Positions 1 through 38,523 of a stretch of DNA of 38,523 nucleotides are shown here, piece after piece. Each line of letters opens with the position of its first letter. The first letter of the stretch is position 1. The stretch lies in the IMG/VR virus record IMGVR_UViG_3300045738_002446, positions 1-38,523 of that record; one strand, written 5' to 3'. The notes below the pieces were generated by a model. It saw only the letters and a program-made list of their open reading frames with translations. It made no database searches and was not told the DNA's origin. The stretch comes from a virus. Position numbers and translations under genes: made by a program.

Positions 1-195
1 ATGACAAATCTACAAGAAATTACAGCAACAGCAAAATTATTTTTAACTGACTACGCTAGTTATAACAATGGCACGCAGTTTGAATTTGGGCACTGGGTAG
101 ACTTAACAGACTTTGCAGATGCTGAAGATTTTTTAGAATACGTTAAAAACCACTTTAAAGAAGCTGACAAAAAAAGCCCTTTTAAGGGCTTTTAA
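1..195 (+). CDS. ArdA-like antirestriction protein, short or truncated
   Basis: The 64-residue product resembles the N-terminal part of ArdA-family antirestriction proteins: residues 11-36 contain the pattern AKLFLTDYASYNNGTQFEFG followed by HWVDLTDF. ArdA proteins mimic B-form DNA and inhibit type I restriction enzymes; they usually have about 165-180 residues, so two thirds are missing. The last eight residues are encoded by a terminator hairpin, and the stop codon is the end of its T-tract. The frame may therefore be a remnant cut by rearrangement, or a naturally short protein. The window begins at its ATG, so nothing upstream can be seen. It lies on the opposite strand to the neighbouring phage tail and lysis genes. 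Whether it belongs to the phage (compare the anti-restriction mom gene at the right end of Mu) or to the host is not decidable here. Confidence 0.5.
   Translation: MTNLQEITATAKLFLTDYASYNNGTQFEFGHWVDLTDFADAEDFLEYVKNHFKEADKKSPFKGF
169..195. terminator. Bidirectional rho-independent terminator
   Basis: AAAAGCCC (172-179), loop TTTTAA, GGGCTTTT (186-193) forms a perfect stem flanked by an A-run on the left and a T-run on the right, so it can act in both directions. It overlaps the 3' end of the ArdA-like frame. Confidence 0.75.
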
Positions 196-312
196 ATTTT
201 ACGATACATTTTACCATAACACAAAAGAAAGTTTATAAGAACAGATAAAAAACCTATTCAGTAGCGAAATACAAAAGCTTTGCCAAGTGCAAAAAACCAA
301 TTTTTTTGAGGT

Positions 313-515
313 CAAAACCCCACGTATAAAGGTATTTACCCACCAAGTAAAAGTAATATTTTACAGGGTAAAACCCCACGTATAAAGGTATTAACCCACC
401 AAGTAAAAGTAATATTTTACAGGGCAAAACCCCACGTATAAAAGTAATTTGCTACACCCACCAAGTAAAAGTAATAACACACCAAGTAAAAGGAATTACC
501 CCACGTATAAAAGTA
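313..515. repeat. Tandem array of two alternating short motifs
   Basis: Motif A, CCCCACGTATAAA followed by A/G and GTA, starts at 318, 374, 430 and 499. Motif B, CACCAAGTAAAAG, starts at 341, 397, 459 and 480. The first two full units are 56 bp apart; later ones drift. The region has no gene and lies just downstream of the last minus-strand phage gene, where the right end of a Mu-like genome would be. It may hold transposase-binding sites, but this is inference. Confidence 0.85.
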
Positions 516-520
516 ACAGC

Positions 521-1141
521 TTACAATATTTTTTGTTGCCAGTAATAGGGTCTTGTTTCATTTATAATACTTTTAAGCTCTTTGGCTGCATTAAAGAAAA
601 TTAATTCTTCTGCTGGTGTTAAAGGTTTTGAGCTATCTGAATTTACAGACAAAATTAATGCTCTTTTATTACCATCTATACCTATTAAAAAATAGAACAC
701 ATGCGCTATTTCTCTAGTATTACCCCAAGTGGCTACCATTTTCATTTGAAATTCTGATATATCTAAACCACTTACACCATCTTTTAGCATGTTAGATATA
801 GCATTCTCCATATTTGGGCTGCATTTGGTTTTATCTTTACCCCAAAGCCTTAACACCTCTCCATGATTGGCGTTTAAGGCTTTAATGTAAATTGGCTTAT
901 CTATTCTAGGAATACCACCTCCATTTGTTACTTCTGCTGTAGCACAGATAATTTTTCTACTAACAACACTATCTTCTAAGCTTTTTAACAAATAGTTTAT
1001 ACGCTGTTTTAACATTGGTATTTTGTAAATTTCTTTTCGCTCTTTTTTAAAAGAGTTTCTATACCTTTTTACTGATAAAAATAGCGTGGTTGCGCCTGAT
1101 AATACTGCAATTACATTTTTTAGGGTTAAGAGTTCTAACAT
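521..1141 (-). CDS. Membrane-anchored phage protein of unknown function
   Basis: The 206-residue protein has one hydrophobic segment at residues 5-24 followed by a basic stretch (KRYRNSFKKERKE), which suggests an N-in or signal-anchor topology. The rest is a soluble domain of roughly 150 residues containing a TNGGGIPR motif near residue 72 that faintly recalls GAF-like folds; I do not recognise the family securely. It is the last gene of the minus-strand late block, 6 bp after the small two-helix membrane protein, so it may take part in lysis or superinfection control. No function is assigned. Confidence 0.7.
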   Translation of the reverse strand: MLELLTLKNVIAVLSGATTLFLSVKRYRNSFKKERKEIYKIPMLKQRINYLLKSLEDSVVSRKIICATAEVTNGGGIPRIDKPIYIKALNANHGEVLRLWGKDKTKCSPNMENAISNMLKDGVSGLDISEFQMKMVATWGNTREIAHVFYFLIGIDGNKRALILSVNSDSSKPLTPAEELIFFNAAKELKSIINETRPYYWQQKIL

Positions 1142-1147
1142 GGGGTT

Positions 1148-1369
1148 TTATAGCTTTTCTGATTTACGTGCAATTAACTTTTTAACCACTTCTACAGCCA
1201 GTGCTAATGATAAGCATACCAGTATTACATAGCCATCATTCTTGTCTAAAAACAAAGGTTGTTTTTCTACTAATGGCACTGCTATTCTAAAAATAGCGTA
1301 AAAGCCTAAAATAATAACAGATAAGTACTGTATAATTGTTCTAATGATTTGATTTGTTTTCGTTGTCAT
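1148..1369 (-). CDS. Small two-TM protein, holin candidate
   Basis: The 73-residue product has two hydrophobic helices (about residues 12-32 and 45-62) joined by a short polar loop, and a basic C-terminus ending in RKSEKL. Small size, two helices and a charged tail are typical of class II holins, which open the inner membrane at the end of infection. It lies in a group of three short membrane-protein genes after the tail fibre gene. The peptidoglycan peptidase of this phage is far away, at 14.2 kb, so the assignment rests on topology and position only. Confidence 0.5.
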   Translation of the reverse strand: MTTKTNQIIRTIIQYLSVIILGFYAIFRIAVPLVEKQPLFLDKNDGYVILVCLSLALAVEVVKKLIARKSEKL

Positions 1370-1396
1370 TGGTTTTAATTTTAAAAGGTTTATAGG

Positions 1397-1687
1397 TTAA
1401 ATTCCTAATGTTAATTGAATGTATAAATATGTTATAAAAATTAATATTGCTGAATAAGAGCCACTAACTGCATCCCAAAATTCACATTTGCCTGTTTTAA
1501 AAATATACTGTAGCAATTCAATTCCAAAATGGAATACTAAACAGGCTATAAAACCATATATAAAGCCATTTAAGCCAAATAAAAGCACTGCTACTACATA
1601 TATGATGGGATTTACAATATCTCCTAAAATATTGTGGTCTTTCTTGTCGGGTTTAATACTTTCTACTATTCTTTTTAATAAACTCAT
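1397..1687 (-). CDS. Small polytopic membrane protein
   Basis: The 96-residue protein has a polar N-terminus of about 22 residues and then three probable membrane helices (about residues 26-43, 44-60 and 76-93). The second helix carries the polar pattern HFGIELLQ and is followed by a short loop with KCEFWDAVSG. This arrangement loosely recalls YfiM/DUF2279-like small envelope proteins, but the likeness is weak. It stands 20 bp downstream of the large tail fibre gene and 27 bp upstream of the next membrane protein. An accessory holin or antiholin is possible. Confidence 0.5.
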   Translation of the reverse strand: MSLLKRIVESIKPDKKDHNILGDIVNPIIYVVAVLLFGLNGFIYGFIACLVFHFGIELLQYIFKTGKCEFWDAVSGSYSAILIFITYLYIQLTLGI

Positions 1688-1707
1688 AATTTTATTTTAG
1701 TTGGTTT

Positions 1708-4266
1708 TTACCAAGTTGATAATGCTGTACGTTTCCAAGTATTTGTAGCAACACAAACGTATATGTAATCTGCTGTGTATCTAATTTCGCCTGCTGTTCC
1801 TGTAGCTGTAGCAGATGCTGGGGCTGTATTTAAGGCAGTACCAACATTATAAGAACCAGCTGTTACTTTGCCTGATGTAGAAATTCTTTTAGAACCTGAA
1901 CCTAGCATTAGTATACCATCATCATTTATTTGTGTTGAGCCTGAAACAGCAATACCACTATTAAACAAACCAACACCACTAAAGCTCTTTGTACCTGTAA
2001 TGGTTTCTGTTACATTGCCTGTTTTACGCATAAAATCTGTACTATCTAAACTATCTAAGGTTTGTGCATTTACGTTTGTTAATTGTGAGCCATCGCCTAT
2101 GTCGGATAATAAAGCAAAAGTTCCATCTGCATTAGGTAATTCTAAGTACCTATTATTTGTAAGATTGGTAGATTTTATAATAGCCGATAAATCAGCCACA
2201 TTATCAATGGTTAAACTTGTACCAGCCGTTGTTTTACCAAAAACAACTAAATCATCTTGGAAACTAGCTTGGTTATTGAATATAGCTTCAGAATTAATAA
2301 TTAGCTCCAGACCATTAAAGGTTTTTTCTCCTGTAATAATTTGAGTTACATTGCCTGTGCTTCTTACAAAGTCTGTACTATCTAAACTATCTAAGGTTTG
2401 TGCATTTACGTTTGTTAATTGCGAGCCATCACCTATGTCGGATAATAAAGCAAAAGTTCCATCTGCATTAGGTAATTCTAAGTACCTATTATTTGTAAGA
2501 TTGGTAGATTTTATAATAGCCGATAAATCAGCCACATTATCAATGGTTAAACTTGTACCAGCCGTTGTTTTACCAAAAACAACTAAATCATCTTGGAAAC
2601 TAGCTTGGTTATTGAATATAGCTTCAGAATTAATAATTAGCTCCAGACCATTAAAGGTTTTTTCTCCTGTAATAATTTGAGTTACATTGCCTGTGCTTCT
2701 TACAAAGTCTGTATCTGTAAAAGTGTTTAGAGTTGTAGCATCTACATCTGTAAGCTGTGAGCCATTACCACTAAATCCTTCTTGTGATGTTACCCTGTCA
2801 TAAAAGTAAACTCCATTTGGCGCTTGTGTATCAATATGAAAATAATCGCCATTTAAAGAACCAAAGTTTGTATCAACACCACTAGAGGTTAATCTTAAAG
2901 GGTAAGAACCTGTAATTGAGCCTTTATTTATATGAATTTGGTCGTAAAAAGTTCCTGTACCTGTTACATCCAAATCGCCATCTACTTTAATCCCTCCACT
3001 ATAGATTTCATGTTCATAAGAGCCACCTGCAAATTGAAATCTGAATTTATTTACAGAACTACTTCCTTTAAATACAAAATTTGTGTCATCTTGAGATAGG
3101 TTAAAACTAGAACCGCTAGCTAACTGATTAAAATATAAGTATGGTCTAGCTTGTTTTTCTATTCTAATATCACCATTTACATCTAAAATACCATCAATAT
3201 CAATACCGCTATTTGTAGTAGCTAATTTTTGAGAGTTATTATACTGCAACTTAACCTTACCACCTTCTTCATCAATTATTATCCCATTAAATACCTGTCC
3301 ACTTGAATCTTCTACAGAAATATAAGTATTATCACCATGAGATTGGTTTCTAATATATAAGTCACCTGTTTTGTTGTCTATATAAGAATTAGTGCCTGTA
3401 TGCCATAATCTTAAATCTCTATCATTACCTACAGCTAAATAATTATTATCTACAACCTTTATATCTCCATCAAGAGCAGTAAAGCTACCAAGATTATCAA
3501 AGTTAAACTTATCTACCCCAGAATATCTAATCATTAATCTTTCAAAAGTAGAATTACCACTTGCATCTAAATCTAAAATTAATGCTTGGTCAAAAGAACC
3601 ATCAGAGTAAAGACTAGTATATCCTCCATTTACAGAATTAGTAAATCTAATCACTTCTTGACCTACCCCTGTCGCGATATTGATTAAGCCATTAAAACTC
3701 CCTGTACCTGCTACATCTAAATTACCTGTAACATTTGTATTTTTAAGTAGGTTTATTTCACCATTCCTAGACCATATTTGAATATCATCTGATGCCATAC
3801 CAAAATAACCATGCATTGTTCCAGCTCCTTCTGAAAGTCTAAAATAACCACCTATTTCAGAAGAATTAGTTGCGTTAACATCTCTTAACACCAATTCAGG
3901 TGCGTTTGTTAAAATAGTTTGTTTTGAGTTAAAATCATTATCAACATTAGTAAAAGCCACATTACTTAATGGTGTTTGGTAATCTGTACCAGCTATAAAA
4001 TTACTAGCATTGTAAAAGCCTTTGCTATTAACCCAAGCAGTATCTGCTTTGGCTGCTAAATAAGGGTCTAAATCTGCTAAGAACTTTAAAAACAAGTTGC
4101 TGTACTTAACATGTTTTACCATTTTGTTAGAGTCGTACACCAGCAAGCTATCTGCCATAGTTTTTTCAGGTACATTACCTATAAGCACTTTACCACTAAA
4201 TTTTTGGGTTTGTGCGTTTGCTAAACTGCCTATCATAAAAAGCAGTACTATTATTATTTTTTTCAT
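1708..4266 (-). CDS. Large tail fibre/spike protein with N-terminal secretion signal
   Basis: The 852-residue protein is dominated by repetitive, beta-rich, Asn/Thr/Gly-rich sequence typical of trimeric phage fibres. It ends in a short conserved-looking tail (GTAGEIRYTADYIYVCVATN, then TWKRTALSTW) of the kind seen at the C-termini of Bacteroidota phage fibres. Motifs such as GDGSQLTNVNAQTLDSLDSTDF recur. Residues about 520-745 hold two virtually identical copies of a 112-residue repeat. Unusually for a virion protein, the N-terminus looks like a Sec signal peptide: Met-Lys-Lys, a hydrophobic core, then SLANAQ with a probable cleavage after Ala. It is probably the receptor-binding protein; the signal might instead mean that it is exported or displayed on the lysogen surface. 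It follows the baseplate-type gene by 11 bp. Confidence 0.75.
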   Translation of the reverse strand: MKKIIIVLLFMIGSLANAQTQKFSGKVLIGNVPEKTMADSLLVYDSNKMVKHVKYSNLFLKFLADLDPYLAAKADTAWVNSKGFYNASNFIAGTDYQTPLSNVAFTNVDNDFNSKQTILTNAPELVLRDVNATNSSEIGGYFRLSEGAGTMHGYFGMASDDIQIWSRNGEINLLKNTNVTGNLDVAGTGSFNGLINIATGVGQEVIRFTNSVNGGYTSLYSDGSFDQALILDLDASGNSTFERLMIRYSGVDKFNFDNLGSFTALDGDIKVVDNNYLAVGNDRDLRLWHTGTNSYIDNKTGDLYIRNQSHGDNTYISVEDSSGQVFNGIIIDEEGGKVKLQYNNSQKLATTNSGIDIDGILDVNGDIRIEKQARPYLYFNQLASGSSFNLSQDDTNFVFKGSSSVNKFRFQFAGGSYEHEIYSGGIKVDGDLDVTGTGTFYDQIHINKGSITGSYPLRLTSSGVDTNFGSLNGDYFHIDTQAPNGVYFYDRVTSQEGFSGNGSQLTDVDATTLNTFTDTDFVRSTGNVTQIITGEKTFNGLELIINSEAIFNNQASFQDDLVVFGKTTAGTSLTIDNVADLSAIIKSTNLTNNRYLELPNADGTFALLSDIGDGSQLTNVNAQTLDSLDSTDFVRSTGNVTQIITGEKTFNGLELIINSEAIFNNQASFQDDLVVFGKTTAGTSLTIDNVADLSAIIKSTNLTNNRYLELPNADGTFALLSDIGDGSQLTNVNAQTLDSLDSTDFMRKTGNVTETITGTKSFSGVGLFNSGIAVSGSTQINDDGILMLGSGSKRISTSGKVTAGSYNVGTALNTAPASATATGTAGEIRYTADYIYVCVATNTWKRTALSTW
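2036..2712. repeat. 336-bp direct tandem duplication in the fibre gene
   Basis: Copy 1 (about 2036-2376) and copy 2 (about 2372-2712) are offset by exactly 336 bp and are almost identical; I noted silent differences such as GTGAG/GCGAG and TCGCC/TCACC near 2090 and 2427. The unit is a multiple of three, so 112 residues are duplicated in frame. Near identity suggests a recent duplication or ongoing homogenisation. Confidence 0.9.
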
Positions 4267-4277
4267 GGTTATCTATT

Positions 4278-5048
4278 TTAAGTTAAATCTATTTCGTCTA
4301 ATACTAAGTAATTGGTTCTACTGGTTGCACCACCACCTAAATACTTGGCTTTACCCCAGTAAGTGTTGTTATCCCAAAAACCATCTATAATAACATCGTT
4401 GGTTTCTAATAAGGTTTTTGCACCAGCATTAGTTGGGTGTTTTATTAGTGTAAATTTGTTACCATTTATGGTAATTTTATCTACATCGTTTTTGGTAGCA
4501 AACCATGCTGTTACATCTACAGAAACTGTAGTACCACCAAGCGTAGTAAAGTCTAATATAAAATCTGATGCGCTTCTTTTACTGGCATTGTTTAACGCTC
4601 CTAAATCTACCAAGTCTTTTATAGAAATATCTATAGTAGCACCACCTGTAAAGGTAAAACGTATGCTATCTTTATAGTTATCTGCATCGTTACTATCTAT
4701 AAAAGTAGGTGGGTTACTTTCATCTAAAAAGCTTAAATTATCTATAAGGTCTTTTAAGTCTTTTACTGCTTTAGAATTTGCTGCTACATCTGTAGCACCG
4801 CTATTTAAAGCACTAGATAAAGCTGGTGTTACTCGTTTCCAAACTACACCTGTTAAGCTACCAGCTGTAGGGTAGGTTTCTAACTTGTAACGCAAGCCAT
4901 CTGCTTCATGGAAAATAACATGCCCTACTTGTATGGCTTGGTTTGTAATTAATAAATTACGTGCTGCATCATTGGCAACCCTATATTTTTTATCTATATC
5001 TTGGCTGCCCGTAATTTCTATACTGTGTGGAAAAATTTGCTTACTCAT
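4278..5048 (-). CDS. Phage baseplate/fibre-associated protein
   Basis: The 256-residue product begins with MSKQIFPHSIEITGSQDIDK, a start style common in virion accessory proteins, and has a middle region of short beta and helical stretches. Its last 60 residues (about 198-256) carry a module with the pattern FxLIK...GD/NDxIxDxFWDxxTYWxKAxYLGG that also occurs twice at the C-terminus of the adjacent tail hub protein. The sharing of that module implies that the two proteins bind the same partner or assemble together at the tail tip. It lies between the hub gene (11 bp away) and the large fibre gene (11 bp away). A receptor-binding or fibre-attachment role is inferred. Confidence 0.65.
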   Translation of the reverse strand: MSKQIFPHSIEITGSQDIDKKYRVANDAARNLLITNQAIQVGHVIFHEADGLRYKLETYPTAGSLTGVVWKRVTPALSSALNSGATDVAANSKAVKDLKDLIDNLSFLDESNPPTFIDSNDADNYKDSIRFTFTGGATIDISIKDLVDLGALNNASKRSASDFILDFTTLGGTTVSVDVTAWFATKNDVDKITINGNKFTLIKHPTNAGAKTLLETNDVIIDGFWDNNTYWGKAKYLGGGATSRTNYLVLDEIDLT

Positions 5049-5059
5049 ATCGTTTGTTT

Positions 5060-7015
5060 TTATGGTTCTAAATTGGTTTGCCCTAATACCTTCCAGCTAC
5101 TTTTAATATTTACATTACCCCCTAAATATTGGGCTTTATCCCAGTAGTCGAACTCTGTAAACAGGTTATCGTAAATAAAGTCGCCCACTTCTAACTGGGT
5201 AACATCTGTATTTTGCCAGCCTTTTATAAGCTTAAATTGCCTATCATTTATCAATACAAATTCTAAAGGCGTAGGTTCATCAGGAAAAGCATCTACATCT
5301 TCTTCTAAAGGTGTAAAATCTATAGAGTTTGCTTCTAGCCAGTTGCTTCGTATGTTTTTGTTATTGCCTAAAAACTGCCAAGCTTGTACGTAGGTGTTTC
5401 TATCCCAAAAATTGCCACTAATAATATCGCCAGTTTGCAAGGCATCTGCTTGGGTATTATCAAAAGATTTATGCAAGTAAAAAGTTTGGTTATTTACTAC
5501 AATTGTATTGCCACTTGAACCTGTTACTGTGTTGGTTATATTTTGCACAGATTGATTTAAAAACACTGTTTTTTGTGTAGCAGATAATTTAGAAATCCTG
5601 TTATTTAATGCCTGAAATTGCTTTACAGTTTTTGTAGACGTTCTGTTTACATAGTCTTGCAGCTCATAGGGTATATAATCTGCAATAAGCGCAGTAATTT
5701 TATTTTGATTTACCAAAGGGTATTTAAGCTCTTGAATACGTATAGCCCTATCTACACCAAGAGTTACATCTTTAATTTTAACCAAATCACTAGCATTTAC
5801 TACTATTTCATTGGCTTTGGTATATTTTGGGTCTATTTTAACTTCGTACAAGGTTTTAGGCACACTATTGGCATCTAAATAGGCTTGTGTAGCCTTTTTT
5901 AACTCTAGTTCTGCTTGTATTACATAACTAGGTGGCATTTTTAAATCTACTAAGGTGTATAAATCGCCAATTCTAGGCATTTTACCAGTTTTAGGTAATG
6001 TATAACCATCTGTATCTTGAAAGGCTTTAAAATAGATGCGTTTGTCTAAAACACTGTATTTCCATATTTCAAATTCAACCCCATTTAAATCGCCACTTTT
6101 AAACACAATTTTAGCACTTTGCCCTTCTAACAGAAAATCGTTTATATTAAAATCTAAAGTTGAGTCTGCTACATAGCTGTTTTCATCAAAAGCATCGTTT
6201 GTAAAAAACACATTTGCATCTGTTATAGCTGCTGTTCTTTGTGGGTAAATGGTTTCGTCTGTAAAATTGGCTTCACGTATGCCATAAATGGCTGTGTTTT
6301 GCTCTAGTTTACGTTCTTCAAAAACAAGTTTTTTAGCTCTATCTCTATAATCGAAAGGTATATTTTTAGTACCTCCAAAGCCAAACACTCTTGTAAATAC
6401 TGCTTTAGAGTCTACCTGTTTACGCTCTATATTGTACAGCCCTTTATTACGCCCATACTCGAATGTAATATCTCTTGGTGTGCCTATTACTTTTTTAAAG
6501 TTTATAGTTTTACCATCTAATTCAAATTCAAATTTAAAAGTGTTTGCAACCTTATTTAAAGCTTCTAAACAGGTTTCGTTTACAAAGTCTAACAGTAATG
6601 CCCCACTTTCTTCTACAGTGCCTACTTGCCAGCCACTTTGTATTTGGTTTATCTGCTCTACAATTAGGGTTAAGAATTGGCTTACTGTGCCTACTTCAGA
6701 AAATTCAGAAAGCCCATCACTAGAAATAAATAACTTATAATTAAGTTGGTATAAAATACCATGAAAAAACACCTTGTACTTATTGGTAAAAACATTGGTT
6801 TTACTAATGGTAGGTAAATGTTCTAAAGTGTAGGTTTTGTTATTTAAGGTAACATAATCGCCCAACTGAATAGGTATTGCAGCTGGCACAATAAAGTGTG
6901 CTTCAATAACTTCTACTTCCATTACTTTTTGGGTAAATACTGTTTTAGTATCAATATTTACACTTGCAATTGCTGTAGCTGGTGCTGTACCTCTATATAT
7001 TGTTAATTCATTCAT
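5060..7015 (-). CDS. Tail hub / tail-associated protein (endopeptidase-tail family-like)
   Basis: The 651-residue product has an N-terminal part of about 400 residues that looks like siphovirus tail hub proteins (gp27-like fold, the Tal or prophage endopeptidase tail family): a short beta start (ELTIYRG), LGDYVTLNN at about residue 56, and a long beta-rich body with YNIERKQVDSKAVFTRVFGFGG. A central coiled segment (residues about 470-500, FQALNNRISKLSATQ) follows. Two copies of a roughly 60-residue module (about 512-575 and 592-651) end the protein, and the same module ends the neighbouring 256-residue protein. It overlaps the Dit-like gene by ATGA, so the two are translationally coupled. No peptidase motif was recognised, so lytic activity is not claimed. 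Confidence 0.65.
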   Translation of the reverse strand: MNELTIYRGTAPATAIASVNIDTKTVFTQKVMEVEVIEAHFIVPAAIPIQLGDYVTLNNKTYTLEHLPTISKTNVFTNKYKVFFHGILYQLNYKLFISSDGLSEFSEVGTVSQFLTLIVEQINQIQSGWQVGTVEESGALLLDFVNETCLEALNKVANTFKFEFELDGKTINFKKVIGTPRDITFEYGRNKGLYNIERKQVDSKAVFTRVFGFGGTKNIPFDYRDRAKKLVFEERKLEQNTAIYGIREANFTDETIYPQRTAAITDANVFFTNDAFDENSYVADSTLDFNINDFLLEGQSAKIVFKSGDLNGVEFEIWKYSVLDKRIYFKAFQDTDGYTLPKTGKMPRIGDLYTLVDLKMPPSYVIQAELELKKATQAYLDANSVPKTLYEVKIDPKYTKANEIVVNASDLVKIKDVTLGVDRAIRIQELKYPLVNQNKITALIADYIPYELQDYVNRTSTKTVKQFQALNNRISKLSATQKTVFLNQSVQNITNTVTGSSGNTIVVNNQTFYLHKSFDNTQADALQTGDIISGNFWDRNTYVQAWQFLGNNKNIRSNWLEANSIDFTPLEEDVDAFPDEPTPLEFVLINDRQFKLIKGWQNTDVTQLEVGDFIYDNLFTEFDYWDKAQYLGGNVNIKSSWKVLGQTNLEP

Positions 7016-7380
7016 GCAATTACATGTAGTTTTATATTAAACTTTGCATACACTTTGCCACGTATAAACACTTTATTTATAGTAAAACCTTCTTTGGCAA
7101 ATGTTTCTAAATCTCCATTACCAATATTTACTGTTTTAGTACCAGCTGAAGAAAACAGCGTGTATAAAGCATCTGTTTTACTTTTAAAATCTGCCAAATT
7201 ATCTGCTATAATAAATGCGTGTAATTCTAAAACATTGGCACGCCTTTTTGTAATTTGATAACCAGCTTTGCCATAAATGGTAAAAAATTGTTCTTTACCT
7301 TCAAGCAAATCTGCAACACCATTGTAAGCACTTAAATACAAGCCATAGGTTAAAAATGATATGTTATTGATGGTTGCCAT
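7012..7380 (-). CDS. Small Dit-like distal tail protein
   Basis: The 122-residue protein begins TINNISFLTYGLYLSAYNGV and matches in layout the N-terminal 130 residues of the next upstream protein (INNIPLTNYGIQPSFVQGEG), including the later FKSKTDALYTLF / FKTLVDGFTDLVLF pair. Both look like the ring-forming N-terminal domain of distal tail (Dit) proteins, which connect the tail tube to the hub. This copy consists of that domain alone. It overlaps both neighbours by a few bases, which fits coordinated translation. The pair probably arose by duplication and may form a mixed ring at the tail tip. Confidence 0.6.
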   Translation of the reverse strand: MATINNISFLTYGLYLSAYNGVADLLEGKEQFFTIYGKAGYQITKRRANVLELHAFIIADNLADFKSKTDALYTLFSSAGTKTVNIGNGDLETFAKEGFTINKVFIRGKVYAKFNIKLHVIA

Positions 7381-8591
7381 TATTCAAAATCTATTATTGC
7401 CACATTACTTGCATTCATAGTTACTTTTAGAGTGTTATCACTAAAAGAAACTTGAAAAGGTGAGTTTTGTGGTGGTTTGTTTTCTGCTACTGGTGGAAAA
7501 GGCTCTGTAGAACTAAGCAAAGGTGCTTGCCCTTCTGCTCTCCATTCTGATGCTGTTGTGCCATTAATTAAAAGCACTAGAGCATCTATAACATCTGTAT
7601 AACTATCATTATTTACAGAAGTATATGATAATACTACACCATAAATTATAATTATAAATTTTGTACCTACAGGAAAGCTAGAAGCTACTACAAATTCATA
7701 CACTCTAGTATCACCAGTTACAGTGTTGTTTAATTGATAGAAGTATATTAAACTACAACTACCATTTTCATTTGCATATTGTTGTGTAAGGTTTGCATCA
7801 ATTTCGTCTATAGCTTTTTGGTTGGCATCTGCTTTACTAATTAAAGAGCTATAAGTAAAAGCTTCTACAGTATATCCAACTACAGAGCCTTCTTTATTAA
7901 AGCCACAGTTGTTTCTTCTTAATTTACCAGCTTGTTTATCATTCCAATACACTACTGGGTCTAGGGTACAAGACCCATTTACATTTGCATAGTCTTGTTT
8001 GTTTTCACGCACCCAATTTATAGCCAATTGGTCTGCTGCTGCTTGGCTTAAAGTTGATGTAAATTTACCTTCATCAGCAGTTAAAGTTACTTCTGTACCA
8101 CTAGAACCAGTATCACAATTATTTTTGATTGCAGTTTCTGAATATGCAGCAGATTGGTAAACTGTTGGTGGTGGTAAAGGCGTTACAATTAGCCCTTTTT
8201 CGAGTTCAGATAGCATAATTCTTATACTGGTAACACCATGCAATTGCTTTGCAATGATGTTTTTAACTTGTACAGAAAAAGAACCGTAAGGCGTTTCAAA
8301 AAGCACTAAATCTGTAAAGCCATCTACTAAAGTTTTAAATTGTGCTAAGTTGTTTTGCACCTCGAATTTAGTACCCAACATAATGCCAGCAAATTCTAAA
8401 GCCCTAGCTTCTAAAAATATTTCGTCTGCATCTACATAAGGTTCTAGGCTATTTTCTTCTGCCCAAGAGTAATCTGTATCACCAATTCTTTTAGGTAAAT
8501 CAAAAATACCCTTCATAGCAATACCTTCACCTTGCACAAAGCTAGGTTGTATGCCATAATTGGTTAGTGGTATGTTATTGATTTTATACAT
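7380..8591 (-). CDS. Dit-like distal tail protein with DUF5977-type repeats
   Basis: Residues 1-135 of this 403-residue protein form a Dit-like domain paralogous to the 122-residue neighbour. Two DUF5977-type repeats follow (about 145-215 and 218-285), each with an aromatic-rich start, an Asn-Cys pair, a TYSSLISKADANQKA-type stretch and a closing YANxNGSC. DUF5977 repeats are frequent in Bacteroidota secreted and fibre-like proteins, so their presence on a tail-tip protein suggests surface-exposed, adhesion-type modules. The last 110 residues are beta-rich and unassigned. The gene starts immediately after the tape measure gene, in the position expected for Dit. Confidence 0.65.
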   Translation of the reverse strand: MYKINNIPLTNYGIQPSFVQGEGIAMKGIFDLPKRIGDTDYSWAEENSLEPYVDADEIFLEARALEFAGIMLGTKFEVQNNLAQFKTLVDGFTDLVLFETPYGSFSVQVKNIIAKQLHGVTSIRIMLSELEKGLIVTPLPPPTVYQSAAYSETAIKNNCDTGSSGTEVTLTADEGKFTSTLSQAAADQLAINWVRENKQDYANVNGSCTLDPVVYWNDKQAGKLRRNNCGFNKEGSVVGYTVEAFTYSSLISKADANQKAIDEIDANLTQQYANENGSCSLIYFYQLNNTVTGDTRVYEFVVASSFPVGTKFIIIIYGVVLSYTSVNNDSYTDVIDALVLLINGTTASEWRAEGQAPLLSSTEPFPPVAENKPPQNSPFQVSFSDNTLKVTMNASNVAIIDFE

Positions 8592-11500
8592 CTATTGAAT
8601 AAATAAATAATGGCTTTCTGTGGTTTCGTCTATACTTTCTAGGTACTCATTGCCTTTTTTAAGGTGCAGTATCATTTCTCTAGTATTGGCTTCGATTAAT
8701 GTATTCATAGCCAATATTTCTAAAGTGGTGTTATGATGCCCTTTTTCTGCTTCTATATACGCTTCCATCTGTTCTAAATTAAAGCGTGTTAAGTCGTAAA
8801 AACCTCTAAAAAGCCCTAGTAACTCTGTGCCTGTTTGTTCTGTTAATTCTCTACGAATACCACCTGTTAAAGCGTTATTATTAGTAGCATTATCAAATAT
8901 TGAAAAGCCAAGTGCAGCAGCTTCTGCTTGTGCATCTTCCATAGCTTTATTAAAGTCGTCTGTTAGTGCAGATGCGCTTGTAAAAAATCTACTAAAATCA
9001 TCTACCCAGTTATTATCACCACCCAAATCAAAAGAAGCTGCCATTTGTTTTTGCAAATCATCAAAAGCTTGCTGAAATATTTGGTTAAAAATAAAGTTGC
9101 TCAATACGTTTTCTAAGACCTTTTCTACAGTTTCACCCATTTTTACAGCAGCATCTTCACCAGCTACAAAAGCTTCTACTAAGGTGTTTCTTAAATCATC
9201 TCCTAAACTACCAGCTAAATCTGCTATAACCTCTTTTATTTGCTCTTTTGCTTTTTGCAACTCCTCTTGCCAAGCAATTACATTTTCTAAAATTTCTTTG
9301 GTTTCGCCTTTTACTAATTTGTTAGCTATTAAGCTTTCTGCGAGTTCTGCATTTACAGTTCGCATACCACTTGCAGACATTTCTATAAGTTCAGGGTATT
9401 CTTTTAAAATGGCAGTCATTTCGTCTTTTTTCTTACCACCAAACAGCAAACCACCTATAAAACCACCAATAGCACCCACTAATGTACCCACTACAGGTAT
9501 TACAGAGCCTAGAGCTGCACCAGCAGCTGTAGCACCACCAACATTACCCCAACCTATTGAGTTTCTTTTACCAGTTACAGCTTGCCCTTTTTCTGCCAAC
9601 TCATTTAAAGCAGTTTGTAAGCCTTCATTAGCAGAAAAAATAGCTGCTGTACCATCTTGCAAACGCCCTACATAATCTGTCATAAAAACATTTTCTGCAA
9701 GTTCACTTTGTAATCTTTTTTGCTCTTGTAAGCCTAAATTATATTGGTTTTGAAAGCCTATAACATTTAGGTAATATTCTTCTTCAGCTTGTTTACGTTT
9801 AGCAGCTGCACTAGCAAAAACAGATATTAAAGAAATAGCAGCACCTATACCAGCAGCTATTTTTTGTTCTTTAGTTTCTGCATCTAAGGCGTTAAAAAAA
9901 TCGTCTAAACCACCAGCAATACCACTTAAAAAAGCACCAGCATTTTTAACATCACTAGAACCTAAAACATCGCCAATATCTTGTAGTGCTGTTCCAAAAT
10001 CTCCTAAACGTTCTGTGTAACGAAATAAATTATCTATACTTTGCTGGTTGATTTCACGCTCTAAGTTTGCAATAGCTTTTTTAATTTTTGCACGTAAATC
10101 ATCAGATATATTTACCTTATTTAGCAATTGTTTTGCGTTGGCAATTACCAGCTTCGCTTCTCTTTTTGTTAAACTTATAATACCTCTTTGTAAGGCTTTG
10201 TAGCTTGCTAGTTTTTTTATATTGGTATCGTCTAAAGCATCTAGCTCTTCTTTGTGTTTAAGATTTGCTTGCTTTACCTTTTCGCCTTCACCTTTAGCAA
10301 TTAAATCTAAAACAAGTTGCTGATGTTGCTCTATTAAAATTTTACGCTGTTGGTGGTAACTTATTAAATCTGCTAACTGCTTATTAAATTCAGTTTGCTG
10401 TTCTTTAGTAGCTTTTTTTAGTTCTTTATTTATAAAATTAACACGTTCTGTTTGCCCACCTGTAGCTTTGCTATTTTTTACTGCTGAAAAGGCAGTAGCA
10501 TTATCTTTTTCGAGCTGCTTTAAAAAGTCGTAGTAGGTTTCTGCTTCAGTAATTTTACTAGCATATTCTTCTTTGGCAGCTGTTTCACCAAATGTTTTTT
10601 TGTAGTCCTCAAACTCTTTGTACAGGTTCTTCTGCTCTTGTAATTCTTTTTTAAGGGCATCTGTTTCTTGCCTAAATACTAGGTCTGAAGTTGCAGTACC
10701 TTCTAAGGCATTAAAAGCAGTTAGGTCTATAATTTCTGCTTTGTTTTTTGGGTCTGCATTAAAACGCTCTACCAAGGTTCTAATTTTAGCAAACTTATCT
10801 TTTAAAGCTTGTAGTTCTTCTTCTTCTTTAGTGAATGATTTTCTAGTGTATTCTGCATCTATGGCAGCTATCTTATCCATTAAAGATTGATACTGACTTA
10901 CTTTTTTTACTGGGTCTTTATCATCATCATCTGTACCAAAAATATCTAAACCAGCTGCACTTGCAATTTTTGCAGACTGCTCAAAAAGCTTATCAACTAC
11001 GCTTTGCGATTTTGAAACTACTTCATCTCGCTTTTTTTCGATTTCTGAAATATCTTCATTTAAACCATCAATATAGTTTTGTGTTATTTCTGCTTGGCGA
11101 TTTAATCTATCTCCTTGTGAGTCTGTAACAGTAACACCTGTAGAACCTTGCTTGGCTTGCTCAATTTCTCTTTGCCTTTGCGCTTCTTGCTGTTGTTTTT
11201 TTCGCTCTTTTTCTATATCAATTTCTTCAGAAAGCTTATTGATTTCTTTTTGGCTTTCAGCTAAATTTATAGCAGCTTCTTTAGCAGCCTCCATAGCAGC
11301 CACTTTAAACAACATTGCTTTTATATAAGCTGGTGCTTTGTTTATTACATTATTTTCTGCTACGTTTAAATCGTCAGTTTCTCCTACAACATCACCAAGA
11401 GTATCATTGTATTTATCTAAAGCTACTTCTTTATCTATTAGCCCTTTTTTTGCTAAGTTTATTACAGACGTTAACTCAAATAATTCAGAAATTGTTTTCT

Positions 11501-12080
11501 TATAAGCTGTAGACTCAAATGCTTTATTTACTGCTTCTTGCCTAGAAGCTAGTTCATCTAAAGCTTTAGTACCTTTAAATAAAGTGCCTATCCAGTTCAC
11601 TATATCTTTACCATAAATAGTAAGTAAAGCAACACCTACAGATAAGGCTGTTTGCCAAGACAACAACCCTTTTACTACTTGTTTCCAAACTGGTACAGAA
11701 TCTTTACCTGAAGCAGTTAAAGCAGCGTTTTTATCTCGTATTCTTTGTATTTCGTCTGCTAGTATTGGTAAGTTGTTAGAAATGGCTAAAAACCCTGTTT
11801 GTGCGTTTACAGCAAAGGCTGGTATTTCTCTACTTAACTGATTTATTGAATTACCCAAACCATTCCAAACACGTTGCGTTCTTACACCTTGCTGTTGTAG
11901 AGCTGGCATAGTTTTAAACGCTTGGCGTTCTAAAGCAGCATTCATTTTTTGGTTTATTTTCTTTTCTGCTTCTTCAGCAGTGTAGCCAATATCCATCAAA
12001 CTCTTTTTAACTTTTTCTGAAGATACCTTTACTTCAGGTGCGTTAATTAGAAAATCTACATTAATAGGTTGAAAACTCAT
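8592..12080 (-). CDS. Tail tape measure protein
   Basis: At 1162 residues this is the largest phage protein. It has long helical, Lys/Glu/Ala-rich coiled-coil stretches (for example residues 270-360 and 390-640), a Gly/Ala-rich hydrophobic segment near residues 845-885 (VGTLVGAIGGFIGGLLFGGK) and another near 740-765. Such proteins set tail length and cross the host membranes during DNA entry. It follows the tail tube and chaperone genes and precedes Dit, the canonical siphovirus order. The start follows 9 bp after the stop of the chaperone frameshift extension. No lytic transglycosylase or peptidase motif was recognised. Confidence 0.9.
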   Translation of the reverse strand: MSFQPINVDFLINAPEVKVSSEKVKKSLMDIGYTAEEAEKKINQKMNAALERQAFKTMPALQQQGVRTQRVWNGLGNSINQLSREIPAFAVNAQTGFLAISNNLPILADEIQRIRDKNAALTASGKDSVPVWKQVVKGLLSWQTALSVGVALLTIYGKDIVNWIGTLFKGTKALDELASRQEAVNKAFESTAYKKTISELFELTSVINLAKKGLIDKEVALDKYNDTLGDVVGETDDLNVAENNVINKAPAYIKAMLFKVAAMEAAKEAAINLAESQKEINKLSEEIDIEKERKKQQQEAQRQREIEQAKQGSTGVTVTDSQGDRLNRQAEITQNYIDGLNEDISEIEKKRDEVVSKSQSVVDKLFEQSAKIASAAGLDIFGTDDDDKDPVKKVSQYQSLMDKIAAIDAEYTRKSFTKEEEELQALKDKFAKIRTLVERFNADPKNKAEIIDLTAFNALEGTATSDLVFRQETDALKKELQEQKNLYKEFEDYKKTFGETAAKEEYASKITEAETYYDFLKQLEKDNATAFSAVKNSKATGGQTERVNFINKELKKATKEQQTEFNKQLADLISYHQQRKILIEQHQQLVLDLIAKGEGEKVKQANLKHKEELDALDDTNIKKLASYKALQRGIISLTKREAKLVIANAKQLLNKVNISDDLRAKIKKAIANLEREINQQSIDNLFRYTERLGDFGTALQDIGDVLGSSDVKNAGAFLSGIAGGLDDFFNALDAETKEQKIAAGIGAAISLISVFASAAAKRKQAEEEYYLNVIGFQNQYNLGLQEQKRLQSELAENVFMTDYVGRLQDGTAAIFSANEGLQTALNELAEKGQAVTGKRNSIGWGNVGGATAAGAALGSVIPVVGTLVGAIGGFIGGLLFGGKKKDEMTAILKEYPELIEMSASGMRTVNAELAESLIANKLVKGETKEILENVIAWQEELQKAKEQIKEVIADLAGSLGDDLRNTLVEAFVAGEDAAVKMGETVEKVLENVLSNFIFNQIFQQAFDDLQKQMAASFDLGGDNNWVDDFSRFFTSASALTDDFNKAMEDAQAEAAALGFSIFDNATNNNALTGGIRRELTEQTGTELLGLFRGFYDLTRFNLEQMEAYIEAEKGHHNTTLEILAMNTLIEANTREMILHLKKGNEYLESIDETTESHYLFIQ

Positions 12081-12088
12081 AGTTAGTT

Positions 12089-12397
12089 CTATTTGTGTCT
12101 TGCTGCGTAATCAAATCCTGATTGATGTATTACATCATCATCAGCATCGCTTTCTTTTTTTGTACTTATAAATCTGCTTCTATCTGCCATCATTAAATAC
12201 AAATTGGCTCTATTTACTTTCCAAAGCACATAATGCCAAGTCCAGCCAGTTTCTTTAATAATTTCAAATAGTTTACCCCAAGGGCTATGTAAGCCAACTT
12301 GCTTTAACTCCCTTTTGTCTGTTGACCCAAGTTCGGTGTCGTTAACTTCATCTTGCGAACCGATTTGGTAATAGTTATAAAATCCTGTGTACCACCA
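12089..12397 (-). CDS. -1 frame extension of the tail assembly chaperone (gpT-like part)
   Basis: In the -1 frame relative to the upstream chaperone the sequence is open from 12397 to a TAG at 12089-12091, filling the whole gap before the tape measure gene. There is no ATG until the middle (LYLMMADRSR), so it is unlikely to start on its own. The encoded part includes WGKLFEIIKETGWTWHYVLW and NRANLYLMMADRSRF, the layout of the T domain of siphovirus gpG-gpGT chaperones. Near the 0-frame stop, codons ACA AAA GGG AGT TAA offer a possible slippage site on AAA. The -1 frame is readable for about 29 codons before that point, so the exact shift site is uncertain. The fused product would span about 12089-12789. 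Confidence 0.7.
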   Translation of the reverse strand, partial: WWYTGFYNYYQIGSQDEVNDTELGSTDKRELKQVGLHSPWGKLFEIIKETGWTWHYVLWKVNRANLYLMMADRSRFISTKKESDADDDVIHQSGFDYAARHK

Positions 12398-12789
12398 TTA
12401 ACTACTACAATAGCTACCAGCTGAAGTAGAGCCTGTGGGCTTGCATTCCAGCGTAAATACCAAGCTAAAATATTGGTAAACAACATGCCTTTGATGTAGC
12501 CATTTAAGATGGCTACTGCTACTGCTTTGCTAATAGCTTTACCATGTTTTACATGGGTTTGCAAAGCCTGTTCTATAGTTATACCTTCTAAATCATCTAT
12601 AGTTAAGCCAGTAGACAAATAATAGCGAGCTACCCTGTGCATTGTACCTTCAAATGGGCTAGTAATTGTTAGTTGTATGGTTTTCTTAAACAGACGTATT
12701 AAAAAAGGGGCTGGTAATTTAATAGCAACCCCTTTTTGTAAAATAGTATCTGCCACAGATTTTTCAATATGTGGGTTTTGTTTTTCCAT
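12304..12789 (-). CDS. Tail assembly chaperone (gpG-like)
   Basis: The product, about 161 residues from the ATG at 12789, lies between the tail tube and tape measure genes, where siphoviruses encode gpG/gpGT. It is largely helical, with a basic C-terminus (TKSVRKMKLTTPN). A longer reading from a TTG at 12807 is possible, but the ATG comes one base after the stop of the tail tube gene and is the better start. An overlapping -1 frame continues past its stop codon to the tape measure gene, as in the programmed frameshift that makes gpGT in lambda-like phages. The short form probably coats the tape measure and the long form recruits tail tube subunits. Confidence 0.7.
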   Translation of the reverse strand: MEKQNPHIEKSVADTILQKGVAIKLPAPFLIRLFKKTIQLTITSPFEGTMHRVARYYLSTGLTIDDLEGITIEQALQTHVKHGKAISKAVAVAILNGYIKGMLFTNILAWYLRWNASPQALLQLVAIVVVNGGTQDFITITKSVRKMKLTTPNLGQQTKGS

Positions 12790-12790
12790 G

Positions 12791-13300
12791 TTATGCTGGT
12801 TCTGCAATAATTACAGGTTTCAGAGCTGCAAAGTTTGGCTTTAATACAGTTGCCTTAATAGGATGCACTAAAACACCTTTTTCAGAAACTTCTCCTGTAG
12901 TTCTACCACTTACTTTTACTCTTGGGTACTGTATAACATGCCCTGATTTTAAAGTGATTTTTAAATACTTTTCAATATTTACATTTTCTTCAGGTGCGTT
13001 CCAAGAGTCTACTGTATCTACAGTAGTAACAGCACCACCCATTAAGCTAACTTTTTGCGCTGGTGTTGCACCAAATAAGTTTGCCATAACTTTTGTTAAG
13101 CCAGCTTCGTCTATAGATACTACTGGGTATCTGCTGCTGCCTTCTACAAAGTGGTTTGTTTCTGTAGCTTCAGGTTCGTCTATTGTAATGGTATCTTTAT
13201 AGATAACATCAGTTAGGTCTACTGGGTTTTCGATAGCTCCATCTAGTGTAGCTATATCACCCACTTCAAAGCTTGTAATTCCGTATGCGTATTTTCCCAT
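12791..13300 (-). CDS. Major tail tube protein
   Basis: The 169-residue protein starts MGKYAYGITSFEVGDIATLD and is beta-rich, with a hydrophobic ALKPVIIAEPA end. Size and position (directly before the chaperone and tape measure genes, after the head genes) fit a siphovirus tail tube subunit, which polymerises into the hollow tail. It contains a VDLTDVIYKDTITIDEPE stretch and a long central loop typical of tube subunits. Only one tube gene and no sheath gene are present, which argues against a contractile tail even though many early genes are Mu-like. Confidence 0.75.
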   Translation of the reverse strand: MGKYAYGITSFEVGDIATLDGAIENPVDLTDVIYKDTITIDEPEATETNHFVEGSSRYPVVSIDEAGLTKVMANLFGATPAQKVSLMGGAVTTVDTVDSWNAPEENVNIEKYLKITLKSGHVIQYPRVKVSGRTTGEVSEKGVLVHPIKATVLKPNFAALKPVIIAEPA

Positions 13301-13331
13301 TTTAAATTGGTTTTAAAAGTTGTTTAAAAGA

Positions 13332-13709
13332 TTAGTCTTGTACTGGTTCTGCAATAGCTGCTAATCTATCTTCAATTGCGTTTACAGCTCCTTTTCTAGC
13401 ATCATCGCCTTTGGCGTTTTCATCTGCTAGTAATTGGTTTAGAGCTTCTGCATCAGAAAGCTCTTTTAAAGCTTCTGTAAGTTTTGGCACAGACAAGTCT
13501 AAAAGACTTTCATCTGCTTTTGGTGCTACTGGCTTTTCATCACGTTTTACGTTGATTACTTCTTTTTTAGCATCCAATTGGTTTTGGTGTGCTTCTGCTC
13601 TACCTTTAGTAGTAAAGCCTTGCCCATCAGAAGTCATAAACACTTCTGCCATTTTTGGGTTTGATGCTAAAATCATTTTAGCATTTTCTTTAATATTAGA
13701 TTTTTTCAT
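13332..13709 (-). CDS. Small phage protein upstream of tail tube gene
   Basis: The 125-residue product has a polar N-terminus containing MTSDGQGFTTKGRAEAHQNQ, an EKPVAPK-rich linker, and a C-terminal helical unit (about 68-118, DLSVPKLTEALKELSDAEAL) that resembles short helical units found in many phage accessory proteins. I do not know its function. It lies between the lipoprotein gene (10 bp) and the tail tube gene (31 bp) and is transcribed with them. A minor head-tail or scaffold-related role is possible but unsupported. Confidence 0.6.
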   Translation of the reverse strand: MKKSNIKENAKMILASNPKMAEVFMTSDGQGFTTKGRAEAHQNQLDAKKEVINVKRDEKPVAPKADESLLDLSVPKLTEALKELSDAEALNQLLADENAKGDDARKGAVNAIEDRLAAIAEPVQD

Positions 13710-13719
13710 CTGTGGTGTT

Positions 13720-14154
13720 TTAAATTCTTTTTACGATTTGAAATTTGGTTTTAAATACTTTGTAAGCGACTAACAAAACCAAAACAATTAGCCCACTTAA
13801 ATACCAAGGTGGTCGCCAAGGGTTTTCTTTGTTTTTGGTGTCTTGCTTTAAATCTGTGGCACTTTCTATGTTTTTTTCTAGTGTGCCTTTATCTACAGAT
13901 TTAGTGGTTTTAGTGGTGTTTAAAGTCCACTGTTTAGGTTGGGCTTTGGTTGGGTTAAAAACAGTAGTGCTGTCTGCACCATAATAATCTAAAGTGCTTT
14001 CTAATATTTCTAAAATTACTTTGTTGTTTTGCTTTTTTTGTTGCTCAACCACATTTTGTTTTAAATCGGTTTCTGTGGAATTACGTTTGTAAACTCCACA
14101 GGAAACCAACTCAAATAATAGACAAAATAGAAAGAAGTACTTTAATGTTTTCAT
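13720..14154 (-). CDS. Lipoprotein with C-terminal TM segment, unimolecular spanin candidate
   Basis: The 144-residue protein begins with a signal sequence and a lipobox, Leu-Val-Ser-Cys with Cys19 (less likely an artefact because Gly follows the Cys). A polar, helix-forming stretch of about 95 residues comes next, then a single hydrophobic helix at about 117-134 (YLSGLIVLVLLVAYKVF) and a basic end. Lipid attachment at one end and an inner membrane anchor at the other is the architecture of unimolecular spanins such as T1 gp11, which fuse inner and outer membranes in the last step of lysis. It lies 8 bp downstream of the M15 peptidase gene, fitting a lysis group. Function is inferred from topology and context. 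Confidence 0.65.
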   Translation of the reverse strand: MKTLKYFFLFCLLFELVSCGVYKRNSTETDLKQNVVEQQKKQNNKVILEILESTLDYYGADSTTVFNPTKAQPKQWTLNTTKTTKSVDKGTLEKNIESATDLKQDTKNKENPWRPPWYLSGLIVLVLLVAYKVFKTKFQIVKRI

Positions 14155-14162
14155 CTGTTTTT

Positions 14163-14633
14163 TTATGGTAAAAATGCTAGCTGAAAGTGCATACCATCTT
14201 TACGTTTCCAATTACCTCCCCAATGAAAGCCAGCATCTGTAAAACACTTTACAAGCTCTTGGCTCATTTGAGGTTCTTTACCTAAACCATTCCATGCTGC
14301 ATTGATATCTATTGCAATGCCCCAAGCATGTAAAGACCATGTTTTTAGTCCTCTTTTTTTTCTGATGTTAAAACAACCATCCCATGTTTTAACTTCTGCT
14401 TCTAAACCTCTGTTTATAATGTTTCTTAACGCCTGTTCTAAAGGGGCTACTAAATCTAAATTGCAATAAATACGACTTGGTAAGGTTGAGATTGAATTGA
14501 GGATTGCTTTAGGCACATTGTATAGCACCATAAAAGAACGCTCCATTTCAACATTGGGCAAGCCGTATTTTTCTATGCAATTAGTAGCACTTACATAAGC
14601 TACATTAACTGGCTTTGGTTTGTTTTGCTTCAT
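14163..14633 (-). CDS. Endolysin: M15-family zinc peptidase
   Basis: The protein (156 residues from the ATG at 14633) carries the D-Ala-D-Ala/VanY-type motif SLHAWGIAIDIN with zinc ligands His102 and Asp109, and the closing motif HWGGNWKRKDGMHFQ with His149. These are the three metal ligands of peptidase family M15. The enzyme should cut the peptide stems of peptidoglycan during lysis. A frame extends upstream to an ATG at 14699, but that would overlap the preceding gene by 95 bp in a region whose other frame looks coding, so the internal ATG is preferred. No signal peptide is visible, so export needs a holin, or the enzyme acts once the membrane is open. Its neighbours are a small TM protein and a spanin-like lipoprotein. 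Confidence 0.85.
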   Translation of the reverse strand: MKQNKPKPVNVAYVSATNCIEKYGLPNVEMERSFMVLYNVPKAILNSISTLPSRIYCNLDLVAPLEQALRNIINRGLEAEVKTWDGCFNIRKKRGLKTWSLHAWGIAIDINAAWNGLGKEPQMSQELVKCFTDAGFHWGGNWKRKDGMHFQLAFLP

Positions 14634-14826
14634 CTGCCAAATGAAATGCCCTAGCTTTTTCATCCAATGATAATCGAATTTTTTTACTGGTAATTTCATC
14701 TTTGTAGGCTTCTGCTGTTTCTCGCCACTCTTGGGCTATTAGTTTTAGGTTATCAATGCACTTTTTAGAGTACAACCATTGCCCAATTTGTAGGGCAATG
14801 ATTGCTATAATTAGTGCTACCATCAT
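14605..14826 (-). CDS. Small TM protein with helical tail (holin or inner-membrane spanin-like)
   Basis: The 73-residue product has one N-terminal hydrophobic helix (residues 2-19) followed by about 50 residues of charged, helix-forming sequence (CIDNLKLIAQEWRETAEAYK...). Such N-anchored proteins with a helical tail are found among Rz-like inner membrane spanins and small holin accessories. It overlaps the M15 peptidase gene by 29 bp and follows the capsid gene by 9 bp. The adjacent lipoprotein already has its own inner membrane anchor, so a classical two-part spanin is not required. Its role within lysis remains open. Confidence 0.55.
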   Translation of the reverse strand: MMVALIIAIIALQIGQWLYSKKCIDNLKLIAQEWRETAEAYKDEITSKKIRLSLDEKARAFHLADEAKQTKAS

Positions 14827-14835
14827 TTTAAATGA

Positions 14836-15948
14836 TTAGGCAGTTTTTGCTTGCTTAATTAAGCAGATACCTTCATACCCAGCACGTCTTGCTCTTGCAC
14901 CAGCTCTTACTAAGAACGAGTACACATCACCATACATAGTTGGTTCGTTAAGGTTCTCAAAAGCTTTAGTTGTACCATAAGCAAACTCTACAGATTTTTC
15001 ATACCAAAACATTGCTGCTTCATCATCTGTAGCTGCACCAGCTGCTTCAGGTGTTAAAATTGTACCAGCTGCATTTAAACGTACTACAGAGTTTCTAACA
15101 AAGATTTTAAAACCTTGTGTTTTGTACATTACACCTTCTCTGCGTTCTTCTTCAGTTACAGCGTTCATTTCTGTAGCTGTAATTAAATCACCAGCTGGAA
15201 ACAAATCTGCTTCCATTTCAGGGGTAATTAAGGCACACATTTTGCCATTAACCCATTTCTTTTGCTTCTTTAAGAACGTTTTTGCAGTTTGCAAATCTGT
15301 TCTAGTCATTTTCTTTCTAGTACCAGTTGCACTTGGGGCTGTTGCAGCTGTAGAAGCTCCTGTTGTTTCTAAAACACTTGCACTTGGTAAAGCTGTTGCA
15401 GCATAACCAGTAATTGCAGACGATGTTAACCAGCTGTAAATAGTTTCTTCTGCTACAACTTCTTTTAACTTATCCATATCCTCACCTAAAACAGAGCTTC
15501 TTTTATCGTAAGATAATTCGTGCTTATCTGCATCAGGAATAGTAACTGGGTCTGTTGTATATTCATCTAACACATAAACTATATCTGTATCTGTTCTTTT
15601 ACGAATATTTGCTGGTAAACTAGACCTGTTTTTCTCTACGTTTCCACTTCCACCTGATTGTGGTATATGTACTACACTAGAGTTAATTACATTACCATCT
15701 GCTTTGTGAGAGTGTCTTAAAAACTCATTGTCTTTAAACAATTCTTCTTCAATATGGTTTTGCCAAATTTGCACTTGAATTGCCATGTAAAAGCCTAAGC
15801 TTTTTGTAAATGATAATACTGTACCAGTAGTAAAAGCTACTGCTGATGCACCTACTGCCACCATTGGCGTAATTGGCGTAAATAATGCTGCTATAAATAG
15901 CACTACTGCTAAATTGAATAAGTAGGATTTGATTTTAAATTGTTTCAT
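14836..15948 (-). CDS. Major capsid protein with hydrophobic N-terminal extension
   Basis: From Met55 on (MAIQVQIWQNHIEEELFKDN) the 370-residue protein has the look of Bacteroidota phage major capsid proteins: VVHIPQSGGSGNVEKNR, DTDIVYVLDEYTTDP, HELSYDKRSSVLGEDM, and a late TQGFKIFVRNSVVRL. It follows the protease/scaffold gene as expected for the HK97 fold. Residues 1-54 are odd: a basic start (KQFKIK) and two hydrophobic stretches (about 9-29 and 30-47) that resemble membrane helices. They may be a delta-like domain removed during maturation, a membrane-targeting extension, or a non-translated upstream part with the real start at 15786. The capsid identity is well supported; the start is not. 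Confidence 0.85.
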   Translation of the reverse strand: MKQFKIKSYLFNLAVVLFIAALFTPITPMVAVGASAVAFTTGTVLSFTKSLGFYMAIQVQIWQNHIEEELFKDNEFLRHSHKADGNVINSSVVHIPQSGGSGNVEKNRSSLPANIRKRTDTDIVYVLDEYTTDPVTIPDADKHELSYDKRSSVLGEDMDKLKEVVAEETIYSWLTSSAITGYAATALPSASVLETTGASTAATAPSATGTRKKMTRTDLQTAKTFLKKQKKWVNGKMCALITPEMEADLFPAGDLITATEMNAVTEEERREGVMYKTQGFKIFVRNSVVRLNAAGTILTPEAAGAATDDEAAMFWYEKSVEFAYGTTKAFENLNEPTMYGDVYSFLVRAGARARRAGYEGICLIKQAKTA

Positions 15949-16024
15949 AATATTAGTATAATTAGGTTTTGGTGTTAAATTTTTAGTGATGTTTTAAAAG
16001 GTTTTAAAAGGCTTTTAAATGCTG

Positions 16025-16549
16025 TTAAACTTCGTATTCTCTACCCCATTTTGCTTTGTACTTTTCTGCAAAAACAGCTGGGAAATCTGCTTTTAAAGTT
16101 TCTAACTTGCCTGAAGCATCTAACTCGTCATAAGTTAATTTAACAAGTGGGTTTTCAGAACCTTCAGCACCTTTTAACTGCTCCATAACAGTTGGGTTTG
16201 CTGGCATTGCTTCAATAATTTCTTTACCAGTTTCAGGTGCTTCAGCCATAAGCTTTTCATACTTTGGTATGTCAGCAGCCACAAACTTTCCAGCTTTGTG
16301 TGCTAAAGCAACAAACGCTTTATTTTCGGTAGTTTTTGTTTCTGCTTGTAAAGCAATTAAAGCATCTTTAGCTTTTTGCGCTTCACCTTCAGCAGTTTCT
16401 TTAGCAGAAGTAAGTGTTACAATTGTTTGCTCTTTTTCGGTTGCTAATTGCACCAATTTTGCTACAGCTTCTTCTACAGCTGTTTCAGTTTCTAAATTTG
16501 CAGACAAGCCTAGAGCTACAGCAGCTGCGTTTAATTTGATAATTTTCAT
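16025..16549 (-). CDS. Possible nested scaffold protein (internal start)
   Basis: An in-frame ATG at 16547-16549 would yield the 174-residue C-terminal scaffold part alone (MKIIKLNAAAVALGLSANLE...). The bases just before it, TACAAAT, match the leader style of other genes in this window. Mu and lambda make their scaffolds by such internal initiation. The sequence cannot show whether this start is used. Confidence 0.45.
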   Translation of the reverse strand: MKIIKLNAAAVALGLSANLETETAVEEAVAKLVQLATEKEQTIVTLTSAKETAEGEAQKAKDALIALQAETKTTENKAFVALAHKAGKFVAADIPKYEKLMAEAPETGKEIIEAMPANPTVMEQLKGAEGSENPLVKLTYDELDASGKLETLKADFPAVFAEKYKAKWGREYEV

Positions 16550-17044
16550 ATTTGTATCAGGTTTAAAATTCGATTTGATTTGGGCTACAGATAGTTTTAT
16601 CAGTTCGCCATTTGTTTCAGAATAGAGGTCTACAGAAAAAGCTTCTGAATTACTACCTATATCAGCTAAAGAAACTTCTACAAGTTTGCTTTCTAAAAGC
16701 CATATATCGCCATTATCATCTTTACCCCATTTTAAAGGTATCAACCCAGCAGAACACATGCGTAAAACATTTTTTTCTACTTTGTTATATAGCTTTAAGG
16801 CATAATCATCAGTATCATCAAAAGAAGGCACACCCCATAAAACATCACCTTCTTTAGTAAGGTCTACAAAGTTGCCAATTACCCCAGCTTCATTTCTATT
16901 TTTGCCTGTAGGTCTTTGGTGCATGTACAGCATAATTGGGTTTTGCTGGTATGCAGATATATCTATACCACTTGTTTTTACACGAAAACCCTTATCGTTT
17001 TTCTTTTCGGTTGATACCTTAAATTTTTTACTGCTTTTTTTCAT
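16025..17044 (-). CDS. Prohead protease-scaffold fusion (Mu gpI/gpZ-like)
   Basis: Residues 1-155 resemble caudoviral prohead serine proteases of the herpesvirus-like S78 type: a likely catalytic His42 in MLYMHQRPTG and a likely Ser98 in LRMCSAGLIPL, with FDDTDDYA between them. Residues 166-339 are Ala/Glu/Lys-rich and helical, as in scaffolding proteins. The arrangement matches Mu gpI with the nested scaffold gpZ. Internal ATG 16547-16549 (Met166) has a good AT-rich start context (ACAAATATGAAA) and could give the free scaffold. The gene is first in the minus-strand late block, next to the divergent region, and precedes the capsid gene. Protease and scaffold are normally lost from the mature head. 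Confidence 0.75.
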   Translation of the reverse strand: MKKSSKKFKVSTEKKNDKGFRVKTSGIDISAYQQNPIMLYMHQRPTGKNRNEAGVIGNFVDLTKEGDVLWGVPSFDDTDDYALKLYNKVEKNVLRMCSAGLIPLKWGKDDNGDIWLLESKLVEVSLADIGSNSEAFSVDLYSETNGELIKLSVAQIKSNFKPDTNMKIIKLNAAAVALGLSANLETETAVEEAVAKLVQLATEKEQTIVTLTSAKETAEGEAQKAKDALIALQAETKTTENKAFVALAHKAGKFVAADIPKYEKLMAEAPETGKEIIEAMPANPTVMEQLKGAEGSENPLVKLTYDELDASGKLETLKADFPAVFAEKYKAKWGREYEV

Positions 17045-17219
17045 AAGTATAAAGCGTTAATTATTGCTTCGAACACTACAAATAAACAGGGGTTTTTCAG
17101 GTAAAAAAAATTGTAAAAACACAAGCATACAGTAGGGGTGTAGCTTAAATAGCAGTAGAGTGTATGCTTACAAATAAGTAATTTTTAGATGCTATATAGT
17201 TGGTGCAAATTTGCTGTAT
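17045..17219. promoter_or_regulatory. Divergent intergenic region with an 8-bp inverted repeat
   Basis: This 175-bp gap separates the two divergent structural blocks and must hold promoters for both. AAGCATAC (17123-17130) and GTATGCTT (17162-17169) form a perfect inverted repeat around a 31-bp loop containing GGGGTGTAGCTTAAATAGCA. A smaller hairpin, CTTA-caaa-TAAG, follows. No clear TAnnTTTG promoter was found on either strand. This suggests that late transcription depends on an activator, perhaps binding the inverted repeat. Confidence 0.5.
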
Positions 17220-17690
17220 ATGGCAACAAAAAAAACAACTAAAAGACGTACCAAAAAAGAGCTAGAAAAGCTAAAATCTTGGGCTAGAACCTTAATAACC
17301 AAAGAAGGGCATACACAGCTTTCTGCTGCTGAAGTAGTAGACGTGTCTACTACTACCATGAACAAATGGTATAATGAAGGCAAATGGGAAGAGCTAGAAA
17401 AAAACATTTTACTAACTCGTTCAGAACAGTTAGCTAAACTGTATAAAGAGCTAGAAAACTTTAACGCTTACATAGAAGCCAAACCTGAAGGAAAACGCTT
17501 TGCAGATAGCAAAGAAGGTGATGCACGTAGCAAGCTGATGAAAAATATTGAACAGTTTGAAGAAGATGCTAGTTTACCTGAAATTATACACAGTTGCCAA
17601 AGCTTATTAGAGTTTATACGTAAGGTAAATTTAGCAGATGCACAATTGCTATCTAAATATGCAGATAGTTTCATTAAAAGCAGATTATAG
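17220..17690 (+). CDS. Terminase small subunit-like DNA-binding protein
   Basis: The product (156 residues from the ATG at 17220; a TTG at 17211 is less likely) has a very basic N-terminus (ATKKTTKRRTKKELEKLKSW), then a helix-turn-helix around HTQLSAAEVVDVSTTTMNKW at residues 32-51, and a helical C-terminal half. It directly precedes the large terminase (stop TAG, then ATG with no gap). Small terminases recognise phage DNA and load the motor. In Mu-like phages, which package by headful from an integrated copy, it would bind the packaging site near the left end. Confidence 0.75.
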   Translation: MATKKTTKRRTKKELEKLKSWARTLITKEGHTQLSAAEVVDVSTTTMNKWYNEGKWEELEKNILLTRSEQLAKLYKELENFNAYIEAKPEGKRFADSKEGDARSKLMKNIEQFEEDASLPEIIHSCQSLLEFIRKVNLADAQLLSKYADSFIKSRL

Positions 17691-19211
17691 ATGGCTACAG
17701 TTGCAGAAAAAAAACAGGCAGTAAAAGATTGGGATAAGTACCTCAAAGACCTAGTTCGTGCTACAGTTGTAGATAAGAACGAAAGCCAAGAAGATAAGCT
17801 AAAACGTATAGAACGTTTAGAAGCAGATGATGAAGCATGGTTTAAATATTACTTTCCAAACTACTATAGTAGTGAGCCAGCTCCTTTTCATAGAAGCTCT
17901 ACAAAAAGGGTAATGAATAACCCTGAATATTACGAAGTACGTGCATGGTCTAGGGAATTGGCAAAGTCTGCTAGAACCATGATGGAATTTATAAAACTAG
18001 CGTTAACCAAAAAGAAACGCTTTTTTATTATTACATCTGCTTCAGAAGGTTCTGCTGTAAAATTACTAAAGCCCTATAAGATTAATTTTGAAAGCAACCA
18101 ACGTATTATAAACGACTATGGTAAGCAACAAACGTTTGGTGATTGGACTGATAACGCCTTTAACACCAAAATAGGGGCAACCTTTGTAGCTTTAGGTGCT
18201 GGGCAAAGCCCAAGGGGTTTACGTAATGAAGAAGTAAGACCTGATGCCATAGCTGTAGATGATTTTGATACAGACGAAATTTGTAGAAATCCTGATAGAG
18301 TAGAACAAAACTGGAATTGGCTAGAGCAAGCCCTATTTGCCACACGTTCTATATCTAAGCCATTGCTAATTGTTTTTTGTGGTAACATCATAGCTGAAGA
18401 TTGCTGTATGAAACGTGCCATTAAAACTGCTAAAAAACTAAAATCAGGTGCAAGTGCAAAAGTTGTAAACATTAGAGATAAAAAAGGCAAATCTACTTGG
18501 GCTAAAAACACCGAAGAAAACATAGATAGAGTACTTTCTATGATTTCTTGGGCATCATCACAAAAAGAATATTTTAACACACCAGTTACTTTAGGTAAGG
18601 TGTTTAAAAAACTGCATTATGGTAAAATGCAACCTTTACACAAATACAAATTTCTAGTAGCTTACACAGACCCATCTTACAAAAAAAATGGCGATACCAA
18701 AGCCACAGCCTTAATAGGTAAATACAAAGACGAATACCACGTAATTAAAATGTTTTGCGCCCACACTACAGTTGCCAAAATGTTGGATTGGAATTACCAA
18801 ATTAAAGAGTTTGTAGGCGATAAAGTACCAGTGTTTTACTACATAGAATACCCTTGGATAGATGATGCTTTAAAGATAGAAATTAAAGCAGCTAACAAAC
18901 GCCACAAAACCACTTTAGTACCCAAAGCAGATGAACGCAAAAAACCTGATAAGTTCTACAGGGTAGAAGCCAATTTAGAACCACTTAACAGAGCTGGCAA
19001 ACTAATCTTTAATGAAGATTTAGTAGGTTCTGAAGATATGGAAACCACTGAAGGGCAATTTTTAGCCTTATCACCAAAAAGCAAAGCACATGATGACGCA
19101 CCTGATAGTGTAGAAGGTGCTAAATGGGTTTTAGATAGCAAAATAAGAACAGATTTCACCAAGATTGAAAGCAAGCAATACAGCAGAGCTTCAACCTCAA
19201 AACACTTTTAA
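17691..19211 (+). CDS. terL: Terminase large subunit
   Basis: The 506-residue protein shows both motor domains. The ATPase part has a variant Walker A, RELAKS at 88-93 (WSRELAKSARTM), and a Walker B at 185-192 (DAIAVDDF) with acidic residues after it. The nuclease part has Asp327 in YTDPSYKKNGDTKA and a closing HDDAPDS at 467-473, fitting an RNase H-like metal site. It pumps and cuts the DNA at the portal vertex. The gene follows the small subunit without spacing and ends one base before the gp36-like ATG. It is the second gene of the + strand late block. Confidence 0.9.
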   Translation: MATVAEKKQAVKDWDKYLKDLVRATVVDKNESQEDKLKRIERLEADDEAWFKYYFPNYYSSEPAPFHRSSTKRVMNNPEYYEVRAWSRELAKSARTMMEFIKLALTKKKRFFIITSASEGSAVKLLKPYKINFESNQRIINDYGKQQTFGDWTDNAFNTKIGATFVALGAGQSPRGLRNEEVRPDAIAVDDFDTDEICRNPDRVEQNWNWLEQALFATRSISKPLLIVFCGNIIAEDCCMKRAIKTAKKLKSGASAKVVNIRDKKGKSTWAKNTEENIDRVLSMISWASSQKEYFNTPVTLGKVFKKLHYGKMQPLHKYKFLVAYTDPSYKKNGDTKATALIGKYKDEYHVIKMFCAHTTVAKMLDWNYQIKEFVGDKVPVFYYIEYPWIDDALKIEIKAANKRHKTTLVPKADERKKPDKFYRVEANLEPLNRAGKLIFNEDLVGSEDMETTEGQFLALSPKSKAHDDAPDSVEGAKWVLDSKIRTDFTKIESKQYSRASTSKHF

Positions 19212-19212
19212 T

Positions 19213-19623
19213 ATGTTACTAACAATAGACGATTTAAACACACACTTGTACCCTGAAATTATTGAAACCATTACAAGAGATGAAGCAAGCCTAGTGCAAG
19301 ATGCAATAGATGCAGCAGAACTAGAAGCTATTAGTTATTTAGAAAGGTTTGATACTGACGAACTTTTTAACAGAACTGACAATGATAGAGATAAAATGCT
19401 ATTACTCTATTTAAAAGATATGACTGTATGGAATTTACTAGCACTTTCAAATCCTGATACAGATGTAGACTTTAGAGAAGCACGCTATAAAAACGCCTTA
19501 AACTGGCTTCAGAAAATACAAGGTGGTAAAGCTACACCTAAAGGCTGGGTTTTAAGCTCTGTTACAACCACAAACGAACCTTTTATAGTAAGTAGTGATG
19601 CAAAGCGCAAAACAAGCTTTTAA
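19213..19623 (+). CDS. Mu gp36-like (DUF1320) head-tail protein
   Basis: The protein, 136 residues from the ATG at 19213, is helical and begins MLLTIDDLNTHLYPEIIETI, with the pattern LYLKDMTVWNLLALSNPD near residues 67-86. This matches the layout of DUF1320/gp36 proteins, which are adaptor-like connector components in Mu-type virions. An upstream TTG at 19165 exists but lies inside the terminase gene. It lies between the large terminase and the portal gene, close to its place in other transposable phages. Confidence 0.65.
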   Translation: MLLTIDDLNTHLYPEIIETITRDEASLVQDAIDAAELEAISYLERFDTDELFNRTDNDRDKMLLLYLKDMTVWNLLALSNPDTDVDFREARYKNALNWLQKIQGGKATPKGWVLSSVTTTNEPFIVSSDAKRKTSF

Positions 19624-19645
19624 ATAACCTTTAAACCTTTTAAAT

Positions 19646-22252
19646 ATGGGAATTAATAAAAATCTAAATAGACACAAAAAAAATAGCGCAAAGGTTAAAA
19701 ACCCTGACAATGCACCAAATGCTGTAGTAATACAAAACGTAGATGTTAGACCTATACACAGAACCAGCCAAGATATTCCAAAATGGCGACAAGCAATACA
19801 GTCTGCTGAAGCACAAACACCAAGACGTAAGCTACTCATGGAATTATACCACGATGTAGTTTTAGATGCACACGTACTAGCTGTAGTTGGTAAAAGACAA
19901 GATGCAGTTACTGGTGCAAATTGGCAATTTGTAAACAAAGATGGTGAAGCTGTAGAAGAAATTAACGACCTCATAGACTCTATTGGTTTTGAAGAATTAT
20001 GTAAAGAAATTATAAATGCTAAATTTTGGGGCTATAGTATTTTTGAACCGAAGTTTTATAAAAACAAAGACGAAAACTGGGAAATGACCTCAAACCTTAT
20101 TCCTAGAAGGCATTATTACCCTGAAAAGGGCATAGTATCTTATGATGCAGTTTCTGAAGAAGGTATAAACATTAGAGAAGGTATTTACAGCAAAACCATT
20201 TTAGAAGCTGGCGACCCTACAGATTTAGGTTTGTTTGCTTCAGCAGCTCAATACTACGTTTTAAAAAGAGGTGGTATAGGCGATTACGCAATGTATGTAC
20301 AGGTTTTTGGTAGACCCATAATAGATGCTACTTGGGATGGTACAGACGAAGAACAACGCCTAAAACTAAAGCAAGCTTTAGACATTGGTGCTGGTGGTAC
20401 AATTATAAGACCTGATGGCACAGAAATAAAAATCATAGAAAGTAAAGGCGCACAAAGCACTGTGCATAACGACTTTTACAAAGCTATGAACGATGAAATT
20501 TCTAAAGCTCTATTAGGTACTACAGAAACTACTACAAGTTCAGATAGCAGTGGTTATGCACAAGCAGAAACACATGCTACAAGTGATGATAGAAAATTTA
20601 AAGGCGATATTACCTATGTGCGAAAAGTATTAAACTCACGTTTCATTAAAATACTAGAAGCTCATGGCTTTAATACAGAAGATGGAAAATTTACTGTAGA
20701 AGAAGTAGACAATGTTTCGCTTAAAGAAAAAATTACTATTGTAAATGATTTAAAAGAAAAGCACAATTTACCAATAGAAGATGATTATTTGTACGAAACT
20801 TTTAATTTACCAAAACCTGATGATTACGATGCTAGAAAAAAACAGCAAGAAGAAGCTGCACCAAAACCTGAAGATAAAAATGTAACCAAAAACAAACCAC
20901 CTAAAAAGAAAGACAAAGAAGAACCTTCTAAAACCTCTAAAACAAAAGACGAAGCTGAAGATGAAAAAGAGGTAAAACTAAAAGCGAAATGGTGGCAAGA
21001 CGTTAAAGATTTTTTTCTAAAAGCCCCAGCGAAAGTTGGGGCAGCCAATGGAAAACACCACACAATTAATTTAGCCTTTGAAAGCTCTTTTAATTCTGAT
21101 GAACTTATACAACGTGCTTACGATGCAAATGGAAATTTTGAGTTTGATGCAGCCCTATTTAAAAGCAATTTAAAAGACCTTTTAAAAGGTTTTAAAACAG
21201 GATGGGATAAACAGCTAGTAGCTTTAAATACAGATTTAGGTTTCGAGTATAATTTTAACGACCCAGCAATGCTTACAGCTTTTGAAATGAATTTATTTCG
21301 TTTTGCTGGTGCTAAAAATTTAGCTCTTGCTCAACAATTAAATGAAATCTTTAGAAGCAGTACAAGCTTTGCAGATTTTAAAGCAAAAGCCAGTAGACTA
21401 ACTAAAATCTATAACCAAGATTATTTAGCTACAGAATACAACACAGCTTTATTAACTGGCGAAAGTGCAGCTTTGTATCACAGGTTAAAAGCGCAAACAG
21501 ATGTATTTCCTTACTGGCAATACAAAACTGCTTTTGATGAACATGTAAGACACAGCCACAAACCTTTGCACGATATTATTTTAAACGCAGATGATAAACG
21601 CTGGGCAAAGCTATTTCCACCTAATGGTTGGAATTGCAGATGCTACGTAAAACCATTAATGGCACACGAAGTAGATACTGCCAAGCTTAAAAAACATCAA
21701 GCGAAAGCAGATGCGTATTTAACAAGTCCAGCGCATGCGAAAGAAGCTGCCCAAGGTTGGGGTGTAAATCGTGGTGAAACTGGCGAAATATTTACAGCCA
21801 ATCAGCAATATGTAAATACATTCCAAAATAACAGCAGCAGTATTTTAAACGATTTAAAACCTGTTAAATGGGGCTTGCAACAATATAGTAATGCCAAAAA
21901 AGTAGCTACAGCAAATACACCTATTAACCAAAGCACAATAGATGTTTTGGTAGCAGATTTAAAAGACTATAATAACAGGATTTTAAAAGTAGATGCCAAC
22001 CTATTTGCTGAAGGTAAAAAGAAGGTAGATTTATTAGATGCAATGTTAGCTGCTCTAAAAAAACCACACGAAGTTTGGGTGCAAAATAACGATGCAGAAA
22101 GCTTTATTTATCTGCATTATTTTAATGATAAAACCATTGCTGTAAAAGCCATTTTAAAAGACCTAGAATTAACCATAGAAGATTTGGTAGACCTAGAAGC
22201 TAACAAAGCTTTAATACAGCAATACAGAAAAGGGTTACTAGCTAAACAATGA
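19646..22252 (+). CDS. Portal (DUF935/gp29-like) fused to F-like head protein and putative PBECR nuclease domain
   Basis: This 868-residue protein appears to join three units. Residues about 1-395 resemble the Mu gp29 portal (DUF935): QDIPKWRQAIQSAEAQTPRR, AVVGKRQDAVTGANWQF, and the GRPIIDATWDG and TETTTSSDSSGYAQAETH stretches. A highly charged Lys/Glu/Pro linker follows (about 396-450). Residues about 470-690 resemble Mu gp30/SPP1 gp7 F-like head proteins, with HKPLHDIILNADD and the closing PPNGWNCRCYVKPL. The last 110 residues (KKPHEVWVQNNDAESFIYLH ... YRKGLLAKQ) look like a PBECR barnase/EndoU/RelE-type nuclease domain. The portal forms the DNA vertex; the F part is a minor head protein; the nuclease part may be injected or defend against rivals. 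The last assignment is the least certain. Confidence 0.75.
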   Translation: MGINKNLNRHKKNSAKVKNPDNAPNAVVIQNVDVRPIHRTSQDIPKWRQAIQSAEAQTPRRKLLMELYHDVVLDAHVLAVVGKRQDAVTGANWQFVNKDGEAVEEINDLIDSIGFEELCKEIINAKFWGYSIFEPKFYKNKDENWEMTSNLIPRRHYYPEKGIVSYDAVSEEGINIREGIYSKTILEAGDPTDLGLFASAAQYYVLKRGGIGDYAMYVQVFGRPIIDATWDGTDEEQRLKLKQALDIGAGGTIIRPDGTEIKIIESKGAQSTVHNDFYKAMNDEISKALLGTTETTTSSDSSGYAQAETHATSDDRKFKGDITYVRKVLNSRFIKILEAHGFNTEDGKFTVEEVDNVSLKEKITIVNDLKEKHNLPIEDDYLYETFNLPKPDDYDARKKQQEEAAPKPEDKNVTKNKPPKKKDKEEPSKTSKTKDEAEDEKEVKLKAKWWQDVKDFFLKAPAKVGAANGKHHTINLAFESSFNSDELIQRAYDANGNFEFDAALFKSNLKDLLKGFKTGWDKQLVALNTDLGFEYNFNDPAMLTAFEMNLFRFAGAKNLALAQQLNEIFRSSTSFADFKAKASRLTKIYNQDYLATEYNTALLTGESAALYHRLKAQTDVFPYWQYKTAFDEHVRHSHKPLHDIILNADDKRWAKLFPPNGWNCRCYVKPLMAHEVDTAKLKKHQAKADAYLTSPAHAKEAAQGWGVNRGETGEIFTANQQYVNTFQNNSSSILNDLKPVKWGLQQYSNAKKVATANTPINQSTIDVLVADLKDYNNRILKVDANLFAEGKKKVDLLDAMLAALKKPHEVWVQNNDAESFIYLHYFNDKTIAVKAILKDLELTIEDLVDLEANKALIQQYRKGLLAKQ

Positions 22253-22767
22253 AACACGAAAATCAAATAAACAACTGGTTTGCAAACTTTAATCATAGGT
22301 TTGATACTCGTGTGCCAAACATTGTTGCAGAAACTGCTACCAGTTTTTACAAAGAACGTTTTGAGCCACAAAACCAAGATTGGGATGGTGTAAAATGGAA
22401 ACCTTTAAACCCAAGGTATGCAGCTCGTAAAACTAGAGGTAAAGGGCGTATTTTGTATGCAAGCTCTAATTTACAAGCCAGTATTAAACCAAGCATGGTA
22501 ACACAAAATCGTGTACGTATTTCTGCTGGTAATGCTAAAGTACCTTATGCTGCTATACACAATGAAGGCTTACGTGTTACAGGTACATTTCAAGTAAAGC
22601 AACATGTAAAGCCTAATTTTATGGGTAAAGGCAAAAGACAGCTTATTAAAAGCCATAAACGAAGTGTAAATTACAAAATGCCACAAAGACAATTTATGGG
22701 ACATAGCCCAAGATTAAATAGAATACTAATAGATAGGCTTACAACCTTTTTTAACTCACAACAATAA
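22249..22767 (+). CDS. Mu gpG-like virion morphogenesis protein
   Basis: The 172-residue protein shows the pattern of Mu gpG/phage virion morphogenesis proteins: an N-terminal helical part (FNHRFDTRVPNIVAETATSF), then WDGVKWKPLNPRY, an ILYASSNLQASIK stretch, and YAAIHNEG followed by a late MPQRQFMGHS. These proteins act in tail completion or head-tail joining. The ATG overlaps the stop of the portal fusion gene (ATGA), suggesting translational coupling. It is basic throughout, as is usual for the family. Confidence 0.8.
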   Translation: MKHENQINNWFANFNHRFDTRVPNIVAETATSFYKERFEPQNQDWDGVKWKPLNPRYAARKTRGKGRILYASSNLQASIKPSMVTQNRVRISAGNAKVPYAAIHNEGLRVTGTFQVKQHVKPNFMGKGKRQLIKSHKRSVNYKMPQRQFMGHSPRLNRILIDRLTTFFNSQQ

Positions 22768-23198
22768 TGGAAGAGATTTTTACAGAAATACTAGAAAAAT
22801 TAACAACTACAATGCCTGAATTAAAATGGATTGATTTACAAAAAGGGCAAATGAAATACGAAAAGCCACCAGTAGCATTTCCAGCTGCGTTAATAAAGGT
22901 TACTATTCCTAAGAGTGATAACATTACCAAAAAACTGCAAATAGTAGATGCTATTGTAGAAGTAAGTTTTTGTTTCGATTTTATAGGTAAAACCAATAAT
23001 AAAATGCTGGCTGCACAAAGAACCAAAAGTTTAGCGTATTTAAGAACTGTAGACAAAGGGCACAAAAACTTGCAAGGTTTTGAAACCGAATATTTTAGTA
23101 ATTTAAGTAGAATAAGTGCTATAGAGCAAGAAAGACCTGATGGCTATAAAGTAATGGATTTAACCTACACAACTACTTATAGAGAAGATACAAACTAA
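22767..23198 (+). CDS. Putative tail terminator / head completion protein
   Basis: The 143-residue product (MEEIFTEILEKLTTTMPELK...) has an N-terminal helix, a central PVAFPAALIKV strand and a C-terminal MDLTYTTTYRED end. The layout fits tail terminator or gp37-like proteins, which cap the tail tube and contact the head. It is the last gene of the + strand block and is coupled to the gpG-like gene (TAATG overlap). Its 3' end overlaps the minus-strand 107-residue gene by 4 bp. The family is assigned by size, order and secondary structure pattern only. Confidence 0.6.
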   Translation: MEEIFTEILEKLTTTMPELKWIDLQKGQMKYEKPPVAFPAALIKVTIPKSDNITKKLQIVDAIVEVSFCFDFIGKTNNKMLAAQRTKSLAYLRTVDKGHKNLQGFETEYFSNLSRISAIEQERPDGYKVMDLTYTTTYREDTN

Positions 23199-23518
23199 AT
23201 TAAACGAGTTACCCAGTTGTAAAATGGGTAGAGTCTTTTTAGTTCTGTTGTGGTGGTTTGGTTTTTTGTAAGGTGGTTAATTAAATCTAAACGAAGTTGC
23301 AAGTGTTTTACAATAGTATCTATTTGCTTATCAAATTCTAGGTAAAGCTCGTTTAAGCAATCATCATAACGTTTTCTACAGATTACAGCATGAAAGTAAT
23401 ACCTGTGAGCCATTTTATCTCGCATTTTATCTAGTCCTGTATCTCGCTGACTTTGCACACCCATCTTTGGTGTTACTTCAGGTACTATTGTATTATATAA
23501 AGTGTGCTTACCTCTCAT
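23195..23518 (-). CDS. Hypothetical protein at the convergent boundary
   Basis: The 107-residue product is helical and basic, with KMAHRYYFHAVICRKRYDDCLNELYLEF in the middle and a C-terminus rich in aromatic residues (YPFYNWVTRLI). I do not recognise it. It is on the minus strand at the end of the early operon, downstream of the bidirectional terminator, and overlaps by 4 bp the end of the converging late operon. It may therefore be expressed from its own promoter in 23519-23576. A regulatory role at the junction of the two transcripts is possible but not supported by motifs. Confidence 0.5.
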   Translation of the reverse strand: MRGKHTLYNTIVPEVTPKMGVQSQRDTGLDKMRDKMAHRYYFHAVICRKRYDDCLNELYLEFDKQIDTIVKHLQLRLDLINHLTKNQTTTTELKRLYPFYNWVTRLI

Positions 23519-23575
23519 AATGCTATAAACAAAAATATATTTTTTACAAGGATTGATAAAAAAAAGTTATGCAAC

Positions 23576-23605
23576 AAAAAAGCCACCTGTTTAAAGGTGG
23601 CTTTT
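23576..23605. terminator. Bidirectional rho-independent terminator
   Basis: GCCACCT (23582-23588), loop GTTTAA, AGGTGGC (23595-23601), flanked by an A-run at 23576-23581 and a TTTT run at 23602-23605. It lies between the end of the minus-strand early operon and the 107-residue gene, so it can stop transcripts from either side. Confidence 0.8.
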
Positions 23606-23624
23606 AAATGGTTTTAAAAGGGTT

Positions 23625-24179
23625 TTACCAATTAGTTTTTATTTCATTTTTAAGACCATCAAAGTAATTTTTAAAATATTCTTCAATTGACATTTTAACT
23701 GAAGGTGTTTTTAATTTTCCATTTTTCTTAAAGACAATCATTTGAGGAAAAGCACCTTTACGTTGCTGTAAATGTATTTTACCAACTACTCTAGTACTAT
23801 AAATTTTTACTATTTTAGGAATCGAGATTTTTATTGCTTCATCTTTAAATTCATAATCTATAGTGTAGTTTAAATGATATCTATAATTAAATGATAGTTT
23901 CTTCTTATAATTAACTACGTCTCTAGCAATTATGTTAGCTGTAATTGTACTATCATCATAAAAATCAACTACATCTTTATCAGAAACACTCATTTTACGG
24001 ATGTAAGATTTTACTTTTTGGAATAACTTCTTTTTATCAATACCCTCAAAAATTAAAATAATATGGTTTTTATCTTTATCGTTTGTTGGTATCAACCCAG
24101 TTTTTGTTAAAGTAAAATAATTGCTTTGAGCATTTACAAATATTGGTAATAGAATAAATAGTATCAGTACTTTTTTCAT
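23625..24179 (-). CDS. Secreted protein with DUF4468-like (TBP-like fold) domain
   Basis: The 184-residue product begins with a signal peptide (KKVLILFILLPIFVNAQS, cleavage near residue 18) and a mature part resembling DUF4468: LIFEGIDKKKLFQKVKSYIR early and a beta-rich middle. DUF4468 proteins are small secreted or periplasmic Bacteroidota proteins of unknown role. As a host-style secreted protein among phage control genes it looks like a moron that alters the lysogen rather than a virion component. It is separated by 3 bp from the 72-residue gene and ends before the terminator. Confidence 0.6.
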   Translation of the reverse strand: MKKVLILFILLPIFVNAQSNYFTLTKTGLIPTNDKDKNHIILIFEGIDKKKLFQKVKSYIRKMSVSDKDVVDFYDDSTITANIIARDVVNYKKKLSFNYRYHLNYTIDYEFKDEAIKISIPKIVKIYSTRVVGKIHLQQRKGAFPQMIVFKKNGKLKTPSVKMSIEEYFKNYFDGLKNEIKTNW

Positions 24180-24182
24180 AAT

Positions 24183-24401
24183 CTATTGCTTTAAAGTATT
24201 TGTATTAGGTTCTAGTTCTTCACAAAATTGTGTTAGCCAAAAATAACCATTTTTTACTTCTTCTTGGTAGTTTTGGCTTTCGTCATTAAAATTTAACATT
24301 ACAGTTGCGTGTAAAAATTTACGCATAATTTCTGCAAATTCTTCTGTAGAAATGGCTGTGTTAAAAAATATTTGGGCGGGTATGGTGTTGTTACTTTTCA
24401 T
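24183..24401 (-). CDS. Hypothetical 72-residue protein
   Basis: The product (MKSNNTIPAQIFFNTAISTE...) is acidic with two predicted helices, one containing EFAEIMRKFLHATVMLNF and one YFWLTQFCEELEP. No family is recognised. Its ATG overlaps the stop codon of the BRO-type antirepressor gene (ATGA), so it is probably co-translated with it. A modulator of the antirepressor is one possibility. Confidence 0.5.
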   Translation of the reverse strand: MKSNNTIPAQIFFNTAISTEEFAEIMRKFLHATVMLNFNDESQNYQEEVKNGYFWLTQFCEELEPNTNTLKQ

Positions 24402-25066
24402 AATTCTAAAGAAATTTGTTTGGTGGTTTTTACTATTTTACTTGCACTTACAATAAGCTGAAAACCCAGCTTTGTAGTAAACCAACTAGGGTGTGTTGCC
24501 CCAAATAACCAAAACTTTTTAGCTAAGGTTTTTTTAGTGTTTAGCTTTTTACTTGCTTGTGTAGCACAGGTATTAGAGCCAATAGCTTTGTGTATATCTG
24601 TAAGCGAATACCAAGCTGTGTTTTGTACCTCTAAAACACGTATGGCTTTTTGGTTGTAATTTACTTTGCTGTAAGGTACATCTCTAACATCTGTAAAACT
24701 ACTGGGCAAATACGCATTGCCATAATAGCCTTTTTTACGTATGCTAGGTAACACCTCTTTAGTTACCCACTTTCTAAACACACGAGCTTCAGGTTTATTG
24801 CTACGCATTATTAAAGCATATAAACCACTTTCTGAAACGACTGTAGTGTTTTGCAAACCACCTTTTCCACTAAGGGGGTAAACTTTTCTTACCCCCTTTT
24901 CGTCTTTATCTAAAGTTGATGTCGCAACTTTATGATTACTCAATCCTAGTACGTTGCAAATGTCTTTGGCAACAAACCAAGATTCTTTTTCTATCAAGAA
25001 ACTTCTTATTTCTTGATGTGTAGCATTAAACTTAAATACTACTGGTATTAAATTTTCATTTTGCAT
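24398..25066 (-). CDS. BRO-N-type antirepressor
   Basis: The 222-residue protein (ATG at 25066; a TTG further upstream is less likely) has an N-terminal BRO-N domain: ESWFVAKDICNVLGLSNHKV, a DEKGVRKVYPL turn, VVSESGLYALIMRSNKPEA, and FRKWVTKEVLPSIRKKGYYG at about residues 85-110. The C-terminal 110 residues are a second domain of unknown type. Proteins with this domain are phage antirepressors or regulators that can displace CI-type repressors. A 10-bp perfect hairpin (24872-24898) lies within the coding sequence. The 205 bp upstream contain a promoter-like element and two further hairpins. Confidence 0.8.
   Translation of the reverse strand: MQNENLIPVVFKFNATHQEIRSFLIEKESWFVAKDICNVLGLSNHKVATSTLDKDEKGVRKVYPLSGKGGLQNTTVVSESGLYALIMRSNKPEARVFRKWVTKEVLPSIRKKGYYGNAYLPSSFTDVRDVPYSKVNYNQKAIRVLEVQNTAWYSLTDIHKAIGSNTCATQASKKLNTKKTLAKKFWLFGATHPSWFTTKLGFQLIVSASKIVKTTKQISLEL
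24872..24898. other. Perfect 10-bp hairpin inside the BRO gene
   Basis: AAGGGGGTAA (24872-24881), loop ACTTTTC, TTACCCCCTT (24889-24898), followed on the + strand by more T residues. It encodes part of the DEKGVRKVYPL turn. It looks like a terminator or a translation-blocking RNA structure. Confidence 0.7.
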
Positions 25067-25272
25067 ATCTGAAAATATTATATACACGAAACCCACTGAT
25101 CGGTTGTGCAAAACATTCGCAAGGAATGGATTAGGGCTATCACTAGCACCCTCAACGTAACAATGGGTTCGCTTATCGTTATTTAAAAAAACAAAGTCTA
25201 AATTGACCCTGCGTAATGTTTTGCCCTACAAACATACAAAATATTTTTTATTTTTAGGACGTTTGGTTTTTA
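25067..25272 (-). promoter_or_regulatory. Leader and promoter region of the antirepressor gene
   Basis: A -7-like TATGTTTG lies at 25229-25236 on the minus strand, leaving a leader of about 150 bp before the ATG at 25066. The leader can form a hairpin GGGCTA/TAGC-A-CCC (25134-25151, with one bulge) and a second one from AACGTAA (about 25155) and TTATCGTT (about 25173). No -33 TTTG at ideal spacing was seen, so the promoter may need activation. Confidence 0.45.
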
Positions 25273-25506
25273 TTAATCATTATCAGCTACAAACTTGCAA
25301 CCAAATAAGCTTATTATTTGCTGATGGTTTTTAACACCATTGTAACTTTTATTATTATCTTTTGCATATTGACTAATGGTTTTTAAGTTTAAGTAGACGT
25401 TTACACGTTCAATAATTTGCACTAAATTTTCATTTGTAAGTTCATCTTTTTGCAAGCATTTATAAATGTATTCTTCTACTTTATTAATATGGGCTTCGCT
25501 TTTCAT
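25273..25506 (-). CDS. Small phage regulatory-type protein
   Basis: The 77-residue product (MKSEAHINKVEEYIYKCLQK...) is helical. Its C-terminal part, LKTISQYAKDNNKSYNGVKN, reads like a helix-turn-helix with the second helix at SYNGVKNHQQIISLF. An alternative ATG lies three codons upstream at 25515. Small proteins of this shape are common in the early regions of flavobacterial phages. It is probably DNA-binding, but no family is firmly identified. Confidence 0.55.
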   Translation of the reverse strand: MKSEAHINKVEEYIYKCLQKDELTNENLVQIIERVNVYLNLKTISQYAKDNNKSYNGVKNHQQIISLFGCKFVADND

Positions 25507-25553
25507 AAGGTGCATTTTTTTGAATTAGGTTTATACGTAGTTGTAAAACATTG

Positions 25554-25898
25554 CTATCTAAGTCTTAGCATTTCATCCGCTAAAAAATAAGCATCTTTTA
25601 CAATATGTTCTGCAATAGTCAAATCATCACCATTACGTCTTATCCAATCTTCTAACACTTTTTCTCTATGCTTATTTGTTAGCTCACCATCCCAAACTTG
25701 CATTTTAGTCTGTGCAAAACCAATAGCCATTTCATCTCGCAACGATTTCACAACACCAGATAAAATTAATTGCTCTGCTTCTGCTCTTAAATCAACTAAT
25801 AGGTTAAGTATTTTCATATTTGTTATTGCAGTTTCTGTGTCTGCATCAACATTTGGCACGTTTAAAAGTGCGTGTATTTGTTCTATTTTTTCTAACAT
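25554..25898 (-). CDS. Hypothetical helical protein
   Basis: The 114-residue product is acidic and helical, with a long central helix (ITNMKILNLLVDLRAEAEQL) and a C-terminal HIVKDAYFLADEML helix. No catalytic or metal motif is visible. It lies within the early operon, with 55 bp of palindromic sequence upstream that includes CACGTTGGCAAC. Function is unknown. Confidence 0.5.
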   Translation of the reverse strand: MLEKIEQIHALLNVPNVDADTETAITNMKILNLLVDLRAEAEQLILSGVVKSLRDEMAIGFAQTKMQVWDGELTNKHREKVLEDWIRRNGDDLTIAEHIVKDAYFLADEMLRLR

Positions 25899-25953
25899 AA
25901 TTTTGTTTTTAAATTCGCAACTAATCTTATCTGTGGCACGTTGGCAACAAGCA

Positions 25954-26154
25954 CTAAATTTCTGCTTTTAAGTTGCTACGTATTTTAATTCCATTTTTTG
26001 CATTATATACTTTCACTAATTGCTTTCTTACATTTTCAGAGCCTGTTCCATCACAAGCACCACATTTTTTTCCCCAATGAAATTTTGTTCCTTCACAAAA
26101 AGTACAAGAGTCTTTATAGCCTTGTCCATTCAATACACCTTTTTTTCTTCCCAT
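25954..26154 (-). CDS. DnaJ-type CxxC zinc-binding small protein
   Basis: The 66-residue protein contains CTFCEGTKFHWGKKCGACDG with paired CxxC motifs (residues about 17-20 and 32-35) followed by TGSE, as in half of a DnaJ cysteine-rich domain. It should bind one zinc ion. Such mini-proteins are common in Bacteroidota phages. They lack a J-domain, so a chaperone role is not implied. The flanking sequences on both sides are hairpin-rich. Confidence 0.6.
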   Translation of the reverse strand: MGRKKGVLNGQGYKDSCTFCEGTKFHWGKKCGACDGTGSENVRKQLVKVYNAKNGIKIRSNLKAEI

Positions 26155-26398
26155 AATTATTTCATTTTTTAATCGTGCCAGATTGCCAACACTGTATAAA
26201 TTTCATCGTAAACTAGCAGTACTGTTTATATTATTATTTTATTCTTTTGCTTCGTTAAAGTTTGCCTTTTTTCCTGCGGAAAAACGCCGTAAACTTATAC
26301 GTTTTCGTTAGTAACAATGTGTCTGCCACCGCTTTTTTCCAACGCTCGGTAAAAGAGTTGCAGAAAAAGCAACACATTTCCCTTTTTCCGTCTCCACT
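26155..26398. other. Hairpin-rich noncoding region next to PP-loop gene
   Basis: This 244-bp stretch has no gene. It contains CCAACGCTC (about 26339-26347) and a hairpin GTTGC-AGAAAAA-GCAAC (26357-26373). Related elements occur on the other side of the PP-loop gene. A GCCAGATTGCCAACA segment near 26177 resembles GGCACGTTGGCAACA near 25935. Confidence 0.6.
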
Positions 26399-27385
26399 TT
26401 ATACACTTATTTTCTCAAACATATCTATTTGCTTATTTTCAAAATTAATTTCCTTTTCAGTTTCACTTCTTTTACTTAAATCAAAAGTTCCACAGAAACC
26501 AGAACAATCAACCATAGGTTTTGGTTCTCTTGCTTTCACGTCTAAAACAGTTCTATTTTGTGGGTAATCAGGATGTGGCAACAAGAACAATAAGGCGTCT
26601 TTTTTATTTTCTAAATCTTTTGCTTCATTACTTTGCTCTTTACACATTGTTACTTGAAAACCCGCTTTATCTGTTAATTCGTGTTCTTTCAAAGCACGTT
26701 TCATATAATAAGGTTTATTAGTTCTGTATATCATTTGCCAATAACCAATACCTCCTTGAACACATCCAAATTCTTCTCCTAAACAATTATTATTACCAAA
26801 ACTTTCTTTATACGCTAATGGTATTTCAATCCCTAAAACAGTTAATACTTCAATACATTTTTGTTTGTTAAATGCTCTCATTAATAATGGAAATATTGCT
26901 TTAGCTTTTGGATGGTTTAAGTGCAAAGACATTGCTCTGTTAAATTCTTTTTTATCAAATTCAAATCCAAAAACTTGGTGCATATATTCATTTTCTAATT
27001 GCCATTTTTCACGCACACCACGTTTTAAATCTGTAGAACAAACAGCACCATAACTTACATTTAAACTTACATACCAATCCCAAACATCGGCAATAGAATA
27101 ATAATGAGTATTTTTATTTGGTTGGTAATATTTAGCACGTTTAAGAAAAATATCTTTATAGTTTTTTAATCTTGGTTTATAATCCTTAATTCCTGTTATT
27201 ATTTCAATCTCAATTCCATACATTTCTTCACAATCCAGAAAAAATCTATAAGTATCAAAATGCTCATTACAAGTATCTATAAAAATAACTCTACAATTTT
27301 CTTTTCCATAGTATCTGATGGCAAGTAAACAAGCAACTGCACTTGTTACCCCTCCAGACCACCAACATATAATTTTATCTTTCAT
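26399..27385 (-). CDS. PP-loop ATPase, PAPS reductase-like
   Basis: The 328-residue protein begins KDKIICWWSGGVTSAVACLL, whose SGGVTS (residues 10-15) is the PP-loop signature of the adenine nucleotide alpha-hydrolase/PAPS reductase group. Later motifs include FIDTCNEHFDTYRFF and GAVCSTDLKRG. Its cysteine-rich C-terminal half (NNNCLGEEFGCVQGG; CSGFCG near residues 295-299) could bind metal or an iron-sulfur cluster. Relatives in phages and DNA phosphorothioation systems take part in sulfur or nucleotide modification, but the substrate here cannot be inferred. Flanked by hairpin-rich spacers and isolated from its neighbours, it looks like an acquired cassette. Confidence 0.7.
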   Translation of the reverse strand: MKDKIICWWSGGVTSAVACLLAIRYYGKENCRVIFIDTCNEHFDTYRFFLDCEEMYGIEIEIITGIKDYKPRLKNYKDIFLKRAKYYQPNKNTHYYSIADVWDWYVSLNVSYGAVCSTDLKRGVREKWQLENEYMHQVFGFEFDKKEFNRAMSLHLNHPKAKAIFPLLMRAFNKQKCIEVLTVLGIEIPLAYKESFGNNNCLGEEFGCVQGGIGYWQMIYRTNKPYYMKRALKEHELTDKAGFQVTMCKEQSNEAKDLENKKDALLFLLPHPDYPQNRTVLDVKAREPKPMVDCSGFCGTFDLSKRSETEKEINFENKQIDMFEKISV

Positions 27386-27548
27386 AATTCTTTATTTCTT
27401 ATTATCGTAAACAGTTGCGAAAAGCAACCCTTTACTACACTCTTTAAGCCAACGCTCACACACAGTAACTAACAAAGTTTATAACCCATTTGCCAGTTTG
27501 TTTGCGCTTTAGGGCAAACGTGCCATAAACAAGCACGTTATCAAAAAT
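27386..27548. other. Hairpin-rich noncoding region upstream of PP-loop gene
   Basis: Three inverted repeats lie here: GTTGC-GAAAA-GCAAC (27413-27427), TTTGC...GCAAA (about 27498-27515), and a perfect AACGTGC/GCACGTT with a 9-bp loop (about 27517-27539). CCAACGCTC occurs at about 27449. Promoter identity is not clear. The motifs echo those on the far side of the PP-loop gene. Confidence 0.6.
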
Positions 27549-27761
27549 TCATCGAGCTTTCTTTTTGTTAAACCACCTTCTAATTACATAGCTTCTAACA
27601 ATGCTAATAGCTGTAAAATAACATGTAATTAAAATGTTTTTACTAGCAGAACTTTCTATACCTAAAATTGGAAATATAAAAAATAAAGAAAGTAAAGAAA
27701 TAGTGTAACCAATACCTACGTTTGTAAGGCTTTCTACAAAGCTTTGTTTTTTAGTTTGCAT
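27549..27761 (-). CDS. Two-TM phage membrane protein (DUF7220-like)
   Basis: The 70-residue protein has a start KKQSFVESLTNVGIGYTISL, two membrane helices (about 14-33 and 40-58) and an ending VRSYVIRRWFNKKKAR. This matches a small membrane protein family (DUF7220) found widely in phages. The KQSFxES start and the RSYVxRRWF end are the recognisable parts. It overlaps the 64-residue gene upstream. Role unknown; superinfection exclusion or an accessory membrane role is possible. Confidence 0.75.
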   Translation of the reverse strand: MQTKKQSFVESLTNVGIGYTISLLSLFFIFPILGIESSASKNILITCYFTAISIVRSYVIRRWFNKKKAR

Positions 27762-27945
27762 CTTGTACTTGTTTTATTAATTGGTCTGCTTCAGAAATGT
27801 TGGTAGCCCAAATTCGTTTGGCTTTTTTTAGGTAGAGCTGCAAAACATCTACATCATCTGTATTAGCTGCTTTGTCGTATAGAAATTCTGTATCAGGTTG
27901 GTCTAAAAATACCAGTACTTCTTTTTTTAGTTGTTCGTTACTCAT
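27751..27945 (-). CDS. Hypothetical 64-residue acidic protein
   Basis: The product (MSNEQLKKEVLVFLDQPDTE...) is helical and acidic, ending SEADQLIKQVQDAN. No family is recognised. It overlaps the following DUF7220-like gene by 11 bp and lies 18 bp downstream of the methyltransferase gene, so it is expressed with both. Confidence 0.5.
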   Translation of the reverse strand: MSNEQLKKEVLVFLDQPDTEFLYDKAANTDDVDVLQLYLKKAKRIWATNISEADQLIKQVQDAN

Positions 27946-27963
27946 GGTTTAAATTTTACAATT

Positions 27964-28656
27964 TTAATTAAATAAAGAAACCCAATTAGTTTCTTCCTTT
28001 ACCCTCTTTACACTATCCTTAAAATGGTCTTTATCAAGCTCACAAGCTGTTAGTGTTAGGTTCATTTTTTCAATTTTATTTAACTTATCAATTGCAATAG
28101 CAATACTTGCTGAACCTAAATGTGTGTCTAGTATGTTGAAATTTTTAGAAGCGTATTTACTTATTATCCAAGTGTATAATGAAACTGGTTTTTGTGTTGG
28201 ATGTATTCTAATTTCTTTATTTTTCATATCATGTTGCAACATTCCATGCCACCTTAAAGATATCATCCTTACAGCTGTTTCAAAACTACAGTATGCTAAT
28301 TCACAATCTGCAAAATCATTTTGCCCATTTACTTTATCCCAAACAAGCCAACAACTACTATTAGCACTTGGTATGTTTTCAATAAAATGATTTGCGCCAA
28401 ATATTATTTGATTTTTAGAAACTCTTTTAAGCTCTTTAAAATACTCTTTACTAGGAGCTTTATCATCCCATGTTTTTCTTCCATAGTCTTTGCTTTTAGC
28501 TAATTTAGACCTTCCTTTATTATCATTAGAGCTTTCGCCAATTCCATAAGGTGGGTCAACAATTGCTAAATCAAAATAATTGTCAGGATAACGTTTCATT
28601 AGTTGCATATTATCCTCATTTGTTATGTTTAAATATTCTTTTATATCGTTACTCAT
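27964..28656 (-). CDS. DNA methyltransferase (N4/N6 amino type)
   Basis: The protein has 230 residues from the ATG at 28656; the longer TTG start is unlikely. It has DPPY at 34-37, the catalytic motif of amino-methyltransferases acting on adenine N6 or cytosine N4. It also has HPTQKP at 152-157 and a SAM-binding motif LDTHLGSASIAIA at 176-188, in which DTHLGS takes the place of the usual DPFxGSG. The order catalytic-then-SAM motif is of the beta-type. No restriction endonuclease is nearby, so it probably modifies phage DNA against host restriction. The target base cannot be read from the sequence. Confidence 0.9.
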   Translation of the reverse strand: MSNDIKEYLNITNEDNMQLMKRYPDNYFDLAIVDPPYGIGESSNDNKGRSKLAKSKDYGRKTWDDKAPSKEYFKELKRVSKNQIIFGANHFIENIPSANSSCWLVWDKVNGQNDFADCELAYCSFETAVRMISLRWHGMLQHDMKNKEIRIHPTQKPVSLYTWIISKYASKNFNILDTHLGSASIAIAIDKLNKIEKMNLTLTACELDKDHFKDSVKRVKEETNWVSLFN

Positions 28657-29065
28657 TATCAAATCTTCTTTGGTTCAAATAGGTTTCTGGGTACAGCTTC
28701 TGTATATTGCTTTGTAGTAGCAAATTGTTATAGCGTTTTATATAACTTAAAGCTTTGGCTTTGTCTGTAGGTGTTAAAGCGTTCCATAATTTTTCTGCTC
28801 TACCTTTATTACCTACTTTATTTGCGTAGGCATCCCAAAAGGCTTTAAAGCTTAAATCTTGCTCTAGTAGCTCTATGTTAAACGATTTAGACTGCTTAAA
28901 ATAGTCTAGCTCTTTACTTTCAAAAGGAAAGTTATTTCTTAAAAATTCGGCTGTGTTACTATTGCTGGTAAAATCGCTTTTGTACTCTATAATTACATCG
29001 TTTTTATCAAATACAAACAGGAATGTAATTTTACTTTTTTTATGGGTTACTAAATATTTTTTCAT
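28649..29065 (-). CDS. Hypothetical replication-region protein
   Basis: The 138-residue product has a beta-rich N-terminal part (KKSKITFLFVFDKNDVIIEY) and a helical C-terminal domain (about 74-138) with FWDAYANKVGNKGRAEKLWN and PETYLNQRRFDNE. The second part resembles a small domain often found at the end of phage replication initiator or helicase-loader proteins. No catalytic motif is visible. It overlaps the methyltransferase gene by 8 bp and the upstream gene by 4 bp. Confidence 0.55.
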   Translation of the reverse strand: MKKYLVTHKKSKITFLFVFDKNDVIIEYKSDFTSNSNTAEFLRNNFPFESKELDYFKQSKSFNIELLEQDLSFKAFWDAYANKVGNKGRAEKLWNALTPTDKAKALSYIKRYNNLLLQSNIQKLYPETYLNQRRFDNE

Positions 29066-29385
29066 GCGCTTTGTAAGTTTTGGTGCAGTTTTGCACTTGC
29101 GTTTCTAACTACAGATGCTCTATACACATCTACACAATTGCACTCTAAAAGCACGCAGTAAATTGTATAGGCTTCAGGATAAGAAAAAGACACTGTAAAC
29201 GTGCCTTCTTTTGTAAGGTCGGTTTTATCTATTTGCTTTTTTAGCAGCTTCTTTAAGGCACTTCTGTACAAATAGTAGCTCGCTTTTTCTACCAAACTAG
29301 AAGGATGCTCTGTGAGCCTATCTTCTTGTATGGCTTTTATAATTTCTGTAAGCTGGCTCATTTTAAGCTTTAGTTTTACATTCAT
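29062..29385 (-). CDS. Hypothetical 107-residue protein
   Basis: The product is mostly helical, with two long helices in the first half (MSQLTEIIKAIQEDRLTEHP; KASYYLYRSALKKLLKKQID) and a beta-rich middle (FTVSFSYPEAYTIYCVLLEC). A start at Met9 is also possible. No family is recognised. It lies between the HNH-like regulator and the 138-residue protein in the early operon. Confidence 0.5.
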   Translation of the reverse strand: MNVKLKLKMSQLTEIIKAIQEDRLTEHPSSLVEKASYYLYRSALKKLLKKQIDKTDLTKEGTFTVSFSYPEAYTIYCVLLECNCVDVYRASVVRNASAKLHQNLQSA

Positions 29386-29400
29386 AATAATTGGTTGTAA

Positions 29401-29844
29401 TTAACTAATTGTTTCTGCATCTACTACTGGCAAACGTTCTATATACTTTTTCCTATAACCTCTAATAGTTTGTGGGGTTACATTGTATTTTTTTGCTAGG
29501 TCTTTAACTTTTTTACCTTGGGCAAAAGCTTTGTTTAATTCCTTTATTTGCTTTTCAGCTATTTTTACTGCTCCACGTCTTTTGCCCCAAGACAAGTTTG
29601 ATGGATGGTTGTTTGTAGCATCGCCATCTTTACGTACAGGAAAGTAGCTTTTATCTTCACGCATGCCATAAAAGCACTCGCAAATTACAGTAGCTGCACT
29701 TCTTTTTTTACCATTGATAGATACTGTACCACTTTGTTTTTCGCCATCTCTTACAGTATAGGAAACATGTAGCAGCTTGCCATTTAATGTGAGTCTTGTA
29801 CCATCTGCATTGCAGTATAAATTTAAGTGTGGGTGTTTTTTCAT
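29401..29844 (-). CDS. HNH-derived DNA-binding protein with C-terminal HTH
   Basis: The 147-residue protein has an N-terminal part resembling HNH endonucleases (VICECFYGMREDKSYFPVRK followed by DGDATNNHPSNLSW). The first catalytic His of the usual H-x-DGD pattern seems to be replaced by Arg or Lys, so cleavage activity is doubtful. Residues about 96-135 form a resolvase/transposase-type helix-turn-helix: ELNKAFAQGKKVKDLAKKYN then VTPQTIRGYRKKY. It may therefore be a regulator evolved from a homing-type nuclease, perhaps an activator of later genes as Mor is in Mu; this last point is speculation. Confidence 0.6.
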   Translation of the reverse strand: MKKHPHLNLYCNADGTRLTLNGKLLHVSYTVRDGEKQSGTVSINGKKRSAATVICECFYGMREDKSYFPVRKDGDATNNHPSNLSWGKRRGAVKIAEKQIKELNKAFAQGKKVKDLAKKYNVTPQTIRGYRKKYIERLPVVDAETIS

Positions 29845-29848
29845 TGTT

Positions 29849-29977
29849 TTAATTTGTTTGTGTTTTTACGATTTCTTTGCAAGCCTTACATTTAAAACCA
29901 ATCATTTCGTGCATATCAAAAGCATCTAAAACTACAATATAGGTTTCTGTGTGTGGGCAGTTTTCGGTTTGAGCCAT
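29849..29977 (-). CDS. Mini zinc-ribbon protein (42 residues)
   Basis: ATG at 29977 directly follows the stop of the gp16-like gene (TAA, then ATG), and the frame ends at 29849. It encodes MAQTENCPHTETYIVVLDAF... with Cys7, CxxC at 31-34 (CKAC) and a His after the first Cys, which would make a small zinc-binding fold. Tight coupling with the upstream gene and the Cys pattern support it as a real gene. Function unknown. Confidence 0.65.
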   Translation of the reverse strand: MAQTENCPHTETYIVVLDAFDMHEMIGFKCKACKEIVKTQTN

Positions 29978-30358
29978 TTATAAGCGTTTTAAGAACTCAT
30001 TATACATCTTTTCATATATGCTTACCACTTTTGGTAAATCTTTTACAGGGATGCTGTTAAAAACAGTGTGCGAAGGCGTGTGCTTTACACACCAAGCATT
30101 TAAACGCACCATATCTACTTTACCACTTCCAAGCTCCCAACGCATTTCGTGTGCCATAGATAAAATTTTACGTTTCATTTTATCTTTTGGGCTTGGTTGC
30201 CTAAGTTGTGCAAAAAGGTTTTGCGTTTCTCTATAGTCTAGCTTTTCTAGGCTTCTAGTTCTACCATTGCTATACTCGTAAGCTAAATCTTCTTGGGCAA
30301 AGGCTAAACCTTCTCTGCTTAATAAACCCAGTGCTAAATTGTATTGTTTAGGTGTCAT
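29978..30358 (-). CDS. Mu gp16-like (DUF1018-type) early protein
   Basis: The 126-residue product has the helical motif KRKILSMAHEMRWELGSGKV and then RLNAWCVKHTPSHTVFNSIP, VKDLPKVVSIYEKM at the end. The layout is like that of gp16/DUF1018 proteins of transposable phages (Mu-like early region). Function is not established for the family. It lies downstream of a large nested inverted repeat (30403-30469), in a place where transcription may be adjusted. Moderate confidence in the family. Confidence 0.6.
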   Translation of the reverse strand: MTPKQYNLALGLLSREGLAFAQEDLAYEYSNGRTRSLEKLDYRETQNLFAQLRQPSPKDKMKRKILSMAHEMRWELGSGKVDMVRLNAWCVKHTPSHTVFNSIPVKDLPKVVSIYEKMYNEFLKRL

Positions 30359-30402
30359 AATTAAAATGCGTTTGTCTGTTTTTAGTGTTTTCCTTATTTA
30401 AT

Positions 30403-30469
30403 AGGGGTTACAGCGTTTTTTAGGGTACATACCCCCTTATGTTTGTACCTTTTTTTGCTGTTAACCCCT
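30403..30469. other. Nested inverted repeat, possible attenuator or terminator
   Basis: Outer arms AGGGGTTACAGC (30403-30414) and GCTGTTAACCCCT (30457-30469) pair with one bulged base. Inner arms GGTACA (30424-30429) and TGTACC (30444-30449) pair exactly. The structure spans the stop codon of the ATPase gene and the spacer before the gp16-like gene. It has no long T-tract on the minus strand, so termination is uncertain. Confidence 0.7.
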
Positions 30470-31187
30470 ATGTTTGTTTTGCTTTTTTGGTCTTTTTCCC
30501 TTGCTTTTCAGGTTGGGTTTGTTCCTGTAGCCTTTTGGTAAAGAAAGCTGGGTTACGCTCTCTAGCTAGCTTTTCATAAATTATGTATGGTTCTATACCA
30601 CCAAACCTGTTCTTTTCAGGAAAGCAGATAAAATCTTTAACAAACAAACCTAAACCACCATCGAACACTATTTGTTCTGATATTCTTTTTTTGAACACTC
30701 CGTTTTTAGTAGAGTGTGCTATAAAGATTAAGGCTTTTTTATTGGCATATTTCTTCTTTAAAAACAGGTAATCATCCCAGCTAAAACCTGTATAATCTAC
30801 AGAGTCTATAAAAATGTACTTTGGGCTATTTTTTTTACTTAAATAATTGTCTAAATCTTCTAATAGGCTTACGTTATCGCCTTTATTAGCAATGGGGTCT
30901 ATAATGTAGAACTTGCCATTTTTTTCGCTCATTTTGTTTCTAGTTGTGGCTCTTTGTAAATCGAAGCCATGCCCTTGCTCGTAACTTAACCAAGCAACCT
31001 TGCCAAATTGTGTTAACTCTTTGGCAAGTTGTATGCAAAATTCTGTTTTTCCATTACCACTAAAGCCATAAATAACTGCTATAAAAAGCTGTGCTAATTC
31101 ACCCAGCAAACCTTTAAATTTGCTGTTTTTTAAGTTTAATAGTTTAAAGGTTTTTTGGTGGAATTGTACTACGCCTAATACTTTCAT
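30468..31187 (-). CDS. RecA-like ATPase, phage replication/recombination
   Basis: The 239-residue protein has Walker A at about 41-48 (GFSGNGKTE) and a Walker B YIFIDSVDYTG, with LSYEQGHGFDL between them, as in RecA/Sak4-type phage ATPases. The hydrophobic VAWLSYEQGHG segment is a frequent feature of this Bacteroidota phage family. The C-terminal 30 residues are Lys/Gln-rich and disordered. A role in strand annealing, or as a partner in transposition or replication, is inferred; it is distinct from the MuB-like protein. The gene is preceded by a 52-residue gene with no gap. Confidence 0.7.
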   Translation of the reverse strand: MKVLGVVQFHQKTFKLLNLKNSKFKGLLGELAQLFIAVIYGFSGNGKTEFCIQLAKELTQFGKVAWLSYEQGHGFDLQRATTRNKMSEKNGKFYIIDPIANKGDNVSLLEDLDNYLSKKNSPKYIFIDSVDYTGFSWDDYLFLKKKYANKKALIFIAHSTKNGVFKKRISEQIVFDGGLGLFVKDFICFPEKNRFGGIEPYIIYEKLARERNPAFFTKRLQEQTQPEKQGKKTKKAKQT

Positions 31188-31346
31188 TTATGCTTGTTTT
31201 TCTAAAGTTGCTATATGTTTTTCTGCTTGCGCTGTTTCTGTTTGTGTTAAAAATTTACCATGCCATTTGCCACTCATATCTTGGTACACTAGCTTGCCAT
31301 TTACTGTAAATCTTTCTTCAGATATTGATTTAATTATTATTGCCAT
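31188..31346 (-). CDS. Micro-protein of 52 residues
   Basis: ATG at 31346 overlaps the stop of the preceding micro-gene (TAATG), and the stop (31188-31190) abuts the ATPase ATG at 31187. The protein (MAIIIKSISEERFTVNGKLV...) has a beta-hairpin-like first half and a helical second half (TAQAEKHIATLEK). Perfect packing between two genes supports reality. Function unknown. Confidence 0.6.
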   Translation of the reverse strand: MAIIIKSISEERFTVNGKLVYQDMSGKWHGKFLTQTETAQAEKHIATLEKQA

Positions 31347-31435
31347 TAGTCTAAATAGTTATTAGGTTTTTGTTCTTGTTTTACGAGGTATAGCACTAAA
31401 GCTATACTTACTGCTGTTATTAGTACTGGTGTCAT
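31346..31435 (-). CDS. 29-residue single-TM micro-protein
   Basis: ATG at 31435 gives MTPVLITAVSIALVLYLVKQ plus EQKPNNYLD, a single hydrophobic helix with a polar tail. Its TAA overlaps the ATG of the next gene, and its own ATG lies just after the stop of the two-TM gene upstream. Phage early regions often carry such membrane peptides; short length makes the call tentative. Confidence 0.5.
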   Translation of the reverse strand: MTPVLITAVSIALVLYLVKQEQKPNNYLD

Positions 31436-31439
31436 AAGC

Positions 31440-31604
31440 TTAATCTACAAAATGAGCTGCTACAACCACAATTAATGCAAATGATACTATTGATTTTAGA
31501 AGTATCATAAAGGTTACAAACCCCCATATAAAAGCTAGTGTTAAGCCAATTAAAATTATAAATAATACCAATACAGATGCTGCTATAATGTTGTCTATTT
31601 CCAT
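31440..31604 (-). CDS. 54-residue two-TM protein
   Basis: ATG at 31604 gives MEIDNIIAASVLVLFIILIG..., with two hydrophobic helices (about 5-31 and 32-50) and a short end HFVD. It lies 2 bp after the DUF3164 gene and 4 bp before the next micro-gene ATG, which supports it over the overlapping 83-residue frame. Small early membrane proteins like this can modify the host envelope; the role here is unknown. Confidence 0.6.
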   Translation of the reverse strand: MEIDNIIAASVLVLFIILIGLTLAFIWGFVTFMILLKSIVSFALIVVVAAHFVD

Positions 31605-31606
31605 GA

Positions 31607-32266
31607 TTATAAGCTTGAAAATGATAAGTTAATATTCTGCCATTTATCGCCTTCAGCTGGTCTGTGTAATAATTGGTAGCCATAGCCTTTCATTACATTG
31701 CTGTAGCCTTCTTTTACCAGTTTAATACCTTCTACCCATCTGTTATCTGTAGAAAAATCATCATGCTTTAAAAGCTCCATAACTCTACTGTGTTCTAGGT
31801 CGCCATTTTCGTTTCGTATCATAAAGCCCATTAGCAAATCGTAGGTTTTTACATCACGTTTTTTAACTACATCACCTAAGAAATCTTTTAAGAGTAAGAC
31901 TCCTTTTTCTGCTCGTTCATCCCAAGTTGGTTCTGTATCTCTACGCCTTACTATTCGCATATCACCATCAGCATTGGTAATACTAAAACCACCTTTAGAG
32001 TTGCTTCTTATATCACCATAACTAGCAAGTTTTTCGTGTTGTTTTACCATTAATTCTGCTAAACCTTCTTTAAAGTATTTAAGAAGTTCTGCTAACTCTT
32101 CTGCTGCTTCAATAGCTTCTAAAATGTTAGCATCTCTATCTTCTATATAGGCTTTGCGCTCTTTATCTCGCTTTCTTTTTTCTGCTTTTTTACGTGATAA
32201 GTAAAGTTGCTCTAGTTCTTTTGAACTCATTTCAGATACTGGTTTTTCTACGGTTTGTGTACTCAT
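31607..32266 (-). CDS. DUF3164 protein (transposable phage early gene)
   Basis: The 219-residue product matches the layout of DUF3164, which occurs in Mu-like phages: a charged N-terminal helix (SRKKAEKRKRDKERKAYIED), then FKEGLAELMVKQHEKLASYG, a GGFSITNADGDMRIVRRRD turn and a late LLHRPAEGDKWQNINL. The function of the family is unknown; some databases call it a sulfate transporter, which is not supported. Its presence in the early operon is a marker of transposable phages. Confidence 0.8.
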   Translation of the reverse strand: MSTQTVEKPVSEMSSKELEQLYLSRKKAEKRKRDKERKAYIEDRDANILEAIEAAEELAELLKYFKEGLAELMVKQHEKLASYGDIRSNSKGGFSITNADGDMRIVRRRDTEPTWDERAEKGVLLLKDFLGDVVKKRDVKTYDLLMGFMIRNENGDLEHSRVMELLKHDDFSTDNRWVEGIKLVKEGYSNVMKGYGYQLLHRPAEGDKWQNINLSFSSL

Positions 32267-32268
32267 TT

Positions 32269-32685
32269 TTAATTTATTTTTAGATTAGTAATATACTCTT
32301 GTGTTTCTTCTACTTCTGCCAAGCGTTCTAGCTTTTCTTCTCTTATTTTTTGGTCTTGGCATGGGTTGTTAATTAGCCAGCTTTCTAGCTCTGTTTTAGT
32401 CTTTTCTAAATAGTTTGTAAAACTCATTTTTACGGTTTTAAATTTTTCTTGAACGTCTTTATAGTGCTTAATTTCAAAGGTTATTTTCTTAATATTGTGG
32501 TAAACTGCGGTTCTTTCTCTATTTATAGAATAGGCTATTTTACTAGGCTTTTCTTTTGGTTTGTTTAATAAAAGTGTAACCATTCTAGCAGCTTCAGGGC
32601 GTTTACCTTGCTTTGATTTACAAAGTATATCTGAAACTGTTAAACCATAAGCTTCTGCTACTATTTTTAATATGATATTATCCAT
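32269..32685 (-). CDS. DnaA domain IV-like DNA-binding protein
   Basis: Residues 1-70 of this 138-residue protein have the pattern of the C-terminal DNA-binding domain of DnaA: VAEAYGLTVSDILCKSKQGK, then EAARMVTLLL, and the helix-turn-helix KIAYSINRERTAVYHNIKKI, where the RERTAVYHN part matches the DnaA signature (R-x-x-S/T-V-x-H). The AAA+ domain is absent. The remainder is a helical C-terminus. It may bind DnaA-box-like sites in the phage or host genome to control replication initiation. It overlaps the next gene upstream by 8 bp. Confidence 0.65.
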   Translation of the reverse strand: MDNIILKIVAEAYGLTVSDILCKSKQGKRPEAARMVTLLLNKPKEKPSKIAYSINRERTAVYHNIKKITFEIKHYKDVQEKFKTVKMSFTNYLEKTKTELESWLINNPCQDQKIREEKLERLAEVEETQEYITNLKIN

Positions 32686-33091
32686 TTACCACCTCTTTAT
32701 TTGTTCTACCTATAAACCTACAATAGCTGGCTCTCATGGTTTCTTTGTGTGGCGAAAACAGTATAGAGTTTGCTTTATGGTATTGCATGTAGGTACTTTC
32801 TATGCGCTCTTTTCTATAGATGCTTTGAGGTAGTTTTTTACCTGTAGCCATAACATCTTTTAAAAACTGCATATCTCTTTTTACCCATTGATTTTTCCAC
32901 CAGTTCCAAAAGGTTTTCATGTACACTAGCTCTCTAGCAGACTGAAAATCGCTACCTAGTTCATCTTTTAAATAGGTATAACCCATTGCTTCCTGAAAAT
33001 GGCAGAAAGTGCTGTTATTCCAGCCCAAAAGTGTTTCTATTTGGCTTTTTACTTGCTGGTTTTCTTTACGTATTTGGTCTAAATGTGTCAT
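32678..33091 (-). CDS. Hypothetical early phage protein
   Basis: The 137-residue product is helical, rich in aromatics (YMKTFWNWWKNQWVKRDMQF in the middle) and has no recognised motif. It lies between the MuB-like ATPase gene (2 bp) and the DnaA-like gene (8-bp overlap), so a role in transposition or replication is likely by position only. Confidence 0.55.
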   Translation of the reverse strand: MTHLDQIRKENQQVKSQIETLLGWNNSTFCHFQEAMGYTYLKDELGSDFQSARELVYMKTFWNWWKNQWVKRDMQFLKDVMATGKKLPQSIYRKERIESTYMQYHKANSILFSPHKETMRASYCRFIGRTNKEVVNG

Positions 33092-33093
33092 GG

Positions 33094-33942
33094 TTATTGC
33101 TTTTTTAAGTGAGCATGAACATCATTACGTATTACACGTACATCGTAATTACAGCTGTTAAATATTTCTGTAATTAGTAAATCATCTGTTAAGCCATTGG
33201 CTCTACATATCTTTTTAGCATCATTTAAGTTGATTTTAGGCACTTCTAAGAAAATCTGACCTATTCTACTGTAAATCTCTTGAAAGCCTTTTTTACCTGT
33301 ATCTACGCCATTCTGTATAAAAGACTGTAGATAGTGAGTAGCTTGTATAATTAAGCCACATTTACCTTCTAAGGCATTAAATAAGCTGATAAAGAAGTAC
33401 AGCACTTTTCTGTCTAGCTTATCTGCTTCATCTATAATAATTACAGGGTTTTTAAGCTTTAAAAGATGCTTTACAATTTCTTTCATTAGTGTACTTATTC
33501 TACCACTATATATTCTTACACCCATAGCTTCACAGATAGCTTCTAAAAAATCTCTACTGGTAAAGTATTCATGGCAGCTTATTACAAAAACATTATTGGT
33601 TTCTGTTCTTAATACAGATTTAGATTTGCACCCACCAGCAATACCTACCAAACCTTTTACGCTAGAGTTTTCAGCTGCATCTTGTATTACTTTTTCTATA
33701 AAAATACTGGGTCTTATAGCCACATATTGCCATTCGCCTTTTTTAGATACTTGGTTTTTAATGTTTTGCCACATGGTATCTGCCACTTTTTCGTGTTTGT
33801 TATTTAACACGTTACTAATGGTAGCATTACTAACACCACTAAGGATTTGGCTGGCTTTATTGGCTGAACCATCTGCCATGTTTTGCACGTAGTTGTACAA
33901 GTCGTTTGTGATTTTCTTTTTTTGTTCGTCTAAAATTTCCAT
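33094..33942 (-). CDS. MuB-like AAA+ transposition ATPase
   Basis: The 282-residue protein has an N-terminal HTH (about 18-50, SANKASQILSGVSNATISNV) as in MuB, then an ATPase core with a P-loop GIAGGCKS at residues 100-107, Walker B VIIIDEADKLD, and a C-terminal helical lid. MuB picks the target DNA and activates MuA. The P-loop is unusual: Cys105 takes the place of the usual Gly before Lys106-Ser107. It lies downstream of the transposase gene with one small gene between. Whether ATPase activity is retained is unknown. Confidence 0.8.
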   Translation of the reverse strand: MEILDEQKKKITNDLYNYVQNMADGSANKASQILSGVSNATISNVLNNKHEKVADTMWQNIKNQVSKKGEWQYVAIRPSIFIEKVIQDAAENSSVKGLVGIAGGCKSKSVLRTETNNVFVISCHEYFTSRDFLEAICEAMGVRIYSGRISTLMKEIVKHLLKLKNPVIIIDEADKLDRKVLYFFISLFNALEGKCGLIIQATHYLQSFIQNGVDTGKKGFQEIYSRIGQIFLEVPKINLNDAKKICRANGLTDDLLITEIFNSCNYDVRVIRNDVHAHLKKQ

Positions 33943-34010
33943 TTTTGTATTTGTATTTAATTACAGTTAATTGCGTAGTAGCTTTTCGTAGAAGCTGCTG
34001 CGCTTTTTTA

Positions 34011-34196
34011 TTATGATTTTCGATATAGTGGTATAGTTCCATTAATTGCATCTACAGCTTCGCCTAAAAGCTTATTAGTTTTTTCATAACCAATTTCTTC
34101 TACTACTTTACCTATAAAAAGTTGCTTAATTAATTTATCAGCATTTATACTTTCTTTTGTAGCTTCAAATTCAATTGTAACTGGTGATTGTTTCAT
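34011..34196 (-). CDS. Small protein between transposase and MuB-like genes
   Basis: The 61-residue product (MKQSPVTIEFEATKESINAD...) starts at ATG 34196, just after the transposase stop; a TTG at 34223 is less likely. It is acidic, with a helix LIKQLFIGKVVEEIGYEKTN and a C-terminal ending IPLYRKS. No family is recognised. The position suggests a transposition or early-control role. Confidence 0.5.
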   Translation of the reverse strand: MKQSPVTIEFEATKESINADKLIKQLFIGKVVEEIGYEKTNKLLGEAVDAINGTIPLYRKS

Positions 34197-34200
34197 AATT

Positions 34201-36222
34201 CTATCTATTTCTAATTTGTTCAAATGGGTCTACTTCTTCTTCATCATCTACAGGCAGTTCAATTACTTTAGCACCATTGTTTTTGGCAGTAATTAATTGC
34301 TGGTCTTTGTAAGTAATTTCTTTAACTAATACCCCAGCTTGTAGTCTGCTTTCTGCATCTATACCAGCTCTGTCTAGTAAAGCTTGTTTTTCTTCAGAAA
34401 AACCTTGTATGTAAGGCATTATTACCTTTTTTTCTTCTAAACGTGCCTTAATTAAGGCAGCAGTACCTTCTTTATAATCTGCAAGAGCTGCTGGGTTTTT
34501 TATGTATTTATGGGCTACAAAGCGTAGTTTATCGCCATCTGTAAGCAGCACACTATCTAAGTTGGCATCATCATAAATAACATTCATTTTTTTACCAATA
34601 TATTTAGCTATTTGCCATTGGCTTAACTCGTAAACATGCTCTTTTTTACCTATTTTAACTCTTATACCATCTTTGGTAATGGCGTTTTTTTGTAGGTCTA
34701 AACTGTTAGGCTTTAGGTTGCGTTTACCAAATATTAAGAAACGTTGTTCTTCAGATAGCAAACGTTTTTTGCTTTTATCGCTTTCATAAAACGCCTGTAG
34801 CCATTCTTCTTTACGTGTTAAATCAGACCCTTTTCGTTTTGTATTACGCATTGCTTCTATAAACAAGTGTATTGCTTTTGGGGCTTGGTCTACGTGTGGG
34901 AAATCTTTGGTTTTTAGGGTTTCAGAATTTAATCGCTGTTTAGCTGTAATGTTATGCCCAGCATAGTTTTTAGGGAAAGCTTGTTTAAGTATTTTGTGCC
35001 AAGTACTACCAAAAGACTGCTCTATATAGTTAGAGCCTTTGGTTTGCAATCCTGAAGCAAAATAGGTAGATGTACTGTTGTAAAACTGCTCTATTTCTGT
35101 GGTGTTTTTACCACTTATACCCCATCTATCAGTTTGCAACTGCTGCCATATATAATTATCTCCTGTAAGCTCCTGTATATGCCTGTGTGCGTTTCTAAAA
35201 GCTTCTTTTACTACGTCTTTTGTAATGGTGTTACCCCAAGCATAACCTAGTATGTAATCATTATAGGCATCAATAACCACATAAATAGCTGGTCTGTACC
35301 AGTCTGTTTTTGGTGCGCCTTTAAAGTAAACATCCCAGTTATTATCATCACCATTAATTAGTAGAAGTGGGGCAGAAGGTCTTTCTCTTTGGGTGTTTTT
35401 AGTGTATTTACTAATGGTTTTAGAAACTCCATCACGTTCTACAGACAATTCTAAATGCCATTTTTTACGCCAGTAGCCTACAGCTTCAGGTGTAATAGGT
35501 TCGCCACCAAATTCCTTACAATATTTAGCATATTCTTCAGCTACAGTAGTATCTGCATGCTTGTTACGTAAAGAAAGCAGTTTAAACAGGTATGCTTTAG
35601 CAGTTTCATCACTTACTTTAGCACTATAGCTGTTTCCAAACTTATGCGTTTCTACTAAAGTTTCATACCCATTTTTGGTATATTCTTTTAATTTTGGTAG
35701 CAAATGCTTACGTGTTGCTGGCAGTTTTACGCCTTTAACTTTAATAAGCTCAAAAACAGCTTTCCAAAATTCCATTATAGATATGTTAAACTCTTTTTTA
35801 AGTGTAGTTTTATCTGCTGTAAGCTCCTGTAGCATGTTTAGCCAGTTAGCAGCTGTAGTATATCTGCTTACATAGTTAATCTGTGGCTTGCCATTTAAAT
35901 CTGTATCAGTAGCTGGCAGCTTTAACCCATTAGGTAACACATAGCTAGTATAAAAATCTTGTGCAGCTTGGTCGTGCTTTATTGCGTTTAGTAAAGGCTG
36001 TTTTAAAGCGTATTTGTAAGGGCAACCATACAAATCTTGTACGTTTTGCTTGTGTTTGCTAGATAAACTCTCATAATCAACAAACACAGTTCTTCCATTA
36101 CCCCCTACACCAAATACCTCAATATTACCTTTACCCCTATGATAATCATAGTTTTTCTTACTCATAACACTAGGCACAAGCTCTTTAAATTCTAAACACA
36201 AAGAATTGTTTATATACTGCAT
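34201..36222 (-). CDS. MuA-like DDE transposase
   Basis: The 673-residue protein has an rve/RNase H-like catalytic core with Asp292 (in NGDDNNWDVYF), Asp365 (in QTDRWGIS) and Glu401 (in NYIEQSFG), the three metal ligands of DDE transposases. The N-terminal 270 residues are DNA-binding, with a winged-HTH-like start (MSKKNYDYHRGKGNIEVFG). Residues about 515-590 fit the Mu transposase C-terminal beta-barrel domain (DGIRVKIGKKEHVYELS). It integrates and replicates the phage by transposition. Its ATG overlaps the stop of the preceding HTH gene, and it is the second gene of the early operon. Confidence 0.9.
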   Translation of the reverse strand: MQYINNSLCLEFKELVPSVMSKKNYDYHRGKGNIEVFGVGGNGRTVFVDYESLSSKHKQNVQDLYGCPYKYALKQPLLNAIKHDQAAQDFYTSYVLPNGLKLPATDTDLNGKPQINYVSRYTTAANWLNMLQELTADKTTLKKEFNISIMEFWKAVFELIKVKGVKLPATRKHLLPKLKEYTKNGYETLVETHKFGNSYSAKVSDETAKAYLFKLLSLRNKHADTTVAEEYAKYCKEFGGEPITPEAVGYWRKKWHLELSVERDGVSKTISKYTKNTQRERPSAPLLLINGDDNNWDVYFKGAPKTDWYRPAIYVVIDAYNDYILGYAWGNTITKDVVKEAFRNAHRHIQELTGDNYIWQQLQTDRWGISGKNTTEIEQFYNSTSTYFASGLQTKGSNYIEQSFGSTWHKILKQAFPKNYAGHNITAKQRLNSETLKTKDFPHVDQAPKAIHLFIEAMRNTKRKGSDLTRKEEWLQAFYESDKSKKRLLSEEQRFLIFGKRNLKPNSLDLQKNAITKDGIRVKIGKKEHVYELSQWQIAKYIGKKMNVIYDDANLDSVLLTDGDKLRFVAHKYIKNPAALADYKEGTAALIKARLEEKKVIMPYIQGFSEEKQALLDRAGIDAESRLQAGVLVKEITYKDQQLITAKNNGAKVIELPVDDEEEVDPFEQIRNR

Positions 36223-36452
36223 TATGCTGGTAGTTTTACGATTTCCTTTAACTGCTTAATAAATAAAGATTGATTTTGAGCAGCAGCTATATCTATACTT
36301 TTAATAATCTGCGCCTTTTCACCTAGAATATTTACCCCTGATGTTTCAGCAGTTCTAACCTTCTTTACATAGCTTTCAGATACGTTAGCTATATCAGCTA
36401 TTACTTTAGCTTCTAATGGGTAGTTTTTGCGACCTTTGGTTTTTTTATTCAT
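36222..36452 (-). CDS. Small HTH protein, Ner-like early regulator
   Basis: The 76-residue product (MNKKTKGRKNYPLEAKVIAD...) has a basic start and a helix-turn-helix with IADIANVSESYVKKVR as the recognition part. As first gene of the early operon, downstream of the operator region and divergent to the repressor, it is in the place of Ner of Mu or Cro of lambda. A start at the TTG at 36467 is less likely. It probably represses early or repressor transcription after induction. Confidence 0.65.
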   Translation of the reverse strand: MNKKTKGRKNYPLEAKVIADIANVSESYVKKVRTAETSGVNILGEKAQIIKSIDIAAAQNQSLFIKQLKEIVKLPA

Positions 36453-36490
36453 ATATTTGTTGCTCAATATTATACTTTGAGGTACAAAGA

Positions 36491-36507
36491 TATACTTTTT
36501 TAGTATA
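36491..36507. promoter_or_regulatory. Operator O1 (repressor binding site)
   Basis: TATACTTTTTTAGTATA is a perfect 17-bp palindrome with 6-bp arms and a 5-bp T spacer, lying between the -33 and -7 boxes of the early promoter. Confidence 0.75.
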
Positions 36508-36511
36508 TTTG
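36504..36511 (+). promoter_or_regulatory. Candidate -7 box of the repressor promoter
   Basis: TATATTTG reads as a TAnnTTTG -7 element for the + strand, about 30 bp before the repressor ATG. A TTTG 24 bp upstream is too far for the usual spacing, so this promoter is weak or activator-dependent. Confidence 0.5.
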
Positions 36512-36521
36512 CAAACCAAAA

Positions 36522-36538
36522 TATACTTTTTTAGTATT
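36522..36538. promoter_or_regulatory. Operator O2 (repressor binding site)
   Basis: ATACT-TTTTT-AGTAT recurs here, centred 31 bp from O1, so the two sites lie nearly on the same helix face. It lies directly before the repressor ATG and may mediate autoregulation. A related site, CTTTG-AGGTA-CAAAG, occurs at 36475-36489. Confidence 0.7.
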
Positions 36539-36541
36539 ATT

Positions 36542-37231
36542 ATGAATGTTTTTGATAAAATAAAGATAGCTAGAGAGTTACTAGGGCAGACACAGACTAC
36601 GTTTGCTCGAAATGTAGGCGCGACTCAAAAAGATGTATCAAAAATAGAGCAAGGCAGTAAAAAATTTATTCCAAATGAGTATATTGAATATCTGATAAAA
36701 GAGAATTTTGATATAAATACTCTTTTTAATAGTAATTTGGAACTAAAAAGAAAAAATGACAATAATTTAGTTACAGAACCTACTCAAATATATAAGTCAA
36801 AAACAGATAGAGATATAGACCTACAAACTATACCTCTATATAGTTTAGAGTCTGTAGCTGGTATTACACCTGTTTTTACTGATTTATCCAGCCAAGACCC
36901 TATAGATTATTTACACATACCCAATGCCCCAAAGTGCGATGGCGCACTTTATAATACTGGTGATAGTATGTACCCCTTACTTAAAAGTGGTGATATTTTA
37001 GCATATAAGATAATTAAAGATATACCAGCAGATATTTACTGGGGGCAGAAATACATACTTTATTTAGATATTGGTGGCGATACTTACATGACTACAAAAT
37101 TTGTTAAAAAAGGCAAAGATGATAACCATATACTACTGGTTTCTGCCAATAAACACCATGAAGATAAAGAGGTGCATTTATCTAAAATAAAAGCACTGGC
37201 AAATATTAAAATTTCCATCAGATTAGACTAA
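36542..37231 (+). CDS. CI/LexA-type self-cleaving repressor
   Basis: The 229-residue protein has an N-terminal HTH (ARELLGQTQTTFARNVGATQ, residues 10-29, followed by KDVSKIEQGSKKF) and a C-terminal S24 peptidase domain with catalytic Ser142 (GDSMYPLLKSGD) and Lys186. Ala106-Gly107 (SVAGITP) is a plausible self-cleavage site, 36 residues before Ser142, matching the LexA spacing. It should maintain lysogeny and be cleaved upon SOS induction. An upstream extension of the frame to 36416 crosses the promoter and is not used. It diverges from the transposase operon across the operator region. Confidence 0.9.
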   Translation: MNVFDKIKIARELLGQTQTTFARNVGATQKDVSKIEQGSKKFIPNEYIEYLIKENFDINTLFNSNLELKRKNDNNLVTEPTQIYKSKTDRDIDLQTIPLYSLESVAGITPVFTDLSSQDPIDYLHIPNAPKCDGALYNTGDSMYPLLKSGDILAYKIIKDIPADIYWGQKYILYLDIGGDTYMTTKFVKKGKDDNHILLVSANKHHEDKEVHLSKIKALANIKISIRLD

Positions 37232-37249
37232 AAAAAAGGCATCTACCCT

Positions 37250-37272
37250 AAACCCACCTAAAGGGTTTTACA
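37250..37272 (+). terminator. Weak terminator after repressor gene
   Basis: AAACCC (37250-37255), loop ACCTAAA, GGGTTT (37263-37268), then TTA. The stem has only six base pairs and a short T-run. Confidence 0.4.
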
Positions 37273-37333
37273 CACTTAACATAACAGTAACTACATCTAC
37301 CCAAAGCCCAAAAACACCATTTTTAGCCAAAAA

Positions 37334-37366
37334 CTATACCCAAAAACTATACCCAGCCCTATACCC
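37334..37366. repeat. Three CTATACCC iteron-like repeats
   Basis: CTATACCC occurs at 37334-37341, 37347-37354 and 37359-37366, separated by 13 and 12 bp. Such spacing suggests a protein-binding array, such as further repressor or integration-host-factor-like sites. Confidence 0.6.
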
Positions 37367-37496
37367 AACTACCATATTTTAGCACTTTTAGCATACTATT
37401 AGAAAATCAATAATTTTAAAAATGCCAGCAAATATCTAACCTATTTAAAAGGCTTTTAAACCCATTTAAACACTTAACAGTACTAAGTGCATGCAG

Positions 37497-37657
37497 TTTT
37501 CGGCAAAACATATAAGAAGGTTATTTAAAGGTCTTGAAGATGGTTTTAAAATATTCCATTCACATTCAACCACATTTAACAAAATAAGACATCTTGTTTT
37601 TCGGCAAAAATATAAGAAACCTTTATTTTATAGGGTTTTTGGGCAAAATTATATTAC
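37497..37657. repeat. Candidate transposase-binding repeats at the left phage end
   Basis: TTTTCGGCAAAA plus C/A and ATATAAGAA starts at 37497 and 37598; a degenerate copy, TTTTTGGGCAAAATTATATTA, starts about 37636. Spacings are about 101 and 39 bp. They lie within 200 bp of the host junction. MuA also recognises three spaced sites at its left end. Confidence 0.55.
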
Positions 37658-37686
37658 TCTTTTTAGGACTATTAGTTTTTATGCCC

Positions 37687-38523
37687 TTAATTGGAAGGAT
37701 GAGGAATGGTATTGCAAGTGACTATCTTTTCTACTCCAGAATCCAATAAATCTTGATAAGCATTACCTGAAAATACAGCGTGAATACCTATACAAATAGG
37801 TGGTTTCATCCCTGCTCTTTTTAAATGCTCTACGGTTTCAATCATGGTACGTGCCGTGGAAATAATATCATCTACTAAAATAGGGGTAGCGTTTTTGTAT
37901 TTATCTACATCAGGAACAGAGACCTCTACGTTGCGGTCGCCGTGGCGTACTTTTTGTAATACAGTAAAAGGTACTCCAGCATTTTTAGCAACCTCAGACA
38001 CCCATTGTTCACTTTCAGAATCGGGACCGATAAGGACTGGATTTTCTATGTTTTCCTTTATCCATTCTGAAATAGCATCGGCAGCGTGAATGACTTTATT
38101 AAGGATGTGATAGACTTCGCCTAAAGAACTTATCCTGTGCAGATGAGGATCAACTGTAGTAATACTATCGGCAAAACCTGAAATCAAGTTTCCGAAGAAA
38201 CCAGAAGTAACACCTTCTCCTTTATTGAAAATTTTGTCCTGACGCATATATGCAAGATATGGTGCTACCAAACACGTGCACATTGCTCCCAATGATTTGG
38301 CAGTATGGCTTAAAAAATAAAGAGGTAACAGTTTTTCATCTGGTTCGTACAGGGTACAAACTAGTACAACACATTTATCCTTCACATCAGATAGTATACG
38401 TGTGTAAGATTCTCCATCTGGAAAATTACGCAGGGTTGCTTCTCCAATTTCGGCATTCATTTTCTTTGCTAATTGCTCTGTGAGTTCTTCGTTTCCAGGA
38501 AGACTGAATAATATCGTTTTCAT
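37687..38523 (-). CDS. Ribose-phosphate pyrophosphokinase homologue (host), 3' end cut by the phage
   Basis: The 278-residue product makes PRPP from ribose 5-phosphate and ATP. Motifs are RNFPDGE near residue 33, YMRQDKIFNKGEG near 92, VDPHLHR, and the PRPP-binding loop ILVDDIISTARTM at about 213-225. It ends abruptly after CNTIPHPSN at a TAA that lies at the phage junction; relatives typically continue for about 15-20 residues. The base composition and codon use differ from the phage genes, so this is chromosomal. The phage probably inserted into the 3' end of the gene, removing its last residues. Alternatively this is a naturally shorter variant. The window ends at its ATG. Confidence 0.8.
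   Translation of the reverse strand: MKTILFSLPGNEELTEQLAKKMNAEIGEATLRNFPDGESYTRILSDVKDKCVVLVCTLYEPDEKLLPLYFLSHTAKSLGAMCTCLVAPYLAYMRQDKIFNKGEGVTSGFFGNLISGFADSITTVDPHLHRISSLGEVYHILNKVIHAADAISEWIKENIENPVLIGPDSESEQWVSEVAKNAGVPFTVLQKVRHGDRNVEVSVPDVDKYKNATPILVDDIISTARTMIETVEHLKRAGMKPPICIGIHAVFSGNAYQDLLDSGVEKIVTCNTIPHPSN

Follow-up and report, generated by a model that had tools for sequence, protein, structure and literature searches.

The G/GT tail-assembly chaperone of phage lambda, reportedly described by Levin in 1993 and by Xu in 2004, uses the slip site G_GGA_AAG. The lambda system is reviewed in PMC5009743, where Z_ZZN is described as the minimal -1 element and G_GAU_UUU is documented as a viral -1 shift site, that of pea enation mosaic virus (umbravirus). 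In Bacteroidota, ribosomes hide the anti-Shine-Dalgarno (anti-SD) sequence and SD sequences are reportedly unrecognised (PMC10783764). No description of the tail-chaperone frameshift treated here was found for phages of Bacteroidota in the open-access papers searched; the main text of the hankyphage paper mentions neither a frameshift nor a chaperone, and in that of the P. gingivalis phage paper frameshifts come up for spanins only.

The stretch of viral DNA analysed here (the window, 38,523 nt) carries two overlapping reading frames that very probably encode a lambda G/GT-type tail-assembly chaperone of a Mu-like Bacteroidota phage, with a predicted shift at G_GAU_UUU followed by a 3' stem. 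The features of the locus are listed in the order of transcription.

12791-13300, minus strand: probable major tail protein, directly upstream of G; phrog_6767 (9.7e-28), a phrog without a named function
12304-12789, minus strand: G-like tail-assembly chaperone ORF, 0-frame, 161 aa, ATG 12789, TAA 12306-12304; phrog_14983 (1.7e-24)
12379-12385, minus strand: putative slip heptamer G_GAT_TTT, 0-frame codons GAT 12384-12382 and TTT 12381-12379
12304-12385, minus strand: dual-coded segment, overlap of both frames, holding the C-terminal tail of G and the start of the T extension
12327-12368, minus strand: downstream hairpin, candidate 3' stimulator, arms 12368-12359 and 12337-12327, 9-10 bp, supported by covariation
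12089-12379, minus strand: -1-frame T domain, predicted to be read after the shift, YNYYQIG...AARHK, TAG 12091-12089; phrog_11996 (1.4e-15)
8592-12080, minus strand: tape measure protein, directly after the -1 stop; phrog_9959, tail length tape measure (1.8e-19), and others

The overlap, the frame relation and the gene order (major tail protein, G, GT, tape measure) are read directly from the sequence. The offset is truly -1, the 0-frame codon starts being divisible by 3 and the other frame lying one base upstream. A preliminary description of this DNA had proposed a tail-assembly chaperone whose -1 extension holds a T-like domain, and conservation strongly supports this proposal. As it stated, the open -1 frame spans 12397 to 12089 (102 codons, minus strand) and fills the 223-nt gap between the chaperone ORF and the tape measure ATG (12080). 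The chaperone had been placed at 12089-12807; the ORF is present, but it most likely starts at ATG 12789 rather than at TTG 12807, since the alignments with close relatives and with phrog_14983 begin at that ATG. Related phages have a gene annotated as 'major tail' or 'tail protein' in the slot of 12791-13300, and homologues of G sit immediately before the tape measure gene in Elizabethkingia, Porphyromonas and Bacteroides phages.

Elsewhere in the window, the regions 19646-22767 (plus strand) and 33094-36222 (minus strand) encode a Mu-like portal (PF06074), a Mu F-like protein, Phage_tail_S and a TniB/MuB-like ATPase, together with a 673-aa putative transposase that has no Pfam match and was assigned from its position. 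With these genes, the phage resembles a transposable phage of the hankyphage type. In the early-gene region, an ORF at 26399-27385 (minus strand) combines a PAPS reductase domain (PF01507) with an unnamed C-terminal part. A ribose-phosphate pyrophosphokinase gene (PF13793 and PF00156; 37687-38523, minus strand) is cut off by the right end of the record and is probably host DNA flanking an integrated copy; a possible phage-host junction would therefore lie between about 37231 and 37687.

Relatives were identified by tblastn in 37 phage records for the 0-frame protein and in 60 for the -1 protein (Bacteroides, Porphyromonas, Elizabethkingia and Riemerella), and scans of viral contigs yielded more than 100 further loci. 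Two large scans were carried out, one with a pattern that contained the anchoring FYxYYQI motif and the other with patterns further downstream; one alignment (A1) proved unsuitable for pattern scans on account of its diversity. Once identical overlaps had been removed, 103 regions were left, which are distinct but phylogenetically non-independent. The 0/-1 overlap was present in every homologous locus examined, isolate phage genomes among them, and neither a fused nor a +1 arrangement was seen among these loci. The search for -1-frame stop codons in close homologues, suggested at the outset as a possible refutation, left the idea unrefuted. The same layout recurs in all 103 regions. In a sample of the family Flavobacteriaceae, 2 of 399 genomes were positive. 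Within the -1-only region, substitutions concentrate at the third positions of -1 codons (3, 2 and 10 against the relative L035, for example). Judged from these comparisons, the -1 frame is far beyond chance, given the phrog_11996 match (1.4e-15), the 60 phage records and a frame relation that was the same wherever examined.

The 0-frame tail, counted from the slip Phe, measures 25 codons in 89 of the 103 relatives. Its end, GGGAGTTAA (12304-12312, minus strand), is identical in 85/103 relatives across lineages; the two frames read GGGAGTTAA differently, one as GS-stop and the other as (G/R)EL. In Riemerella phage RAP44 (L016), minus-strand genes at 4441-6651 (an antirepressor and an Ig-domain protein) separate the T frame from the tape measure gene, and this insert breaks the usual adjacency of the two.

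In the annotated relatives examined, the T part is a hypothetical ORF of its own, coincides partly with the tape measure annotation or is unannotated, and the frameshift is missing from the examined annotations of hankyphage, Porphyromonas, Elizabethkingia and Riemerella phages. Several of these public annotations, with T as a separate small ORF, agree with a T domain that is a gene of its own, started internally at a non-AUG codon or by translational coupling, without any frameshift. We regard this as highly improbable. The -1 frame of the window lacks ATG, GTG and TTG until the methionines of 'LMMADRSR' in its last third, which bears out the earlier remark that it has no good start, and such codons are absent up to 30 codons past the slip site in 47/103 homologous overlaps, the window among them. 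Moreover, the annotated small ORFs start 3' of the slip site and omit the conserved FYxYYQI frame start, and the onset of -1 constraint coincides with the heptamer, not with any start codon. Transcriptional slippage or a sequencing error could in principle also fuse both frames, but is hardly credible, the T run being only four long and the identical layout recurring in more than 100 distinct sequences that include isolate phage genomes.

A programmed shift would take place at the heptamer 12385-12379, which lies 72 nt ahead of the 0-frame stop. All 103 distinct overlap regions carry N_NNT_TTY at the same homologous codon pair, with the Phe codon at the start of the conserved -1 motif FYxYYQI as anchor; this motif itself demands a -1-frame Phe, a test that every locus passed, and the requirement for T is partly due to this coding of -1 Phe, which presupposes -1 translation from the slip point. 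The commonest forms were G_GAT_TTT (30), C_CCT_TTT (19), G_TCT_TTT (15) and A_AAT_TTT (10), others being rarer (n = 103). Strict X_XXY_YYZ heptamers account for 32 of the 103 relatives (C_CCT_TTY 20, A_AAT_TTT 10, G_GGT_TTT 2) and G_GAT_TTY for 31; the G_GAT_TTT of the window is not a strict XXXYYYZ heptamer. The P-site amino acid is variable (D, P, S, N, A, H, G, R), with the codon before TTY always ending in T. At the slip site the ratio of TTT to TTC is 99:4, versus 291:303 elsewhere in the same genes.

The position of the slip site and the dual coding are also visible in the pattern of constraint. Synonymous codon identity, calculated for same-residue pairs, has a mean of 0.38 upstream of the site and of 0.72 beyond it (Mann-Whitney p 9e-12, with alignment columns treated as independent). 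The step lies at codon -2, where identity changes from 0.30 to 0.75, followed by 0.88 and 0.92; the onset is thus exactly two codons before the slip Phe. It recurs separately in a Flavobacteriia-type set (0.34 to 0.68) and in a Bacteroides-type set (0.44 to 0.76). In the window, -1 coding constraint begins only at about 12385, although the frame is open back to 12397. Nine relatives have a -1 stop immediately 5' of the heptamer, and therefore the shift cannot precede the heptamer. Taken together, the step and these stops rule out a shift before the heptamer as well as one at the end of the ORF.

The preliminary description had pointed to that end, where the string ACA AAA GGG AGT TAA is indeed present; ACA_AAA_GGG is close to the stop codon and its A_AAA lets the Lys tRNA re-pair. 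A slip at ACAAAAGGG is nevertheless very unlikely. The site is unconserved, AAAA being found there in just 6 of 103 relatives, the -1 constraint starts about 24 codons earlier, and both frames are constrained from 12385 onward. A late shift would leave the upstream -1 codons untranslated, yet FYNYYQIG... is conserved in the -1 frame. The caveat that the shift could occur earlier was correct; the site itself, G_GAT_TTT at 12385-12379, and the conserved 3' hairpin had both been missed. Further Z_ZZN sites lie in frame within the overlap of the window, GGGT 12328 and AAAA 12316; their position inside the dual-coded region makes them too late, and they were rejected.

Given a shift at this heptamer, the two tRNAs could slip in tandem, or tRNA-Phe could slip alone on U_UUY in the P site with the next codon in the A site. 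U_UUY is the sole invariant part of the signal (103/103), and Z_ZZN is the minimal -1 site already described (PMC5009743). The first base of the P-site codon mismatches base X in 28/103 sequences, and the G_TCT_TTT, C_AGT_TTT and G_CAT_TTT of some relatives pair poorly in the shifted P site. Under single-tRNA slippage, 7 nt would separate the stem from the A-site codon. In 75/103 sequences base X is identical to the first base of the P-site codon, which favours tandem re-pairing, and G precedes GAT in 31/31 GAT sequences, though the same base also encodes a -1 Gly. On this balance we consider slippage of tRNA-Phe alone a serious possibility, if short of an even chance.

Downstream of the heptamer, a stem is formed by positions 17-26 pairing with 48-58 (heptamer start = 0). 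Its covariation was analysed in 88 sequences with an ungapped overlap, on a protein tree built from regions outside the overlap. The stem showed 13 compensatory double changes on the tree, ranking first among 2,926 placements of identical shape; pair 20-55 by itself accounts for 6 compensatory changes, and the next best pair anywhere for 3. Among the close group of the window, 11 cells had changed on both sides versus 3.3 in shuffles, slid controls giving 0-2. In the window the stem comprises nine standard pairs, a mismatch and a bulge (-10.6 kcal/mol; z -1.8 for the stem alone), and the region from slip site to stop folds no better than shuffles (z -0.08). Because the window's own fold is unremarkable, the claim of a stem rests on covariation. 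A search against Rfam gave chance hits only. The spacer between heptamer and stem is 10 nt, slightly more than the usual 5-9 nt and within the reported variety of spacer lengths. The conserved stem-loop would most likely raise the shift rate.

No extra constraint indicative of an SD-like element 9-14 nt upstream was observed at codons -12 to -3, where identity was 0.34 and 0.44 versus 0.37 and 0.43 further upstream. This agrees with the reported SD blindness of Bacteroidetes ribosomes (PMC10783764). We tentatively suggest, and with some doubt, that the tail chaperones of Bacteroidota phages may share an SD-independent signal that combines the invariant U_UUY, on which tRNA-Phe alone might slip, with the conserved 3' stem-loop, and leaves the P-site codon free, even to the point of not re-pairing.

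For the lambda-like mechanism as a whole, we infer a shift in vivo, and likewise its rate and the expected G:GT ratio. The majority of ribosomes would complete G (161 aa), and a minority would slip by -1 on G_GAU_UUU, with re-pairing to the mRNA either by both tRNA-Asp and tRNA-Phe or by tRNA-Phe only. Shifted ribosomes would then read the -1 frame to produce GT, predicted to consist of 137 residues of G plus the T domain (233 aa), with the junction ...NGGTQDF-YNYYQIG... and the junction-spanning peptide ...GGTQDFYNYYQIGSQDEVNDTELGSTDK. The corresponding junction of hankyphage would be ...GTDPF-YTYYQI.... By analogy with lambda, the G part may coat the tape measure protein and the T part may recruit the major tail protein. 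The chaperone proteins of the window have no sequence match in Pfam, NCBIfam or PDB, known G/GT families included; a PDB fold search with G also gave no match. In a Foldseek comparison with BFVD, the predicted G fold weakly resembles that of a Xylella phage Sano protein, 'Pre-tape measure frameshift protein G' (prob 0.99, TM about 0.44, E 0.03), and BFVD fold matches of G to other chaperones were non-significant. The structure model of the T domain is of low confidence (pLDDT 66).

These results allow G/GT to be annotated precisely, and in a form open to testing, in a large set of Bacteroidota phages, the common gut hankyphage included, in which the second chaperone product is currently annotated as a stray small ORF, merged with the tape measure gene or missing. 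They also supply a natural series of slip sites, constant in position and varying in the P-site codon, together with a candidate stimulator that is supported by covariation, and this in hosts with ribosomes that do without an SD element. Series and candidate stimulator could therefore be used to study the tuning of -1 frameshifting in such hosts.

Like lambda G/GT, the locus has two overlapping ORFs with a -1 shift, here predicted, near the end of the first, located between the genes for the major tail protein and the tape measure. The lambda T extension is similar in size to that of the window. Unlike lambda, the lineage of the window has a slip site of the form N_NNU_UUY, a conserved 3' stem-loop and a 0-frame tail after the slip site whose length is conserved (25 codons), and its proteins share no detectable sequence similarity with known G/T families. 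Pea enation mosaic virus has the same heptamer, G_GAU_UUU, and the same -1 direction, but is a eukaryotic RNA virus and the gene is unrelated (PMC5009743). E. coli dnaX additionally uses an upstream Shine-Dalgarno-like stimulator (PMC5009743), whereas no extra constraint is seen upstream of codon -2 in the lineage of the window; the combination of a slip site with a 3' stem-loop is common to this lineage and to dnaX-type signals. The kind, lambda-type G/GT, is already known, and the window represents a new lineage of a known mechanism.
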